From Fluviicola taffensis DSM 16823 (GTDB lineage Bacteria > Bacteroidota > Bacteroidia > Flavobacteriales_D > Crocinitomicaceae), in NCBI RefSeq assembly GCF_000194605.1, contig NC_015321.1:930001-994000 (forward strand): a DNA stretch of 64,000 nucleotides. The letters are read 5' to 3'. A program made the translations under genes and the position numbers. Shown in pieces: positions 1-64,000 of the stretch. The notes beneath the pieces are model-generated. The model was not told the DNA's origin and made no database searches. It saw only the letters and a list, made by a program, of their open reading frames with translations. Position 1 is the stretch's first letter. Each line of letters opens with the position of its first letter.

Positions 1-1173
1 ACACATTGCTTGCATTCCAACAATCAATGCTTTGCTGTCAATATCAAATTTCGGATGATGTACACCATAAACAATGCCTAATTCTTCATTTCGAACTCCC
101 AAACGGAAAAAACAAACTGGAATTTCCTGTGCGTAGAACGAAAAGTCCTCTGAAGTTAAGCGAATAGGCAATTCCTCGACTTTATTCTTTCCAAAGAAAT
201 TAGTGCTTCGAGCAATCATTTTCTCAGTCAAAACAGTATCATTTTCCAAATAAGGATATCCTTTGGAAATTTCCAAATCAGCTGTTGCACCAAACTGCTC
301 ACATGTTGCATGAACGTGTTTTGCAATCATCTCTAAAGCTTCCTTTCTCCAATCCTCATTCATGGTACGGAAAGTTCCCTTCAAAATTGCTTTTTCTGGA
401 ATTATATTCGTTGCTCCGATGGCTTCAAAATGCCCAAAAGACAATACACAAGGAACTTTTGGGTCACATTTTCGACTCACAATTTGTTGCAAACCTGTCA
501 ACAGTTGCGCACCAACCATAATCGGATCGATGGTTTGATGTGGAGTTGCTCCATGCCCACCTTTTCCGTTGATTGTCAAATAAATTTCATCACAAGAAGC
601 CATGTACAATCCCGGTCTAAAACCTACTCTACCCGTTTCCATTTCTGGAAAAACATGCAGTGCAAACAATTCATGAACTGGTGGATTTTGTAAAGCTCCA
701 TCAGCAATCATCAAAGAAGCCCCCCCTGGATTCTTCTCTTCTCCGGGTTGAAAAAACAACTTAATCGGATGCTTCAACAATTCTTTATTCTCCCAAATAA
801 TTTCTGCTGCTCCTAATAAAATAGCTGTGTGAACATCATGCCCACAAGCATGCATCACACCTTCATTTTCTGATTTGTAATTACTATTGTTTTGTTCTAA
901 AATGGGCAACGCATCTAATTCAGATCTCAAACCAATACACGAATCATTTTCAGTATGTTTAGAAGAACGGATTATTGCTAAAATTCCAGTTCCTGCAACT
1001 TCTTTCTGATAAGGAATTCCGATTTTTTCCAATTGCTCAGCAACAAAGCTCATCGTCTTGAATTCGGCATAAGACAATTCGGGAAAACGGTGCATGTGCT
1101 CTCTGTATCCCTTTACTTTATCAAAAAGTTCCGTTGATCGAGTTCGAATAATATGCTGAATTGCTGAATCCAT
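1..1173 (-). CDS. M20 family amidohydrolase (N-acyl-amino acid / hippurate hydrolase type), 3' end beyond window
   Basis: The frame is open for 391 codons from the ATG at 1173 to the window edge, so only a short C-terminal tail is missing (family members are about 390-400 aa). Visible signatures of zinc-dependent M20D amidohydrolases are LRSELDALPI, the metal-binding HACGHDVH near residues 107-114, the catalytic FFQPGEE near 138-144, HVFPE, and a late HHPKFDID that supplies a last metal-ligand His. Such enzymes remove acyl groups from N-acyl amino acids in the cytoplasm. LRSE replaces the more usual LRADMDA, with the Asp kept. It has no operon partner in view, and the next gene downstream lies outside the window. 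The family is secure; the substrate is unknown. Confidence 0.9.
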   Translation of the reverse strand, partial: MDSAIQHIIRTRSTELFDKVKGYREHMHRFPELSYAEFKTMSFVAEQLEKIGIPYQKEVAGTGILAIIRSSKHTENDSCIGLRSELDALPILEQNNSNYKSENEGVMHACGHDVHTAILLGAAEIIWENKELLKHPIKLFFQPGEEKNPGGASLMIADGALQNPPVHELFALHVFPEMETGRVGFRPGLYMASCDEIYLTINGKGGHGATPHQTIDPIMVGAQLLTGLQQIVSRKCDPKVPCVLSFGHFEAIGATNIIPEKAILKGTFRTMNEDWRKEALEMIAKHVHATCEQFGATADLEISKGYPYLENDTVLTEKMIARSTNFFGKNKVEELPIRLTSEDFSFYAQEIPVCFFRLGVRNEELGIVYGVHHPKFDIDSKALIVGMQAMC

Positions 1174-1277
1174 TTATTTCAATTATGACTACCTATCAAA
1201 AATACAAAAACAATTATGAATGCCGAGTTACGAATGCCGAATTGTGAAAAGTTGGCTTTGACTCTACTAAAAACTAT

Positions 1278-2252
1278 CTACTCCGCAACAAGCAAATTAC
1301 AGCCGCGCACATCTGAGTGATCAAAACGTCCCATCAACCTTAATTTGCCCTTTTCCATTCGGCCTAAATCTTGTGTTTCGATGAAAGCACAGGAATAAAT
1401 ATTGGCTAAATCTATCACATTCACACCTCCTGTTTTGTCTTCTTTTACCAATTCAAATGGATCATTCACTTCTCTTAAAGAAATTTTCATCCAAGCAGGC
1501 AATTCGAACATACCATTTTTATCACTGTAAGCCTGAGAAAGCAATTCACACATTCCATATTCGGAAGCAATGTAATCACAACGAAATCCAGCGACCAATT
1601 CTTGATGCATTTCTTCTTTGGTCATTTCTTTGCGTTTACCTTTCATTCCACCTGTTTCAATCACCGTTACATCGTGAAGGTCTGGTTTCATTTCCGCTAA
1701 ATCGAGCAAAGCATAAGACACTCCAAACAGAACTAATTTCTTGCCCGTTTTTTGCCCTTGTGAAATGGCTTCCAATAAACTTTCAGGACTCTCCAAATAG
1801 TAACCAGATAGCGAATTATTCGTTCCTTCAATCAATTTATCAACCATATAAACCAAGCTAGATTCTCCCTGAGAAACATAATTTGGCAATAAAGCAAAGA
1901 TGATTTGGTCTTCCAATTTCCCCAAAAACTGTTCGTAGGTAGGAATGAAAGAGCGCTCGTAAATAGAAACGTCCGCTACAAAATGAGCGCTTCGGGTCAT
2001 CCCTGTAGTTCCACTACTTTTAAAAACCTGCTGAGCCATTTTGTTTTCAGCGATTATTTGATGGCTTTTGAAAAAGGCAATGGGCAAATGAGGGATTTCA
2101 GAGAAATGTTTCGGTTCAGGTCTATTGATTAACTCCAAAAACGTTTTGTAAACAGGAACATGCTCCTTTTGGAAATGAAACACTTCCAAAGCACATTGAT
2201 TAAACTCTTCTTCTGTTTGAATGGAAAAAACACGATTAATGAGGTCCTGCAT
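1278..2252 (-). CDS. LuxE-like acyl-protein synthetase / acyl transferase
   Basis: This 324-aa protein resembles the LuxE acyl-protein synthetase family (adenylate-forming, ANL-like), which activates a carboxylic acid with ATP and passes the acyl group to a protein or other acceptor. The phosphate-binding loop SSGTTG is at residues 79-84. An SEYGMCELLSQAY stretch near residue 240 corresponds to the YGMTE-type motif of adenylating enzymes. There are no membrane segments. No luxC/luxD partners are nearby, so a role in light emission is not indicated. Bacteroidota carry stand-alone copies whose substrate is not known. It lies 22 nt downstream of the sensor kinase on the same strand and may share its transcript. 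Confidence 0.8.
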   Translation of the reverse strand: MQDLINRVFSIQTEEEFNQCALEVFHFQKEHVPVYKTFLELINRPEPKHFSEIPHLPIAFFKSHQIIAENKMAQQVFKSSGTTGMTRSAHFVADVSIYERSFIPTYEQFLGKLEDQIIFALLPNYVSQGESSLVYMVDKLIEGTNNSLSGYYLESPESLLEAISQGQKTGKKLVLFGVSYALLDLAEMKPDLHDVTVIETGGMKGKRKEMTKEEMHQELVAGFRCDYIASEYGMCELLSQAYSDKNGMFELPAWMKISLREVNDPFELVKEDKTGGVNVIDLANIYSCAFIETQDLGRMEKGKLRLMGRFDHSDVRGCNLLVAE

Positions 2253-2274
2253 ACTTCCTATAGATAAGCTGATT

Positions 2275-3618
2275 TCACTTCAATGGAAGTTTAATGGTAA
2301 AAGTTGTTCCTTTTCCAATTTGACTTTTCACCTGAATAGTTCCGCCATGCTCTTCCACAATTAACTTCACATAATAGAGTCCTAAACCAAAACCTTTGAC
2401 ATCATGTAAATTTCCTGTTGGGACGCGGTAAAATTTATCAAAAATCAACTTGATATCTTCTCGTTTCATTCCAATCCCATTATCGGAAATAGATAAATTG
2501 AAGCCATTCGAATCGTTCCACGTTCGGACTACAATTTGAGGAATCTGATTACAGTATTTCACCGCATTATCCAACAAATTGTAAACCACATTGGTAATAT
2601 GAACCTCATCCACCATCAAGGTATCTTTAACCGCATCTAAAACCAGTTCAATTTCACCACCTTGATCTGTCTGATTGAGATCAAAACTGTCTTTCGCTTC
2701 TAAAATCAAATCATGAATGGAACACGATTCTTTCTTTAAGGATAATTTTTCCTTATCCAATTTAGCAACATTCAATACGCGCTCCACCTGATTTTCCAAA
2801 CGCTTATTTTCCTTGTAAATAATTTCAGCATACCGATGCAAGCGCTCTGGATCATCTTTAAAATTTCCACGTAAAAGCAATTCACTAGAAAGACCGATAG
2901 TAGAAATCGGGGTCTTCAATTCATGCGTCATATTATTTATAAAGTCTGTTTTCACTTCCGAAAGTCGTTTTTGCTTTAAAATGACATTCAACGTAAATAA
3001 GAAAAATACAAACAAGAGAAAAAGAATCACAAACAGATAAATCCAAGGAGAAACATCTGTCTTCAAAACCTCTATGGGGGAAGAACTTACATTTGGAAAA
3101 AGGACGGTGAAATAATGTCCGTCTGTTTTCCATTTCAGCTGATTGGATGTTTTTCCAACCGAGTCATTATTTGTAACCGAATACAAAGAATCTTTGGTGT
3201 ATTTAATCAAGTTACCAAAAACAATGGAATCTGAATAACAGTCATAAATTCCGTAAACAAAATCCTGATTTAAGCTCTGATTATCGAATTCTCTTTTCAG
3301 TAATTGCTCCAAATAATATGGATGTAATTCTTCTTCAATATCTACCGAAAAATAATTGGATCGTATTTGTTTGACCGTTCCATACAAGTTTGCGCTGATA
3401 TCATCTTTGGTATTGAGTTGCTCCAATACATCTCTCAAAGCAATATGCGCCCGTTCGGAAAACTGTTTTAAATTTAAGCTGTCTTCCCGTTCTTGGATCT
3501 GAACAGTAATCAATTGAGCTTCTGTTGTTTTGTGAATCCAAAACAATTGTATTCCAAGAACACTCAGTAAAGAGAGTATCCCAAGAATAATAACGGTATT
3601 GATTGTTCTGCGATTCAC
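2275..3618 (-). CDS. Membrane sensor histidine kinase (HisKA/HATPase_c)
   Basis: This 447-aa orthodox kinase has TM1 at about residues 8-28, a periplasmic domain of about 165 residues rich in Ser/Asp/Tyr, and TM2 at about 193-215. The HisKA H-box follows as FINNMTHELKTPIS, then an N-box (YNLLDNAVKY), a G1 box (ISDNGIGM) and a G2 box (GFGLGLYYV) ending at the C-terminus. It presumably autophosphorylates on the H-box His in response to a periplasmic cue. No response regulator is adjacent, so its partner must be encoded elsewhere. The C-terminal KGTTFTIKLPLK is typical of Bacteroidota kinases. The signal is unknown. Confidence 0.9.
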   Translation of the reverse strand: MNRRTINTVIILGILSLLSVLGIQLFWIHKTTEAQLITVQIQEREDSLNLKQFSERAHIALRDVLEQLNTKDDISANLYGTVKQIRSNYFSVDIEEELHPYYLEQLLKREFDNQSLNQDFVYGIYDCYSDSIVFGNLIKYTKDSLYSVTNNDSVGKTSNQLKWKTDGHYFTVLFPNVSSSPIEVLKTDVSPWIYLFVILFLLFVFFLFTLNVILKQKRLSEVKTDFINNMTHELKTPISTIGLSSELLLRGNFKDDPERLHRYAEIIYKENKRLENQVERVLNVAKLDKEKLSLKKESCSIHDLILEAKDSFDLNQTDQGGEIELVLDAVKDTLMVDEVHITNVVYNLLDNAVKYCNQIPQIVVRTWNDSNGFNLSISDNGIGMKREDIKLIFDKFYRVPTGNLHDVKGFGLGLYYVKLIVEEHGGTIQVKSQIGKGTTFTIKLPLK

Positions 3619-3621
3619 TTT

Positions 3622-3712
3622 ACAGGTTCAAAAGATGTTCAAAATACTCGCGCTAAAGACTCAGCGCAGCGTTGAAAAGGTTCAAAGTTTCAACTTTAGA
3701 ACTCTTTAACTT
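3622..3712. repeat. Intergenic GTTCAAA-rich repeat region
   Basis: The short gap between the kinase and the rhodanese gene is made largely of GGTTCAAA, ATGTTCAAA and GGTTCAAAGTTTCAAC type strings. The same words recur at 4036-4104, 40500-40568 and 63380-63420. The recurrence is seen directly; no function is assigned. Confidence 0.5.
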
Positions 3713-3714
3713 TA

Positions 3715-4032
3715 TTAGTATGCTTCAATCGAAGGATCAACTTCTTCAATCCAAGCTAAAATTCCACCTTCTAGATTGTACAAATTCGTATAACCGTGTT
3801 CTTGTTCCAAAAACTGGATAACGTTTGCGCTTCTCTTTCCAGAACGACAATGAACAACTACTTTTTTGTCTTTATCAATTTGTCTGAATTCCGCAGGAAC
3901 CTCGTTCATTGGAATTAAAATACCATTCAAGGTACAAATGTCATTTTCATACGATTCGCGAACATCAATTAATTGGAAATCTTCGTTTGCATCTTTCCAC
4001 GATTTCAATTCTGTAACTGTAATACTTTTCAT
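3715..4032 (-). CDS. Single-domain rhodanese-like protein
   Basis: This 105-aa protein spans one rhodanese fold: LIDVRESYEN near residues 21-30 and the active-site loop HCRSGKR with Cys62. Rhodaneses carry sulfur as a cysteine persulfide and move it to acceptors such as cyanide, thiols or thiocarboxylate carriers. No signal peptide is present, so it is cytoplasmic. The active-site Arg and Gly pattern is intact, so it is probably active. The next gene downstream on the strand, the kinase, is about 95 nt away across repeat-like DNA, so this is probably a monocistronic gene. Confidence 0.9.
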   Translation of the reverse strand: MKSITVTELKSWKDANEDFQLIDVRESYENDICTLNGILIPMNEVPAEFRQIDKDKKVVVHCRSGKRSANVIQFLEQEHGYTNLYNLEGGILAWIEEVDPSIEAY

Positions 4033-4117
4033 ATTCTAAAAGTGTTCAAAGAAGTTTAAAAGTTCAATTTAGAGATCTCGTTTGAACTATTTAAACCTTT
4101 CTTCATATAAATGGAAT

Positions 4118-4140
4118 AAAGCGACCAAATTGATCGCTTT
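4118..4140. terminator. Stem-loop downstream of the DUF4197 gene
   Basis: The arms AAAGCGA (4118-4124) and TCGCTTT (4134-4140) form a 7-bp perfect stem with a 9-nt loop, located 58 nt beyond the stop of the minus-strand DUF4197 gene. There is no strong T tract, so it may be a weak terminator or an mRNA 3'-end stabiliser. Confidence 0.4.
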
Positions 4141-4197
4141 ACAAAATTACTCAATATGCCCGAAAGAATATTCATTCCCAAGGTGTTTAACTACTTT

Positions 4198-4926
4198 TTA
4201 GCGTTTTCCAAATACTTTTTGAAGCAAAGCAGTTACTTGCGCAGCTGGATCCTTACGGATTTTCGCTTCTTGTTCACTGATTAACAACATCAATCCATTG
4301 ATTGCTTTTGCTGTGACATAAGCTTCCAAATCCGGATTTTGTTTCTTAACCAAAGGAATTTTATTGTATTTCGTCACCAAAGGATTCCAATATTCGGTTA
4401 CCTTCACTTTATCCATTGCTGCCTTAACAATTGGCTTAAATTTCTCCGTTAACTGAGGTGTAGTTTTATCTCGCAAATAATGAGTCGCTGCAGTGTCACT
4501 TCCATTCAAGATTGCAAAACCATCTCCAACCGACATTCCAGTTACTGCTGAAGCAAAAATATCATAGGCACTTTTCGCAGCTTCCTCAGCCGCACGATTC
4601 ACCGATTCTTCAAATTTTGTGATTTGGGTTTGCATCCCCAAGGAAACCAATTTACTTTTCATTTCATTTGCCTCTGGAGGCCAAGGAATAAAAATCTTCT
4701 GATTCTTATAAAAACCGTCCAATAAACTTGCAGAACTAGCTGCTGATTTCGCTCCAGTTGTTAATGCTTCACGCAAACCACTTACTACTTCGTCATTGGT
4801 TAAAGAACCTTTGGATGTAGAAGAAGTAGTCAATTCTTTTCCTCGTGAAAGTGCTTTTCCGAGAGTTTGAGCCGTTGACAAATAACTCGTGCTGATTACT
4901 AATGCGATTGCGATACTGATTTTCAT
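4198..4926 (-). CDS. DUF4197 domain-containing secreted protein
   Basis: The frame is open from 5010, but the start chosen is the ATG at 4926, because the protein then begins with a clean signal peptide (MKISIAIALVISTSYLSTAQ) and is 242 aa long. The rest matches the DUF4197 pattern: LTNDEVVSGLREAL, KIFIPWPPEA, GFAILNGSDTAATHYLRDKT, and a C-terminal helix ending LLQKVFGKR. It is probably periplasmic. The biochemical function of the family is unknown. The upstream DNA carries the broken exporter gene remnant, so its promoter region may have been altered by that deletion. Confidence 0.85.
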   Translation of the reverse strand: MKISIAIALVISTSYLSTAQTLGKALSRGKELTTSSTSKGSLTNDEVVSGLREALTTGAKSAASSASLLDGFYKNQKIFIPWPPEANEMKSKLVSLGMQTQITKFEESVNRAAEEAAKSAYDIFASAVTGMSVGDGFAILNGSDTAATHYLRDKTTPQLTEKFKPIVKAAMDKVKVTEYWNPLVTKYNKIPLVKKQNPDLEAYVTAKAINGLMLLISEQEAKIRKDPAAQVTALLQKVFGKR

Positions 4927-5034
4927 ATTGAATGATTTTAAGTCTTTACGAATCTGCTGTTGCAGATTTCTTTTATAACCAATGCTTTTCTTTTTAACGT
5001 TTGAAAACATGATTTCGTATTATACAAGAAAACT

Positions 5035-5151
5035 TCAACTACAATAACTAGACCATTTAATTTTTCCAAAGAAATGCTTCGCAATCATCCGAAGGCATAT
5101 TTGACCGCAGTCCATCGTGTCTGGTTGTTGGTAGAAAGCAAATTTATTCAT
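5035..5151 (-). pseudogene. Remnant of a C39 peptidase-containing ABC exporter (first 38 codons)
   Basis: Too short for ordinary gene calling. From the ATG at 5151 the frame reads MNKFAFYQQPDTMDCGQICL, then RMIAKHFFGKIK and a stop at 5035. This is the start of the C39 double-glycine peptidase domain of bacteriocin-type ABC exporters: oxyanion Gln 8 or 9 and catalytic Cys15 in the DCG motif are present. The His/Asp of the catalytic triad, the membrane domain and the ATPase are all absent; the DUF4197 gene follows directly. The ATG overlaps the stop of the ATP-grasp gene by 8 nt, the layout of a translationally coupled operon. I infer a deletion that left only the 5' end. Confidence 0.75.
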
Positions 5152-5992
5152 TTTCAGAATAGATTAAGTCGAATGATCCTGAATTTAATCCTAGTTTTCT
5201 CATTAGTAAACGAAGTTTATTTTCTATTTCAATAGGTAAGGTAAATGGTAAAATACGGTTTGGCTTAGTTTTGTCATAATGTCTAAAATCCAATGAAGTT
5301 TGTACATTGTTTTGACTAATTATGGCGGAAGAATAGAAAATGTCACCATGATAAACAGATCTTATTTCAAATTTTTTTACAATTTGTTCTTGAACAAGAG
5401 TGTAAAAAAAAGACTCTGAAACGTCATTTTCGTTCAATAAAGCGGTAAAAGCAGAATAAAAAGATGTTTTATTTATGTTTTCAATTGGCATAATTTCGAA
5501 AATCGGTTTGCTGATAAGGTCTTTTGACTGTCTAAATTCCTTTAGGTCACTTTTTTTAGTAACAATAGATGTATTTGGAATGGAAAGACCTGTTTTTTGC
5601 GCTTCAATCAGAACTATTAATTTATTTATTACGCCAACAAAATTCCCAACAACTATTTTTTTCATTAATGAATGCTTAATAGCTTTTTCTATTGTTTCAA
5701 TTTCATTTTCCAGATAATTCTCATATTGAAAATTAGAATTCCTTTCGATTCCAAAGTCGAAAATTTTAAGTCCACCTCTTCGATACCAGACACTTGAAAT
5801 TTCAGAATATTTAATTACATTCTCACCGACTTTTGCTTCCCAATAAATATTGTTGGAATTAAGTATTTCAAATGTTTGTAGAAGAAGTTTATCCTCAGGG
5901 TTTAATCGAATAAATTTTTTATTCAAATACATCAACCAATTAATAACAGCCGTTGTTGATGGATCGTTTTCAATACTGAAAATAAGTACCAT
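5144..5992 (-). CDS. ATP-grasp peptide maturase of grasp-with-spasm type (GwsG-like), C-terminally truncated
   Basis: This 282-aa protein begins VLIFSIENDPSTTAVINWL and has VWYRRGG near residues 67-73, both typical of ATP-grasp enzymes that make ester or amide links in graspetides (omega-ester peptides). The body follows the family up to GLNSGSFDLIYSENE and then stops. In the family, this point is followed by a strand carrying a FLEVNPxGQ-type motif whose Glu and Asn bind Mg-ATP, plus about 30 more residues; all of that is missing. The enzyme is therefore probably inactive. Its stop overlaps the start of the C39 exporter remnant. No SPASM radical-SAM partner is present. The family call is good; inactivity is inferred. 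Confidence 0.75.
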   Translation of the reverse strand: MVLIFSIENDPSTTAVINWLMYLNKKFIRLNPEDKLLLQTFEILNSNNIYWEAKVGENVIKYSEISSVWYRRGGLKIFDFGIERNSNFQYENYLENEIETIEKAIKHSLMKKIVVGNFVGVINKLIVLIEAQKTGLSIPNTSIVTKKSDLKEFRQSKDLISKPIFEIMPIENINKTSFYSAFTALLNENDVSESFFYTLVQEQIVKKFEIRSVYHGDIFYSSAIISQNNVQTSLDFRHYDKTKPNRILPFTLPIEIENKLRLLMRKLGLNSGSFDLIYSENE

Positions 5993-6960
5993 TATTCATT
6001 TTTAAAATTGCAAAACTCTTCACTAGTCAAAAATCGATATTGTTGTTGCTTTTGTAGCATGTTTAAGGGGGAAAGAAATAAAAATTGTCTCAATGAATCT
6101 ACTTCTTTTTCAGACAAATTTGGATGAAAAGGGGGAAGTAAAACTTGTTTGTTTTTTCTATCATATTTTAGACCATAATTAAAATAAATATTAGGATAAT
6201 AAAAATTACAAAGTTGTTGTTTTTGATTGTCTAATCCCAAGATATGACCTTCAGAATCAATTTTGAACAGATAACCTTTGGAAATTGCAGCTCGTTCTAC
6301 AATTGCAGCTCCAACCATTCGATTCAATTTACCTTCTTTTATCATAGTTTGAATGGTGTTGAATTCAGAACTTAGGTTATTCCATCCAGCATGAATTAAT
6401 AATATTTCCAATTGCCCATAGTTTTTGATACTTAGATTATTACGATCAAAATAATCAGATCTATCGTGCATAAAACGGATTAAAATCTTTGCATTCTTGC
6501 TATCCACATAATCCACTTTTTTCGGAAAATAACGTCTAGCAATTTGATCCCGAAATAACATCCATTTAAATATTTTTGGTTTTAAAATTGGTTTCAACTT
6601 ATGATCTCGATAAATTTTTCGGAGTTGTTTTTTGGAGAAGGGAATATTTCTTCTTTTGCACAAGGCAAAAATTTCCTTTTTTCTTTCACCAATAGAAAAA
6701 GTTTGCGCAATTAACAAAGTATCCAAGATTTTATGTTCTAAGTAATATGGATAAATCGCACTTGAATAATCCGTATCAAATCCTACAGATGCACTGAATG
6801 CTTTTTGATAGTATAAATTCGTGGAATCTATTTTGCCCTGTGATCGATAAAATTCTGCAGAGTCAATACATGTATAGTAAAAACTATAATTTAATTGACT
6901 GAATGCTTTTGTGGAAATTAAAAAACTAAAAAATATTACTATTATTTTAAAATATTTCAT
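5992..6960 (-). CDS. Secreted protein of unknown function in the graspetide locus
   Basis: This 322-aa protein starts with a signal peptide (KIIVIFFSFLISTKAFSQ) followed by a TPR-like pair of helices (CIDSAEFYRSQGKIDSTNLYY) and a Lys-rich centre. A segment GQLEILLIHAGWNNLSSEF followed by MVGAAIVERAA loosely recalls the DUF6624 family (LLVQHAD-type motif); this is only a suggestion. Its stop and the ATG of the ATP-grasp gene share a base (both touch 5992), so the two are tightly coupled. Context suggests a role linked to the modified peptide, such as periplasmic processing, immunity or a target, but none of this is shown. It appears AT-richer than neighbouring housekeeping genes. Confidence 0.7.
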   Translation of the reverse strand: MKYFKIIVIFFSFLISTKAFSQLNYSFYYTCIDSAEFYRSQGKIDSTNLYYQKAFSASVGFDTDYSSAIYPYYLEHKILDTLLIAQTFSIGERKKEIFALCKRRNIPFSKKQLRKIYRDHKLKPILKPKIFKWMLFRDQIARRYFPKKVDYVDSKNAKILIRFMHDRSDYFDRNNLSIKNYGQLEILLIHAGWNNLSSEFNTIQTMIKEGKLNRMVGAAIVERAAISKGYLFKIDSEGHILGLDNQKQQLCNFYYPNIYFNYGLKYDRKNKQVLLPPFHPNLSEKEVDSLRQFLFLSPLNMLQKQQQYRFLTSEEFCNFKNE

Positions 6961-7013
6961 TGATTTGGAGATAATAAGAGAGGTACATTAAATGTACCTC
7001 TCTTTAGACCTAA

Positions 7014-7214
7014 TTAACCTACATTATAATCGTAATGACTAGGTTCGTTTGTAATGTCATTACCTGTTTCATTATTTTTCTTTAAAATGTAATAAGTGTC
7101 AGTTTGAACTTGACCCCCAGTCATAGAACTTGTTTCGTTAGTTTTCCATGCTCCCCCAGTTACATCATTTAATTGATTGATTTTGAAAACTTCAAGATTA
7201 TTTAACTTTTTCAT
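7014..7214 (-). CDS. Graspetide precursor peptide with double-glycine leader
   Basis: This 66-aa peptide has a leader rich in Asn/Leu (MKKLNNLEVFKINQLNDVTG) that ends in Gly20-Gly21, the cleavage signature for C39 exporter peptidases. The core of about 45 residues is rich in Thr/Ser and Asp/Glu/Asn, the residues linked by ATP-grasp enzymes in omega-ester peptides. It matches the general form of Bacteroidota GG-leader natural product precursors. A purine-rich AGGAAGG lies just upstream of the ATG at 7214. It heads the operon with the unknown secreted protein (53 nt gap) and the truncated ATP-grasp gene. Because the modifying enzyme and exporter are broken, mature product is unlikely unless supplied in trans. 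Confidence 0.75.
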   Translation of the reverse strand: MKKLNNLEVFKINQLNDVTGGAWKTNETSSMTGGQVQTDTYYILKKNNETGNDITNEPSHYDYNVG

Positions 7215-7275
7215 GTTTTTTCCTTCCTACTCATACTTGCTTTTCGGTTACCGCCAGCACTATTAAAATAACAAC

Positions 7276-7391
7276 TAACTTTGAAGGCTGCATTAGTGCG
7301 ATGCAGTAACAAAGTTGCGCTAATCCATTGCCCTGCAATGCGAGGGAAGCGTCTTTGGAGAATGGGGATGTTGCAGCATCTCCATTTTTTT
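7276..7391 (+). ncRNA. Candidate structured RNA: three stem-loops followed by a terminator
   Basis: Perfect helices on the plus strand are AACTTTG (7277-7283) with CAAAGTT (7310-7316), enclosing CTGCAT (7288-7293) with ATGCAG (7301-7306); then CATTGC (7326-7331) with GCAATG (7335-7340); then a terminator hairpin at 7362-7385 with a T run to 7391. TAACTTTG at 7276-7283 also fits the TAnnTTTG promoter box, which would place a transcript start near 7288 and give an RNA of about 100 nt, although no upstream TTG box is seen at the right distance. It may instead be a palindromic mobile repeat cluster. No known RNA family is recognised. Confidence 0.4.
7362..7391 (+). terminator. Rho-independent terminator with no plus-strand gene upstream
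   Basis: ATGGGGATG (7362-7370) pairs with CATCTCCAT (7377-7385) as a 9-bp stem with one G-U pair and a TTGCAG loop, followed by six T residues (7386-7391). All protein genes on the left run on the minus strand, so this terminator must serve a short plus-strand transcript or be a relic. Confidence 0.65.
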
Positions 7392-7726
7392 AATACAAAA
7401 CTAAAACGACTTACTAAAGCTGTAAAGAATTTAATTCTTAAGCAATTTCATTTATTTAAAGAGTGTCTCCAACCTGAAATATTCTTTTGAAATGATTTGG
7501 ATATGGTATATAATTAATTCTCGGTTTAGTAATTTAAGTTAGTCAGTTTCAAACTTATAAAAAAAAAATTTAAGATCGCCATTTCCTTGTTTTTATTCAT
7601 TCTAAATAATAAGACGTTTACTCTCCTTACAATAAATTGGTGTTGTATCAGTAAAAAATGAAAGAAAACTTGGTCTGATAGATTATTAAACTCTTCATTA
7701 AATTTAATCTGTAAAAATGAGCTAAC
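7392..7726. other. AT-rich gene-poor stretch
   Basis: There is no convincing gene on either strand. The frames open here give low-complexity Phe/Leu/Asn/Lys-rich translations with no motif or ribosome-binding context. No tandem repeat was noticed. Together with 7215-7391 this is the longest gene-poor interval of the window. Confidence 0.5.
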
Positions 7727-7758
7727 AAAAAAAAGCAGCCACCATTCGATTGCCGCTT
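7727..7758 (-). terminator. Rho-independent terminator of the ferredoxin-NADP reductase gene
   Basis: On the minus strand, AGCGGC pairs with GCTGCT (one G-U) and is followed directly by seven or eight T residues (7727-7734 as A on the plus strand). It lies about 30 nt past the stop of the 7787-8797 gene. Confidence 0.6.
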
Positions 7759-7786
7759 CAAAAATCAAGTAATGAAGAATTAAATT

Positions 7787-8797
7787 TTAAAACCCCTGAA
7801 CTCCATTTACCGTTGTATACTTCAAGATATTTTTCTTATCTGGATGAATACGTGCAAATGCAGATTGAACAGCCAACGTTCCTTCGTGAAACCCACATAA
7901 AATGAGTTTCAACTTATTTTCATACGTATTCACATCACCGATTGCGTAAATTCCTGGGATATTCGTTGAATAATCCAAGGTATTCACTTTAATGGCATTT
8001 TTCTCAATTTCCAATCCCCAATCGGCAATTGGACCCAAAGATGGTTTTAGACCAAACAAAGGAATAAAATGATCTGTTTCCTGTAAAATTTCTCCTTGAG
8101 TGTTGTGTTGAATTTTCACCTGTTTCAAAGAACCTTCTCCCTCTACTCCAACAACCTCAGCTTCTGTAATTAATTTGATCTGACCACATTCAGCCATGTC
8201 GATTACTTTTTGCACAGAATCTAAATGTCCGCGGAAAGATGCGCTTCGGTGAACCAAAACAACTTCTTTCGCTATTTTCTTTTCCACCAAGAAGATTGAC
8301 CAATCCAATGCTGAATCGCCACCTCCTGAAATTACACAACGTTTTCCACGATAAAACTCAGGATCTTTGATGATGTATTCAATTCCTTTATCCTCAAAAT
8401 CAGCTAAGTTTGAAATAGGAGGTTTACGTGGCTCGAAAACACCCAATCCACCTGCAATCATGACAATTGGAGCCAAATGTTTCGTCCCTTTAACCGTTGT
8501 GACGATGAATTTTCCGTCTTCTGTTTTATCAATGGTCATTGCAGCTTCACCCAATGTAAAACCTGGTTTAAACGGAGCAGCTTGTTCCATCAAATTATCC
8601 ACTAAATCTCCAGCCAAAACCGACGGAAATCCAGGAATATCATAAATCGGTTTTTTTGGATAAATTTCTGAACATTGTCCGCCAGGCTGAGGTAAAGAAT
8701 CAATTAAGTGGCAATGTAATTTAAGCAAACCTGCTTCAAAAACGGTGAAAAGACCTACAGGTCCAGCACCTATAATTATTATATCAGTTTCAATCAT
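7787..8797 (-). CDS. Ferredoxin/flavodoxin--NADP+ reductase, thioredoxin-reductase-like (YumC type)
   Basis: This 336-aa flavoprotein has the FAD-binding Rossmann motif IIIGAGPVGLF (residues 7-17), a PQPGGQC loop, the NADPH-binding motif ISGGGDSALDW near residue 160, and the C-terminal FAD motif YAIGDVN near 291. It lacks the CxxC redox pair of true thioredoxin reductases, which marks the ferredoxin-NADP reductase type 2 group. Its role is electron exchange between NADP(H) and ferredoxin or flavodoxin in the cytoplasm. A TATTTTTG promoter box lies about 53 nt upstream of the ATG. It is monocistronic with a terminator downstream. Confidence 0.88.
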   Translation of the reverse strand: MIETDIIIIGAGPVGLFTVFEAGLLKLHCHLIDSLPQPGGQCSEIYPKKPIYDIPGFPSVLAGDLVDNLMEQAAPFKPGFTLGEAAMTIDKTEDGKFIVTTVKGTKHLAPIVMIAGGLGVFEPRKPPISNLADFEDKGIEYIIKDPEFYRGKRCVISGGGDSALDWSIFLVEKKIAKEVVLVHRSASFRGHLDSVQKVIDMAECGQIKLITEAEVVGVEGEGSLKQVKIQHNTQGEILQETDHFIPLFGLKPSLGPIADWGLEIEKNAIKVNTLDYSTNIPGIYAIGDVNTYENKLKLILCGFHEGTLAVQSAFARIHPDKKNILKYTTVNGVQGF

Positions 8798-8849
8798 TAT
8801 TCAAATAATAAAGTGATGCAACGCTTATGCAGTAGCTTCAGCGAAGGCA

Positions 8850-8857
8850 CAAAAATA
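8850..8857 (-). promoter_or_regulatory. -7 promoter box (TATTTTTG) for the ferredoxin-NADP reductase gene
   Basis: It matches the Bacteroidota TAnnTTTG consensus, reading toward the gene that starts at 8797. No clear TTG -33 box is seen. Confidence 0.45.
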
Positions 8858-8889
8858 ACGATTGTTTCTTAGATTGACATCGCTAAAAA

Positions 8890-10905
8890 ATGGTAATTCA
8901 AGCTTGTCCGACTATTGAAATTCACTTGTCAAACTTAAAATCCCCAAGCTTTGTTATTTTTGTTAAAAGCATTCCAGTGATTGGCACAAGTAAACGAAGT
9001 ATTTCAGATTTTCTAAAAGAACATTTCATCATTATTGGAATCATTCTTTTGGCTATTATACTTAGATGTTATGACTTACTCTCTATTCCTTACACCCACG
9101 ATGAGCTTAGCGGACTTCTTCGCACGCGTTTTGATTCCTTCAGTGAATTAATCGCAAAAGGAGTAAAAATAGATGGACACCCTGCATTTGTTCAAGTTTT
9201 CCTTTTTTACTGGACCAAATTATTTGGAACCGCAGAGTGGATTGTAAAATTGCCTTTTATTCTTTCTGGAGTTGGCGGCGTTTACTTGGCTTACAAAATT
9301 GGAAAACGTTGGTCGAATCTGACTGTTGGTTTAATCGTAGCAGCAATTATTGCAAGCAGTCAGTATCCCATTATGTACAGTCAAATTGCACGACCATACA
9401 CCAGCGGATTTTTCTTCACCTTATTGTTTGCTTATCATTGGGGAGAAATCGTCTTCTTTAAAAATTACGCACGCAAACATTTAATCTGGTTTCCAATTGC
9501 TGCAGCATTATGTGCTTACAATCACCATTTCAGCATGCTGACTGCTGGCTTAATTGGAATCTTTGGAATTATCTACACATTCAAAGATTATTTATGGAAG
9601 TACCTGCTGCTTTGTCTAGTTGCAATTATTCTCTATTCCCCACATTTTACAATTCTCTTCGCTCAACTTAAAATGGGTGGCTTAGCTGGGTGGTTAGGAA
9701 AACCTGGACCCGATTTTTTGGCTAATTACGTGCACTATATCTTCCAATTCTCGGCGATACTAATCGCTGTTTATATTGGAATCATTGTTTGGACACGTAT
9801 TTCAGGACGACCAGTAAGGAAACATTCAAAAGCGATTCTTTTCTGTGGAATATTATTCTTTACCGTTTACTTTATTGGATATTTCTATTCAACATCTATT
9901 GCGCCAGTATTGCAAACTTCTGTACTTATTTTTGCTTATCCGTTCTTACTTCTATTCTTGTTTGGCTGGGCAAAAGAACAATCCAAGCGAATGAATTTAG
10001 TTCTCGTAATTACTATTCTTTCATTAAACTGCTTCGCGCTTATTTTCCAACGAAAACACTACACGGTTTTTTATAAAACTCCATTTAAGCAATTGATTGT
10101 AGATGCGAATGATGCAACTAAAGAATATCCTAAAACCTTCACTATTATTTTTTCAGATGAACCAAAAACACGGTTTTATTCAGAAAAAGGGGAAATAATC
10201 ATTCCAAACTCTTATTTATTCATTACTTCTCCTGAATTCAATGAAAAAAAGTTGGATTCACTACTTATCGAAAAGTTTGAATCTCATGATCAAATTTGTT
10301 TAGGCGCAACCTCTTCTATGTCTCCAACATTCAGAGCAATTGTTCTTGAAAAATATCCGCAAATTATTTGGCAGCGAAACTATTTTTCTGCGTCGACTTT
10401 ACTTGTTGGAAAAGGAAAACCAACTGAAAAACCACTTGCAACCATTTCCAAAAACAAAAATCAATTCAACGGATACAACCCGAATAAATGGTCAAATGCT
10501 GGTTATCGATTCGAAACAGATGAAGAATGGGGGCCAGGATATGCAAAACCATTGAGCGAATTTGTAAAAAGACCTTCCGATATCATTGATGTCATCGTGA
10601 AATTAAAACTTTCTGATTTGTCTCTGAACCCCATTTTAGTTCTTAATGTGCAAGATGGTGATTCCATTATTAGATTTTCTGCCAGTGAGGCGATTCAAAA
10701 GAATATAAACAAATCAGATAGTACTGTTACGCTTATTCAATCCATCAAATTCATCGATTTGAATTACCTAAAATTCGATAATCCAACCTTTAACACCTAT
10801 ATCTGGAATAGAGATAAAAAACCCATAATTATTCAATCCTTTGAAGTGATTTACAGACGAGATAATCCGTTTACTTATGGAATTTACAATCCGATTATAG
10901 AATAA
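8890..10905 (+). CDS. Multi-spanning GT39/PMT-like glycosyltransferase
   Basis: This 671-aa membrane protein has a first TM segment (FIIIGIILLAIILR) followed by YTHDELSG. The Asp71-Glu72 pair in the first periplasmic loop is the catalytic-type motif of GT-C enzymes that use polyprenyl-phosphate sugars. About ten more hydrophobic segments follow to residue 390, then a soluble C-terminal domain of about 250 residues. It probably adds a sugar to lipid or envelope glycan outside the inner membrane. The start is uncertain: an in-frame GTG at 8977 follows a TATTTTTG promoter-like box at 8955-8962, so translation may begin there and lose 29 residues. Confidence 0.75.
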   Translation: MVIQACPTIEIHLSNLKSPSFVIFVKSIPVIGTSKRSISDFLKEHFIIIGIILLAIILRCYDLLSIPYTHDELSGLLRTRFDSFSELIAKGVKIDGHPAFVQVFLFYWTKLFGTAEWIVKLPFILSGVGGVYLAYKIGKRWSNLTVGLIVAAIIASSQYPIMYSQIARPYTSGFFFTLLFAYHWGEIVFFKNYARKHLIWFPIAAALCAYNHHFSMLTAGLIGIFGIIYTFKDYLWKYLLLCLVAIILYSPHFTILFAQLKMGGLAGWLGKPGPDFLANYVHYIFQFSAILIAVYIGIIVWTRISGRPVRKHSKAILFCGILFFTVYFIGYFYSTSIAPVLQTSVLIFAYPFLLLFLFGWAKEQSKRMNLVLVITILSLNCFALIFQRKHYTVFYKTPFKQLIVDANDATKEYPKTFTIIFSDEPKTRFYSEKGEIIIPNSYLFITSPEFNEKKLDSLLIEKFESHDQICLGATSSMSPTFRAIVLEKYPQIIWQRNYFSASTLLVGKGKPTEKPLATISKNKNQFNGYNPNKWSNAGYRFETDEEWGPGYAKPLSEFVKRPSDIIDVIVKLKLSDLSLNPILVLNVQDGDSIIRFSASEAIQKNINKSDSTVTLIQSIKFIDLNYLKFDNPTFNTYIWNRDKKPIIIQSFEVIYRRDNPFTYGIYNPIIE

Positions 10906-10964
10906 TTCTAATTGAAAATGGAGAATTGGAAAATTGAAAAGCAGAAATATATCTTTTCAATTTG

Positions 10965-11498
10965 CTAAGAAATATATCTTTTCGCAAACTCCCACAAAAC
11001 AATTCCTGCGCAGACGGAAACATTCAAACTGTGCTTGGTTCCAAATTGGGGAATTTCAATGATGTAATTTGATGAATCAATAACTGATTGGTCTACTCCA
11101 TCCACCTCATTTCCGAAAACCAAAGCGAATCTTTGATCTTTCAATGTAGAAATCTCATGAAGTAAGACCGTCTCCTCTGCTTGCTCTATGCTACAAACAG
11201 CAATTCCTTCTTCCTTCAATTCAGCAACTAAAGCATTTATATCCTGTCGGTATTCCCAATCAATCGTTTCAGTTGCCCCCAAAGCTGTTTTGTGAATTTC
11301 ACGATGTGGGGGTTGAGCTGTTATCCCGCACAGATACACTTTCTCAATGTTGAATGCATCAGCAGTTCGAAAGAAAGAACCAATATTATTCAGACTGCGG
11401 ATATCGTTTAAAATAATGATAAGTGGAAATTTCTCCTGCGTTTTGAACGTTTGCTCATCTACACGATCCAGTTCCCACAATTTTAATTTACGATTCAT
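10965..11498 (-). CDS. SpoU/TrmH-family RNA 2'-O-methyltransferase
   Basis: The frame opens at 11591, but the ATG at 11498 (MNRKLKLWEL) is chosen because the upstream codons overlap promoter sequence and add no homology. The 177-aa product has all three SpoU knot motifs: NDIRSLNNIGSFFRTADAF, FGNEVDGVDQ and IPQFGTKHSLNVSVCAG. These enzymes methylate ribose 2'-OH groups in tRNA or rRNA using S-adenosylmethionine. The short length and lack of an N-terminal substrate domain resemble TrmH-like stand-alone forms. The target is unknown. It is divergent from mutS. Confidence 0.88.
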   Translation of the reverse strand: MNRKLKLWELDRVDEQTFKTQEKFPLIIILNDIRSLNNIGSFFRTADAFNIEKVYLCGITAQPPHREIHKTALGATETIDWEYRQDINALVAELKEEGIAVCSIEQAEETVLLHEISTLKDQRFALVFGNEVDGVDQSVIDSSNYIIEIPQFGTKHSLNVSVCAGIVLWEFAKRYIS

Positions 11499-11502
11499 TA
11501 CA

Positions 11503-11510
11503 CAAAGGTA
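11503..11510 (-). promoter_or_regulatory. -7 promoter box (TACCTTTG) for the SpoU methylase
   Basis: It is an exact TAnnTTTG match. Only four bases separate it from the ATG at 11498, so the mRNA may be leaderless or nearly so if this box is used. Confidence 0.5.
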
Positions 11511-11602
11511 ATTATATTCAAAAATCAGGAATACATTGTCTGGTTTAAACTTATGTTGAAAACTCGTAACAGTAAAATTCCACAAACTCAAGCTTCACTT
11601 CG

Positions 11603-11610
11603 TATTTTTG
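11603..11610 (+). promoter_or_regulatory. -7 promoter box (TATTTTTG) for mutS
   Basis: It is an exact TAnnTTTG match, 21 nt before the GTG start at 11632. It overlaps the in-frame TTG at 11608, which argues against that TTG as start codon. Confidence 0.5.
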
Positions 11611-11631
11611 ACACGAACGAAACTTATTCAC

Positions 11632-14256
11632 GTGTCGAAAAAAGAAAAAGGTCCAGCGGAAACGCCATTGATGAAGCAATACAACGAAATTAAAGCAAAA
11701 CATCCTCAAGCTTTATTGCTTTTCCGTGTTGGAGATTTTTATGAGACATTCGGGGAAGATGCCATTACAGCTTCAAAAACCTTAGGAATTATTTTAACAA
11801 AACGCGGAGCGGGATCACCCTCTGAAATTGAACTTGCGGGATTTCCACATCATTCATTGGACACCTATTTACCCAAACTAGTTCGCGCAGGTCATCGTGT
11901 GGCGATTTGTGATCAGCTGGAAGATCCAAAAATGACCAAAACAATTGTCAAGCGCGGAGTAACCGAATTGGTAACCCCAGGAATTGCGTTTAGTGATAAA
12001 ATTCTAGATGGTCATCACAACAATTTTTTAGGAGCAATTCATTTTGGAAAAGAAATTCACGGAATTGCCTTTTTAGACGTAACAACTGGTGAGTTTTTTA
12101 CCGCTCAAGGAAATACCGAATATATCACGAAGCTGATTCAAGGTTTTGAACCAAGTGAAATCATCTATCAAAAAAACAAGCATTCCCTTTTCCAAGAATT
12201 ATTTGGAACCAAATACTACACCTTCCGATTAGACGATTGGATTTTTACTCCGGATTTTGGAAAAGAACGATTGACGAATCATTTTAAAACCAATTCCATG
12301 AAAGGTTTTGGAATCGATGATTTGGAATACGGAATTATTGCTTCAGGTGCAATTCTTCATTATTTAGGAGAAACACAGCACGATAAACTGGGGCACATCA
12401 CCCAAATTCAGCGCATTGAAGAAGAAAAATATGTGTGGCTGGACCGCTTCACTATTCGCAATCTGGAATTAATTGCTCCCCTAAACGAAGGTGGAAAAAC
12501 CTTGTTCAATGTGATCAATGGAACTAAAACCCCCATGGGTGATCGTTTGTTGAAACGCTGGATTGTAATGCCATTGAAGCACGAAGAACAAATCAACTTA
12601 CGCATTGATGCAGTAGCAGATCTAACTGATAAGCACAGTCTGAGAGCTGAAATTGAACATGAACTAAATGAAATTGGCGATATGGAACGCTTGATTTCAA
12701 AAGTTGCCGTTGGAAAAATTCATCCAAAAGAATTACGTGTACTCTCGCGTATTTTAGAACACATGGTGCCATTGAGAGATGCTTGCTCACACAGTGTGAG
12801 TAATCTGTTACAGCAATTATCCCAACGATTAGAACCTTGCGAAGAGTTTATTCAATTGGTAGAGAGAATGCTCTTGAAAGATCCTGCAGTAATGTTGGGA
12901 AAAGGGCCAGTTATTGCGAATGGTGTTCATTCGGAACTAGATGAACTGCGTGCGATTTCTGAAAGTGGGAAAGATTATTTGGAAGCGATGCAAGAGCGTG
13001 AATCTGAAAAAACAGGAATTCCAAGTTTAAAAATTGCCTTCAACAATGTTTTCGGATATTACTTGGAGGTTCGAAATACGCACAAAGACAAAGTTCCGGA
13101 AGAGTGGATTCGCAAACAAACACTTGTAAGCGCGGAACGATACATTACACCTGAATTAAAAGAATACGAAACCAAGATATTAGGCGCAGAAGACAAAATC
13201 TCTGCCATTGAAGCCAAGTTGTATTTCGAATTGGTGCAAAAACTAAGCGCTTTCGTGGGCGCTATTCAGCGAAATGCCTTCTTGATTGCACAATTGGATT
13301 GCTTGACAGGTTTTGCAGATTTGGCTATTCGCAATAATTACTCAAAACCTACCATCAACGATAGCTATGTCATCGACATTAAAAATGGCCGTCATCCTGT
13401 TATTGAAGGTCAGTTGAAAGCAGGTGTAGAATATGTTCCAAATGACGTTTATCTCGATAAAGAGGAACAACAAATCATCATGATTACTGGTCCAAACATG
13501 TCGGGTAAAAGTGCATTATTGCGTCAAACAGCGCTCATTGTTCTTATGGCTCAAATGGGAAGTTTTATCCCCGCAGATGCTGCCATTTTAGGAATTGTAG
13601 ACAAGGTCTTTACACGTGTTGGAGCTTCAGACAATATTTCCTCCGGAGAATCTACTTTCATGGTAGAGATGAACGAGACATCTAGTATTTTGAACAATTT
13701 ATCAGATCGCAGTTTGATTTTATTGGATGAAATTGGACGAGGAACCAGTACTTACGATGGAATTTCGATTGCTTGGGCCATTGCAGAATTCATTCACGAA
13801 TTCCCACAAGCAAAAGGAAAAACACTTTTTGCAACACATTATCATGAACTGAATGAAATGGCGGTTCAATTTCCGCGCATTCACAATTACAATGTAAGCG
13901 TAAAAGAAGTGGGGCAAAAAATCATCTTCTTACGCAAGTTAGTTGAAGGGGGAAGTGAGCACAGTTTTGGTATTCACGTTGCAAAACTAGCTGGAATGCC
14001 AACCAAAGTAATCCAACGAGCAGAATTAATGTTGGAGCAACTGGAATTGAATCACCGCTCTAGTGAAATGAAAAATGTGAAGGATGTTGTGATTCAAGCA
14101 GGAGCTTCAAACGACATGCAATTGAGCTTTTTTCAGCTAAACGATCCTGTTTTGGAACAAATTCACGATCAATTAATTTCGATTGATATCAATACCTTGA
14201 CTCCGGTTGAAGCTTTGATGAAGTTGAACGAAATCAAGAAGTTAACAGGAGGTTAG
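11632..14256 (+). CDS. mutS: DNA mismatch repair protein MutS
   Basis: An 874-aa MutS. The start is taken as the GTG at 11632 ([18 protein letters not shown]), as a TTG 24 nt upstream lies within a promoter box. The N-terminal mismatch-binding motif [10 protein letters not shown] (Phe-x-Glu) is present, followed by connector, core and clamp regions. Walker A is [14 protein letters not shown], Walker B is [16 protein letters not shown], and [10 protein letters not shown] follows. It recognises mismatches and small loops after replication and recruits MutL. The length is normal for the family and no defects are seen. It is divergent from the SpoU methylase, with two facing promoters in a 133-nt gap. 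Confidence 0.97.
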
Positions 14257-14411
14257 TCGAAAATTAGTTGATTAAAAACAACTAAAGCACCCTAAAAAGC
14301 ACAGAACTGATAAACGGCGTTCATCCGTTTAGTAAGCGTGATATCCCTTTTTGTGATGTTTATTCACGATTGATGATCACCTTTGTGTTATATAATTTAT
14401 AACAAAACACA

Positions 14412-15500
14412 ATGGGGGCAAAAAACGTAAGATTTAATACTAGCTCAAATAAAGATTTTCAATCAGAATTAAGAAAACGAGTTGATTCTTATTTCAAAGA
14501 CAATAACATTAGTAAAAACGGAAATTGGAAGTTATATATCAAGACTTTCGTGATGTTTTCAGCCTATGTAATTCCATTTCTCTTAATCACTTTCAATGTA
14601 TTCGATTCTAAATTAAGCTGGCTTATTTTAGCCATTTTAATGGGATTCGGAATGGCTGGTATTGGAATGAGTGTTATGCACGACGCAAACCACGGAAGCT
14701 ACAGTAAAAACGATAAACTCAATAAAATATTAGGATTTTTCTCTTTGGCTTTCCTTGCTGGAAACTCTCAAAATTGGAAAACTCAACACAACGTTATTCA
14801 CCATACATACACCAATGTACATGAGCTAGATGAAGATATTGCTCCTGTTGGCGTTTTGCGTTTTGAGCCTTATTCAGATAAAAAAGCAATTCACAAATTA
14901 CAATTTATCTATGCGTGGTTTTTCTACGGATTAATGACTTTAATGTGGAGTACTGTGAAAGACTTTAAACAAGTAATTCGGTACAATAAAGAAGGTCATG
15001 TTCAGGCAGCAGGAACAACCTTAGGAAAACAACTATTCATTATTATTCTATCTAAGCTTGTTTATTTCAGTTATATGCTAATTCCTTTTTTCGTAATTCC
15101 TGAAATGACATTTTTGAATTGGGTTTTAGGCTATTGTGTCATGCATTTTGTAGCAGGTTTAACTTTGGCGGTTGTATTCCAATTGGCACACGTAACAGAT
15201 GAAAATGAATATCCGATGCCTACAGACAATCAATTGGAGCATAGCTTCATGGTTCATCAACTGAGTACGACTATGAATTTCGCTACAAATAACCCAGTTA
15301 TTTCATACGTTGTTGGAGGATTGAATTTCCAAGTAGAGCATCACCTATTCCCGTCGATTTCGCACATTCATTATCCGAAAATTTCTAAAATTGTTCAAGC
15401 AACAGCAGCAGAATACAATTTACCTTATCACACTGGAAAATCGTTTTGGGGAGCGCTTGCTGCTCATACTAAAATGCTATACACACTCGGAAGAGTTTAA
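14412..15500 (+). CDS. Membrane fatty acid desaturase (acyl-lipid/acyl-CoA type)
   Basis: This 362-aa integral membrane di-iron desaturase has the three histidine boxes HDANH, HNVIHH and QVEHH, among four or more hydrophobic segments. The QxxHH third box resembles front-end or lipid desaturases such as the DesA3 and delta-5/delta-6 groups. It introduces a double bond into membrane acyl chains with O2 and an electron donor. The ferredoxin-NADP reductase at 7.8 kb is one possible electron source (inference only). It is probably monocistronic; a terminator-like hairpin follows. Confidence 0.9.
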   Translation: MGAKNVRFNTSSNKDFQSELRKRVDSYFKDNNISKNGNWKLYIKTFVMFSAYVIPFLLITFNVFDSKLSWLILAILMGFGMAGIGMSVMHDANHGSYSKNDKLNKILGFFSLAFLAGNSQNWKTQHNVIHHTYTNVHELDEDIAPVGVLRFEPYSDKKAIHKLQFIYAWFFYGLMTLMWSTVKDFKQVIRYNKEGHVQAAGTTLGKQLFIIILSKLVYFSYMLIPFFVIPEMTFLNWVLGYCVMHFVAGLTLAVVFQLAHVTDENEYPMPTDNQLEHSFMVHQLSTTMNFATNNPVISYVVGGLNFQVEHHLFPSISHIHYPKISKIVQATAAEYNLPYHTGKSFWGALAAHTKMLYTLGRV

Positions 15501-15530
15501 GAAATAGGTTGATTTAAAAACCGATAGAAT

Positions 15531-15564
15531 CAGAAGCCTTTCGCCACAGTGGAGGGCTTTTATT
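15531..15564 (+). terminator. Terminator-like hairpin after the desaturase gene
   Basis: AAGCC...CCA pairs with TGG...GGCTT around a short loop, with an internal mismatch region, followed by TTATTATTT. It is imperfect and its T run is broken by A residues. Confidence 0.4.
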
Positions 15565-15569
15565 ATTTC

Positions 15570-15608
15570 ACGCAGATAGCGCAGATTTTCGCAGAGGGAA
15601 ACGCAAAG
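15570..15608. repeat. CGCAGA-rich short intergenic repeat
   Basis: CGCAGATAG, CGCAGATTTT and CGCAGAGGG follow in close succession, with a related CGCAAAG. Such CGCAGATTT strings are common in intergenic DNA of Bacteroidota genomes. No function is assigned. Confidence 0.35.
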
Positions 15609-15635
15609 TATATTTGATATCAAAAGAAGAAATAA

Positions 15636-16313
15636 TTACTCTAAGAGCACCGAATATTTTCGTCCAACAGGTAAAACAGTACCATTGGAAAGCAGTACCT
15701 CTGTTTTCTTGAACTCAGTGATTGTTTCTCGTTTAACAATATACGATTTGTGGATTCGAATAAAATAAGGAGGTGGAAGAACAGATAAAATGTACTTCAT
15801 AGTTTGGGTAATCAATAATGGTTTTTCAGTTGCTAAATACAAACGAATGTAATTTCCTACAGCTTCAATATAAAGAATATTTTGGGTTTGGATTGTTCTT
15901 AAAATGCCCTCATGCTTTACCTCAATTTCCGGGTAAAAATCGGCTTCTTTCCGAGGTAAAGGTCTGTCGATAATTTTATTGATTGCTTTCAAAAATCGCG
16001 GATAAGAAATTGGCTTCAACAAATAATCCACTACTCCATTTTGATACGCTTCAAATCCGAAATTGCTATAAGCAGTAGTTAGAATAACCGATGGTGAATA
16101 AGGCATGCATTCCAACAATTCCAACCCAGTAAGTCGTGGCATTTCGATATCTAGAAATAAAACATCTACCTGATTGTTCCGTAGAAACTCCAAAGCTTCT
16201 TGCCCGTCATAAACATCTCCAATTATCTCCAATTGTTCTGTCCGTCCAATATGTGCCTGAAGCACTAAATGTGCAGGAGCTTCATCATCAACTATAAGGC
16301 ATTTGTACTTCAT
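15636..16313 (-). CDS. LytTR-family response regulator (pair 1)
   Basis: This 225-aa protein has an N-terminal receiver domain with VLFLDIEMPRLTGLELL (phospho-acceptor Asp near residue 55) and a Thr/Lys switch (TTAYSNF, LLKPISY). A C-terminal LytTR DNA-binding domain from about residue 130 includes FIRIHKSYIV and LPVGRKY. It follows the LytS-like kinase by 21 nt on the same strand and is its obvious partner. It is probably an activator of nearby genes; the divergent TonB receptor at 17.5 kb is one candidate target. Confidence 0.92.
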   Translation of the reverse strand: MKYKCLIVDDEAPAHLVLQAHIGRTEQLEIIGDVYDGQEALEFLRNNQVDVLFLDIEMPRLTGLELLECMPYSPSVILTTAYSNFGFEAYQNGVVDYLLKPISYPRFLKAINKIIDRPLPRKEADFYPEIEVKHEGILRTIQTQNILYIEAVGNYIRLYLATEKPLLITQTMKYILSVLPPPYFIRIHKSYIVKRETITEFKKTEVLLSNGTVLPVGRKYSVLLE

Positions 16314-16334
16314 CTCTACAAGATACTATTTTCG

Positions 16335-17327
16335 TTACAATACAAGCGTCAATTCAACCGTATGAATACCATCTGCATCTGTAATAATCAATTCATGTTT
16401 GTTGTTATACATTAATTCAAGGCGCTGCTTCGTATTTGAAATTCCTGTATTCGTGCCAGAGAACTCCCTTCTTTCTGGGTCAAAATTATTCCAAACTTTA
16501 AAAGTAAGGCGCTGTTTATCTGTACTAATCTCCAAAGAAACCGTTGGCTTTTCAGTTCCACTGCTGTACTTAATCGCATTTTCTATGAACGGCATAAACA
16601 ACATGGGAGATAACATCAATTGATTCATTGCTATTTTGTTGTGTAAACTGATATTCAATTTAGGGCTTCTATTTTGCTCATAACTGAGATACTTCTTAAT
16701 GAAATCAATTTCCTCATACAAGGGAACACGTTCCTTTTTGGACGATTCAATCTGATAACGCAACAAATCGGAAAGTTCCAAAATTTTATCAGGAGTTTCA
16801 TTGGGAGCAGTCAATGAGGTCGCATACAAATTATTCAATGCGTTGAACAAAAAGTGTGGATTCAACTGTGCTTTCAGATGTCGAATTTCATCATCCTTCT
16901 CTAACAAACCAGTCAAAAACCGCCTATTCCTATCCGAAATATTTTTGTGCATGTAGTAAAAACCAAGTCCCACCAAATAAATGAGGAAAATGGAAATGCA
17001 CATCGTTATCACATCTCTATTTGAAACAAAAGTAAATGGTGTGAAGTAATTGATTAGGAAATAACTGGCAAAGAGAGAAACCGTCCCTAAAAAATATTTA
17101 AGGTTTTGCTTACTAAAAAAACGTTCATATAAAAATCGGTTATGGATGTATACCTGAATATGTGCAATGGCAAACATAACTCCACCATTAAAAACAACAT
17201 GCATAAACCGCCCTTTTTCATGGATTTGATGGGTACCATCGACAAGTACCATGATAAGCCCAAGTAAGCAAAAGAACAGATAAATCACGATGTTCCGAAG
17301 CCAAAAGTTGAAGTACGAAAATTTCAT
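16335..17327 (-). CDS. LytS-like membrane histidine kinase (pair 1)
   Basis: The start is set at the ATG at 17327 (MKFSYFNFW), as an ATG 15 nt upstream falls at the edge of a TAACTTTG promoter box. The 330-aa protein has four predicted membrane segments in the first 150 residues, a short coiled coil, the His_kinase motif LKAQLNPHFLFNALNN with the phospho-accepting His, and a degenerate ATPase domain (FIENAIKYSSG, NTGISNTKQRL). It lacks a recognisable extracellular sensor domain, so it may sense through the membrane segments. It is paired with the LytTR regulator downstream and divergent from the TonB receptor gene. Confidence 0.9.
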   Translation of the reverse strand: MKFSYFNFWLRNIVIYLFFCLLGLIMVLVDGTHQIHEKGRFMHVVFNGGVMFAIAHIQVYIHNRFLYERFFSKQNLKYFLGTVSLFASYFLINYFTPFTFVSNRDVITMCISIFLIYLVGLGFYYMHKNISDRNRRFLTGLLEKDDEIRHLKAQLNPHFLFNALNNLYATSLTAPNETPDKILELSDLLRYQIESSKKERVPLYEEIDFIKKYLSYEQNRSPKLNISLHNKIAMNQLMLSPMLFMPFIENAIKYSSGTEKPTVSLEISTDKQRLTFKVWNNFDPERREFSGTNTGISNTKQRLELMYNNKHELIITDADGIHTVELTLVL

Positions 17328-17330
17328 AAA

Positions 17331-17338
17331 CAAAGTTA
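17331..17338 (-). promoter_or_regulatory. -7 promoter box (TAACTTTG) for LytS/LytTR pair 1
   Basis: It is an exact TAnnTTTG match, with only three bases between the box and the ATG at 17327, again suggesting a leaderless or very short-leader mRNA. Confidence 0.45.
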
Positions 17339-17497
17339 TCATTTTGGAGTAACTTCCTGATTTATTAATTCACATTCAATCATCCGCTTAACGATTGAAA
17401 TACTTCACACAACAATTCAACCTTGATTTACTACAATTCATTTTTATTTGAATCGGTCGGAGATTTGTCCTTTATACTTTAGTAGAAAAAAGAAACT

Positions 17498-19831
17498 ATG
17501 AGGCTGATCCTATTTTTCGCACTTCTAAGCTCTAGCATTACTTATTCTCAAACAATTCAAGGAGCAATTGCAGACAAACAATCAAAATCACCCATTCCAG
17601 GTGTACTTGTTGAAGTAGCTGTTGGCGATTCGATGATTCGAACTCTCAGCAATGATGACGGATACTATCGCATCGAAAATTTACCCGTAGGCAGGTATTC
17701 CATCCAATTTTCTTATACCAACTACAAAACAATCAGTCTTTCCAACATTTCAGTTATTTCAGGTAAAGAGCTTGAATTAGCTATTGAACTGGAAGAAAAC
17801 ATTGTTCAGATTAATGAAGTTGTCATCACACACAATGCCGACAAACGCAAAAGCATCAATGAAATGTTAACCGTTAGTACCCGAACAATCTCCATTGAAG
17901 AAGCTGGAAGATATGCTGGATCAAGACAAGACTTCGCCAAAGTAGCCCAAAACTATGCAGGAGTAAGTGGTGCAAATGATGCCAGAAACGACATTATTAT
18001 ACGTGGAAATTCACCTACTGGAGTATTATGGCGCATGGAAGGAATCGACATACCAAGTCCCAATCACTTTTCAACATTGGGTACAACTGGTGGACCAGTA
18101 AGTATGCTGAACTTGAATAATCTAAGTAATTCTGATTTTATGACTAGTGCCTGGAGCGCAGATTATGGCAATGCGCTTTCTGGAGTATTTGATCTACAGC
18201 TGAGAAACGGAAACACAAAAAAACGGGAATACTTGGGTCAAATCGGTTTCAATGGTTTCGAATTGGGATTGGAGGGCCCTTTCGCGAAAGGAAAAAAGGC
18301 CTCATACATCGTCAATTACCGTTATTCCACACTTGCTTTAATCAAAGCTATTGGCATTAATTTAGGAACTGGTGCTGCTGTACCCTATTACCAAGATGTC
18401 ACTTTTAAAGTCGATCTTCCTACCAAAAAAGCTGGACGGTTTTCTCTTTTTGGCATTGGAGGTATTAGCTCCATCAAATTTGAAACAGATTCCACCGATC
18501 AAAACAACTTGTATTTCGGAGAGAATATCCGCTCCAATATCCGTTCAAAAACTGGAATAATCGGCATCTCTCATCGTTATTTTTTCAATGAAAAAACCTT
18601 TTCAAAATTAGTCATTGCAGTGAGCAGTACGAAGGACCAAACGGAAATAGATAGTTTAACAAATAATACTGCTCCAATGAGATATTACGGAAGTTCTAAT
18701 CAGCAAACAAAGTATTCACTTAATTATAAAGTCAACCACAAATTCAATGCAAAAAACACCTTAACCGTTGGAGTTATTTACGATTACATTCAGTTCAACT
18801 TAACTGATTCGGTAAAAAATAATTTAGGAGCATATAATCGGTCCAAAGATTACAGAAATGGCACCAGTTTAATACAAACCTATGTATTGTATCAGCATCG
18901 TTTTACGGATAAACTGACTTTAAATGCAGGATATCACAATCAACATCTCCTTTTAAACAATTCACATTCGGACGAACCAAGAATTGGTTTGAAATATCAA
19001 TTAACAGATAAACACACATTTTCAGTAGGATCTGGCTTACACAGTCAGATGCAATTTGTGACATCCTATTTTGAAGAAGAGGAAATTAATGGCGAAAAAG
19101 TATTGTCAAATAAGCAGATGGATTTCACCAAATCTTTTCAAAATGTGATTGGGTATGATTGGTTTATTCAACGGAACTTAAGACTTAAAACAGAGATTTA
19201 CTACCAATATATTTACGATGTTCCGGTTCAAGTTCAATCGAGTTCATACTCCATGCTGAATGCTGGAGATGGTTTTGGAAGTCTTAGTGAAACAGGATTA
19301 GTCAACAAAGGAACTGGCCAGAATTACGGAATTGAATTGACCCTTGAAAAAGTATATACACGAGGATACTACATCTTGTTTACTTCATCCATTTTCGAAT
19401 CAACATACAAAGGAAGTGATCGCATTGAACGAGGAACAACATTTAACACCAATTATGTATTCAACCTTGCAGCAGGAAATGAATTGAGATTAGGCAAAAA
19501 ATCCCTTTTAAGATTCGATGCACAAGTTACATTTGCTGGAGGAAGAAGAGAAACACCTATCGATCTGGAAGCTTCGATAGCCGCTGGAAAAGAAGTGAGA
19601 GACCAAACAAAAGCTTTTTCAGTTCAAAATTCACCTTACTTCAAAGCCAACTTCAAACTCACTTATGAATTGAATCTTCGAAAAATAACGAATCATTTCT
19701 CCATTGATTTGCAAAATTTAACCAATCATAAAAACAAGTATACACAGTCATACAATCCAAGTATTCAGCAAATTGTAACAACATACCAAACTGGGTTTTA
19801 TCCCAACGTCACTTACAAAATCTTATTTTAA
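17498..19831 (+). CDS. TonB-dependent outer membrane receptor with carboxypeptidase-regulatory-like N-domain
   Basis: This 777-aa protein has a signal peptide (residues 1-18), a CarboxypepD_reg-like beta-sandwich (about 20-105: TIQGAIADKQSKSPIPGVLV), a plug domain with NDIIIRGNSPTGVLWRMEGI, and a long beta-barrel ending in an aromatic residue (VTYKILF). It would import a ligand across the outer membrane with TonB energy, or act as a sensor. No SusD partner is present. A LytS kinase gene begins 22 nt after its stop and a LytTR regulator follows, so the three probably form one operon. The substrate is unknown. Confidence 0.9.
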   Translation: MRLILFFALLSSSITYSQTIQGAIADKQSKSPIPGVLVEVAVGDSMIRTLSNDDGYYRIENLPVGRYSIQFSYTNYKTISLSNISVISGKELELAIELEENIVQINEVVITHNADKRKSINEMLTVSTRTISIEEAGRYAGSRQDFAKVAQNYAGVSGANDARNDIIIRGNSPTGVLWRMEGIDIPSPNHFSTLGTTGGPVSMLNLNNLSNSDFMTSAWSADYGNALSGVFDLQLRNGNTKKREYLGQIGFNGFELGLEGPFAKGKKASYIVNYRYSTLALIKAIGINLGTGAAVPYYQDVTFKVDLPTKKAGRFSLFGIGGISSIKFETDSTDQNNLYFGENIRSNIRSKTGIIGISHRYFFNEKTFSKLVIAVSSTKDQTEIDSLTNNTAPMRYYGSSNQQTKYSLNYKVNHKFNAKNTLTVGVIYDYIQFNLTDSVKNNLGAYNRSKDYRNGTSLIQTYVLYQHRFTDKLTLNAGYHNQHLLLNNSHSDEPRIGLKYQLTDKHTFSVGSGLHSQMQFVTSYFEEEEINGEKVLSNKQMDFTKSFQNVIGYDWFIQRNLRLKTEIYYQYIYDVPVQVQSSSYSMLNAGDGFGSLSETGLVNKGTGQNYGIELTLEKVYTRGYYILFTSSIFESTYKGSDRIERGTTFNTNYVFNLAAGNELRLGKKSLLRFDAQVTFAGGRRETPIDLEASIAAGKEVRDQTKAFSVQNSPYFKANFKLTYELNLRKITNHFSIDLQNLTNHKNKYTQSYNPSIQQIVTTYQTGFYPNVTYKILF

Positions 19832-19853
19832 CTTTACATAAAGAAGTCATTGC

Positions 19854-20900
19854 ATGTTTTTAAGTCGTGAAAAAAGAAGGGAGTTATTGCAATTCAACGA
19901 TAATCGTTTGCGCTTATTCGGAATTCCGATTCTTTCCATTATCATTATGGCTGTATTTTTCGACACACAACCATTCAATCAGTTTATTGCGCTTACAATA
20001 ACTTGGTTCATCACAATCGGAATAACTACTGTTTTTTGGCATTTGAACAGAGCTATTTCAATCTACGTTCGCTTGTGGTTTAAAAACGATACCTCTGCAA
20101 AACGCTATTTCATTCTCTTTTTAATCATCACTTTTGTAACCGTTGGATTCACCTGGGTCTCAAACTGTATCTCGCTGCATTATTCTTCGGAAAAAGAAAA
20201 AATCACCACCAGTCTCTTGGTAAGAAGCTACGTTTGCAATCTTTTGGTTACTTACATGATTACGGCGATTTATGAAACCGTTTACTTCTTCAAAAAATGG
20301 CAACAGTCAAATACAATTACTCAAGAACTGAAGATTGAAAATTATCACACGCAGTTGAATGTCCTGAAAGCAAACATGAGCCCTCACTTTCTATTTAATT
20401 CACTGAATACACTTGCCTCAATTGTTCCGAAAAAACCAGAGTTAGCTCAAGAATTTATTCAGAATCTTTCTCAAGTATATCGCTATATTTTAGAAATGAA
20501 AGATGAAAAAACAGTTTCGGTAAGTGATGAAATGAATCTGCTAAATGCTTACTTGTTTTTGTTGAATGTTCGGTTTGAAAAAAACATTTCACTTACCGTT
20601 AATGTCCCAAATTCACTGTATACTAAAAGTATTGTTCCGTTGAGTTTGCAAATTCTGATTGAAAATGTGGTGAAGCACAATGTAATCTCAAGTAGCAGAC
20701 CATTGATTGTAACCATTTATTCGGATGAAAGCGAGGAATATATTACTGTAAAAAACAACCTTCAGCCAAAAAGAACCAACGAATACTCTTCGAAATTCGG
20801 ACATATTAGCATTATTAAACGCTATCAGCTCGTATCAAACAAAGCCGTTATCATAGATACGACCGATGAATATTATTCCGTTTCAATACCTTTACTTTAA
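19854..20900 (+). CDS. LytS-like membrane histidine kinase (pair 2)
   Basis: This 348-aa protein has four membrane segments (about residues 20-150), a linker helix, then LKANMSPHFLFNSLNTLASI with the phospho-accepting His, and an ATPase region (QILIENVVKHNVIS). The glycine-rich ATP lid is poor (KFGHISIIKRYQL), a variant seen in Bacteroidota LytS kinases. It is encoded 22 nt after the TonB receptor and 17 nt before its LytTR partner. Confidence 0.9.
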   Translation: MFLSREKRRELLQFNDNRLRLFGIPILSIIIMAVFFDTQPFNQFIALTITWFITIGITTVFWHLNRAISIYVRLWFKNDTSAKRYFILFLIITFVTVGFTWVSNCISLHYSSEKEKITTSLLVRSYVCNLLVTYMITAIYETVYFFKKWQQSNTITQELKIENYHTQLNVLKANMSPHFLFNSLNTLASIVPKKPELAQEFIQNLSQVYRYILEMKDEKTVSVSDEMNLLNAYLFLLNVRFEKNISLTVNVPNSLYTKSIVPLSLQILIENVVKHNVISSSRPLIVTIYSDESEEYITVKNNLQPKRTNEYSSKFGHISIIKRYQLVSNKAVIIDTTDEYYSVSIPLL

Positions 20901-20917
20901 ATCTTATTCAAAAAAAG

Positions 20918-21673
20918 ATGACTACTATACTCATAATTGAAGATGAAATTCCAGCCGCAGAACGATTAAAGGAGTTGATTCACAAAATTGATTCGAGCAT
21001 CATCGTATTGGATACTATTGATTCGATTGAAAATGCCATCGATTGGTTTTCAAAAAATGCACATCCACATATTGTATTTATGGATATTCATTTATCCGAC
21101 GGAAGCAGTTTTGAGATTTTAAAAGAGTCAGTCATTCGATCCAATATCATTTTCGTAACTGCATTTGACCAATATGCCGTAAAAGCATTCCGATTTAATG
21201 GAGTCGATTACCTCTTAAAGCCAATCAATGAAAGTCATTTGGCCGAGGCAATTCATAAATGCCAGTCGCTGATGCTAAAAGAAAATGACTTTTCGAAACT
21301 CTTAAATGCACTTACCGAAGCTACTACTCCAAAAAACAAAGGTCGATTTGTGATTAAAAAGAAAGATCAACTCATTCACATTTCAACGGAAGAAATTGCT
21401 TATTTTTTATCGGAAAACGGAAATTCATTGCTTATTGGGCTAAATGGAGAAAAATATGTGGTGGATTATTCTTTGGATCAAATTGACGATATGCTCGATG
21501 AAAATCAGTTCATTAGAGTAAATCGGAAAGTAATTATCCATATCAAGTCATTGATAGCAACAACAAACTGGTTCAACGGGCGCTTAAAACTCACTTTAAA
21601 ACCGCAACCCTCTGAGGATATTATCGTTAGTCGTGATCGGGTTGCTCATTTTAAATCCTGGTTAGAAAATTGA
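20918..21673 (+). CDS. LytTR-family response regulator (pair 2)
   Basis: This 251-aa protein has a receiver domain with IVFMDIHLSDGSSFEIL (Asp near residue 58) and FVTAFDQYAVKAF, then a LytTR DNA-binding domain (about 145-251: FVIKKKDQLIHISTEEI, FIRVNRKVIIHI, IIVSRDRVAHFK). It is the last gene of the TonB receptor-LytS-LytTR set and probably controls that operon and others. Four nucleotides of stop context then lead into the tRNA region. Confidence 0.92.
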   Translation: MTTILIIEDEIPAAERLKELIHKIDSSIIVLDTIDSIENAIDWFSKNAHPHIVFMDIHLSDGSSFEILKESVIRSNIIFVTAFDQYAVKAFRFNGVDYLLKPINESHLAEAIHKCQSLMLKENDFSKLLNALTEATTPKNKGRFVIKKKDQLIHISTEEIAYFLSENGNSLLIGLNGEKYVVDYSLDQIDDMLDENQFIRVNRKVIIHIKSLIATTNWFNGRLKLTLKPQPSEDIIVSRDRVAHFKSWLEN

Positions 21674-21707
21674 GAAAAAATTAAGTTGAACTTTTTAATT
21701 TTCATCC

Positions 21708-21737
21708 TTTGTAATCTAAAAATACTTTATATCTTTG
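21708..21737 (+). promoter_or_regulatory. Promoter of tRNA-Gly (TTTG, 18-nt spacer, TATCTTTG)
   Basis: TTTG at 21708-21711 and TATCTTTG at 21730-21737 match both boxes of the Bacteroidota promoter at a standard spacing. This is one of the cleanest promoters in the window. Confidence 0.7.
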
Positions 21738-21777
21738 TCGCCCGAAGCAAAAAGATGCCTCGGAAAATTGAAATAAC

Positions 21778-21850
21778 GCGAGAGTAGCTCAGTTGGTAGA
21801 GCACAACCTTGCCAAGGTTGGGGTCGCGAGTTCGAATCTCGTCTCCCGCT
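21778..21850 (+). tRNA. tRNA-Gly (anticodon GCC)
   Basis: A 73-nt cloverleaf: D arm AGCTCAGTTGGTAGAGC, anticodon arm CCTT-GCC-AAGG, T arm GCGAG-TTCGAAT-CTCGT, and discriminator T. CCA is not encoded. The acceptor stem is GCGAGAG against CTCCCGC, so pair 4-69 is A-C rather than the expected G-C; other stems are sound. Confidence 0.93.
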
Positions 21851-21887
21851 CAAATCTTCACAGTCTGTGTTGATTGGATTAAATTCC

Positions 21888-21932
21888 GCTCGGATGTGGT
21901 CCCGATAGCTATCGGGATGGCAGACACGACGG
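21888..21932 (+). pseudogene. tRNA-Leu 5'-half fragment split by a palindrome
   Basis: GCTCGGATGTGG (21888-21899) and TGGCAGACACGACGG (21918-21932) are near copies of the 5' end of the intact tRNA-Leu that begins only six bases later at 21938 (GCTCGGATGGTGG, TGGTAGACACGCCGG). Between the two parts lies an 18-bp perfect palindrome. The fragment lacks the anticodon and 3' half, so it cannot be a tRNA. Confidence 0.65.
21900..21917. repeat. 18-bp perfect palindrome (TCCCGATAGCTATCGGGA)
   Basis: It is fully self-complementary and sits inside the broken tRNA-Leu copy. The form (short, GC-rich, perfect) is that of dispersed palindromic elements in Bacteroidota. No second copy was noticed in this window. 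Confidence 0.7.
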
Positions 21933-21937
21933 AACAA

Positions 21938-22024
21938 GCTCGGATGGTGGAATTGGTAGACACGCCGGACTTAAAATCCTGTGCCTGTATGGGCGTGCGG
22001 GTTCAAGTCCCGCTCCGAGTACCA
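21938..22024 (+). tRNA. tRNA-Leu (anticodon TAA), CCA encoded
   Basis: An 87-nt class II tRNA with D arm GATGGTGGAATTGGTAGACAC, anticodon loop CTTAAAA (TAA), a variable arm GTGCCTGTATGGGCG, and T arm GCGGG-TTCAAGT-CCCGC. CCA is encoded at 22022-22024. The anticodon stem CCGGA/TCCTG has one C-T mismatch, and pair 1-72 is G-U. It is probably co-transcribed with tRNA-Gly. Confidence 0.92.
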
Positions 22025-22028
22025 TTGA

Positions 22029-22057
22029 TAAAAGGAAGATGCAAGTCTTCCTTTTTT
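22029..22057 (+). terminator. Rho-independent terminator of the tRNA transcript
   Basis: AAAGGAAGA (22031-22039), loop TGCAAG, then TCTTCCTTT (22046-22054) and further T residues. The stem is perfect, right after tRNA-Leu. Confidence 0.85.
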
Positions 22058-22108
22058 ATTCTAAAAAAACTTGTGAATTGGCTTCCACCTTTCACAGGAA
22101 AAGTTAAG

Positions 22109-22139
22109 TCCCGTTGGTGTTTACACCTGCGGGATTTTT
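22109..22139 (+). terminator. Second terminator-like hairpin downstream of the tRNAs
   Basis: TCCCG..GGTGT (22109-22120) pairs with ACACC..CGGGA (22123-22134) around a TT loop, with a TT/TG internal mismatch, followed by five T residues. It may be a back-up terminator or that of a short unknown transcript starting after 22057. Confidence 0.6.
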
Positions 22140-22202
22140 CATTTATATCTACCTTACAATTTACACTTCACTTCTCCAGCTATATTTATTTCACGAAGTT
22201 GT

Positions 22203-22210
22203 TATATTTG
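22203..22210 (+). promoter_or_regulatory. -7 promoter box (TATATTTG) for fabD
   Basis: It is an exact TAnnTTTG match, 20 nt upstream of the ATG at 22231. It supports that start over the earlier in-frame ATG at 22114, which lies within a terminator hairpin. Confidence 0.55.
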
Positions 22211-22230
22211 CCACCTCGAAAAAACAAATT

Positions 22231-23112
22231 ATGAAAGCATATGTATTCCCCGGACAAGGTGCTCAATTCTCAGGAATGGGAAAAGACCTTTACGATTCCT
22301 CCGACCTGGCTAAAGAACTTTTCGCTAAAGCGAATGAAATTCTTGGCTTTGACATTCAAAAGATCATGTTTGAAGGATCTGATGAAGAACTGAAGCAAAC
22401 GAAGGTAACACAACCCGCAATTTTCTTGCATTCAACTATTCTTGCTGCGTGTTTGGGAGATAGTTTCAAACCAGATATGGTTGCAGGACATTCGTTGGGC
22501 GAAATTTCTTCGTTGGTAGCAAACAAAACACTTTCTTTTGAGGATGGTTTGCGTTTGGTTTCCAAAAGAGCATTGGCTATGCAGGCAGCTTGCGAAGCAG
22601 TTCCATCAACAATGGCAGCAATTTTAGGATTGGAAGACAATGTGGTTGAAGACATTTGTAAATCGATTGACGGAGTTGTGGTTGCAGCAAACTATAACTG
22701 CCCTGGACAATTGGTTATTTCAGGTGCAATTCCAGCAGTGGAAGAAGCTTGTGCTAAACTAACTGAAGCTGGTGCAAAACGCGCTTTAATTCTTCCTGTG
22801 GGAGGAGCTTTTCATTCACCATTAATGGAACCTGCGAGAGAAGAATTGGCTCAAGCAATTGAATCAACAACTTTCAGCAGCCCAATTTGCCCGGTTTACC
22901 AAAACACAACAGCTTCTGCGGTAACAAATCCAGATGAAATTAAGAAAAATCTAATCGATCAGTTAACAGCTCCTGTTCGTTGGACACAAACGATGCAGCA
23001 GATGATTGCTGATGGCGCAACGGAAGTAATCGAAGTTGGACCAGGAAAAGTATTACAAGGACTTTTCAAAAAAGTTGATCGCGCATTCCCAACATCAAGC
23101 GCAGAGATTTAA
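22231..23112 (+). CDS. fabD: Malonyl-CoA:acyl carrier protein transacylase
   Basis: A 293-aa FabD. The start is at 22231 (MKAYVFPGQGAQFSGMG), fixed by the promoter box just upstream. The nucleophile motif GHSLGE carries Ser88; the catalytic His lies in GGAFHSPLM near residue 200; QPAIFLHS and NCPGQLVISG are also family marks. It loads malonyl groups onto ACP for fatty acid elongation in the cytoplasm. It is monocistronic here, away from other fab genes, and closed by a strong bidirectional terminator. Confidence 0.96.
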   Translation: MKAYVFPGQGAQFSGMGKDLYDSSDLAKELFAKANEILGFDIQKIMFEGSDEELKQTKVTQPAIFLHSTILAACLGDSFKPDMVAGHSLGEISSLVANKTLSFEDGLRLVSKRALAMQAACEAVPSTMAAILGLEDNVVEDICKSIDGVVVAANYNCPGQLVISGAIPAVEEACAKLTEAGAKRALILPVGGAFHSPLMEPAREELAQAIESTTFSSPICPVYQNTTASAVTNPDEIKKNLIDQLTAPVRWTQTMQQMIADGATEVIEVGPGKVLQGLFKKVDRAFPTSSAEI

Positions 23113-23123
23113 AAAATAGATAT

Positions 23124-23167
23124 AAAAAGTAAGGGCGTCCCGCATATGCAGGACGCCCTTACTTTTT
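23124..23167. terminator. Bidirectional terminator between fabD and the pyruvate dehydrogenase beta gene
   Basis: AAAAAGTAAGGGCGTCC (to 23140) and GGACGCCCTTACTTTTT (23151-23167) form a perfect 17-bp inverted repeat with a 10-nt loop, with A and T runs that serve both converging genes. Confidence 0.92.
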
Positions 23168-23185
23168 ATATTAACTACGTACTAA

Positions 23186-24166
23186 TTAATTTCTAGACAA
23201 AGTGCTTTTTACAGCTTTCACTAATTTTTCAACATTTGGCAATGCTGCCTCAATCAATGTTGGTGAAAATGCAAATGGCGTATCTGTTTGTGTAACACGC
23301 ATAACTGGCGCATCCAAATAATCAAAAGCATATCGTTGCAAATGGTAAGCAATTTCAGATGAAATAGAAGCCAACGGCCAAGATTCTTCCAAAACAACAC
23401 AACGGTTTGTTTTCTTCACTGACTCTACGATTAATGCATAATCAATCGGACGAATCGTTCTCAAGTCAATAATCTCCAAAGAAATTCCTTCTTTCTCCAA
23501 AAGCTCAGCAGCTTCATAAGCAACCTTCAAGATCTTACCGAAAGAAACGATTGTTACATCTGTTCCTTTCCGTTTGATATCACCTACTCCAATCGGAATG
23601 ATGTATTCCCCTTCAGGAATTTCACCTTTATCCCCATACATTTTCTCAGATTCCAAGAAAACTACTGGATCGTTATCACGAATTGCAGCCTTTAACAAAC
23701 CTTTGGCATCGTATGGATTGGATGGAGTAATCACTTTCAAACCTGGAACATGTGCATAAAAAGCTTCGAAACTTTGCGAATGCGTTGCTGCTAGCTGACC
23801 TGCAGTACCGTTACCACCTCTAAACACAATCGGACAACCATATTGACCACCAGACATTTGCAACATTTTTGCGGCCGAGTTAATGATTTGATCTGCTGCC
23901 AAAATTGCGAAGTTCCATGTCATGAATTCTACAATCGGACGAAGACCATTCATAGAAGCTCCTACAGCAATACCTGCAAATCCTAATTCAGCAATTGGGG
24001 TGTCAATTACACGTTTTGGACCAAATTCATCCAACATTCCTTGAGAAACTTTATAAGCTCCATTATATTCAGCAACTTCTTCACCCATCAAGAAAACACC
24101 AGTATCACGGCGCATTTCTTCTGACATAGCTTCACGAAGTGCTTCTCTAAATTGAACAGTCTTCAT
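23186..24166 (-). CDS. pdhB: Pyruvate dehydrogenase E1 component, beta subunit
   Basis: This 326-aa transketolase-like beta subunit has MGEEVAEYNGAYKVSQGMLDEFG at the N-terminus (residues 27-49), VEFMTWNFAILAADQI, GGNGTAGQLAATHSQSFEAFY, and a C-terminal domain with IDLRTIRPID and LEESW. With the alpha subunit it carries out the ThDP-dependent decarboxylation of pyruvate and acetylation of E2. Alpha and E2 genes are not in view. The sequence pattern fits PdhB better than branched-chain 2-oxoacid E1 beta, though the two are related. Confidence 0.9.
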   Translation of the reverse strand: MKTVQFREALREAMSEEMRRDTGVFLMGEEVAEYNGAYKVSQGMLDEFGPKRVIDTPIAELGFAGIAVGASMNGLRPIVEFMTWNFAILAADQIINSAAKMLQMSGGQYGCPIVFRGGNGTAGQLAATHSQSFEAFYAHVPGLKVITPSNPYDAKGLLKAAIRDNDPVVFLESEKMYGDKGEIPEGEYIIPIGVGDIKRKGTDVTIVSFGKILKVAYEAAELLEKEGISLEIIDLRTIRPIDYALIVESVKKTNRCVVLEESWPLASISSEIAYHLQRYAFDYLDAPVMRVTQTDTPFAFSPTLIEAALPNVEKLVKAVKSTLSRN

Positions 24167-24337
24167 TCTTTTCGTTTTTTGTTTCGCTTAAAAGCAGTGT
24201 CAAAATTAATTAAAATTCGTTTCTAGCCTACCAAAATGAATACGAAGAACACACATTTTCAGTAAATCGTGAACAAAATGTTCAAAACCTTGCGCTATTA
24301 TGTGCGCATAACATTTTCATTCCTTAGATGATTTGAT

Positions 24338-24345
24338 TATTTTTG
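24338..24345 (+). promoter_or_regulatory. -7 promoter box (TATTTTTG) for the etf operon
   Basis: It is an exact TAnnTTTG match, about 83 nt before the etfB ATG, so the mRNA would carry a leader of about 75 nt. No riboswitch-like fold was recognised in it. Confidence 0.45.
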
Positions 24346-24428
24346 TTGCGAAACTAAGTTTAACAAGCAAAATATGATTGTTTAATTTTTCAAAAAACAA
24401 TACTATCTGTTTTAAATAAAAATATACT

Positions 24429-25169
24429 ATGAAAATTCTTGTATGTATCAGTAAATCTCCAGATACAACGTCGAAAATCGCCTTCACCGATGGGAATAAG
24501 CAATTTGACGAAAATGGAGTTCAGTACATTGTTAACCCTTACGATGAGTGGTATGCACTTGTTCGTGGATTGGAATTAAAAGAAACGCTAGGAGGTAATC
24601 TAACAATCATTACAGTTGGAAATGTTGCTGACGAAGCTATTATTCGAAAAGCTTTAGCAATTGGAGCAGATGATGCAGTTCGTATCGACGCAGATCCAAA
24701 AGATGCTTATTATACAGCTACTCAAATCGCTGAATACGCAAAGTCAAACGGGTTTGATTTGATTCTAACAGGTAAAGAGACGATTAATTACAACGGTTCT
24801 CAAGTTGCTGGAATGATTGCAGAAGCATTGGATTTACCATTTGTTTCATTGGCAACAAAATTAGAGATCAACGGAACAACAGCTCGTATGGAGCAAGAAA
24901 TCGTTGGTGGTATTCAAGTTGTTGAGGCAAACTTACCATTGGTCGTTTCTTGTGCAAAAGGAATGGCAGAGCAACGCATTCCAAATATGCGTGGAATTAT
25001 GGCTGCACGTACAAAACCACTTACAGTTGTAGCACCTGCAGCAGTAGAAGAATTGACTGCTTATGTTGAATATGGATTGCCTGCGGCTAAATCAGCTGTA
25101 AAAATGATTGATCCAAACAATATGGACGAATTAGTTGCTTTGTTACACAACGAAGCGAAAGTTATTTAA
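24429..25169 (+). CDS. etfB: Electron transfer flavoprotein, beta subunit
   Basis: A 246-aa EtfB: MKILVCISKSPDTTSKI start, YIVNPYDEWYALVRGLELKE, and an AMP-binding region with LTGKETINYNGSQVAGMIAE. The C-terminal part docks with EtfA. It accepts electrons from acyl-CoA dehydrogenases as part of the alpha-beta heterodimer and passes them toward the quinone pool. It lies 16 nt upstream of etfA in the same operon. Confidence 0.95.
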   Translation: MKILVCISKSPDTTSKIAFTDGNKQFDENGVQYIVNPYDEWYALVRGLELKETLGGNLTIITVGNVADEAIIRKALAIGADDAVRIDADPKDAYYTATQIAEYAKSNGFDLILTGKETINYNGSQVAGMIAEALDLPFVSLATKLEINGTTARMEQEIVGGIQVVEANLPLVVSCAKGMAEQRIPNMRGIMAARTKPLTVVAPAAVEELTAYVEYGLPAAKSAVKMIDPNNMDELVALLHNEAKVI

Positions 25170-25185
25170 TCTACAACAAAGAATT

Positions 25186-26130
25186 ATGAACATTTTAGTA
25201 TATATCAATTCATCCAATCACTTAGCGAAAAGCGCGCTAGAGGCAGTTGCTTACGCAAAAAAGATTGGTGGTACAATTACAGTTGTTGCAACAGGTTCTG
25301 TAGATGATGCAACATTAGGAACTTTAGGTGAATACGGTGCTCAAAAAGTATTGGTAGATCGCTCAGTTTCAACAGAAGATTCACAACAAGTAACGCGATT
25401 AATCGCAAAAGCAGCAGAATCAACAGGAGCAGAACTAATTGTTTTCTCTCATGATTTAGTAGCAAAAGCGGTTGCGCCACGATTATCTGTTCGCTTGAAA
25501 GCAGGTTTAATTTCTGGAGCGGTTGATGTTCCGAATGCAAACGGACAAGTAAAAGTGAATGTATTCTCTGGAAAAGCATTCGGATTTGTTTCCGTAAAGT
25601 CTGCTACAAAAATTATCTCATTACTTCCAAACTCATTCCAACCAGAAAAATCAGGTTCGGCATGTGCTGTTGAAGCATTTGATGGTGGAGCAGGAGCTTC
25701 AGTTATCAAAGTTGTTGAAACGAAAATTCCTGAAGGAGAAATTCCATTGCCAGAAGCAGAATTAGTTGTTTCAGCAGGTCGTGGATTGAAAGGTCCTGAA
25801 AACTGGGGAATGGTTGAAGATTTAGCAAAAGTATTGGGTGCAGCTACAGCATGTTCTCGCCCAGTTGCAGATATTGGCTGGAGACCTCATCACGAACACG
25901 TAGGACAAACAGGTGTTGCAATTCGTCCGAATTTATACATTGCAGCTGGTATTTCAGGAGCAATTCAGCACTTAGCTGGAGTGAACGGATCCAAAGTAAT
26001 TGTAGTAATTAATACTGATCCAGAAGCACCTTTCTTCAAGGCTGCAGATTATGGAGTTGTAGGAGATGCTTTCGAAGTACTTCCAAAATTAACGGAGGCT
26101 GTAAAAAAATTCCGTTCAACACCACACTAA
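25186..26130 (+). CDS. etfA: Electron transfer flavoprotein, alpha subunit
   Basis: A 314-aa EtfA. The start is taken at 25186 (MNILVYINSSNH), giving a 16-nt gap from etfB; an earlier in-frame ATG overlaps etfB. The C-terminal FAD domain is clear: GRGLKGPENWGMVEDLAKVL, ACSRPVADIGWRPHHEHVGQ, YIAAGISGAIQHLAGV and VINTDPEAPFFKAADYG. It forms the FAD-binding half of the EtfAB dimer used in fatty acid and amino acid oxidation. Confidence 0.96.
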   Translation: MNILVYINSSNHLAKSALEAVAYAKKIGGTITVVATGSVDDATLGTLGEYGAQKVLVDRSVSTEDSQQVTRLIAKAAESTGAELIVFSHDLVAKAVAPRLSVRLKAGLISGAVDVPNANGQVKVNVFSGKAFGFVSVKSATKIISLLPNSFQPEKSGSACAVEAFDGGAGASVIKVVETKIPEGEIPLPEAELVVSAGRGLKGPENWGMVEDLAKVLGAATACSRPVADIGWRPHHEHVGQTGVAIRPNLYIAAGISGAIQHLAGVNGSKVIVVINTDPEAPFFKAADYGVVGDAFEVLPKLTEAVKKFRSTPH

Positions 26131-26168
26131 GATTAATCTATTTAATTATTTTTACGAAAGTAATCCTC

Positions 26169-26204
26169 GGAGGGAAGCACGTTACAATGCTTCCCTCCTT
26201 ATTT
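26169..26204 (+). terminator. Terminator hairpin after etfA
   Basis: GGAGGGAAGCA (26169-26179) pairs perfectly with TGCTTCCCTCC (26188-26198), with an 8-nt loop. It is followed by TTATTTAAA, a modest T run. Confidence 0.75.
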
Positions 26205-26230
26205 AAACCCTTCGTAAGGAAAACGTTCGA

Positions 26231-26806
26231 ATGGACAAGATTAAACTCGATATTATTGGACTGTCGTACAGTCAGACACAAAGTGGTGCTTACGCATTAG
26301 TACTTGCCGAAGCAGCTGGAAAACGCCGATTACCAATTATTATTGGCGGTTTTGAAGCTCAAGCTATTGCTATTGAATTGGAAAAGATGACTCCTACAAG
26401 ACCTCTTACCCATGATTTATTCAAATCTTTTGCGCAATCGTTTTCCATCAAACTGAAAGAAGTTGTCATCTACAACTTACAAGAAGGGATTTTCTTTGCA
26501 AAATTAGTTTGTGAAAAAGACGGTGTATTCTCAGACATTGATGCTAGAACCTCTGATGCAATTGCATTGGCTGTGCGATTTGAATGCCCCATTTACACAT
26601 TTGAATCCATTCTTTCTTCAGCAGGTATTTTATCGGACGAATTTATGGATGACGATGATGAAGTAGAAATTGCTGATTCAGATGAAAATGAATTCACCAA
26701 AATGACCAAAGAAGAATTAGAAGAGCAAATTCAAATCGCTGTTGATAACGAGGACTATGAGTTAGCTTCTAAAATTCGAGATGAAATCACAAAACGCGAC
26801 GCGTAA
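26231..26806 (+). CDS. Bifunctional nuclease (BFN/DUF151) domain protein with UVR motif
   Basis: This 191-aa protein has an N-terminal BFN domain (about residues 1-135: LDIIGLSYSQTQSGAYALVL, PIIIGGFEAQAIAIELE, SDIDARTSDAIALAVR), an acidic linker (DDDDEVEIADSDENE), and a C-terminal UvrB/UvrC-like helical motif (EELEEQIQIAVDNEDYELAS). BFN domains have been reported to act as RNase/DNase. The UVR motif usually mediates protein contact. It is followed after 22 nt by the interrupted nucleoside symporter gene. Confidence 0.88.
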   Translation: MDKIKLDIIGLSYSQTQSGAYALVLAEAAGKRRLPIIIGGFEAQAIAIELEKMTPTRPLTHDLFKSFAQSFSIKLKEVVIYNLQEGIFFAKLVCEKDGVFSDIDARTSDAIALAVRFECPIYTFESILSSAGILSDEFMDDDDEVEIADSDENEFTKMTKEELEEQIQIAVDNEDYELASKIRDEITKRDA

Positions 26807-26828
26807 CCAACATTAAGTATCTGCTACT

Positions 26829-28205
26829 ATGGGGAAATCTATCAAATTTCGTTTGACCGTTATGAGTTTTCTCCAATTTTTCGTTTGGGGAGCTTGGTTG
26901 ATTACAATTGCAAATTATTAGTTTACCACAAAACAATGGGATAAAGTTGCCTTTGGAGCAGTTTTCAGCACACTTGGATTTTCATCTCTTTTCATGCCAG
27001 CTATTACTGGAATTATTGCTGACAAATGGGTCAACGCCGAACGTTTATATGGAATTCTTCATTTCCTTGGAGGAATAACCTTATGTTTCATTCCATTTGC
27101 AAGTAATTCAAATGAATTTTTCTGGGTAATCTTTTTGGCCATGGTATGTTACATGCCAACCATTTCTTTATCAAACACAATCGGTTACCACGTATTGAAA
27201 AACAATGATTACGACGTTGTTAAAGTATTTCCCCCTATCCGTGTTTGGGGAACAATTGGATTCATTGCCGCCATGTGGTTTGTAAACCTTACTGGAAACA
27301 AAGCTTCCTACAATCAATTCATAATCGCTGGAATAGCTGGTATTTTACTTGGCTTATATTCATTTACACTTCCAAAATGCCCTCCACAACTCGGAAAGTC
27401 AGAAAAAAAATCGCTTGTTGAAGCTTTCGGGTTGAATGCCTTCAAACTATTCCTGAATTACAAAACAGCGCTGTTTTTCCTTTTCTCGATGATGTTAGGG
27501 GCAGCATTGCAGTTAACAAATATGTTCGGAGATGTTTACGTAAGTGAATTCGGGCATTTTGGAAAATACCAAGGTTCTTTAATTGTAGAGAAATCAACAA
27601 TCGTGATGTCGATTTCTCAGGTTTCCGAAACCTTATTCATTTTGGCAATTCCATTCTTTTTAAAACGTTTCGGGATCAAAAAAGTGATGCTCATCAGTAT
27701 GTTTGCATGGGTACTTCGATTTGGTTTACTGGCATACGGAAACCCTGCAGATGGATTATGGATGATTATCCTTTCTTGTATTGTATATGGAATGGCTTTC
27801 GATTTCTTCAATGTATCTGGCTCTTTATATCTTGAAACAACCGTTAATTACAAAATTCGTGCATCTGCTCAAGGTTTATTCATGATGATGACAAACGGAT
27901 TCGGAGCCGTAATCGGAAGTTTAGCTAGTGCTGCCATCATACAAAGATTTTTCACTCTACAGTTTGAAACGACTTCAAGTTTGACGAAATATTTTGGGAT
28001 TAAAGAATCTAATCCTGTTTTTTCAAATCTAACCCAATATGTGAAAATCTCCCCAAACGGCAAATTCTCAAAAGCGATAACACTATTTGACTGGAGTCCA
28101 ATTTGGTTAAGCTTTGCTGCGTATGCTTTGGTCATTGCAATCCTATTTGCATTGTTTTTCAAACACAAACACAATCCAGAAGAACTGTCAGAAATTTCAC
28201 ACTAA
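26829..28205 (+). pseudogene. Nucleoside:H+ symporter (NHS/MFS family), interrupted by an in-frame amber codon
   Basis: From the ATG at 26829 the frame reads MGKSIKFRLTVMSFLQFFVW, GAWLITIANY, then TAG at 26919-26921, then FTTKQWDKVAFGAVFSTLGF and onward without another stop to 28205. Relatives have Trp (TGG) at this point (AYWF), so a single G-to-A change explains the stop. The remaining 428 codons look intact, with about 12 membrane segments, ending HKHNPEELSEISH. An internal start at 26994 would lose the first membrane segment and first loop. The family imports nucleosides with protons. Recent inactivation, sequencing error and readthrough are all possible. Confidence 0.85.
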
Positions 28206-28255
28206 TCGATTTAGTAAACGATTTAACAGTAATTTAATGTTCTCTTAATATACTT

Positions 28256-30313
28256 ATGAAGACATTACTCTCCTTTTTGTTGTTCGCTTTAAGTACTATT
28301 TCCTTTGGTCAAACATTCAATGGTACATCTGGAAATATTCAAGACAATCAAACATTAACAAGACAAGTAACCGTTAGCGGTTTACCTAATTCGATCAATC
28401 AAGCAAGCTTTGGTTTAGAACAGGTTTGCCTAGACATAACCCATACTTGGGATGCGGATTTAACTGTAAGACTAGAAGCTCCAGATGGTACTTTAATTAC
28501 CCTTTTCTCAAGTATTGGTGGAGATGGAAATAATTTCAACACTACTTGTTTAAGAGGAGATGCCAACTCCTCAATCCTTATGGAAAACCCTCCGTTTACT
28601 GGAGTATTTCAAGCCCAGGATGCACTTGGAATGATGAACAACAATCAAAATCCAAATGGAATCTGGAAATTACGTGTGTTTGATTCAGAAAGTGGAGATA
28701 ATGGAACCTTGGACTCTTGGTCAATTACCTTCGGGAACAATCCAGCAACCCATCAGCCATTTGTAAGCAGTAACCTTCCCATTGTTATTATCACGACCAA
28801 TAATCAATCAATTCCTGATGAACCGAAGATCGAAGCTCACCTGAAAATAATTGATAATGGCTTGGGAAATACAAACCATGTTACAGATTTCCCAAATGGA
28901 TACAACAATAAAATTGGAATCGAACGCAGGGGTTCATCATCAGGAGCCTTTCCTCAAAAATCGTATGCCTTTGAAACCAGAGATATTAATGGAACGACAA
29001 AAGACACCGTTATTCTAGGAATGCCGATAGAAAATGATTGGATTTTATATGCTCCGTATGTTGATAAAACATGTATGCGAAACATTTTAACCTATCAACT
29101 GGCTAATGACATGAACCAGTATGCTTCTCGAACGATTCTCTGTGAGTTGGTACTAAACAATCAGTATCAAGGAATCTATGTAGCCATGGAAAAAATAAAG
29201 CGCGATCCGAATCGGGTGGCTATTTCTAAACTACTTCCCACAGACATTCTTGGAGACGATTTAACTGGAGGTTATATTATCAAAATTGACAAACCCACTG
29301 GATCTAATAGTGACAGCTGGACCTCGACCTATCAATCTGAAGATGGAACAAACATTGATTTTTTATACCACTATCCAAAATCAGACGAGATTCAACCGCA
29401 GCAAAAAGATTATATTCAAGCATACGTTGATTCGTTTGAAACGGCTCTTTCAAGTACCTCATTTGCTGACCCACTTATTGGATACAGAAACTACAGTGTT
29501 CCCGAAACTTTCATAGATTTCCTGATTTTAAATGAAATCAGTAAAAATGTAGACGGGTATCGATTGAGTACATTTATTCACAAGGAAAAAGATTCCAAAG
29601 GAGGCAAATTAAGAATGGGACCTATGTGGGATTTTAACTTCGCTTGGTTAAATGCAGATTATTGTGATGCTGACGATTATACAGGCTGGCAATATGACTA
29701 TTCAACGGCTTGTTCTGGCGGATTTCAGATTCCAACTTGGTGGGGGCGCATGCTAGAAGATCCTTGGTTTGAAAAACAACTAAAATGCAGATGGACAACC
29801 CTTCGCCAGACTACTCTTTCAATTCCTACATTAAATTCCAAAATTGATTCAATTGCCAACCTTTTAAACGTTGCTGAAGTGCGGCATTTTGACAAATGGC
29901 CAATATTAGGCTATTACATCTGGCCCAATCCCAGTCCAATTCCATCGGATTACGCTGGAGAAATCGCTGCAATGAAATCATGGATTTTCGATCGCACAAC
30001 TTGGATTGACAATAACATTCAAGGAACTTGTGATTTGGGATTCATTGAGAATGAAATTGCGGGATTATCTATTTACCCAAATCCATTTACGGAAGAGCTT
30101 CATGTATCCTGGTTTTCAGCAGGAATCAGCAATACTACTATCAAGTTGTTTAATCTAAATGGACAGGAAATCGGATCTCAGGAAAAATCATCGACTTATG
30201 GAATAAATGAGGTTAAAATCAACAACCTTTCAAACACATTGAGTGGTGGAATTTACTGGGTTGAAATTCAGGAAGGAAGTTCGATTAGCCGAATTAAAGT
30301 TGTGAAGAATTAA
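28256..30313 (+). CDS. Secreted CotH-family protein with P-domain and T9SS type A sorting domain
   Basis: This 685-aa protein has a signal peptide (1-18), a proprotein-convertase P-domain-like beta-sandwich (about 30-165: HTWDADLTVRLEAPDGT, NGIWKLRVFDSESGDNGTLD), a CotH kinase-like domain (about 180-580: KIGIERRGSSSGAFPQKSYA, LELVLNNQYQGIYVAMEKIK, GPMWDFNFAW), and a C-terminal type IX sorting domain (LSIYPNPFTEELHV...KVVKN). It is therefore exported, crosses the outer membrane by T9SS, and is anchored or released. CotH proteins are atypical kinases in spore coats; the role here is unknown. The opposing gene overlaps its stop by four bases. Confidence 0.88.
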   Translation: MKTLLSFLLFALSTISFGQTFNGTSGNIQDNQTLTRQVTVSGLPNSINQASFGLEQVCLDITHTWDADLTVRLEAPDGTLITLFSSIGGDGNNFNTTCLRGDANSSILMENPPFTGVFQAQDALGMMNNNQNPNGIWKLRVFDSESGDNGTLDSWSITFGNNPATHQPFVSSNLPIVIITTNNQSIPDEPKIEAHLKIIDNGLGNTNHVTDFPNGYNNKIGIERRGSSSGAFPQKSYAFETRDINGTTKDTVILGMPIENDWILYAPYVDKTCMRNILTYQLANDMNQYASRTILCELVLNNQYQGIYVAMEKIKRDPNRVAISKLLPTDILGDDLTGGYIIKIDKPTGSNSDSWTSTYQSEDGTNIDFLYHYPKSDEIQPQQKDYIQAYVDSFETALSSTSFADPLIGYRNYSVPETFIDFLILNEISKNVDGYRLSTFIHKEKDSKGGKLRMGPMWDFNFAWLNADYCDADDYTGWQYDYSTACSGGFQIPTWWGRMLEDPWFEKQLKCRWTTLRQTTLSIPTLNSKIDSIANLLNVAEVRHFDKWPILGYYIWPNPSPIPSDYAGEIAAMKSWIFDRTTWIDNNIQGTCDLGFIENEIAGLSIYPNPFTEELHVSWFSAGISNTTIKLFNLNGQEIGSQEKSSTYGINEVKINNLSNTLSGGIYWVEIQEGSSISRIKVVKN

Positions 30314-30687
30314 ATCTTTTTGAGAAAAACCTCTGGTTGCGGATAAATTCCTTTCCGTTCCAATCGTTTTTCAGCTTTGTACAAAATGAAACTCTCAGGA
30401 ATGAATTGTCCATCAAACTGTCCTTCCAAATAAATCCCTGTTTTATCTTCTCGAAGGACTTTATAGGTTCCCGTTTTTTCTATTGAATTCAAGCGCTCTA
30501 TAAAAATACCCGCTGGTTTCAATTCAAGTTGAATGGGTGTGCTCTCCACTTGAAAAACTTCCAATCCTATTTCCAAGGCATAGGAAGGTATTTCACCACT
30601 GTAAATTCCCAAGTATTTCTTTTTAATCTCTTGCGAATTTCCGTTGAATGAAAAAACAACAACCAGAAATAATAACCAAAAACGCAT
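30310..30687 (-). CDS. Small secreted protein of unknown function
   Basis: The frame opens at 30747, but the ATG at 30687 gives a clean signal peptide (MRFWLLFLVVVFSFNGNSQE), so it is used; the product is 125 aa. The mature part is beta-rich (KKYLGIYSGEIPSYALEIGL, TGTYKVLREDKTGIYLEGQF) and resembles small periplasmic or lipocalin-like Bacteroidota proteins, but no family is recognised. It overlaps the end of the CotH gene tail to tail by four bases and is divergent from thyA. Confidence 0.65.
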   Translation of the reverse strand: MRFWLLFLVVVFSFNGNSQEIKKKYLGIYSGEIPSYALEIGLEVFQVESTPIQLELKPAGIFIERLNSIEKTGTYKVLREDKTGIYLEGQFDGQFIPESFILYKAEKRLERKGIYPQPEVFLKKI

Positions 30688-30815
30688 CAATCTATTTTGA
30701 GTAAAAATAGATAATTGAATCAACAATGCAACTGAATTATCAACCAAATGAGATTCGTTATTATTAAAATCCCTAACTTCGAATTCAATATTCCAATTCT
30801 CATTTCAACAGTCAA

Positions 30816-31610
30816 ATGAAACAATATCACGATTTATTACAGCACATTTTAGACAAAGGAACATTCAAAGGAGACCGCACTGGCACAGGGACTTTATCCA
30901 CTTTCGGGTATCAAATGCGCTACAATTTAGAGGAAGGTTTTCCAGTTTTGACGACAAAAAAACTGCATCTTCGTTCTATCATTCATGAATTGTTATGGTT
31001 TCTTCAAGGAGATACAAATATCAAATACTTGAAAGACAACAATGTTTCCATTTGGGATGAATGGGCGGATGAAAATGGAGATTTAGGTCCTGTTTACGGA
31101 TATCAATGGCGTTCATGGCCAACTCCAGATGGCGGATCAATAGATCAAATTTCTAATTTGATAGATCAAATCAAGAAAAATCCAAATTCTCGTCGCTTAA
31201 TCGTAAATGCATGGAATGTTGCTTACGTTGATAATATGGCTTTGCCTCCATGTCATACGATGTTTCAATTCTATGTGGCTGATGGTAAATTAAGCTGTCA
31301 ATTATATCAACGATCTGCAGATACTTTTTTAGGAGTTCCGTTCAACATCGCTTCTTACGCATTATTAACTATGATGATAGCACAGGTTTGTGATTTAAAA
31401 CCAGGAGAATTTATTCATACATTGGGAGATGCGCATTTGTATTCCAATCATTTGGACCAAGCAAAATTGCAATTGGAACGCGATTTCAGACCATTGCCAA
31501 CGATGAAAATCAATCCAGAAGTAAAAGATATTTTTGGATTCAAATACGAAGATTTTGAATTGTTGAATTACGATCCACACCCGACTATTAAAGCACCGAT
31601 AGCGGTATAA
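30816..31610 (+). CDS. thyA: Thymidylate synthase
   Basis: 264 aa, the same length as the E. coli enzyme. The catalytic Cys146 is in [12 protein letters not shown]. Other marks are [20 protein letters not shown], the dUMP-binding [19 protein letters not shown], and [11 protein letters not shown]. It methylates dUMP to dTMP with methylene-tetrahydrofolate. A TAACTTCG box (30774-30781) may be a variant promoter. It is terminated by a shared bidirectional hairpin facing recQ. Confidence 0.97.
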
Positions 31611-31658
31611 AAGACTTTTCAGATTTAAGAAGCGAGACAAAAGACTTAGATTTAAATA

Positions 31659-31689
31659 AAAAAACGGATGAAAAAATCATCCGTTTTTT
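31659..31689. terminator. Bidirectional terminator between thyA and recQ
   Basis: AAAAACGGATGA and TCATCCGTTTTT form a perfect stem with a five-A loop, with an A run on the left and a T run on the right. Confidence 0.9.
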
Positions 31690-31734
31690 GTTTCGACAAA
31701 TCTGTCTTATGTCTTTGGTCTAATCTCTTTAAGT

Positions 31735-33915
31735 CTAATTAGCCATTTCACTCATAAACTTAATACGCATCAAACGCAACTCCTCTTCCGTGTAATCACC
31801 ATCAAATTCATGATAAGCAATCGTCAAATCATCGGTTTCAGCTTCGGAGAAATATTCGTAAATCTCTTCTTGATTATCCGAATCTAAAATATCATCGATG
31901 TAATAATTGATATTCACCCGAGTTCCCGAAGAAACGATTGCTTCAATCTCCTCAATGACTTCATCCATTGATTTCCCTTGAGCTCTACCAATATCTTCCA
32001 AAGGTAATTTTCGGTCAATATTTTGAATCAATTGAACCTTTAACACCGATTTATTGATCAAGGATTTCACCACCAAATCTTGCGGTCTGTCAATATTATT
32101 TTCTTCCACATAAGAGAGAATCATCTCAATAAATGGTTCTCCGTATCTTTGTGCTTTCCCTGCTCCAACTCCCTGACAATTTGTTAACTCATCAATCGTG
32201 ATTGGATATTGAAAGCACATGTCTTTTAAAGTTGGCTCTTGGAAAATAACAAATGGAGGAATGTTATTTTGCTTTGAAAGCGATTTTCTCAAATCAATCA
32301 ACAAGCCATACAACACTTCATCGAAAGCCCCTCCTTTTCCAGGAGAAACCATAGAATCATCCTCATCAGATGCTGAATAATCGTGTTGTTTCAATAAGGT
32401 AAATGGCTTAGGTGCTGCAAGAAACTCTCTTCCTCTTTCCGTAAACTTAAGCGTTCCATAAGTCTCAATGTCTTTGTATAAAAGACCTGCAACAAGTGTT
32501 TGACGAATAACAGCATTCCAAAAATGCTCATCACGATCTTTCCCAACACCAAACAATGGAGCTTGATCGTGGCGGTAACTTTTAATTTCAGCCGTTACAC
32601 CTCCAGCTAAGAAAGCGCAAACGTGTTTCGATTTTTGTTGTTCTTGAAGAAAATCAACTGCTTGGAGTAATTGATGAACGAATTCTTTCCCTTCGATTTT
32701 TTCTCTTGGGAATTTACAATTGTCACACATTTCATGACATCCTTGCTCATCAAACTCTTCTCCGAAATAATGTAAAATGAATTTTCGGCGACAAACAGAT
32801 GTTTCAGAATAAGAAACAATCTCGCTCAACAACTGTTTACCGATTTCTTGTTCAGAAACAGGCTTTCCTTGTAAGAATTTCTCCAATTTCTCAATGTCCT
32901 TGTACGAGTAAAATGTGATACACTCACCAACTCCACCATCTCGACCAGCTCTACCCGTTTCCTGGTAATAACTCTCTAATGATTTTGGGATATCGTGATG
33001 AATCACAAAACGAACATCTGGCTTATCGATTCCCATTCCAAATGCAATGGTCGCAACAATCACATCTACCTCCTCCATCAAGAACATATCTTGGTGTCTC
33101 GCACGAGTAGTTGCATCTAATCCAGCATGGTAAGCCAATGCATTAATTCCGTTTACTTGAAGTAATTCAGCTGTTTCTTCTACTTTTTTACGCGAAAGAC
33201 AATAAATAATTCCTGATTTACCTTCTCTCTGACGAATGTATTTAATGATTTCCTTTTCCACATTTTGTTTCGCACGGATTTCATAGTACAAATTATCCCT
33301 ATTGAATGAAGACTTAAATAAATCAGCATCCATCATATTGAGATTCTTTTGAATATCAGCCTGAACTTTTGGAGTTGCTGTTGCTGTTAAAGCAATAATC
33401 GCAACATCGGAAATTTTCTCAAAAATCTCTCTTAATCGTCTATATTCTGGACGGAAATCATGTCCCCACTCAGAAATACAATGCGCCTCATCAATCGCAA
33501 AAAAAGAAATTGGCACCGAAGTTAAAAAATCAATATTTTCCTGTTTCGTAAGAGATTCTGGAGCTACATAAAGCAATTTAGTTTTACCAGCAAGAATATC
33601 TTCCTTTACCCGATTGATTTCTGTCTTGCTCAACGAAGAATTCAAAAAATGCGCAATCGAATTGTGATCGCTCACATTGCGAATTGCATCCACTTGATTT
33701 TTCATCAAGGCAATTAATGGAGACACTACAATTGCAGTACCTTCAGATAACAAAGCCGGAAGCTGATAGCATAAAGACTTTCCACCACCAGTGGGCATAA
33801 TTACGAATGTGTTCTTCTTTTGTAAGACATTTGTAATTATTTTTTCTTGATGTCCTTTAAACTGATCAAAACCAAAAAACTTCCTAAGTGCTTCTTTTAG
33901 ATCGAATTGATCCAT
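31735..33915 (-). CDS. recQ: ATP-dependent DNA helicase RecQ
   Basis: 726 aa. The N-terminal helicase core has Walker A MPTGGGKSLCYQLPA, motif II DEAHCISEWGHDFRPEY, motif III ALTATATP, and motif VI YYQETGRAGRDG. The RecQ zinc-binding Cys set (CRRKFILHYFGEEFDEQGCH, CDNC), a winged-helix RQC and an HRDC domain (about 530-610) follow. There is a C-terminal acidic extension of about 100 residues (DDILDSDNQEEIYEYFSEAE). It unwinds DNA 3'-5' in recombination and fork repair. It is divergent from tatC, with a TAACTTCG box at 33954-33961 as a possible variant promoter. Confidence 0.96.
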   Translation of the reverse strand: MDQFDLKEALRKFFGFDQFKGHQEKIITNVLQKKNTFVIMPTGGGKSLCYQLPALLSEGTAIVVSPLIALMKNQVDAIRNVSDHNSIAHFLNSSLSKTEINRVKEDILAGKTKLLYVAPESLTKQENIDFLTSVPISFFAIDEAHCISEWGHDFRPEYRRLREIFEKISDVAIIALTATATPKVQADIQKNLNMMDADLFKSSFNRDNLYYEIRAKQNVEKEIIKYIRQREGKSGIIYCLSRKKVEETAELLQVNGINALAYHAGLDATTRARHQDMFLMEEVDVIVATIAFGMGIDKPDVRFVIHHDIPKSLESYYQETGRAGRDGGVGECITFYSYKDIEKLEKFLQGKPVSEQEIGKQLLSEIVSYSETSVCRRKFILHYFGEEFDEQGCHEMCDNCKFPREKIEGKEFVHQLLQAVDFLQEQQKSKHVCAFLAGGVTAEIKSYRHDQAPLFGVGKDRDEHFWNAVIRQTLVAGLLYKDIETYGTLKFTERGREFLAAPKPFTLLKQHDYSASDEDDSMVSPGKGGAFDEVLYGLLIDLRKSLSKQNNIPPFVIFQEPTLKDMCFQYPITIDELTNCQGVGAGKAQRYGEPFIEMILSYVEENNIDRPQDLVVKSLINKSVLKVQLIQNIDRKLPLEDIGRAQGKSMDEVIEEIEAIVSSGTRVNINYYIDDILDSDNQEEIYEYFSEAETDDLTIAYHEFDGDYTEEELRLMRIKFMSEMAN

Positions 33916-34073
33916 AAAGTTTGAATATTAGAGAATTACCTAAAACTATTAATCGAAGTTACAGATAATAAAACGCAACAACGCTATAAAATCGGCAACC
34001 TTACTAAAATACAAGATAAATCAATAAAAAACAACTATTAACATTTCTATTACTCTAAATTTTATTGAATTAT

Positions 34074-34081
34074 TACCTTTG
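34074..34081 (+). promoter_or_regulatory. -7 promoter box (TACCTTTG) for tatC
   Basis: It is an exact TAnnTTTG match, eight bases before the ATG at 34090, giving a very short leader. Confidence 0.5.
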
Positions 34082-34089
34082 CACCACAT

Positions 34090-34875
34090 ATGGAAGAGGA
34101 AAACAACATGTCATTCTTACAGCATCTCGAAGAATTGAGATGGAGGCTTGTTAGATGTGCAATTGCAATTTTTGTTTTAGCTATAGCAATCTGGTGGTTT
34201 AAAGAATGGATTATGGACAATATTTTCCTTTCTATGAAGAGTCCAAATTTCATTACCTACAAATGGTTTTGCAATTATTTAGGTATTTGCGTAGAAGATA
34301 TTCAGATTGACATTCAATCAACTGCAGTAGGAGGTCAATTTGGATATGCCATTTGGATGAGTTTCCTTGGTGCAATTGTAGTTGCGTTCCCTTATATTTT
34401 CTATCAATTATGGGCATTTGTAAAACCCGGACTGAAGCAAAATGAAAAATCAATGGTGAAGGGCATCGTCTTTTATGTCAGTCTACTTTTTTTTACAGGA
34501 ATTTTGTTTGGCTATTTTGTGGTTGCACCTATGAGTATCCAGTTCTTTGGTAGTTTCACTCTCTCCTCTTCCATTGAGAACAACTTCATGCTCAACTCAT
34601 TCATGAGCACCATACTTTCTACGGTTTTCTACACGGGACTATTCTTTTTACTTCCAATTGTATCTTATTTACTTGGAAAAATTGGACTCGTTTCTTCTGA
34701 ATTTTTAAAAAAATACAGAAAACATGCCATTGTAGCAGTTCTAATTTTAGCCGCCATTATAACACCTCCAGATATCATTTCACAAGTAATTGTAAGTATT
34801 CCGATCTTACTACTTTATGAAATCGGAATTTTCGTTGTAAAACGTGTTGAAAAAACGCGATTAAATAACGAATAA
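34090..34875 (+). CDS. tatC: Sec-independent protein translocase subunit TatC
   Basis: A 261-aa six-span inner membrane protein. The N-terminal MSFLQHLEELRWRLVR is the signature that recognises twin-arginine signal peptides. The conserved AFPYIFYQLWAFVKPGLKQNE loop is present, as are Phe/Pro-rich later segments (AIITPPDIISQ). It exports folded proteins with TatA. An alternative start at 34108 (MSFLQ) is possible. No tatA is adjacent. The next gene starts 54 nt downstream on the same strand. Confidence 0.96.
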   Translation: MEEENNMSFLQHLEELRWRLVRCAIAIFVLAIAIWWFKEWIMDNIFLSMKSPNFITYKWFCNYLGICVEDIQIDIQSTAVGGQFGYAIWMSFLGAIVVAFPYIFYQLWAFVKPGLKQNEKSMVKGIVFYVSLLFFTGILFGYFVVAPMSIQFFGSFTLSSSIENNFMLNSFMSTILSTVFYTGLFFLLPIVSYLLGKIGLVSSEFLKKYRKHAIVAVLILAAIITPPDIISQVIVSIPILLLYEIGIFVVKRVEKTRLNNE

Positions 34876-34929
34876 GCCTTTGTAAAATACATTGCATTTG
34901 TAAACCTTTTTCTTAGTTTTATACCAGCT

Positions 34930-37389
34930 ATGTTCAAACTAAGAATTCTATTTCTACTCTGCCTGACTCAAAGCTTTGTCTTCTCACAACAGACAAAAGT
35001 TTCTGGTCGTGTTCTGGAGGCCACAAGTGGAGAAGGAATGCCTGGTGTTAGAGTACAGTTTCAAGGTTCCAAGATTGGAACGTTAACAGATAGTCTTGGG
35101 TTCTATGTGTTGCAAAGTTATTATGCCACGGATAGCGTCACCTACTTCATGCCCGAATTCAGACTGGTCACAAAAGCCGTAAAGAAAGATTTTGAACAAA
35201 CAATTGACATTCAATTAACAGAAGCAATTTCAGATATTACTGAAGTAACGATCAAGCCACCCGATGAATTTCCTTCGACTACTTTACACAAAAAGGTGGT
35301 TGCTCATAAAGACATTAATAATAAAGAAAAATTAAAATCATACGAGTATGAATTGTACAACAAAATTCAACTCGATCTTAACAATATTGGCGATAAATTC
35401 AAAGACCGAGACATTGTAAAAAGACTAGATGTAGTCATGAATTATTTGGATTCTGTGGATGCTGACAAAACGTATCTTCCCGTATTATTATCCGAAAACA
35501 TTTCTCAATTCAGCTTTAAGAACAATCCAAAAAAGAAACGTGAATTAGTATCTGCAACTCGAATTTCTGGAGTTGAAAACTTGCAACTCAATCAATTTTT
35601 GGGTGAGATGTATCTGGATTTCAATATCTACGATAATTACCTGAATATCTTTCAAAAATCCTTTATCAGTCCAGCTGCAAATTTCGCTCGAAGCTACTAC
35701 AAATTCTACCTAGAAGATAGTATGTTTATCGATAATGACTGGTGTTATAAATTGCGTTTTACCCCTAAACGAACTGGTGATATGACTTTTGAAGGCGAAA
35801 TGTGGATTAATGACACAACCTACGCCATCAAAACATTTAAAGCAAATATTTCTCCATGGGCAAATATAAATTATGTGCAGGATCTTTATTTGGAGCATCA
35901 TTTTAGCCAAGTAATCCCTGAAGTTTGGATGCTTACAGAAGAGAAAATGATTTTGGATATGAAGGTAACCAAAGGGACGAAATTGTATGGTTTTTATGGA
36001 CGGAAACATTCTACCAGAAAGAATTTTGTAATCAATAAGGAGCGACCAGAAGATTATTACAAAAGTGATTATACCGTTGAATTTGCAGACAGTGCTAAAA
36101 TTAGAGACCCTAAATATTGGGAAGCTCACCGACATGTACCCTTAAACAATCAGGAAAATGGAATTGATCAAATGGTTGACTCCTTGAATAAGGATCCGTT
36201 TTTTAAATTTTTAAAGAACGCTACATACATGTTAGCAACCGGATATTATCAGTTGGGAAAAATAGAATTGGGTTCCATTTACACCTTATTCTCTTATAAT
36301 CCAGTAGAAAAATTCCGCATGGGAATTTCTTTGAGAACTTCAAATGCATTTTCAAAACGCATTGAATTTGGAGGTCGATTATTCTATGGATTTGGAGATG
36401 AACGCTTTAAATACGGGCTCACCACGCGAATCAACATAACGCCAAAAAAACGAGGACTCTTAATCATTTATGGAAATCGAGACATTGAGCAAATTGGCAT
36501 TTCTCCAACTGCAGCAGCTGTAGGGTCAACATTTGGCTCTTTATTGCGCACGGGGCCTTTGGACAAATTAACCTTTGTCGATAAAGCAGGAATTAACCTA
36601 GAAAAAGATTTCGGAAAAGATTTCGTGCTTTTTACGGGAGTTGAGTGGAAAGAATATACCGCACTCGGACTTGCAACATACCAAAGACGAAATGATCTTG
36701 GAGGAATTGATACGATTCGTAAAATTCAAAGTTCAGAAATCACCTTGCGACTTCGGTGGTGTAAAGACGAAGAGTTTATCTACGGAAACTTTGACAGAAC
36801 AACCTTACCTTCCAAATTTCCAATTTTATCCATTCAAGGAATTTTCGGAATAAAAGGAATTTTTGGCAGTGATTACACTTATCAAAAAGTGGAATTCGCC
36901 ATGGAGCACAGCAGAAACATTGGAGTTCTTGGGAGAATAAAATACGGAGTGAATTGCGGTGCAATCTTCGGAACAGTTGCTTATCCGTTTTTAAAGGTTC
37001 ATGAAGGAAGTCAATCCTATTGGTTATCGACTACTTCCTTCAATCGAATGTCTTTCTTTGAATTTATTTCAGACAGATATGTTGGTGGATTTATAGAACA
37101 ACATTGGCAAGGATTATTTTTCGACCGCATCCCACTTATTAAAAAATTAAAATTACGCTTGGTTACTGGCGCGCGAATTACATACGGAGCAATTAGCACA
37201 AGGCACAATGAGGCAATGCTTGTACCCTCTTTCACGAAGAAATTTGGGGACACCCCTTATGTTGAAGCATCTATCGGAATAGAAAACATTTTAAAATTGG
37301 GAAGAGTTGATTTAGTTTGGAGAGTCACCCATCTCGATAAAGGCATTCCACCACTTGGAATTCGAGCAAGGTGGTCATTTATATTCTAA
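34930..37389 (+). CDS. DUF5686 outer membrane protein with carboxypeptidase-regulatory-like domain
   Basis: This 819-aa protein has a signal peptide (1-19), a CarboxypepD_reg-like domain (about 22-100: TKVSGRVLEATSGEGMPGVR), and a long DUF5686 region with extensive amphipathic strands (YYQLGKIELGSIYTLFSYNP, FRMGISLRTSNAFSKRIEFG) ending in an aromatic tail (LGIRARWSFIF) consistent with an outer membrane beta-barrel. The function of the family is unknown. It lies between tatC and lptB on the same strand; the 18-nt gap to lptB suggests co-transcription with LPS export. Confidence 0.88.
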   Translation: MFKLRILFLLCLTQSFVFSQQTKVSGRVLEATSGEGMPGVRVQFQGSKIGTLTDSLGFYVLQSYYATDSVTYFMPEFRLVTKAVKKDFEQTIDIQLTEAISDITEVTIKPPDEFPSTTLHKKVVAHKDINNKEKLKSYEYELYNKIQLDLNNIGDKFKDRDIVKRLDVVMNYLDSVDADKTYLPVLLSENISQFSFKNNPKKKRELVSATRISGVENLQLNQFLGEMYLDFNIYDNYLNIFQKSFISPAANFARSYYKFYLEDSMFIDNDWCYKLRFTPKRTGDMTFEGEMWINDTTYAIKTFKANISPWANINYVQDLYLEHHFSQVIPEVWMLTEEKMILDMKVTKGTKLYGFYGRKHSTRKNFVINKERPEDYYKSDYTVEFADSAKIRDPKYWEAHRHVPLNNQENGIDQMVDSLNKDPFFKFLKNATYMLATGYYQLGKIELGSIYTLFSYNPVEKFRMGISLRTSNAFSKRIEFGGRLFYGFGDERFKYGLTTRINITPKKRGLLIIYGNRDIEQIGISPTAAAVGSTFGSLLRTGPLDKLTFVDKAGINLEKDFGKDFVLFTGVEWKEYTALGLATYQRRNDLGGIDTIRKIQSSEITLRLRWCKDEEFIYGNFDRTTLPSKFPILSIQGIFGIKGIFGSDYTYQKVEFAMEHSRNIGVLGRIKYGVNCGAIFGTVAYPFLKVHEGSQSYWLSTTSFNRMSFFEFISDRYVGGFIEQHWQGLFFDRIPLIKKLKLRLVTGARITYGAISTRHNEAMLVPSFTKKFGDTPYVEASIGIENILKLGRVDLVWRVTHLDKGIPPLGIRARWSFIF

Positions 37390-37407
37390 TTATTGTAATT
37401 TCGTAAG

Positions 37408-38142
37408 GTGAAACTACATACACATGATATCAAGAAGACCTATAAAGGTCGCAATGTCGTAAAAGGCGTAAGCATTGAAGTAAGTCAAGGCGAAATCGTT
37501 GGTTTATTGGGACCTAATGGCGCTGGAAAAACGACTTCATTCTACATGATGGTTGGTTTGGTAAAACCAGATGAAGGAAAAGTATTTTTAGACGATCTTG
37601 AAATCACACATTATCCCATGTACAAACGTTCTCAACTCGGAATTGGATATCTTCCACAAGAAGTTTCCGTGTTTCGAAAACTAACGGTTGAAGACAATAT
37701 TCTAAGCATTTTGGAATTGACGAATCTTTCGAAAGTAGAACGGGTTGAAAAGATGGAACAACTCCTTGAAGAGTTTAGTTTAACGAAAGTTCGAAAAAAC
37801 TTAGGAAACAGACTTTCTGGTGGAGAAAAAAGAAGAACCGAAATTGCCCGAGCTTTGGCAACTAATCCAAAATTTGTATTGTTAGACGAACCTTTTGCTG
37901 GAGTTGACCCAATTGCCGTAGAAGACATTCAAAGTATTGTGTCTGATTTAAGAAAACGAAATATTGGAATCTTAATCACTGACCACAACGTACAAGAAAC
38001 ACTTTCAATTACTGATAGAGCTTATTTGTTGTTCGAAGGAAGTATTTTAAAATCAGGAACGGCCGAAGAATTGGCATCTGATGAACAGGTGAGAAAGGTG
38101 TATCTCGGTCAAAACTTTGTACTACGCACTAAAAACCTCTAA
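37408..38142 (+). CDS. lptB: LPS export ABC transporter ATP-binding protein LptB
   Basis: A 244-aa ABC ATPase with a GTG start at 37408 ([20 protein letters not shown]). Walker A is [17 protein letters not shown], the Q-loop region [18 protein letters not shown] is typical of LptB, the signature is [15 protein letters not shown], Walker B is [13 protein letters not shown], and the His switch is [10 protein letters not shown]. It powers extraction of lipopolysaccharide from the inner membrane with LptFG. It lies 18 nt after the DUF5686 gene. The match to LptB rather than a generic ABC protein is strong. Confidence 0.94.
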
Positions 38143-38147
38143 ACATA

Positions 38148-38175
38148 AAAAAAGCCTCTGTGGGAAGAGACTTTT
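38148..38175. terminator. Terminator-like hairpin between lptB and small lipoprotein 1
   Basis: AAAAGCCTCT and AGAGACTTTT pair with one C-A mismatch around a short loop; an A run lies on the left and T-rich DNA on the right. It could serve both converging genes. Confidence 0.55.
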
Positions 38176-38186
38176 GGTTTGTTTTG

Positions 38187-38324
38187 TTATTTCGATGCTA
38201 AATCAGCGTTTTCTGTATTGTCAACACTTCCATATGCATCACAATGTCCTTGAGATGATCCGCAAGCTGCTAAAACTACTGCCAATAGTGCAACCATTGC
38301 TGCGTAGGTGAAAAATTTCTTCAT
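38187..38324 (-). CDS. Small lipoprotein 1 (45 aa)
   Basis: A short gene found by reading the gap. The ATG at 38324 opens a 45-aa protein beginning MKKFFTYAAMVALLAVVLAA, with lipobox Cys21 and then GSSQGHCDAYGS and an acidic tail. It is the same length as, and aligned with, the next small gene (Cys21, a G.HC.AY.S core), so the two are paralogs and selection for the protein is likely. It is probably anchored to a membrane facing the periplasm or surface. A TAGATTTG box lies at 38368-38375. The function is unknown. Confidence 0.7.
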   Translation of the reverse strand: MKKFFTYAAMVALLAVVLAACGSSQGHCDAYGSVDNTENADLASK

Positions 38325-38367
38325 AGTTGTTGTTTGTTTTTATAGTTCGTTTGTTGTTGTATGACTA

Positions 38368-38375
38368 CAAATCTA
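38368..38375 (-). promoter_or_regulatory. -7 promoter box (TAGATTTG) for small lipoprotein 1
   Basis: It is an exact TAnnTTTG match, about 43 nt upstream of the ATG at 38324. Confidence 0.45.
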
Positions 38376-38532
38376 TCACTTTTAACCGAAGTTCACATAT
38401 AATATTATCCACATCCGCTCGTTCACAATGTTCATTAATTGTGAAATAATTGAAAATAGATGTTTTATTTTAACGAGAACTTTGGAAAATGTAGCTTTTA
38501 AAACGAAACCTCAACAACCAGTTTGTTAACAA

Positions 38533-38670
38533 TTAGCGATTAACCGTCTCTGTCGTTTGATTTTGGTCATTCATTGAACTATAAGCCTCACAATGCGCAC
38601 CTGATTTGCAAGAAGCGCTTGCCAAAACAACAAATAATGCAACTGCTAGAATTCCAAGTAATTTTTTCAT
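38533..38670 (-). CDS. Small lipoprotein 2 (45 aa)
   Basis: The ATG at 38670 opens a 45-aa protein: MKKLLGILAVALFVVLASAS, lipobox Cys21, then KSGAHCEAYSSMNDQNQ and a polar tail. It is the paralog of small lipoprotein 1 and has its own promoter box (TAAGTTTG at 38712-38719), so the two are separate transcription units rather than an operon. The conserved HC(D/E)AY core contains a second Cys that could bind a metal or form a disulfide. The function is unknown. Confidence 0.7.
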   Translation of the reverse strand: MKKLLGILAVALFVVLASASCKSGAHCEAYSSMNDQNQTTETVNR

Positions 38671-38711
38671 GATTATAATTTTAAAGGTGAATACTAATTG
38701 TAACTTCTATA

Positions 38712-38719
38712 CAAACTTA
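38712..38719 (-). promoter_or_regulatory. -7 promoter box (TAAGTTTG) for small lipoprotein 2
   Basis: It is an exact TAnnTTTG match, about 41 nt upstream of the ATG at 38670, nearly the same distance as for its paralog. Confidence 0.45.
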
Positions 38720-38772
38720 CTACTTTCATCGTTATATAAAAGAATATTCTTGACATTTGTCACAGGAAATAA

Positions 38773-40488
38773 TTGAATTTGAAGCATTTCACAAGGTTTA
38801 TTGAGGGAAAATGGTGGATTGGAATTTTATTCCTTCTCTTATTTTTGGTGTCTCCTTCAATTTATTCTCAAAAAACAATTTATTTTTCAGATCCAGCGTT
38901 CAAAAAAATTAGCAAAAAAAAAGAGTTCCTATTTTCAGATTCAATTTCACTCAACAATCAGTTAAAAGAAATCCAATTTTTAGCTTATAAAAAAGGATAT
39001 TTAACATTTGGAATCGATTCGATAACCTCTACCGACAGCCTTCATAAAGAAGCTCATTTCACCCTCGGGTTACCTTATAAAAAATTAATTCTGGAAATAA
39101 GCGACAAAAGTAAACGTGCATTACGTGAAATCGGAATCAGTCCGCGAACCATTGAAACGTTGGATCCAAATCCAGCAGAAATAACCCGAAATTTAGAACG
39201 TATTCTCCATCAATTTGAAATTGCTGGTTACCCATTTGCAAAACTATCTTTTGAAGATTTAAGAGTGGAGAAAGAAACGCTTTATGCCGATTTGCTCATC
39301 ACCACAAACTCACGAGTGAAATGGAATGAATTGGTTGTAAAGGGAACTAAAGTCAAATTATCCGCTAAATACCTGGAAAATTTCCTACACATTGAAAGTG
39401 GAGACTGGTACAATCAAGAACAAGTCGATTTAATTACGACTAGACTTACCCAATTGACTTTCGTAAAACAAACCAAACCCGCTGAGATTTTATTTACCCC
39501 CGAAGGAGCAAATTTGTATCTCTACATTGAAACAAAACCAGTTTCCTTGTTTAATGGAACAATTGGTTTACAGCAAGATCCAATAAAACTGAAATATCAA
39601 ATAACTGGTGACATTCGCTTGAAGTTACAAAACGCATTCAAACACGGAGAATTATTCGATCTTAATTGGCGCTCCATTCAACCTGGAACACAACAATTGA
39701 AGATTCAGGCAGCATATCCATTCTTATTCAACACTCCCTTTGGTTTAGACGGACAGTTTTCATTGTTCAAGCGAGACTCCACATTTTTGGAACTCAAAAC
39801 AACCGCTGGTGTTACTTATTTTGTTTCTGGTGGAAAAACACTAACCGCATTCTATAAAAATCAACAATCCAATTTATTGGGAGCAGCAACCACTGGTTTA
39901 TATGGTACTACAAAAAGTAATTCTTACGGACTTTCTTTTCGCAATCAAACGGTTGACTATTTGCCAAATCCACGAAAAGGATTTGTTCTCTATTTTGAAG
40001 CAAATATTGGAAAAAGAACACTTCAGAAAGACACCATTCGCAGCAGTTATCTACTTTATGGCGGCAAACTTCAATTTGAATATTACCAATCCTTGGGTAA
40101 ACGATTTGTGATAAAAGCGGGAATCATTAGTGAAACGTTTTACACCAATAATATCCAACAAAACGAACTCTTACGCTTTGGAGGAAACCTCTCGCAAAGA
40201 GGCTTTTTGGAAGACGAATTACTCAGCACTTATCGAGCTACTTTTACCATTGAACCACGTTTCATTTTAGATCAGAATTCCTACTTATTTGCTTTCTATG
40301 ATCAAAGTTGGTACGAAAGCAATGTTCAAAATTACGTGAATGATTCTCCCAAAGGGTTTGGAGCTGGTTTATGCTTTGGAACCAATATTGGAATATTTTC
40401 TCTCACCTATGCACTTGGTCATCAATTCTCCAATCCCATTTTATTCCGAGATTCGAAAGTTCATTTTGGATATGTGGCGTATTTCTAA
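38773..40488 (+). CDS. Omp85/BamA-TamA-like outer membrane protein
   Basis: 571 aa, with an apparent TTG start at 38773 because no ATG fits. There is a signal peptide-like segment at about residues 14-32. A periplasmic region with POTRA-like units follows (ITRNLERILHQFEIAGYPFA, VKWNELVVKGTKVKLSAKYL, FLHIESGDWYNQEQVDLITT). A 16-strand-type barrel from about residue 200 has the typical RGFLEDELLSTYRATFTIEP and ends FGYVAYF. The family inserts or exports proteins at the outer membrane. The POTRA count looks low, so it is more TamA-like or FhaC-like than BamA. It is probably monocistronic. Confidence 0.8.
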   Translation: MNLKHFTRFIEGKWWIGILFLLLFLVSPSIYSQKTIYFSDPAFKKISKKKEFLFSDSISLNNQLKEIQFLAYKKGYLTFGIDSITSTDSLHKEAHFTLGLPYKKLILEISDKSKRALREIGISPRTIETLDPNPAEITRNLERILHQFEIAGYPFAKLSFEDLRVEKETLYADLLITTNSRVKWNELVVKGTKVKLSAKYLENFLHIESGDWYNQEQVDLITTRLTQLTFVKQTKPAEILFTPEGANLYLYIETKPVSLFNGTIGLQQDPIKLKYQITGDIRLKLQNAFKHGELFDLNWRSIQPGTQQLKIQAAYPFLFNTPFGLDGQFSLFKRDSTFLELKTTAGVTYFVSGGKTLTAFYKNQQSNLLGAATTGLYGTTKSNSYGLSFRNQTVDYLPNPRKGFVLYFEANIGKRTLQKDTIRSSYLLYGGKLQFEYYQSLGKRFVIKAGIISETFYTNNIQQNELLRFGGNLSQRGFLEDELLSTYRATFTIEPRFILDQNSYLFAFYDQSWYESNVQNYVNDSPKGFGAGLCFGTNIGIFSLTYALGHQFSNPILFRDSKVHFGYVAYF

Positions 40489-40528
40489 AATTTCATTTTA
40501 GGTGTTCAACGAATTTAAAATCAATTTT

Positions 40529-40568
40529 GAACATTTGAACATTTGAACATTTGAACATTTGAACATTC
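40529..40568. repeat. Tandem 8-bp repeat (GAACATTT) x5
   Basis: Four exact GAACATTT units and a fifth ending in C, in the gap between two plus-strand genes. The unit is related to the GAACTATT array at 63417 and to scattered GTTCAAA words. Confidence 0.9.
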
Positions 40569-40642
40569 TTTAAAATCAATCAAACCAGCACTTTAATCAA
40601 ACAGTTGGAAATGAACCTGTTTTTTGTTTATATTCAACTTCA

Positions 40643-41980
40643 ATGAACTACATCTATCAATTGAAAACGGCTTTGAGGCTCGCTTTCGTTTCGGTATTTT
40701 TGAATTCCATTGCTCTATTCACTTTTGGACAGGAGACAACTATTATTGGAAAAATTACCAATGAGCAAAACGTACTTGTTTCTGAAGCTAGTATTCAACT
40801 TGGTCAACAAAATGCTCGATCTAATTCTAAAGGTGTTTTTACGATCAGAATAAACTCCAACTCACTTCCTGCTCAACTAACGATTAAACATTCTTTATAC
40901 AAAAATCATCAAGAAGTTGTTCGGGCTCCAATTCATACTTCCGACACCTTGTTTCTAACTATTGTTTTGAAAAATAAAGTAACAGAACTGGAAGAAGTAA
41001 CAGTAAACAGTTCACAAATTGTTTGGGCATATCAAAAGAAGAATACGCACATCATTGATTATTTGCTCATAGGAGAAGAGATGCTATTCGCCTGTAAAGA
41101 AAATCAGAACTACTATCTGAGACGACTAGATTCAGAAGGCTCAAAAGTAGTAGATGTTCCAATCAAAAATAACCCACTGAATTTATTTGAAGACTGTATG
41201 GGTAGTTTTTATTTAGTTTATGCCGATAGCATTTTCGAATTAAAATTCATTGGTAATTCGATAGGAATGTTTCCTGGAGTTACCGTGGAGGAAGCTATGC
41301 GAATTTTGAGTCCCTGTGAAATTTTCAGCAAGAATCTTTTTATTGTAAAAACAATGGAATCACATAATCAAAGGTTGGTTTACACCCGAATTAATCGAAT
41401 CACTAAAAACCCCACAAGATTATATCAAACAACAGATTTTAAACAAGTCAGAAGCCTCAATGAGTATGCCAAAGAAAATGATATTGTAGCTCAAAATTCA
41501 GAAGGGACTCCAAATAAAATGACCATACAAGACGTTGAAGAATTAAAAGTATATCGTAGAAAATGGAACAACCAACAACTCTATGCTCAAATACTTTCAA
41601 AACCTTTGTATGCACCAATATTTGAAATCAAAGACTCCATTTTTATTTTCGATCATTTCAAGGACAGCGCATTTGTTTTTTCTATTTCAGGTAAACTAAT
41701 TCGTACGTTTCAAATTAGCTATCATTATTTTGAAAACTGGAAAAACACTCTTTATCTCAATGAAGAAAAAACAAAACTGTATGCGAAATACGAAAATGAT
41801 GGACTGGTAACTCTCAGACAGATTGATCCATCTACAGGAAAAGTAGTTCAATTGACAAATCTGGAGAAGCACATTTATCCACTTCGGATTCAAATTCGAG
41901 ATAATCATGCTTATTATATCTACAAACATTACTTAGACAATAGTATCCATTATCTTTACAAGCAAGTTCTGAAAGAATAG
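40643..41980 (+). CDS. Secreted protein with carboxypeptidase-regulatory-like domain, function unknown
   Basis: This 445-aa protein has a signal sequence up to about residue 30 (LFTFGQ) and a CarboxypepD_reg-like domain (about 30-115: TTIIGKITNEQNVLVSEASI, LEEVTVNSSQ). The remaining 320 residues alternate strands and turns (NYYLRRLDSEGSKVVDVPIK, SIFIFDHFKDSAFVFSISGK), suggestive of a beta-propeller-like fold. No TonB plug or barrel follows, unlike receptors with the same N-domain. It is probably periplasmic or surface exposed. It precedes the Pif1-like helicase by 60 nt but the two need not be linked. Confidence 0.7.
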   Translation: MNYIYQLKTALRLAFVSVFLNSIALFTFGQETTIIGKITNEQNVLVSEASIQLGQQNARSNSKGVFTIRINSNSLPAQLTIKHSLYKNHQEVVRAPIHTSDTLFLTIVLKNKVTELEEVTVNSSQIVWAYQKKNTHIIDYLLIGEEMLFACKENQNYYLRRLDSEGSKVVDVPIKNNPLNLFEDCMGSFYLVYADSIFELKFIGNSIGMFPGVTVEEAMRILSPCEIFSKNLFIVKTMESHNQRLVYTRINRITKNPTRLYQTTDFKQVRSLNEYAKENDIVAQNSEGTPNKMTIQDVEELKVYRRKWNNQQLYAQILSKPLYAPIFEIKDSIFIFDHFKDSAFVFSISGKLIRTFQISYHYFENWKNTLYLNEEKTKLYAKYENDGLVTLRQIDPSTGKVVQLTNLEKHIYPLRIQIRDNHAYYIYKHYLDNSIHYLYKQVLKE

Positions 41981-42040
41981 GTTGTTTTTTTCCAAAATCA
42001 CTTGTGGAAAGCCATCTTTTTGCTTAACTTCAAGTAAGTC

Positions 42041-44341
42041 ATGAAAAATAGTACAACAATAAGCAATCCAGCTGAGTTCACAGAGCGCTTCATCAATCAA
42101 ACAAATAGTCCGGTTTTCTTAACGGGTAAAGCAGGAACGGGTAAAACCACTTTGCTACGTAAGATTGTTGAAACCACACATAAAAACACGGTAATCGTTG
42201 CCCCAACAGGAATTGCAGCACTAAATGCGGGAGGAGTTACCATTCACTCCTTTTTTCAACTTCCATTTAGTTCTTTTATCCCTGATTTCATTTCTGAAGG
42301 ATTAGTTCAAGGAAACACCAAATTTGAGTCGAAAGAAACGTTGAAACGTCATTTTCACTTCAATAAAACACGTCAAAATTTAATTCGAAATGTAGAATTG
42401 TTGATTATTGACGAAGTTTCTATGCTACGGGCAGATTTATTGGATGCCATTGATTGGACATTGCGAAATGTACGCAAAAACAATAGTCCTTTTGGTGGAT
42501 TACAAGTGCTTTTCATAGGCGATTTGTTACAACTTCCGCCAGTGATCAAACCAGAAGAATGGTCTGTTTTACAAAAATATTACCATGGAATTTTCTTTTT
42601 CAATGCACAGGTATTGCAAGAACAAGCTCCCGTTTACATTGAATTAGATAAAATTTTCCGACAAGACGATCAACTTTTCATTGATTTATTAAATAACTTA
42701 CGGAACAATCAAGTAACCCACGCCGATCAAGAATTGCTTCAAAATTATGTAAATCCAGCTTTTGATTCAACCAAAGAAGATGGATACATTACTTTGACAA
42801 CACACAATTCCAAAGCAGACCAGATGAATGCTACTGCATTGAATTCGTTGAAGGAAAAATCAATTACTTATTCAGCAGAAATAAAGGGTGATTTCCCACC
42901 TCATTTATTCCCTTTGGAAAAGGAAACCGAACTGAAAGTTGGTGCTCAAATTATGTTTATCAAAAATGACATTTCTTTTGAGAAAAACTTCTACAACGGA
43001 AAAATGGGAGTTATTCAATCACTTTCGAGTAGTGAAATTGAGGTTTTTTTCAAAGAGGAAAAGCGCAGTATCACAGTTGATAAGTACGAATGGACCAATA
43101 TTAAATACAGTTTAAACGAGCAAAAAGGAGAAATTGAAGAAGAAACCCTTGGAACCTTTGTTCACTACCCCATCAAACTTGCTTGGGCAATAACCATTCA
43201 CAAAAGTCAAGGCTTAACCTTTGAAAAAGCGGTATTGGATATATCGAATGTGTTTGCTCCAGGACAAGCTTACGTGGCGTTATCACGCTTGCGAAGTCTT
43301 AATGGATTGGTTCTTTTGAAGCCACTTTCAATGAATGGATTGGTAAACGATAAACAAGTTGTTTCCTACGCTTCGAATAAAGCCCCAGAAGAGCGCATGC
43401 AGTTGTATCTGGATCAAGAAACTGCACGTTTTGTTTACACCAGTTTACAGCAAGCTTTCGATTGGTATGATTACACCACCAAATGGGCAACGTTTGAAAT
43501 TGGATTTAAGAATCAAGGCCCAAAAACGGAAAAAGGGAAAGACCATTCTTGGGTAGCCACACAGATGCAAACAGTTCAATCTACGTTTGATGCTGCTCGA
43601 AAATTTCAAAATCAGATAACCAATCTTTTTTCAAAAGAAAAACCAGAATGGGAATTCATTCACGATCGCGTTCAAGCTGCTTATCAGTACTTTTTCAAAC
43701 CATTGGACGCACAAGTCTACTCCATCATGAAAAGGCGTTACGAATTGGCTAAAATCAAAAAAACGAAGTCTTATTCGGAAGAACTCGAAGAAGTGGAACA
43801 AGAAGTAATCGCTGTTGTTCATCGCTTGATGAAAGTTCGTTTATTGATGGAAGCAATTTTAAATGGAAAACCGTTCACCAAAGAGACTGTTAAATCAGCT
43901 GAAATAACCAACTATGTGATCGCAAAAGGCCACAGTATTCAGCAAGAGTTACGTGCAAATCGCTCGATGATGGATGAAATGCTGGAAGAAGATTTTGTAG
44001 ATGTGATTGAACTGGTGAAACCCAAGAAAATCAAGGAGGAAAAAGTAGTTAAGAAAAATACGTACGAAATCACCTTTGAATTATTCGAAGAAGGAAAAAC
44101 GATGGAAGAAATTGCCAATGAACGTCAACTAGGTTTATCCACTATCGAAGGCCATTTTGCAAAACTCATTCAGGAGGAAAAAATAGACATCTCAGCCGTT
44201 TTAGATCCAAAGCGAATCAGTGAAATTGAAACCTATTTAGAAGAAGCCGAAGGAAAAAGCTTGGGGGCAATTAAAGATGAATTGGGAGACAAGGTGACTT
44301 ATGGGGAATTGAAACTAGTTCAGGCTTCGAAAATGTTGTAA
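42041..44341 (+). CDS. Pif1/RecD2-like superfamily 1 DNA helicase with C-terminal helix-turn-helix
   Basis: 766 aa. Walker A is LTGKAGTGKTTLLRK (residues 27-41), then APTGIAALNAGGVTIHSFF, Walker B LLIIDEVSMLRADLLDAI, LDKIFRQDD, and AWAITIHKSQGLTFEKAVLD with YVALSRLRSL, the pattern of Pif1-type 5'-3' helicases. A coiled Lys/Glu-rich linker leads to a C-terminal helix-turn-helix (EIANERQLGLSTIEGHFAKL), similar to that after RecQ domains. It probably acts in DNA repair or replication through structured DNA. Confidence 0.88.
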   Translation: MKNSTTISNPAEFTERFINQTNSPVFLTGKAGTGKTTLLRKIVETTHKNTVIVAPTGIAALNAGGVTIHSFFQLPFSSFIPDFISEGLVQGNTKFESKETLKRHFHFNKTRQNLIRNVELLIIDEVSMLRADLLDAIDWTLRNVRKNNSPFGGLQVLFIGDLLQLPPVIKPEEWSVLQKYYHGIFFFNAQVLQEQAPVYIELDKIFRQDDQLFIDLLNNLRNNQVTHADQELLQNYVNPAFDSTKEDGYITLTTHNSKADQMNATALNSLKEKSITYSAEIKGDFPPHLFPLEKETELKVGAQIMFIKNDISFEKNFYNGKMGVIQSLSSSEIEVFFKEEKRSITVDKYEWTNIKYSLNEQKGEIEEETLGTFVHYPIKLAWAITIHKSQGLTFEKAVLDISNVFAPGQAYVALSRLRSLNGLVLLKPLSMNGLVNDKQVVSYASNKAPEERMQLYLDQETARFVYTSLQQAFDWYDYTTKWATFEIGFKNQGPKTEKGKDHSWVATQMQTVQSTFDAARKFQNQITNLFSKEKPEWEFIHDRVQAAYQYFFKPLDAQVYSIMKRRYELAKIKKTKSYSEELEEVEQEVIAVVHRLMKVRLLMEAILNGKPFTKETVKSAEITNYVIAKGHSIQQELRANRSMMDEMLEEDFVDVIELVKPKKIKEEKVVKKNTYEITFELFEEGKTMEEIANERQLGLSTIEGHFAKLIQEEKIDISAVLDPKRISEIETYLEEAEGKSLGAIKDELGDKVTYGELKLVQASKML

Positions 44342-44384
44342 AAATGCTTTGAAAAACCCATGAAGACTGTCGGTTCGTAATATT

Positions 44385-44416
44385 GCGAATTGGCGAATTG
44401 GCAAATTGGAAATTCG
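44385..44416. repeat. Degenerate 8-bp tandem repeat (GCGAATTG)
   Basis: GCGAATTG, GCGAATTG, GCAAATTG, GAAATTCG in direct succession: two perfect and two diverged 8-bp units between converging genes. Confidence 0.7.
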
Positions 44417-44437
44417 ATATTTATTGACTCCAACAAA

Positions 44438-44466
44438 AAATCACATCCGCATAACGAATGTGATTT
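44438..44466. terminator. Hairpin between converging genes
   Basis: AAATCACAT (44438-44446) pairs perfectly with ATGTGATTT (44458-44466). A-rich on the left, so it could terminate the minus-strand gene that ends at 44555 as well as the helicase gene. Confidence 0.5.
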
Positions 44467-44554
44467 CACCAAACTACCCTTATTAACTCGAGTATTTCCG
44501 ACTCTTGTTCTTATAATGATTCCTACTCAAAAAGTAACAAGCTCTTTGGTTTCT

Positions 44555-45721
44555 TTATGCTTTTTTCTCCAAAACAAAAGTTCCATTAATCAATCGATAG
44601 GAATGCTTTCCTATTCTCACAACATCTCCTTCATTTTTCTTCGCTAAATCAATCAAATCCGTTTCCATCGTATGTACCGAACCACCAGTGCGTCTTGCCA
44701 AATCTAAATATTCTGTATTCACATAACCGAACTCTGTTCCGCACAAGATAATCCGAACAGGTACTGAAATTTTTGAAACTAAAACTCGGTCTTTAATCGG
44801 TGCAAAATTGTCTGCTACCAAAATAACTTCTTTCGCCGTTGGGAAGACTTCCAAACCTTTCAAAATTGCCTCACAATTATTTTCTGGACCATCTCCACCT
44901 CCTCCGCCTCGAATCGTTTTTTCAGCAGCGGCTAAAACATCTTCGTATTTTGTAGATTTTGAAAGATAAATCCCACCAATCTCTCCAACGCGCTTTTTAG
45001 AATCAGGAGTTAAATCTCCATCATTAAAAAACACTACTTTCTTTACACGATCATCTTTCATTCTTAGTTGAAACCAAACGAGCAACTGAGCAGAATATGG
45101 AGACATACTTCCTGTCAAATCCGCAACAACCAACATGTCTTTCCAATTCTTATTTCGTTCCAAAATTTGAATCACCGTAGAATCTTTCAGACTAATTCCA
45201 TACGGACTAGCTTTTGATACTAACTTGTTCAATTCAGCTCCTGTTTTAGGCAATCCACCAAAATAAGAACGATCTGCTTCAGAAACAGCTTCCGATTGTT
45301 TTATTCTGTAATGAATTACAATACCATGAAACAAGACTCGGGCCTCTTCTTCATTCTCACAGCCTGTTTGCTTGATGATTGTCCAAGGAATACGTTCATC
45401 ATTGATCAATTCTTTGCGAAGCTTCGAAAGTTCTCGCAAACGCATTCTGTTCAAATTCGTTAAATCCTGTCCTTTCGGAAAATCCGTATACACCAAATCG
45501 ATACTCAACACATTCGATTCCCGGATTTTCGCTTTGTCAGATTCAGAAATAAGCTGGTGATTTCCATAACTCATTGGCAATACAATGGCAGGAACAAGAC
45601 CAATCTTTAATCGGTAAACATTCTTAGAGACTTCTCTTTGGCTCAAGATACTTTCCACATCTCTGCCAATTGCTGTAAACGTAGTTATTAGAATACATAG
45701 GATTGGAATAAAACTTTTCAT
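44555..45721 (-). CDS. Secreted von Willebrand factor A-like protein
   Basis: The frame opens at 45787; the ATG at 45721 is used because it gives a signal peptide (MKSFIPILCILITTFTAIGR); 388 aa. A MIDAS-type motif DLTGSMSPYSAQLL, then VKKVVFFNDGD, GGGGGDGPENNCEAIL and VILVADNFAPIKD, fit a VWA fold from about residue 190 that could bind a divalent cation and a ligand. The N-terminal part is not recognised. Probably periplasmic. It has no neighbours of the MoxR/BatA type, so it is not a standard Bat operon member. Function unknown. Confidence 0.75.
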   Translation of the reverse strand: MKSFIPILCILITTFTAIGRDVESILSQREVSKNVYRLKIGLVPAIVLPMSYGNHQLISESDKAKIRESNVLSIDLVYTDFPKGQDLTNLNRMRLRELSKLRKELINDERIPWTIIKQTGCENEEEARVLFHGIVIHYRIKQSEAVSEADRSYFGGLPKTGAELNKLVSKASPYGISLKDSTVIQILERNKNWKDMLVVADLTGSMSPYSAQLLVWFQLRMKDDRVKKVVFFNDGDLTPDSKKRVGEIGGIYLSKSTKYEDVLAAAEKTIRGGGGGDGPENNCEAILKGLEVFPTAKEVILVADNFAPIKDRVLVSKISVPVRIILCGTEFGYVNTEYLDLARRTGGSVHTMETDLIDLAKKNEGDVVRIGKHSYRLINGTFVLEKKA

Positions 45722-45911
45722 ATCAGACTTTTTAGGTGAATGTCTGAAAAAACAAAAAGTAACATTGTTATCCGACAAAAATTTCATCCAAAATCATTTT
45801 CACGAATAATAAGTCTCGAAATTAAAGAATCGTCTGCAATACCTCTATTAAAAAGCATTTTAATAATTCTAATTTATTTTTATTGGACAATGATCTATAA
45901 TTATCAATCTC

Positions 45912-45952
45912 AAAAAAAAAATCCTGACATCAGCCAAAGCCGAGTCAGGATT
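45912..45952 (-). terminator. Rho-independent terminator of metK
   Basis: On the minus strand AATCCTGAC pairs with GTCAGGATT around a 15-nt loop, followed by eight or more T residues (A run at 45912-45919 on the plus strand). Confidence 0.88.
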
Positions 45953-45976
45953 CATATTATTTTAATAAGCTACTTC

Positions 45977-47257
45977 TTACAATCCGAAAGCAGTTTTTAC
46001 TTTATCTACGAAATCTAATTTTTCCCAAGTAAACAATTCAACTTCTCTCACAACTTGAGTTCCATCTGGAGCAGTAAATGTTTTCTTTACTACTTCATTC
46101 TTACGTCCCATGTGTCCGTAAGCTGCAGTTTCAGAGTAAATTGGGTTTCTCAATTTCAAACGTTGTTCAATTGCATAAGGGCGCATATCGAAGATTTCAG
46201 CACATTTCTTAGCGATTTCTCCATCCGTCAAGTTTGATTTAGAAGTTCCGTAAGTATTGATGAACAAACCACATGGCTTCGCAACACCAATTGCGTAAGA
46301 AACTTGAACCAATACCTCATCACACAATCCAGCAGCTACCAAATTTTTCGCGATGTGGCGTGTTGCATAAGCTGCAGAACGGTCTACTTTTGAAGGATCT
46401 TTCCCAGAGAATGCACCACCACCGTGAGCACCTTTTCCACCGTATGTATCAACGATAATCTTACGACCTGTCAAGCCTGTATCTCCGTGAGGTCCTCCGA
46501 TAACGAATTTCCCTGTTGGATTGATGTGGTAAGTGATCTGATCATTGAACAAAGCTTGTAATTCTGGTTTCAACTTCGCCTTTACACGAGGAATAACGAT
46601 GCTGATAATATCCTCTTTAATCTTTTTCAACATGTCTGCTTCTGCTCCGAAATCATCGTGTTGTGTAGAAACTACGATTGAATCAATACGTTGTGGAACA
46701 TTGTCATCAGAATACTCGATAGTTACCTGAGATTTTGCATCTGGACGCAAATAACCGATGATATGAGATTCGTTATTACGGATTTTAGACAATTCTTGTA
46801 GAATATTGTGTGCCAAATCCAAAGCTAACGGCATGTAATTCTCTGTTTCTTTCGTTGCATAGCCAAACATCATTCCTTGGTCTCCTGCTCCTTGAGCATC
46901 TGCTTTCGCTTCAAAATCATCATTCGAAACTTTACGATCAACTCCTTGATTGATATCAGAAGACTGGTCGTGAATAGCAGAAAGAATTCCACAAGAATTC
47001 GCTTCAAACATGTATTCAGACTTCGTGTAACCAATTTTACGAATCACTTCGCGCGCAATTGATTGCACATCTAAATACGTATTCGTTTTTACCTCACCAG
47101 CTAAGACAACTTGTCCAGTCGTTACTAAGGTTTCGCAAGCGACTTTCGACGTTGGGTCAAAAGCCATAAAGTTATCAATTAGCGCATCTGAAATTTGATC
47201 CGCTACTTTATCCGGGTGTCCTTCAGAAACTGATTCTGAGGTAAACAAGTATGACAT
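45977..47257 (-). CDS. metK: S-adenosylmethionine synthetase
   Basis: 426 aa. [20 protein letters not shown] with the ATP-binding HPDK, then [20 protein letters not shown] (GAGDQG hexapeptide), [20 protein letters not shown], and [20 protein letters not shown] with the phosphate-binding loop. It makes S-adenosylmethionine from methionine and ATP. It is slightly longer than the E. coli enzyme, as is usual in Bacteroidota. A TAATTTCG box about 45 nt upstream may be a variant promoter. No SAM riboswitch is seen in its short upstream region. Confidence 0.97.
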
Positions 47258-47360
47258 AGTCCTTGAGTATAAAATTTATGGGTGCGAAATTAGTGAAAAA
47301 AAAGAAATTGATTGGCGAATGTTGAAAAAACAAATGTTAATATTCTATTAAGTTACTAGA

Positions 47361-47696
47361 CTAATCTAGCGAAAGTACTTTCCCTTCCAGAATAGCTCCT
47401 ACAGAATCCAATACATTTGCTTCAAGAGAAAGCTGATGATCTTTGAAATTTTTCACATAAACTGTTTTAGAATCGAAAACTATCCGATTCATATCCAATC
47501 CTGCCTGATGAAATGATTTAATTAGAATTTTACGTCTCTTTGCTGACAAATCGCGAGGTTCCGATTCCAATTGGCACAAAGTAAGTTCAAATACAACTCC
47601 TGGATGCTCCAACTGGACTTCATGAAGTCGGTCTATCGGATCATTGAAAAACACTTTATAAACACCTTTCTTAAAGAAAATACTATTATCCTCCAT
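47361..47696 (-). CDS. Small protein of unknown function
   Basis: A 111-aa soluble protein (FFKKGVYKVFFNDPIDRLHE at the N-terminus, SLEANVLDSVGAILEGKVLS at the C-terminus). No signal peptide, membrane segment or known motif is seen. Codon pattern and the lack of a competing gene support it as real. It is separated from metK by about 100 nt on the same strand. Confidence 0.6.
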   Translation of the reverse strand: MEDNSIFFKKGVYKVFFNDPIDRLHEVQLEHPGVVFELTLCQLESEPRDLSAKRRKILIKSFHQAGLDMNRIVFDSKTVYVKNFKDHQLSLEANVLDSVGAILEGKVLSLD

Positions 47697-47924
47697 TCTT
47701 ACTGATTTCGGCAGCGAATGTAAACGAACACTTTACAGACAAAGAACAAAAAGAATAAAGTAAATCTATTTCATGGAATGAAAATAAGTAAAATAATTTT
47801 TGATTTGAAAGAATCCAATCACCCAACAATTAATCATTTTTAACCAAACAATTCACTATTCCAATAATTATGTAACACTTTTTAAAACAATTTGCCTGAG
47901 ATTTAGATCAAAGAGAGATCAACT

Positions 47925-48815
47925 ATGAAAAATTGGGGCCTTGTTATTAGTATTACTGCTTTTCTCGTTTCATGTCAGCCGAATAAAAAATCGGATGAAA
48001 CGAATGATAAAACCACTTTGCAAAGATGGAAACAACCGAAAACAATCGCTTATAAAATAAGTGATGCAAAATACTGGTTGCAAGATTCTACTATTACCTC
48101 CGAACAACGAGCAATTGTGTTTGCAGTAAATAGAACCGATAGCTTGAATTTTTTAAAAATGGATTCTGTCATTTTACCAGTCGATTTAAGTGGTGATTTG
48201 GTATATTACCTTCCATTTCCATTGAAAGTTTCTTCATTAAAGGAAATTGACAAAATCATCTTTTTTTCATACCCTACACAGACTTTCGGAGCATACGAAA
48301 AAGGGGAATTGGTGTATACAGGACCTACAAATATGGGACGAGAGAGAGATCAGACGCCAAGGGGACTTTTCTCTACCAATTGGAAAGCTAAAAAGACAAT
48401 CAGTACCTTTAACGACGAGTGGGAATTACGCTGGAATTTCAACATCATGAACAAAGAAGGAATCGGTTGGCATCAATACGATTTACCCGGATATCCTTCC
48501 TCTCATTCTTGTTTAAGACTTCGTGAAGAAGATGCCAAGTATTTATACACTTGGGCAAACCAATGGGTGCTTGCTGATAAAACGACCGTTTACATAAAAG
48601 GCACGCCTGTAATCATTTTTGGAAATTATGACTTTAAAGGATATAGACCTTGGTTCCAATTGGTTCACAATGCACATCTACTTGATATTTCTGAAGATGA
48701 AATCAAAAAAATAACCGAACCTTTCTTTTCTGAAATTCTTGAAGCACAGAAAATCCGAAAAGAGTATCAGCTCAAAATGGATGCTAAAAAATCTGCTCCA
48801 GATAGTTTAATCTAA
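47925..48815 (+). CDS. L,D-transpeptidase (YkuD-type) lipoprotein
   Basis: This 296-aa protein has a lipoprotein signal with Cys17 (AFLVSCQPN). The YkuD catalytic region runs from about residue 105: FGAYEKGELVYTGPTNMGRE, then GIGWHQYDLPG (His183) and YPSSHSCLRL (catalytic Cys196). The usual SHGC is SHSC here, a variant known in Bacteroidota members, so activity is plausible. It would form 3-3 cross-links in peptidoglycan or attach proteins to it in the periplasm. The C-terminal 60 residues are helical. It is monocistronic. Confidence 0.85.
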   Translation: MKNWGLVISITAFLVSCQPNKKSDETNDKTTLQRWKQPKTIAYKISDAKYWLQDSTITSEQRAIVFAVNRTDSLNFLKMDSVILPVDLSGDLVYYLPFPLKVSSLKEIDKIIFFSYPTQTFGAYEKGELVYTGPTNMGRERDQTPRGLFSTNWKAKKTISTFNDEWELRWNFNIMNKEGIGWHQYDLPGYPSSHSCLRLREEDAKYLYTWANQWVLADKTTVYIKGTPVIIFGNYDFKGYRPWFQLVHNAHLLDISEDEIKKITEPFFSEILEAQKIRKEYQLKMDAKKSAPDSLI

Positions 48816-49009
48816 CATTCTATTGAAAATTGGCTTTGAATAGTTTAAATCGATTTATCTGCAAGGATAGACGTCTTATCTTGCTATGAACCCAATTTAC
48901 TTAGCAGAATAACGTCGTTTATTTCTTTTTTATCTATATTAGTATGGTTAACAATGAATTGCATTAAAATCCAACCAAACAGTTAAATCAAATTAGAAAT
49001 CTCGAATCG

Positions 49010-49513
49010 ATGAATACCGAAAAAAACTACTTCAATCTGTTGATCGCTCTTACAAATGATGAATCCTTCAGCAAGCATTTAGCAAGTGAATTACTAGAAT
49101 CAGATACCAATCCCAGCGACTTTTTCAACAAGCATCAGGAGGAATATTTCAGCAACCGAGGAATCAGTGTTCCCGGAAACAAAGAGCAAACGGTGTGTTA
49201 CCTATTAGACAAATTAGATGAAAAAGATTTTCTCTATGAATTAGATTGGAAAGCAGATTCGGACGAATTAAACTACGCCCTTAAGCTACTTTCCAAAGGG
49301 AAAATAGAGACTGATTTGTTTTCTGAAGAAGATGCCGAAGACGCAGATGGTATGTTTGAGCTCATTTTTGACGCAGAAGAGCGTTTAGAAGAATACGACT
49401 TTGCAATTGTGCAATTCCCCCTGGACAGCGATAGCAACCCAATTGCCCTTGTTCCACTTGAACGAGGTGAAGAAATTCAAACGATGATTGACGAGTTGTT
49501 TGATGCTGAATAA
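49010..49513 (+). CDS. Acidic cytoplasmic protein, DUF6630-like (immunity-like context)
   Basis: A 167-aa, very acidic protein without signal or membrane segments. YELDWKADSDELNYALKLLS and FAIVQFPLDSDSNPIALVPL recall the DUF6630 pattern (LDWKgd..., LV.ldtgSDsy.lalVP), a family often found next to polymorphic toxins. This is recognition by eye, not a search result. It is the first of three co-directional small genes (39 nt and 11 nt gaps) that seem to form an operon. No toxin gene is adjacent. Confidence 0.6.
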   Translation: MNTEKNYFNLLIALTNDESFSKHLASELLESDTNPSDFFNKHQEEYFSNRGISVPGNKEQTVCYLLDKLDEKDFLYELDWKADSDELNYALKLLSKGKIETDLFSEEDAEDADGMFELIFDAEERLEEYDFAIVQFPLDSDSNPIALVPLERGEEIQTMIDELFDAE

Positions 49514-49551
49514 GCGATGAAAATAAACTCTGTTGATTTAAAAATGCACCC

Positions 49552-50190
49552 ATGCTGCTAGACCCAAACGCTATTATCCGAACTAAAAATGGTCCATTAA
49601 ATGCAAAACTGGAATTTGAAGATAGGTCCTCCCTTACCCTGAACATTGATGGATATACGTTGGAGAATAGTATTAAACTTAACCAGCATTGGGAAATTTC
49701 GGAAGAATCTTTTGATCAATTTGGAAATAAATTCGATTTTGACTTGACTCAATTCGACGAAATAACCGATTTTGAGCTGGAATTTAAACTCCCGATTTTT
49801 ACCATTGAACAAGATGCAGTCAAAGAAACTTCATTCACTTTTGTAGTTAACTACTCGGAATTGAGTCAGGAAATCCATTTTTTCAATGAATCTGAAAATA
49901 TCGATATAAAAGAAGATTGGCAGGGGTTGGAGGAGATATTTCGACAACTCAACAGAATATATACTCCGCTCAAAAAACACTTGCGTTGCTGCTTCGGGTG
50001 CCTTTTCTCTGGGTACGAAAAGGGCGGAAACTCTTTATTCTGCATGATAAAAAGCAAAAATCTTTATCTGTCAAAAAGCTTTCAGGAGTGGTATTCAGAC
50101 TTTTATTACGGATTGGAATACGAAGGAGTTTCAGAAAACTATTATTGCGATGAATTTGAAATTGACAAAAGAAAAAAAATAACACATTAA
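49552..50190 (+). CDS. Protein of unknown function in the small-gene cluster
   Basis: A 212-aa soluble protein. The N-terminal half is beta-rich and acidic (AKLEFEDRSSLTLNIDGYTL, FDFDLTQFDEITDFELEFKL); the second half has a CCFGCLFSGYEKGGNSLFCM segment with four Cys residues followed by YSDFYYGLEYEGVSENYYCD. The segment resembles DUF6304-like proteins, but this is uncertain. It sits between the DUF6630-like and DUF7832-like genes in the same direction. Confidence 0.6.
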   Translation: MLLDPNAIIRTKNGPLNAKLEFEDRSSLTLNIDGYTLENSIKLNQHWEISEESFDQFGNKFDFDLTQFDEITDFELEFKLPIFTIEQDAVKETSFTFVVNYSELSQEIHFFNESENIDIKEDWQGLEEIFRQLNRIYTPLKKHLRCCFGCLFSGYEKGGNSLFCMIKSKNLYLSKSFQEWYSDFYYGLEYEGVSENYYCDEFEIDKRKKITH

Positions 50191-50200
50191 ATCAAACTAA

Positions 50201-50656
50201 ATGGCATCGATTGATCAAGCCAATTGGCATTATGGCGGGGATTTCCCTAAAGGTCTTCCAAAAGAAAACGGTGGAACACATATTGGAATGTACTTGAATT
50301 GGATTATTGACAACAATCTATTAGAAAAAACATTTCTCGAAGATTCTGCTGAAGGAATTCAAAAGGTGAAATCCAGAAAGATCACTGGAAGGGAATTTCT
50401 ATTTGAATATTGTGATGAAAAACTCCTGGAATATTTTTTAAATGAAGAAGGATTGGAATTTACCACCCGTTATTATAAACGTTTGGGAACGTACATGTAC
50501 GATTACGACGAATTATTAAAAGGAAAATACGATTCTCTTTACGAAATCCCCAATACTTGGGAGAATTACGATTTAATCACTACTAAAATCACCAAGGAAT
50601 TTGAAAAGTGGAAATCAAGAAGGACTAAGAAGAGCTGGCAATTCTGGAAAAAATAA
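50201..50656 (+). CDS. DUF7832-like protein (immunity-like context)
   Basis: This 151-aa protein begins ASIDQANWHYGGDFPKGLPK, then ENGGTHIGMYLNWIIDNNLL, FEYCDEKLLEYFLNEEGLEF and a basic C-terminus (RRTKKSWQFWKK). This pattern (NWHYGGDfP..lp.enggtHiGmfl.W) is shared by a family of small proteins often seen in polymorphic toxin neighbourhoods, which I recall as DUF7832. Soluble. It starts 11 nt after the previous gene. Function unknown. Confidence 0.65.
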   Translation: MASIDQANWHYGGDFPKGLPKENGGTHIGMYLNWIIDNNLLEKTFLEDSAEGIQKVKSRKITGREFLFEYCDEKLLEYFLNEEGLEFTTRYYKRLGTYMYDYDELLKGKYDSLYEIPNTWENYDLITTKITKEFEKWKSRRTKKSWQFWKK

Positions 50657-50724
50657 ACAGTAGAAGGCCAAACGGCTAAAACGACAGTTTCAATCACCAA
50701 AAACTGTATCTTCGACACATCATT

Positions 50725-51450
50725 ATGATTCTAGTTGCATTTTTTTCTACTTCCGTTGTTGCATTGGCATTGATTGTCTATTGCAGAATCCTGTCTTTGA
50801 AATTAAAAGAGGCGCAAAAAAACAACAAAGATCTTTCAACGAGAAATCACGAATTGAACGCTTTGGCACATTCCAATGAATTGAGTGTGATTCGCTACAA
50901 ATTGAATCCACACTTGTTTAAAAACGCCTTAAATTCGATTCAATCACATGCGTATCAAACCTATTACTCAATGGATAAACTTTCTGGAGTATTGGATTAC
51001 ATTTTGTATGAAAGTGACCAACCGCTTGTAAGTTTACAGGAAGAAATGGATTTTGCAGCGAATTTTATTGAGATCAATCGGCTTAAGCTTAGTCCTTTGT
51101 TCGACTTACGGATCCGCAACACGATTAATTTGAAAGACGAGCGGATCAGCAATCTGAAAATATTGCCACTCATAACTGTCGATTTAATCGAAAATGCTTT
51201 CAAACATACCGATTTCCAAAAAAACGAATCGTTTATTTCGATTCATTTAGAGATTGTGGACGACGTCTTTTTGTTGGAAGTGAGCAATCGCATTTCGGAA
51301 AGTACTCCCATGAAAAAAGAACGCAGTGGTTTGGGACTCAAAAACTTAGAAGAACGGTTGAAAATTGGGTATCCCAATGCTTATGAATTAACCTTAAAAA
51401 ACGAATCGCCCGTTTTTCATGCGCGTCTCAAACTGAAACTAAATGGATAA
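50725..51450 (+). CDS. LytS-like histidine kinase (pair 3)
   Basis: A 241-aa short kinase: one N-terminal membrane segment (LVAFFSTSVVALALIVYC), a coiled coil (LKEAQKNNKDLSTRNHELNA), then the phospho-accepting His63 in YKLNPHLFKNALNSIQSHAY and an ATPase domain (LIENAFKHTDF, GLGLKNLEERL). It has HLFKN where HFLFN is usual. It has no sensory domain, so it must sense through the membrane helix or a partner. Its stop overlaps the start of the LytTR gene by eight bases. Confidence 0.88.
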   Translation: MILVAFFSTSVVALALIVYCRILSLKLKEAQKNNKDLSTRNHELNALAHSNELSVIRYKLNPHLFKNALNSIQSHAYQTYYSMDKLSGVLDYILYESDQPLVSLQEEMDFAANFIEINRLKLSPLFDLRIRNTINLKDERISNLKILPLITVDLIENAFKHTDFQKNESFISIHLEIVDDVFLLEVSNRISESTPMKKERSGLGLKNLEERLKIGYPNAYELTLKNESPVFHARLKLKLNG

Positions 51451-52162
51451 ACCGCTACTTCGAGTTGTTTTGTTGGACGATGAATTACTCGCCCTCTCCT
51501 ACCTGAGAACGCTCTGTGAAGGCATTTCGGATATAGAAGTTGTAAAAGCATTTGACAATCCACTCGTTTTCTTATCGGAGGTTCCCAATCTTTCATTCGA
51601 CTTTTGCATTTCAGACATTGTTATGCCCAATCTCAGCGGATTACAAGTTGCTGAAAAACTCGATTCGAAACCCATTATTTTCACTACTGCACACAACGAA
51701 TATGCTGCAGATGCATTTGATATTGAAGCGATTGATTATTTGAGAAAACCAGTTCAACGAGAACGCTTGGAACGCGCTATTGAGAAAGTGAGAATCCGCA
51801 TAGAACAATCAAAAAATCAGGCAACTTGGACTGTAAACACCAACAAAGGAAAATTCACCATTCAACTTTCTGCCATTGTTCGTTTTTCCACAGATACGTA
51901 TGACCGAAGAGACAAATTATTACTCTTGGAAAAGGGAGATGAATTGGTAGTAAAAAACAAATCCTTCGATCAATTGCTGCAAGAATTAGACTCCATTTCA
52001 TTCATTCGAATTTCCAAATCTGAATTGGTTTCAAAAGAGTTTATTCAAGGATACCAAGGAGATGTAGTCTTGAGTAAAATCCGAATGAAGGATGGGAAAT
52101 ACATCGAATTTAGTTTGAGTGAAAATTATCGAAAGACATTCCTTGAAGCTTTCAATCAATAA
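51443..52162 (+). CDS. LytTR-family response regulator (pair 3)
   Basis: A 239-aa regulator. The receiver domain has FCISDIVMPNLSGLQVAEKL (Asp near residue 57) and IIFTTAHNEYAADAFDIEAI, then the LytTR domain from about residue 125 (FTIQLSAIVRFSTDTYDRRD, FIRISKSELVSKEFI). It overlaps its kinase gene by eight bases, a sign of coupled translation. A strong hairpin follows at 52173. Confidence 0.9.
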   Translation: MDKPLLRVVLLDDELLALSYLRTLCEGISDIEVVKAFDNPLVFLSEVPNLSFDFCISDIVMPNLSGLQVAEKLDSKPIIFTTAHNEYAADAFDIEAIDYLRKPVQRERLERAIEKVRIRIEQSKNQATWTVNTNKGKFTIQLSAIVRFSTDTYDRRDKLLLLEKGDELVVKNKSFDQLLQELDSISFIRISKSELVSKEFIQGYQGDVVLSKIRMKDGKYIEFSLSENYRKTFLEAFNQ

Positions 52163-52172
52163 TCTTCTGTAC

Positions 52173-52216
52173 TTGTACCGCAGCGATCAGCCACAACTGA
52201 TCTGCTGTCGGTACAA
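52173..52216. repeat. Long bulged stem-loop after the LytTR gene
   Basis: TTGTACCGCAGCGATCAG (52173-52190) pairs with CTGATC.TGCTG.TCGGTACAA (52197-52216), with two single-base bulges and a CCACAA loop: 18 paired positions. No T tract follows on either strand, so it is not a standard terminator. It may be a REP-like element or an mRNA 3'-end stabiliser. Confidence 0.65.
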
Positions 52217-52299
52217 TAAAAACGGGTTTCAGTACATTCTTAAAACAGAGTGTTTTCTTTCCTGAATTACACGCTTACTTTTGCTTAAAATTTCATGTT

Positions 52300-54579
52300 A
52301 TGCGTAATCTCAGAAATCTCTTATTTTACATTCTTACAATTGGTGGATTTTCCGCATTGATTTTTGGGGTTATCCTTTCCGGAAAATCGCTAGAAACTGG
52401 AAAAGTAACAACATTCAAACCCGTAGCTACTGCATCTACTTGGCAACAATTCACAGAAACGTATTATCACAACCTGACCCATCCATTAGCGATTCTCTTG
52501 TTGCAAATCGTTACCATTATTGTTGTAGCGCGCATTTTTGGTTTTTTCTGTAAAAAAATTGGGCAACCTTCGGTGATTGGTGAAATCATAGCAGGTATTT
52601 TTCTAGGGCCTTCTTTCATTGGAATGTACTTTCCAGAGTTCTCGCACTTTGTTTTCCCTGATAAATCGATGGACAATCTGAAATTTTTAAGTCAAATTGG
52701 CTTGATTCTCTTCATGTTTGTTGTTGGAATGGAATTGGAACTAAAAACATTGAAGAACAAAGCAAACGATGCGGTTGTAATCAGTCATGCAAGTATTATC
52801 TTCCCTTTTACCCTAGGTGTCGGATTAGCTTATTTTATTTACTCTGAATTCGCTCCTGCAAATATCAACTTCCTTTCCTTCGCATTGTTCATTGGAATTT
52901 CAATGAGTATTACAGCCTTTCCCGTCTTGGCTCGAATAGTTCAAGAAAGAGGTTTGAGTAAAACCAAATTGGGTTCCATTGTGATTACGTGTGCAGCAGC
53001 AGACGATATTACTGCTTGGTGTATTTTGGCTGCTGTTATTGCAATTGTGAAAGCCGGGTCTGTTTTAAGCGCCATCTACATTATTTTCATGGCAATTGGG
53101 TACGTATTTCTAATGTTGAAAATTGTTCAGCCATTCTTAAAACGATTAGGAGACAAACATTCCAACAAAGAAAGCTTGAGTAAGCCAGTGGTTGCCATTT
53201 TCTTCATCACCCTATTAATTTCATCATTTGCTACTGAAGTGATTGGAATTCATGCATTATTTGGGGCATTTTTGGCTGGAGTTATTATGCCTGCAAACAT
53301 GAATTTCCGCACTATTTTCATTGAAAAAATTGAAGATGTAGCCGTTCTATTGTTGCTTCCATTATTCTTTGTATTCACTGGACTAAGAACTCAAATAGGT
53401 TTATTGAATGATTGGCATTTATGGTTAATCGCTTTCATTATAATCGCTGTTGCAATAATTGGGAAATTCTTGGGGTCTGCCCTTGCTGCCAAATTCGTTG
53501 GACAGTCTTGGAGAGATAGTTTGATTATAGGAGCACTGATGAACACCCGCGGTTTGATGGAACTCATCGTTTTAAATATTGGGTATGATTTAGGTGTTTT
53601 ATCCGATGAAATTTTTGCAATGCTTGTTTTAATGGCACTTATCACAACATTTATGACTGGACCTATTTTGGATTTAATCAATTGGTTGGTTCCTGAAAAG
53701 AAATCAGCTGAACAACAGGCCGGAAAAGCAGTTCTTTCGACAAAATACTCAATTTTACTTTCATTCGGAAGTCCAGAAAGAGGTCGAACATTACTGAGAT
53801 TAGCCAATAGTTTTATTCGAAAATCTCCCGAAAATGCCAATATTACGGCATTACATGTTTCATTGAGTAATGATTTGAATCAATTCAACGCCGAAGAGTA
53901 CGAAAGAAGCAGTTTTGCTCCTATTTCGGAAGAATCGCAAAAATTGCACATGCCTGTTGTTACGTTATTCAAACCTACAGTAGACATTGACAAAGAAATT
54001 ACAGACACTTCGAATGCAGGAAATTTCGATTTACTCTTAATCGGAATTGGAAGTTCTGTTTTTGAAGGGTCTCTTCTCGGTCGAATTTTAGGATTTACAA
54101 CCAAACTTATCAATCCAGAACGTTTATACGAAACCATTACAGGGAAAGAACCCCTATTTGAAAACACTGTTTTTGATGAAAGAACGCGTCAATTAATCAA
54201 AAATGCCAAATTACCCATTGGAATTGTAATTGATAAAAACTTAGAAAAAGTAGAAAATGTCTTCTTGCCTATTTTCTCAATCCACGATAGTTTCTTATTG
54301 GTTTATGCACAAAAATTGATTCATCACAGTAATGCACGTGTAACAATTATTGATTCGTCGGGTATAGTGAAAACTCATCCAGAATTGAAAGAATCTATTC
54401 GTATGATTGAACAAGTTGCTCCAAATCACATTTCATTGCAAACAGAACCGCGATTAGATAAAGAATTTATGAGCGAACAAGATTTAATGCTGATTAGCCA
54501 CGACAGTTGGAGAAAAGCAGTTGAAACGCAAAGCTTATGGCTCACAAATACTCCATCAGTACTTATTTTAAAACCGTAA
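52300..54579 (+). CDS. CPA2 cation/proton antiporter with C-terminal USP-like domain (copy 1)
   Basis: A 759-aa protein: an N-terminal membrane helix and periplasmic segment, then a 12- to 13-span Na/H exchanger domain (about 60-470) with GQPSVIGEIIAGIFLGPSF, AADDITAWCILAAVIAI carrying the ion-binding Asp pair, HALFGAFLAGVIMP and ALMNTRGLMELIVLNIG. The C-terminal 280 residues form a universal-stress-like soluble domain. It probably exchanges K+ or Na+ for protons at the inner membrane. Monocistronic, ended by a perfect terminator. Confidence 0.9.
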   Translation: MRNLRNLLFYILTIGGFSALIFGVILSGKSLETGKVTTFKPVATASTWQQFTETYYHNLTHPLAILLLQIVTIIVVARIFGFFCKKIGQPSVIGEIIAGIFLGPSFIGMYFPEFSHFVFPDKSMDNLKFLSQIGLILFMFVVGMELELKTLKNKANDAVVISHASIIFPFTLGVGLAYFIYSEFAPANINFLSFALFIGISMSITAFPVLARIVQERGLSKTKLGSIVITCAAADDITAWCILAAVIAIVKAGSVLSAIYIIFMAIGYVFLMLKIVQPFLKRLGDKHSNKESLSKPVVAIFFITLLISSFATEVIGIHALFGAFLAGVIMPANMNFRTIFIEKIEDVAVLLLLPLFFVFTGLRTQIGLLNDWHLWLIAFIIIAVAIIGKFLGSALAAKFVGQSWRDSLIIGALMNTRGLMELIVLNIGYDLGVLSDEIFAMLVLMALITTFMTGPILDLINWLVPEKKSAEQQAGKAVLSTKYSILLSFGSPERGRTLLRLANSFIRKSPENANITALHVSLSNDLNQFNAEEYERSSFAPISEESQKLHMPVVTLFKPTVDIDKEITDTSNAGNFDLLLIGIGSSVFEGSLLGRILGFTTKLINPERLYETITGKEPLFENTVFDERTRQLIKNAKLPIGIVIDKNLEKVENVFLPIFSIHDSFLLVYAQKLIHHSNARVTIIDSSGIVKTHPELKESIRMIEQVAPNHISLQTEPRLDKEFMSEQDLMLISHDSWRKAVETQSLWLTNTPSVLILKP

Positions 54580-54689
54580 TTATTGATCTAAAACGACGAA
54601 TATTAGAGTACGAATTTTTTTGAAAAATCAATCGAATAGGTCTATGGGGTATTTATCTTCTATTTTAAAACTCTAAGTTATCATTCATG

Positions 54690-54725
54690 AAAAACCCCAT
54701 TTGTCATCTGACAAATGGGGTTTTT
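54690..54725. terminator. Bidirectional terminator (perfect hairpin)
   Basis: AAAAACCCCATTTGTCA (54690-54706) and TGACAAATGGGGTTTTT (54709-54725) are perfect complements with a two-base loop between converging genes. Confidence 0.92.
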
Positions 54726-54746
54726 AAATTTATTTCTCTGTGATTC

Positions 54747-55706
54747 TTATCTTCTAAATCCACTGGTATATGCATTCAATTCATCAATACTTGATTCAAA
54801 TGTAAATGCATCGTTCAACTGGTAATAATTCCCGATATCGTAAGTATAACCGTAAGCATACTTAGCAAGGTCTAATCTCGTATCTTCAAAACTGAACAAC
54901 AACATCAAACGCTTAACCTGGCCGCTGGTCATACAGTTGGTATTGATCACTTGTTTTGCCATCGTCAATTTAGAGTCATCAAAACTCTTGGATTTAATCG
55001 ATTGAACCACTTCATTAAAACGAGTCTCACTCATTGGATATCCGTTACAACCAACATTTCCGTTATAACCAGGCATCACGTAAGCAGATTGTGATTGCTG
55101 CACGGTTCCTACATTTCCTGAAGTAGTTGTGGTAGTAGAATAGGTAGTTGTAGTACTTTGTGTTTGGTTATTCATTCCAGTTCCATTCACATTGATATTA
55201 ATATTAGTCCCACCGTTCATAGGATCATTCACATTCACTCCCATATTAATCTGCTCAGAATTAGACGGATTGGTTGTTGTACTGGAAATTACAGTTGTTT
55301 GAGTGACTGTCGTTACCGGCGGAGTACTGTGATAAATTATCACTTGTTGATTTGGCATTGGTTGAGGAGCCTGTTGAATAGGAACCTCGCTCATCCATCT
55401 TAAAACAACTTCTCCTTTGTTTGAATTTCGAATAGTATAAGTTGTTTCAGTTCCTGGATTAAAATTAATTGTCTTATCAATATCTGGTGTCATTCCATCC
55501 GTAAATTTCACTTTTACTTTGTAATACGGTTGAATAAGATTCGTAACTCGCACATTTGTTTCAGGATTCACGTTTTGCTGAACTCCATTTAATACAATGT
55601 AAAATTGTTGCCCTTGTTCCGAAAAGAAAACCAGATTTGTATTCTGTTGCGCGGTTGACAACTGTGAGAGAACTAATAAAATAAAAAGAGTAAAGAATTG
55701 TTTCAT
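54747..55706 (-). CDS. Secreted DUF4476 protein with Thr/Asn-rich linker
   Basis: A 319-aa protein with a signal peptide (1-19), an N-terminal beta domain (NLVFFSEQGQQFYIVLNGVQ), a low-complexity linker of about 90 residues rich in Thr, Asn, Ser and Gln (residues 120-215), and a C-terminal DUF4476 domain (MSETRFNEVVQSIKSKSFDD, QVKRLMLLFSFEDTRLDLAK). Probably periplasmic or surface bound. Function unknown. It is flanked by two cation/proton antiporter genes but transcribed oppositely from its own promoter. Confidence 0.85.
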   Translation of the reverse strand: MKQFFTLFILLVLSQLSTAQQNTNLVFFSEQGQQFYIVLNGVQQNVNPETNVRVTNLIQPYYKVKVKFTDGMTPDIDKTINFNPGTETTYTIRNSNKGEVVLRWMSEVPIQQAPQPMPNQQVIIYHSTPPVTTVTQTTVISSTTTNPSNSEQINMGVNVNDPMNGGTNININVNGTGMNNQTQSTTTTYSTTTTTSGNVGTVQQSQSAYVMPGYNGNVGCNGYPMSETRFNEVVQSIKSKSFDDSKLTMAKQVINTNCMTSGQVKRLMLLFSFEDTRLDLAKYAYGYTYDIGNYYQLNDAFTFESSIDELNAYTSGFRR

Positions 55707-55804
55707 AGCAATGATATTAAATTTTTGAAGCTGAAGACAAAAACGATGCCAAAACCTGTTTTTTCAGGATGTCTAAATGGCATTTCCTTCATCTACAACA
55801 AGCG

Positions 55805-55832
55805 CAAAAGTAGTAAGCATTTTGAGATTCAA
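55805..55832 (-). promoter_or_regulatory. Promoter of the DUF4476 gene (TTG, 17-nt spacer, TACTTTTG)
   Basis: On the minus strand TTG (55830-55832) and TACTTTTG (55805-55812) match the two-box consensus. The leader would be about 95 nt and contains a small CCTG...CAGG hairpin. Confidence 0.55.
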
Positions 55833-55922
55833 AAAAGTAAATTCTTGAATTGCTGAAAAATACTAAAAAAAGGTTTTATTCATTCATATTAACTAAACGG
55901 ATAAATTCCTGAAAAATGCGAT

Positions 55923-55930
55923 TACTTTTG
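55923..55930 (+). promoter_or_regulatory. -7 promoter box (TACTTTTG) for antiporter copy 2
   Basis: It is an exact TAnnTTTG match, 19 nt before the ATG at 55950. Confidence 0.5.
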
Positions 55931-55949
55931 TAGCAATTATTCCTGATAG

Positions 55950-58130
55950 ATGAACGGGTTATTTGCACAGTTTTCTAAAGAGTTCCAAAACTTAATTGGC
56001 GAGTTTAAATTGCCTTTGGAAAATCCGATTCTAACCTTTTCCATTCTTCTTTTAATCATTCTTTTCTCTCCTATTCTTCTCAGAAAGGTGAAAATACCCG
56101 CATTGATTGGACTCATTATTTCTGGAGTAATCATAGGTCCAAATGGTTTTCAATTGATTTCGAAAGCCAATATGGAAACAGGATTTGTCAATATGTTTTC
56201 CAAAATTGGTTTGTTGTACATCATGTTTATGGCTGGATTGGAGCTCGACATGCAAGATTTCAAACGCTACAGAAACAAATCATTGGTTTTTGGGGCTCTT
56301 ACTTTTTTCATTCCACTTCTTTTAGGGTATCCAACTTGTAGATATATTCTTGGATTGAATGAAATTGCAAGTTTGTTAACTGCAAGTATGTTTGCTACAC
56401 ATACGCTAGTTGCCTACCCTATCGTTTCCAAGTTTGGTATTTCTAAAATGGAAGCGGTTGCCATCGCAGTTGGTGGAACAATTCTTACAGATACTGCCGT
56501 TTTAATTATTCTAGCAGTTATTTCCGGCTCCGACAATGGTGTGATAAACACGAGTATTTTAGTGCATTTAGCAATCACACTTTCTATCTTTAGTTTAATC
56601 ATGTTTTGGGGAGTTCCAAAAATTTCACGGTGGTTCTTTCGAAAACTAGAATCCGAAAAGTCTTCTCAATTCATCTATGTACTATCCATCCTCTTCTTCT
56701 CTGCATTTTTGGCTGAAGTAGCAGGAATTGAAGGGATTATTGGCGCTTTCGTTGCCGGATTGGTGATGAATCGTTTGATTCCACATTCGTCCACATTGAT
56801 GAATCGCGTTGAATTTATGGGAAATGCGTTATTTATTCCCTTCTTTTTGATTACAATCGGGATGGTTGTGGATTTAAATGCTTTGGCCAAAGAACCTTGG
56901 GCTTGGGCAATTGCAGGAATTTTAAGCACTTTTGCCATCTTCAGCAAGTTCCTCGCAGCTCTAATTACTCAACTCATTTTCAAACTAAAAGCTCCCGAAA
57001 GACAATTGATTTTTGGTTTAAGTACCGCGCATGCTGCTGCAACTTTAGCGGTTATCAACGTGGGTTACACGATGGGGATTTTAGACATTGAAATTGTCAA
57101 CGGAACGGTTATTCTCATTTTGATTACGAGTATGACGGCTTCATTCGTAACGGAAAATGCTGGAAAAAAACTACTCATTGCGCAAACCAAAAATGAACCG
57201 TTGGAAGGGCCTTCTATGCGAAGTCAACATGTTTTGGTTGCTGCTAATGAACTGAAAGGAAACGAACAATTACTCGATTTTTCGGTTCTGATTACTGATA
57301 AAACAGTGATGAATCCCATTTCGGTGGTCAGTGTTTTAGAAAATGATGAAGAAGCTGAAATGCGGATTCGAAGATCCAGAAAACACATAGACGATTTCAT
57401 CACGCATTACAATAGCGGAGAAATCAACGTGCATGCAATGGCTACGATTGATCACAATCTATCGAGTGGAATTTCACGTGTCTCGAAAGAATTAGTGGCC
57501 GATATTGTATTAATCAATGACAATTCAAAAATCAACTTTCTCAAAAGATTAATTGGTGATGACCGTGAGCATTTGTTGAATGTTTGTGAGAAAACAGTTT
57601 TCTTCTGCCACTTCAATCATTCGTTTTCGAGTTACCGAAAAATATCGGTGGTATGTCCAGTTTATGCAGAATTGGAACAAGATTGCAATCAATGGCTAGA
57701 ACGAGTTATGCGGATTTCCAAAGAATTGAATTTGGACATTGATGTGTATAGTACCCGCGAAACATTTGAGAAATTCAAAGCATACAGAACCTACCGAAAA
57801 TTCAGTGCCGATTTAACTCATTTCCCCATTGAATCACCAGAAGAAATTGTTGAAAAACTTCCGAGTTTTGGCGAAAATCAATTATTTGTATCTGTTTTTG
57901 CACGTTCAGGTTCAGTGTCGGCATTCACAGGAATGGAATCATTGCCACAACGCATCGAAAAAGAAAACTCAAAACTGGACTACATATTTGTCTATCCTTC
58001 ACAAAGTTCAGCAGATTTATCGTATGCAGCTTACGACGATATGAGTGGAAGTCCACTTGCTGCAGGTGTTGAAACCATTCAGCGTCTATCGAAAGAAGTT
58101 GGTGGAATGTTTAAGAAAGCAGAAGAATAA
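55950..58130 (+). CDS. CPA2 cation/proton antiporter with C-terminal USP-like domain (copy 2)
   Basis: A 726-aa protein: a 12-span exchanger domain (about 30-410) with VKIPALIGLIISGVIIGPNG, FMAGLELDMQDF, GGTILTDTAVLIILAVISGS carrying the ion-binding Thr-Asp motif, and GAFVAGLVMNRLIPHSS, then a 300-residue soluble USP-like C-domain (HVLVAANELKGNEQLLDFSV). It has the same architecture as copy 1 at 52.3 kb but is well diverged from it, so the two are unlikely to be a recent duplication. It transports K+ or Na+ against protons. A short gene follows 9 nt downstream. Confidence 0.9.
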   Translation: MNGLFAQFSKEFQNLIGEFKLPLENPILTFSILLLIILFSPILLRKVKIPALIGLIISGVIIGPNGFQLISKANMETGFVNMFSKIGLLYIMFMAGLELDMQDFKRYRNKSLVFGALTFFIPLLLGYPTCRYILGLNEIASLLTASMFATHTLVAYPIVSKFGISKMEAVAIAVGGTILTDTAVLIILAVISGSDNGVINTSILVHLAITLSIFSLIMFWGVPKISRWFFRKLESEKSSQFIYVLSILFFSAFLAEVAGIEGIIGAFVAGLVMNRLIPHSSTLMNRVEFMGNALFIPFFLITIGMVVDLNALAKEPWAWAIAGILSTFAIFSKFLAALITQLIFKLKAPERQLIFGLSTAHAAATLAVINVGYTMGILDIEIVNGTVILILITSMTASFVTENAGKKLLIAQTKNEPLEGPSMRSQHVLVAANELKGNEQLLDFSVLITDKTVMNPISVVSVLENDEEAEMRIRRSRKHIDDFITHYNSGEINVHAMATIDHNLSSGISRVSKELVADIVLINDNSKINFLKRLIGDDREHLLNVCEKTVFFCHFNHSFSSYRKISVVCPVYAELEQDCNQWLERVMRISKELNLDIDVYSTRETFEKFKAYRTYRKFSADLTHFPIESPEEIVEKLPSFGENQLFVSVFARSGSVSAFTGMESLPQRIEKENSKLDYIFVYPSQSSADLSYAAYDDMSGSPLAAGVETIQRLSKEVGGMFKKAEE

Positions 58131-58139
58131 TACAACTTC

Positions 58140-58445
58140 ATGAACGCTAATATTGTTGCTCAATTCAAACTCGAAATTTGTTTTCAACTGACAAACCGAT
58201 CATTCTTTCTCTGTGGAGAAATTGTATCTGGAAAACTCTCATATGGTCAATTTCTAGACTTAACTCCTATTGGAATTCCAAAGCAAATTCAAATTGAAGA
58301 AATCGAATTTATCCGAAAAAATAAAAACGGAGAAGTAAAGGAAATAACAGCTTTGGGAACGAGGGAATTGAATGATAAAGAGAAAGAATACCTGAAACAA
58401 ATCAGTGAATTTGATACTCCACTAAATATTCTTAAACAGCTGTGA
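58140..58445 (+). CDS. Small beta-barrel protein, EF-Tu domain 2-like
   Basis: A 101-aa soluble protein: FFLCGEIVSGKLSYGQFLDL then IQIEEIEFIRKNKNGEVKEI recalls the second domain of translation GTPases (vf.l.G.V.sG.l..Gd.l...), with no GTPase part. Stand-alone proteins of this kind are common and their role is unknown. It starts 9 nt after antiporter copy 2 and so is probably co-transcribed. Its stop is one base from the stop of the converging MmcQ/YjbR gene. Confidence 0.6.
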   Translation: MNANIVAQFKLEICFQLTNRSFFLCGEIVSGKLSYGQFLDLTPIGIPKQIQIEEIEFIRKNKNGEVKEITALGTRELNDKEKEYLKQISEFDTPLNILKQL

Positions 58446-58446
58446 T

Positions 58447-58791
58447 TTACTTTTCATCGTGTAATAATTCCACCAACTTCTTCGGTGCCACATTCGAATA
58501 CGAAGTCTTCACAATATCTTTCAAAAAGTCCAAACCTACCTTTTCGAAATAAACGCGCGTCCAACCATGTAATCCCCATTTGTTGGGAACAGGGTGGCAT
58601 GCACTTTCATCCCATTTGCAAAATAGCGATTGCTGTACATCAGTTAGTTTCACTACAAAAAAAACTTCATTCGAACTGACTGTTGCGAAAATTTTCTTCT
58701 TCACTCGGTAGGAATTTTTCTCGAAATGCGGTTCTTCCGTAGCTTCTGGCAAGGATAAAGCGTAGTTTCTAAATAACAAATGATCGGTCAT
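58447..58791 (-). CDS. MmcQ/YjbR family protein
   Basis: A 114-aa protein of the MmcQ/YjbR double-wing fold, a small DNA-binding-like domain: YALSLPEATEEPHFEKNSYR, then KKIFATVSSNEVFFVVKLTD and PNKWGLHGWTRVYFEKV are the standard elements. Length normal. Function of the family is unclear. It converges with the EF-Tu domain 2-like gene with no intergenic space. Confidence 0.9.
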   Translation of the reverse strand: MTDHLLFRNYALSLPEATEEPHFEKNSYRVKKKIFATVSSNEVFFVVKLTDVQQSLFCKWDESACHPVPNKWGLHGWTRVYFEKVGLDFLKDIVKTSYSNVAPKKLVELLHDEK

Positions 58792-58820
58792 GAGACAAGC
58801 TGTTTTTTACGAATATAAAA

Positions 58821-58884
58821 AACCTCGTGCTCTTCATGTGACTTTTGATAAATAAACCAATAAGATCACGAAGGACACGAGGAT
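58821..58884 (-). terminator. Terminator-like inverted repeat at the end of the metal operon
   Basis: On the minus strand CCTCGTG (58876-58882 complement) pairs with CACGAGG (58823-58829 complement), with further partial pairing inside and a following TTTTTT. The inner CACGAAGGACACGAGG resembles dispersed repeats common in intergenic DNA. Confidence 0.6.
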
Positions 58885-58911
58885 TAAATTTTAAAAGAAT
58901 CAATTAGTCAA

Positions 58912-59280
58912 TCAATGACCGCCGTGTTCTTCATGCTTTTCCATTCCATTTGGTTTGCAACAAGCTGGTAGTTTTTCGAATGCCGTTGGATCTGCAAGAA
59001 CCTCATCTGCATTATAACCCAATGAGGAAATTTGCTTCTTAATTTCTTCTAATGAAATAACATCAGATTTGAATTTCACAGTCAATTTTCGCGAGGGTAC
59101 ATCTAATTCTGCGAATTTCACTCCTTTCGTGTAATTCAATGAACCTTCAATCCGCTCTTTACATTCATCACATTCAGCACTTGTTTGAATGACAACTGTT
59201 TCTGTTTTAGCTGTAGTTTTCTGTCCAAATCCAAAATTACTTACAACTAAAAGAACTACTAATAACAAACTATTTTTCAT
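58912..59280 (-). CDS. Periplasmic heavy-metal-associated (HMA) domain protein
   Basis: A 122-aa protein with a signal peptide (1-20), then an HMA fold with CxxC at Cys37/Cys40 (SAECDECKERIEGSL), LDVPSRKLTVKFK and SLGYNADEV, and a C-terminal tail with CC (LPACCKPNG) and HEEHGGH. The tail adds likely metal ligands. Such proteins bind Cu(I) or Zn(II). It follows the TonB receptor by 12 nt, so the two are co-expressed and it may accept metal from the receptor in the periplasm. Confidence 0.88.
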   Translation of the reverse strand: MKNSLLLVVLLVVSNFGFGQKTTAKTETVVIQTSAECDECKERIEGSLNYTKGVKFAELDVPSRKLTVKFKSDVISLEEIKKQISSLGYNADEVLADPTAFEKLPACCKPNGMEKHEEHGGH

Positions 59281-59292
59281 GATTTATCGGTT

Positions 59293-61509
59293 TTATTTTT
59301 TTTCTACTTTTCGTTTTATCTCATATCTAAATCCTGCGTAAACTACCGTTCCCATAACGGGCGCCCAAACACGGGTTGCATCAAACGTTGGATCATACGG
59401 GTTATTCGCGCTAATGATCGGATTCTTCTGCTTGAAGTTAAACAAGTTTTCCCCTCCAACATATATATCCCATTGTTTGAAATGACGTGTAATTTGTGCC
59501 AATCCAACTGGAACTACAGAACTTTTCTCATTCATTAAACGCGTTCCGTCTGGTAAAGTAACATCTGGCAATCGCATAGGACTGTATACAGAAATCGTAC
59601 CATCAACTTCCCATTTTTTATTTCGACTCGCAAAAGCAACATTGAACAATCCTCTGTGTTGCGGAATCATCACTTGTTGTCTCAAACTTCCAGCGTAATC
59701 GGCCTTTACTTCCAGATATTTATACGCTACACGAAATGTAATTGTTTTCCATGGCATAAAGCTCAATTCCGTTTGAAAGGTACTGCTTCGGGAAACATTT
59801 CGTTGAAAACCAAAGAAGATAGAATCCGTTGATTGCTCCCGGTCGATAATAAATTGCTTTGTGAAACGCGCGTGGTAAAAATCGGCAGAAATACTTGCCG
59901 CGCGATTCCACCATTTCATCGTACGAATCACAGAAATTCCAGAATTCCAAACTTCTTCCTGTTCATTACTACTAGTCACAACCCAAGCTTTAGAAGTTGC
60001 CAATAAGGACGAATTATCCATCACGACTGTCGGCAATCTCCATGCTTTTCCAGTCGTAATACGGATATCCGTAAACTCATCCAAGGTATATTTGGCATGA
60101 ACTCTTGGTGAAAATTGAAATTTCTCTTTTTGATTGCTAAAAGCGGTTTGAACATCTGCACGCATTCCAGCAACAACTACCAAGCGTGTTCCAGTATACG
60201 TATATTCAGCAAAAACTCCTGGTGTAATCACATTTCGATTGAATTTTACAGAATCAATATGTTGCTGTAAATCCTGACCAACCGCTGAAATCCCCACTTT
60301 ATACTTGTGAGTAGTTGTACCAATAATTCCGTCATAAATGGCGTTTATGTAACCACGTAATTCACGTCCTCCAAAGTTTCTCAATCCGTATAAACCATCC
60401 GATTGGTGGTATTTGAATTGATATACTATTCCAAAACTTTGATAGGGCTTCTTTGGGAACAAGAATCCCGTTTTCGCAAAAAACTCAGCATGTTGATTGG
60501 TTGTTTCCGCTTTGTATCTGCTCGCACTTCCGTAAAGCTGTCCTCCCAATCGTTGATCGTAGTAGGCATTCACTCCAAATTTAGTTTCAAACTTTTTACC
60601 CATATAATCCCAGCGATTCATGAATGCTCCAGATTTACTCAAAGGTGCATCGCGAAAACCATCTTTGTTCATGTCCCACTCACTTTGCAAGGTTGAAACG
60701 TGTGCGAAAGTTCCCGTACTCCATTTATCATTGATGACTTGTCCTCCGTGAACATTTAATTCTGCTCTTCCCAAACTAGAGGCGTATCCATTTACGAAAA
60801 CGCGTTGCATCGTTGTTGGCTTACGAAATTCGACATTTATCAACCCAGCCATTGATTCATAACCATTGACTACAGATCCAGTTCCTTTCGTAATCTGAAT
60901 AGATTCCACCCAAGTTCCAGGAACAGAATTCAAGCCGAAACTGCTTTCCAAACCTGTTAAAAACGGAATATTCTCCATTTGAAGCTGGGTATAAACACCA
61001 TCTAAACCAAGTAATTGAATTTTCTTCGCCCCAGAAACTGCATCGGTAAAATTCACATCAACAGTGGCATTCGTTTCAAAAGATTCCGACAAATTACAGC
61101 AAGCTGCTTTTTTCAATTCTCCTTCACCCAAATGTTCTACTTGGAGCGGTTTTAATCGGGAAAAATTCTTAGAATCTCGTTTAAATTCGACCACAACTTC
61201 TTCCAATTCATCGACTTCGAACAGGATGATCTCCAATCCTGAAAATCGATCGTCTTTTGTTACAGTAACAGAATCACTTTCGTATCCTGGTGCAGAAATA
61301 ACCAAAACATCTGGTAAATCTTTCGGTAGTATCATCTCAAACCTCCCGTTCTCTTCTGAGTAAACTTGAGTTTGAGCTTTTTTGAGTATTATTTTTGCTT
61401 GTTTAAGCGGGATTTTTCCTCCATTCTTTATTCCAAATACAATCCCTTGAAGTTGGGCTTGACTGGTTGAAAGAAAAAACAGGAAAAAACCGAATACGAT
61501 ATATTTCAT
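59293..61509 (-). CDS. TonB-dependent receptor of the metal island
   Basis: A 738-aa receptor: a signal peptide (1-18), a CarboxypepD_reg-like domain (about 20-110), a plug domain with AACCNLSESFETNATVDVNF, AVSGAKKIQLLGLDGVYTQL and GTGSVVNGYESMAGLINVEF, and a barrel ending VVYAGFRYEIKRKVEKK. The CC in the plug and the HMA neighbour are typical of a Bacteroidota group linked to copper or zinc handling. It would move a metal or metallophore across the outer membrane. The barrel's last strand is followed by a Lys-rich tail. Confidence 0.88.
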   Translation of the reverse strand: MKYIVFGFFLFFLSTSQAQLQGIVFGIKNGGKIPLKQAKIILKKAQTQVYSEENGRFEMILPKDLPDVLVISAPGYESDSVTVTKDDRFSGLEIILFEVDELEEVVVEFKRDSKNFSRLKPLQVEHLGEGELKKAACCNLSESFETNATVDVNFTDAVSGAKKIQLLGLDGVYTQLQMENIPFLTGLESSFGLNSVPGTWVESIQITKGTGSVVNGYESMAGLINVEFRKPTTMQRVFVNGYASSLGRAELNVHGGQVINDKWSTGTFAHVSTLQSEWDMNKDGFRDAPLSKSGAFMNRWDYMGKKFETKFGVNAYYDQRLGGQLYGSASRYKAETTNQHAEFFAKTGFLFPKKPYQSFGIVYQFKYHQSDGLYGLRNFGGRELRGYINAIYDGIIGTTTHKYKVGISAVGQDLQQHIDSVKFNRNVITPGVFAEYTYTGTRLVVVAGMRADVQTAFSNQKEKFQFSPRVHAKYTLDEFTDIRITTGKAWRLPTVVMDNSSLLATSKAWVVTSSNEQEEVWNSGISVIRTMKWWNRAASISADFYHARFTKQFIIDREQSTDSIFFGFQRNVSRSSTFQTELSFMPWKTITFRVAYKYLEVKADYAGSLRQQVMIPQHRGLFNVAFASRNKKWEVDGTISVYSPMRLPDVTLPDGTRLMNEKSSVVPVGLAQITRHFKQWDIYVGGENLFNFKQKNPIISANNPYDPTFDATRVWAPVMGTVVYAGFRYEIKRKVEKK

Positions 61510-61560
61510 TGTTTTTAACGTTTAATTCGACTTCACTTTTTAGTACAAAAATGAAGGGAA

Positions 61561-62004
61561 TCACAGACGCCAAATACACAAATGAGTTAATCTTTCGAGA
61601 GATGTTAGTAAATTGGGGGGATCAGACCCTGAGAAAAGTTGTTGATCTTTGTTTACCCAAATAATTTCAAAATGGGAAAAGAATGAAAGAATCGATACTT
61701 CTTCCAATACTTCCGAAAACACCGGATGTACATCTTGAAAAAAGAAAAAAGAAAACTGCCAATTGGAAACCTCATCCAAGCAACAATCGTCAGAAATTGC
61801 AGTTTCATTAGATTCACTTACTTGCGAAGTTGCACAACAAGCTGGCTGCTCCTCTTTCAAATGCTCCTCCGAACATTCGTTTGAAGGAAGAAAAACAGAT
61901 TTTAAAACTCTGTTTTCATGCAAACAAGTATGCTGATAGAATGGAATACCGATAGTTCCCATCAGTACCAAAACAATCATCCCTATTTGAAGCATTCGTT
62001 TCAT
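61561..62004 (-). CDS. HYC_CC_PP-like small Cys-rich protein of the metal island
   Basis: The frame opens at 62160 but the ATG at 62004 follows a promoter box closely and gives an N-terminal hydrophobic segment (MLQIGMIVLVLMGTIGIPFY); 147 aa. It has YQHTC (His25, Cys27), ACCATS, DDCCLDE and GSDPPN, the set of motifs behind the name HYC_CC_PP, seen beside HMA and TonB genes in Bacteroidota. It is probably membrane anchored or periplasmic and metal linked. Upstream of, and same direction as, the TonB receptor (51 nt gap). Confidence 0.75.
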   Translation of the reverse strand: MKRMLQIGMIVLVLMGTIGIPFYQHTCLHENRVLKSVFLPSNECSEEHLKEEQPACCATSQVSESNETAISDDCCLDEVSNWQFSFFFFQDVHPVFSEVLEEVSILSFFSHFEIIWVNKDQQLFSGSDPPNLLTSLERLTHLCIWRL

Positions 62005-62010
62005 CGAAAT

Positions 62011-62022
62011 CAAAAGTACGAA
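62011..62022 (-). promoter_or_regulatory. Promoter box (TTCGTACTTTTG) of the HYC_CC_PP-like gene
   Basis: It contains TACTTTTG (62011-62018), six bases before the ATG at 62004. The same 12 bases occur in the opposite orientation at 62082-62093, so the divergent promoters carry an inverted repeat. Confidence 0.55.
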
Positions 62023-62081
62023 AAAAGAAGTTCTGATAAATTCATAAAAAACGATTAACTTGAAATGCCAACGAATTAAAC

Positions 62082-62093
62082 TTCGTACTTTTG
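62082..62093 (+). promoter_or_regulatory. Promoter box (TTCGTACTTTTG) of the fur-cdf operon
   Basis: It contains TACTTTTG (62086-62093), 17 nt before the ATG at 62111. It is an exact inverted copy of the box at 62011-62022. Confidence 0.55.
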
Positions 62094-62110
62094 CTACTGG
62101 GGAAATTACC

Positions 62111-62506
62111 ATGAAGACAACAAGAAACACAGCAGCCAGAAGCGCGATTTTGGAACTCATAAACGACTCAAAGATTGCGTTGTCTCAACCTGCTATTCAA
62201 CACAAGTTGAATGGTCTGTGTGATCGTGTAACAATTTACAGGGTTTTAGATCGCTTACTAGATGATGGCTTGATTCACAAAATTGTTAACGTAAATGGCG
62301 TTGTGAACTATGCAGCGTGTAATTCTTGTACTCACAATCATTCACACGACCACGAGCACATTCATTTCAGTTGTCGAATTTGCAGTGAATTAACTTGTTT
62401 GGATCAGGTTATTCCTTCCTTTTCACTTCCTGTAGGTTTTCAAGCTGAGGAAGCTTTTTTCACAATTTCTGGGATTTGCAAAAACTGTCAAGATCCTGAA
62501 AAATGA
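62111..62506 (+). CDS. Fur-family metal-responsive transcriptional regulator
   Basis: 131 aa. The start at 62111 (MKTTRNTAARSAIL) is set by the promoter box just upstream; an earlier in-frame ATG is inside the promoter. A winged helix (residues 5-60: QPAIQHKLNGLCDRVTIYRV LDR region), a His-rich hinge (CNSCTHNHSHDHEHIHFSCR), and Cys pairs C70/C73, C88/C91 with C96, and C123/C126. The His/Cys content favours zinc (Zur-like) or a related metal over iron. Its stop overlaps the ATG of the CDF gene by four bases, so the regulator and exporter are co-expressed. Confidence 0.88.
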   Translation: MKTTRNTAARSAILELINDSKIALSQPAIQHKLNGLCDRVTIYRVLDRLLDDGLIHKIVNVNGVVNYAACNSCTHNHSHDHEHIHFSCRICSELTCLDQVIPSFSLPVGFQAEEAFFTISGICKNCQDPEK

Positions 62507-63375
62507 GTGTCAATCACGAAAAAGCAGAAAAAACGGCTTGGTTCAGTCTAATTGGCAATTTTTTGATGGCCATTGTGAAAGGATTAGTTGGTTATTTTGG
62601 AAATTCTTACGCATTAATTGCTGATGCGATAGAATCTACGGGGGATGTTTTTGCTTCTGCTTTAGTTATCGTTGGGTTTCGCTATGCGAAGCGACCACCG
62701 GATGAAAATCATCCTTACGGTCATGGAAAAGTCGAACCATTAATCACCTTCGTTGTTGTTGGATTCCTTGTGGCTTCAGCTACCTTGATTATCATCGAAA
62801 GTATTTACAACATTCAAACTCCGCATAAAGCCCCAGCCTCCTATACACTTTGGTTTATTGGTGGAATTATTATTACCAAGGAGCTGTTTTTTCGTTTCGT
62901 TTCAAAATCAAGTAAAGAAGTTGGAAGTTCGTCACTAGAAGCTGATGCTTGGCATCATCGAAGCGATGCGATTACTTCTGCCTGCGCTTTTGTCGGAATT
63001 GCAATTGCTGTTTACATGGGTGATTCTTGGGCGCAAGCTGATGATTGGGCAGCATTAGTTGCTTCACTGATCATTTTATACAACGCATACAAAATATTCC
63101 GACCAGCACTTGGCGAAATCATGGACGAGCATGTTCACGATGAATTCATTTTGATTATTCGCGAAAAATCAAAACACGTTGCAGGAATTCACGATACAGA
63201 AAAATGTTTGGTTCGAAAATCTGGTATGCGCTATTGGGTAGACTTACACATTCATGTAGATGGAAACCTAAGTGTACATGAAGGACATACAATCGCTCAC
63301 AACTTAAAAAAACATTTGATGGAAGAACTTCCAGAAATTGAAGATGTATTGGTGCATGTGGAACCAGCGGAATAA
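62503..63375 (+). CDS. Cation diffusion facilitator (FieF-like metal exporter)
   Basis: A 290-aa CDF protein with six membrane segments. The first metal site has Asp41 and Asp48 (ALIADAIESTGD) and the second His152 and Asp155 (EADAWHHRSDAI), the D/D and H/D pattern of zinc and iron exporters. Cytoplasmic C-domain (about 205-290) with HVHDEFI, KHVAGIHDTEKC and WVDLHIHVDG. It expels Zn(II) or a related divalent metal with proton exchange. It overlaps the Fur gene by four bases. Confidence 0.92.
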   Translation: MSVNHEKAEKTAWFSLIGNFLMAIVKGLVGYFGNSYALIADAIESTGDVFASALVIVGFRYAKRPPDENHPYGHGKVEPLITFVVVGFLVASATLIIIESIYNIQTPHKAPASYTLWFIGGIIITKELFFRFVSKSSKEVGSSSLEADAWHHRSDAITSACAFVGIAIAVYMGDSWAQADDWAALVASLIILYNAYKIFRPALGEIMDEHVHDEFILIIREKSKHVAGIHDTEKCLVRKSGMRYWVDLHIHVDGNLSVHEGHTIAHNLKKHLMEELPEIEDVLVHVEPAE

Positions 63376-63416
63376 AGAAGTTCAAAAATGTTCAAAGGGT
63401 TTAAAGGTTCAACATT

Positions 63417-63500
63417 GAACTATTGAACTATTGAACTATTGAACTATTGAACTATTGAACTATTGAACTATTGAACTATTGAACTATTGAACTATTGAAC
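63417..63500. repeat. Tandem 8-bp repeat (GAACTATT) x10
   Basis: Ten exact GAACTATT units (63417-63496) and a partial GAAC, immediately upstream of the Nfu promoter. No spacers, so not a CRISPR array. Each unit contains a TTG across the join with the next unit. Confidence 0.95.
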
Positions 63501-63516
63501 TTTGTCACTACCTTTG
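63487..63516 (+). promoter_or_regulatory. Promoter of the Nfu gene: TTG in the repeat, 19-nt spacer, TACCTTTG
   Basis: TACCTTTG at 63509-63516 is an exact -7 box, and TTG at 63487-63489, inside the tandem repeat, stands at the consensus spacing. The ATG is 22 nt downstream. Confidence 0.65.
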
Positions 63517-63538
63517 TACAAATAAACAGACAAACATC

Positions 63539-64000
63539 ATGACATCAGTTCCAGTTACAGTATACGTCGAAATGACTCCCAATCCAAACACGATGAAATT
63601 CGTTGCAAACAAATATTTGTTGATCAACGGAGAGTCAGTGGAATTTCATTCAGGTTCAGAAGCGAAAGGATATTCTCCACTCGCTGAAGAATTATTCAAT
63701 TTCCCATTTGTGAAAACCGTTTTTATTACTGCAAATTTTGTGACCGTTGCCAAAAACGATTCCATTTCTTGGGATTTCGTAACGATGGAATTGCGCGAAT
63801 TTATTAAAAGTTGGATTGTTGACGGAAAAGATATTTTAATTCAAATGCCTGTTGCAAAACCAAAAGCAGCAAGCGGTGACGATTCAAAGCCAGCAAAAGA
63901 ATATGCTCCATCAGAATACGACGATGCAATTCGTTCTTTGTTGGACGAATATGTTCGTCCAGCAGTTGAAGGAGATGGCGGTGCAATTGATTTCGTAGGA
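63539..64000 (+). CDS. Nfu/NifU-type iron-sulfur scaffold protein, 3' end beyond window
   Basis: 154 codons are visible from the ATG at 63539. N-terminal Nfu domain (MTPNPNTMKFVANKYLLING, FPFVKTVFITANFVTVAKND, ISWDFVTMELREFI), a linker with Lys/Ala/Ser, then the start of the NifU C-terminal domain (LLDEYVRPAVEGDGGAIDFV), which runs into the window edge before the CxxC that would bind the Fe-S cluster. It donates or carries [4Fe-4S] clusters for maturation of target enzymes. The promoter overlaps an 8-bp tandem repeat. Confidence 0.92.
   Translation, partial: MTSVPVTVYVEMTPNPNTMKFVANKYLLINGESVEFHSGSEAKGYSPLAEELFNFPFVKTVFITANFVTVAKNDSISWDFVTMELREFIKSWIVDGKDILIQMPVAKPKAASGDDSKPAKEYAPSEYDDAIRSLLDEYVRPAVEGDGGAIDFVG

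Follow-up and report, generated by a model that had tools for sequence, protein, structure and literature searches.

The DNA studied here, bases 930,001-994,000 of the single-contig chromosome (4,633,577 bases) of the freshwater bacterium Fluviicola taffensis, is a window of 64,000 nucleotides, and positions below are counted from its first base. Our analysis finds four genes in place on its minus strand: in the direction of transcription, a GG-leader precursor peptide gene, a gene for a secreted protein, an ATP-grasp gene and the start of a C39 exporter gene.

Precursor, secreted protein and genomic setting

The precursor gene (7014-7214) is an intact ORF of 66 aa with an MKKL start and two GG motifs, which bears out the claim of a preliminary description that the GG-leader precursor has been retained. 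The window thus has the short GG-leader precursor that a grasp-with-spasm locus is expected to carry before its ATP-grasp gene. Its match to the ComC leader family of Pfam is weak (E 0.32). A phmmer search against 8,299 small ORFs, with an E cut that was our own prior choice and follows no rule, gave seven matches at E<=5, none of them significant singly (E 0.18-3.9). Six of the seven belong to the 80 named loci (the best 80 of 156 relatives) and have an ATP-grasp gene no more than 1.6 kb downstream, which is true of 353 of the 6,538 small ORFs in these loci (enrichment P ~2e-8); the seventh, in L072, falls outside this group. Between the precursor and the secreted-protein gene, on the same strand, there is a perfect hairpin (6976-7004) with arms of 14 nt and 1 nt between them. 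Comparable hairpins were found in 7 of the 10 other precursor-to-next-gene gaps folded, and among the three misses the gap of the own 3871-kb locus had been wrongly set and that of G013c was cut short. Such a hairpin would fit an attenuator that raises expression of the precursor over that of the enzymes. The region before the precursor (7215-7480) folds into several stems, with a minimum free energy of about -57 kcal/mol for 266 nt, a value taken without a shuffle control, and Rfam gave two matches in this leader region, both under the gathering scores, which we take as chance.

The second gene (5992-6960, minus strand) is also an intact ORF, overlapping the ATG of the ATP-grasp gene, and codes for a helical protein of 322 aa with a signal-peptide-like start, in agreement with its earlier description as a secreted protein. 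It matches no family in Pfam or NCBIfam; its AlphaFold2 model is confident (pLDDT 86.5) and has no match in the PDB at E<=0.001. Relatives with 27-40% identity are found at 539 kb of the same chromosome and in G099, G059, G115 and G122. The 539-kb region (L068) gave no match when tested for grasp-with-spasm proteins, and no grasp-with-spasm gene was seen by eye in the ORF lists around the relatives in G099, G059 and G122. The 539-kb paralogue itself (40% identity; G000:C1:539004-539951, L068:6936-7952) has nearby frames that by eye resemble a site-specific recombinase and a transposase. Against the proteins of at least 180 aa of the other grasp-with-spasm loci the secreted protein had no match. 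As a candidate relative of the 'cluster 23' secreted proteins described in the accessible part of PMC8939145, it was compared with the secreted proteins of Fluviicola grasp-with-spasm loci, to which hhalign gave a weak match (probability 45%, E 2e-4), and with two secreted proteins of its own genome, for which the probability was 0.3%. The gene holds the usual place of such secreted-protein genes, the family link being unproved.

The surroundings of these genes were compared with 13 other genomes of the genus, nine of which have a close orthologue (72-84% identity) of the DUF4197 gene next to the locus. In all seven of the nine that were examined, the reductase gene (window 7787-8797) and the DUF4197 gene are adjacent, with a gap of ~110-200 nt and no grasp-with-spasm gene, the reductase of G008 being cut by a contig end; in the window the two genes stand 2,776 nt apart. 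A block of host sequence upstream of DUF4197, AAACGTTAAAA (~4992-5007), is recognisable in relatives. Judged by this gene order, the locus has been inserted between two genes that stand side by side in relatives. Its G+C content is 29.2%, compared with 36.3% for the window, the lowest but one step in sliding windows, and the other grasp-with-spasm loci of the chromosome have 31-33%. A search for direct repeats that might be a target-site duplication found only chance-level families, and the upstream region has no convincing copy elsewhere in the genome (best E 0.037).

The ATP-grasp gene and its junction with the exporter start

The ATP-grasp gene (5144-5992, minus strand) codes for a protein of 282 aa that belongs to the grasp-with-spasm maturases: it matches TIGR04192 with E=6.4e-63 over positions 1-285 of 318, although its 213 bits do not reach the cut-off of 230, and reading through the stop raises the score only to 215.9 bits. 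We aligned 104 proteins, namely that of the window, those of 18 own and family loci and 85 frames of the 80 named loci (best 80 of 156 relatives), leaving the frameshifted ATP-grasp of G006 out of the conservation counts and the tree. The chain is 32-62 residues longer in 102 of 102 other proteins (named loci: best 80 of 156), so the statement that the protein ends at SFDLIYSENE, with its C-terminus lost, holds. What is missing includes the FLExNP motif, in which the others (same sample, named loci the best 80 of 156) have E in 95 and D in 7 at the third position and N in 102/102. The Glu/Asn pair of the ATP-grasp fold binds Mg-ATP, and in the intact paralogue this tail motif lines up with FLEINPVG in the solved ligase 5ig9; the need for a C-terminal Glu/Asn motif, asserted from the start, agrees with an (E/D)xN in 102/102 others and none in the window. 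A first filter had flagged seven Pedobacter main loci and one extra L150 frame as motif-less as well; in the alignment the seven have D for E, and the L150 frame has YLETNP. The 282-aa enzyme should be catalytically dead, as far as conservation of the motif allows this to be predicted, so that the precursor, if still made, would not be matured by the locus of the window.

The microviridin ligases MvdC and MvdD (solved ligases 5ig9 and 7m4s) belong to the same ATP-grasp superfamily, and the tail motif aligns with theirs in the intact paralogue. The window protein scores 81 and 70 bits against these two families, far from the NCBIfam cut-offs of 425 and 475, and the MvdC/MvdD family has, to our knowledge, no SPASM partner.

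The stop of the ATP-grasp gene overlaps the ATG of the exporter (5149-5151) within AATGAATAA (5144-5152, minus strand), where direct comparison with homologues places a junction from ATP-grasp coding sequence to exporter start. The complete loci show what would normally lie there. At 4553 kb of the same chromosome (L028) and in relatives the order is precursor, secreted protein, ATP-grasp, small gene, SPASM, C39, HlyD and TolC, the part downstream of the ATP-grasp gene having been read in the complete loci at 4553 kb, in G013 and in G003. Among the named loci (best 80 of 156 relatives), 79/80 have a SPASM gene after the ATP-grasp gene, as had been said of grasp-with-spasm loci in general, and in the exception, L146, the contig ends 210 bases past the ATP-grasp gene. 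The window has no such gene: a search for SPASM at 5144-5151 or elsewhere in 4000-9000 gave nothing beyond chance level, and TIGR04193 matches in this genome only at 3870, 1138 and 4552 kb. No small (LPL-type) gene lies between the ATP-grasp gene and the exporter start, and 49 query proteins from other loci found in window 4000-9000, ATP-grasp and C39 aside, only chance-level matches for remnants of SPASM, the small gene, HlyD or TolC. These data support the earlier suggestion that a deletion took the ATP-grasp C-terminus together with any SPASM gene and joined what was left to the exporter start, and the gene order of complete loci fits it. Since AATGAATAA suits both the ...NE end of the ATP-grasp protein and the start of the exporter, a deletion mediated by microhomology at this site is plausible; a second copy of AATGAATAA ends the secreted-protein gene, and in A+T-rich DNA such a sequence can recur by chance.

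The 282-aa protein could instead be a minimal functional form, that is, a non-catalytic leader-binding or partner protein like the truncated ATP-grasp proteins reported from another graspetide branch; partner proteins in graspetide synthesis are reported in the accessible part of PMC13097080. The conserved residues of the N-terminal part are kept, which speaks for it: 13/13 residues invariant in 12 representatives, and 17 of the 18 columns conserved at >=95% in 102 proteins (named loci: best 80 of 156), among which 79 miss none of these columns, 16 miss one and 7 miss two or more. However, the protein is cut exactly at the join to the exporter start, the locus has no catalytic ATP-grasp to be its partner, and no other genome searched has it. 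In the 59 genomes, 18/18 other frames matching ATP-grasp have at least 320 aa, with G006 frameshifted near its end; in the named loci (best 80 of 156 relatives) the ATP-grasp ORFs have 304-378 aa in 80/80; and in the phylum search 31/395 genomes have a match, among which only G232 (179 aa, one TAG) and G335 (86 aa, one TGA) are clearly interrupted besides the window, with one marginal interrupted row in G445 (E 9.6e-4). A single-protein scan of genome contigs returned no relatives. A 282-aa form conserved across species without SPASM or exporter genes, which the preliminary description had named as the case that would speak against decay, was looked for in these three sets (59 genomes, 395 phylum genomes, best 80 of 156 relatives) and was not found, and we consider a minimal form improbable.

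The exporter remnant and exporters elsewhere

The 38-codon ORF that begins at the junction (5035-5151, minus strand) is the start of a C39 peptidase/ABC exporter. In frame it covers 27 of the 133 positions of Peptidase_C39 with 22.6 bits, just above the cut-off of 22, and a search of a 5-kb stretch matched it to the N-terminal ends of other exporters at 59-78% identity across 23-30 residues (E 9e-7 to 1e-10). Homology does not stop where this frame loses it: near 5077-5081 it changes frame and reaches ~5049, so that the remnant (5049-5151, ~38 codons) runs from 5151 to 5077 in one frame up to MIAKH and from 5081 to 5049 in another as RSISLEKLNGL, which matches RSISLEKI/L of complete exporters. 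The 38-codon ORF ends in a dozen codons that are read out of frame. The exporter start and its ATG overlap are as first described, but the homology does not end with that ORF, and the loss then proposed for the rest of the exporter is real as a truncation and has to be amended by a frameshift. Given the usual three-residue spacing of the family, 14 nt would be missing between the two blocks. Nothing of the exporter follows the second piece, and the complete peptidase and ABC domains of a PCAT are not there; a second junction zone (4992-5048) leads from the end of the remnant to the host sequence upstream of DUF4197.

The junctions occur in one genome only, as they would if the deletions were absent from the organism and had arisen in sequencing or assembly. 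We regard this as highly improbable, because the genome is finished in a single contig and because several errors would be needed to produce two junctions and a frameshift so close together. According to the accessible part of PMC3236050, the genome of F. taffensis RW262 had 351x Illumina and 23x pyrosequence coverage.

The absence of an exporter alone is no sign of decay, and we dropped it as a test. Among the 64 testable named loci (best 80 of 156 relatives), which are those with at least 5 kb of sequence downstream, 31 have an exporter within 5 kb downstream, and in 33 a C39 ORF of 600 aa is missing over that distance on the same strand, six of the 33 having a C39 ORF elsewhere in the stretch. 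A long C39 ORF is present in 14/18 other loci of this genome and the family, counting L079, where it lies 4.4 kb beyond SPASM and is cut by the stretch end, and L072, where it is on the other strand. L075 ends at a contig end. In L083 (G006:C42), from a genome of the Fluviicola group, the ATP-grasp gene is frameshifted near its C-terminus and C39 is split in two frames of 227 and 507 aa; this may be another decaying locus, or sequencing errors. Absence of the ATP-grasp tail or of the SPASM gene, unlike absence of an exporter, is uncommon among the grasp-with-spasm loci compared.

The 1139-kb and 3871-kb loci of the same chromosome have no intact C39. At 1139 kb (L029:5861-6317; G000:C1:1137943-1138307) it lies in three pieces in three frames, while the ATP-grasp and SPASM genes are full length; the locus shares a broken C39 with the window and differs from it in its two complete enzymes. 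The 3871-kb locus (L030) has no exporter downstream and a weak match to 27 residues of an exporter C-terminus (E 0.001) upstream of its precursor. The only intact C39 domain of the genome (E<=0.001) is at 4552 kb.

An orphan precursor might be served in trans: one of the three other ATP-grasp/SPASM pairs of the genome, all full length, would mature it, and the 4552-kb transporter would export it. The intact precursor frame and the intact hairpin behind it agree with this, and so do the named loci (best 80 of 156 relatives) without a close exporter (33/64), since their exporters may be shared. On the other hand, the ATP-grasp protein of the window is just 29-33% identical to its three own paralogues, the leaders differ visibly from those of the paralogous loci, and a maturase usually recognises its own leader, so we think service in trans unlikely. 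It is also unlikely that exporter genes were lost more than once from the graspetide loci of this species, with one intact C39 transporter serving all of them and the precursor of the window still feeding the machinery of the three other loci. Whether exporters are shared is a question that the named loci L086-L165 (best 80 of 156 relatives) raise more widely, with 33/64 having no nearby C39.

Probable course of decay and known systems

We conclude that the locus is very probably a grasp-with-spasm graspetide cluster that was gained horizontally and has since decayed. In intact relatives, the GG-leader peptide is cross-linked by the ATP-grasp ligase and modified further by the SPASM radical-SAM protein, helped by the small protein; in many of them a C39 peptidase/ABC transporter with HlyD and TolC exports and trims it. 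We propose that in the window one deletion fused ATP-grasp codon 282 with the beginning of the exporter gene. The tail of the ATP-grasp protein, and with it the (E/D)xN motif, would have gone in this step together with the small gene and the SPASM gene. A further small, out-of-frame loss, of 14 nt given an ancestor with the family's ordinary spacing, would have broken the exporter frame, and another would have removed the remaining exporter and any HlyD and TolC genes, which many loci do not have. The number and order of these deletions are inferred.

All three reading frames are open, those of the precursor, the secreted protein and the 282 ATP-grasp codons, and in the tree the terminal branch of the window ATP-grasp is 1.07, other distant members having 1.0-1.3. 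With the conserved residues kept and no long branch, nothing points to a long period of neutral drift. The damage is probably recent; otherwise selection would still act on what remains.

The locus resembles the Bacteroidota grasp-with-spasm loci (TIGR04192 with TIGR04193) in its ATP-grasp family, its MKKL GG-leader precursor, the secreted protein before the ATP-grasp gene, the C39 start and the gene order, and differs from them in having no ATP-grasp tail, small gene or SPASM gene and in its frameshifted and truncated exporter. The complete 4553-kb locus has the same order, but its ATP-grasp protein is 33% identical to that of the window, which is not a recent duplicate of it. By their description, the grasp-with-spasm loci can be matched to the Bacteroidetes 'branch 5' in the accessible part of PMC8939145, which reports Bacteroides-specific loci in which an ATP-grasp and a SPASM protein, the latter with a small LPL protein encoded immediately before it, go together with MKKL leaders and secreted cluster 23 proteins; according to the same paper, ATP-grasp loci do not typically encode C39 peptidases. 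Our literature search found no paper on graspetides in Fluviicola or under 'grasp-with-spasm', and among the matches listed no title concerned this locus.

What would have happened here is ordinary gene decay, in what appears to be a decayed example of a known cluster type. It lets one read how a cluster for a peptide natural product falls apart once it has been gained horizontally, with the maturase and the exporter broken and the precursor and its leader surviving. Genome mining that pairs GG precursors with nearby ATP-grasp genes would score the locus as a working cluster, and, if exporters are indeed shared, loci without an exporter would have to be counted differently.
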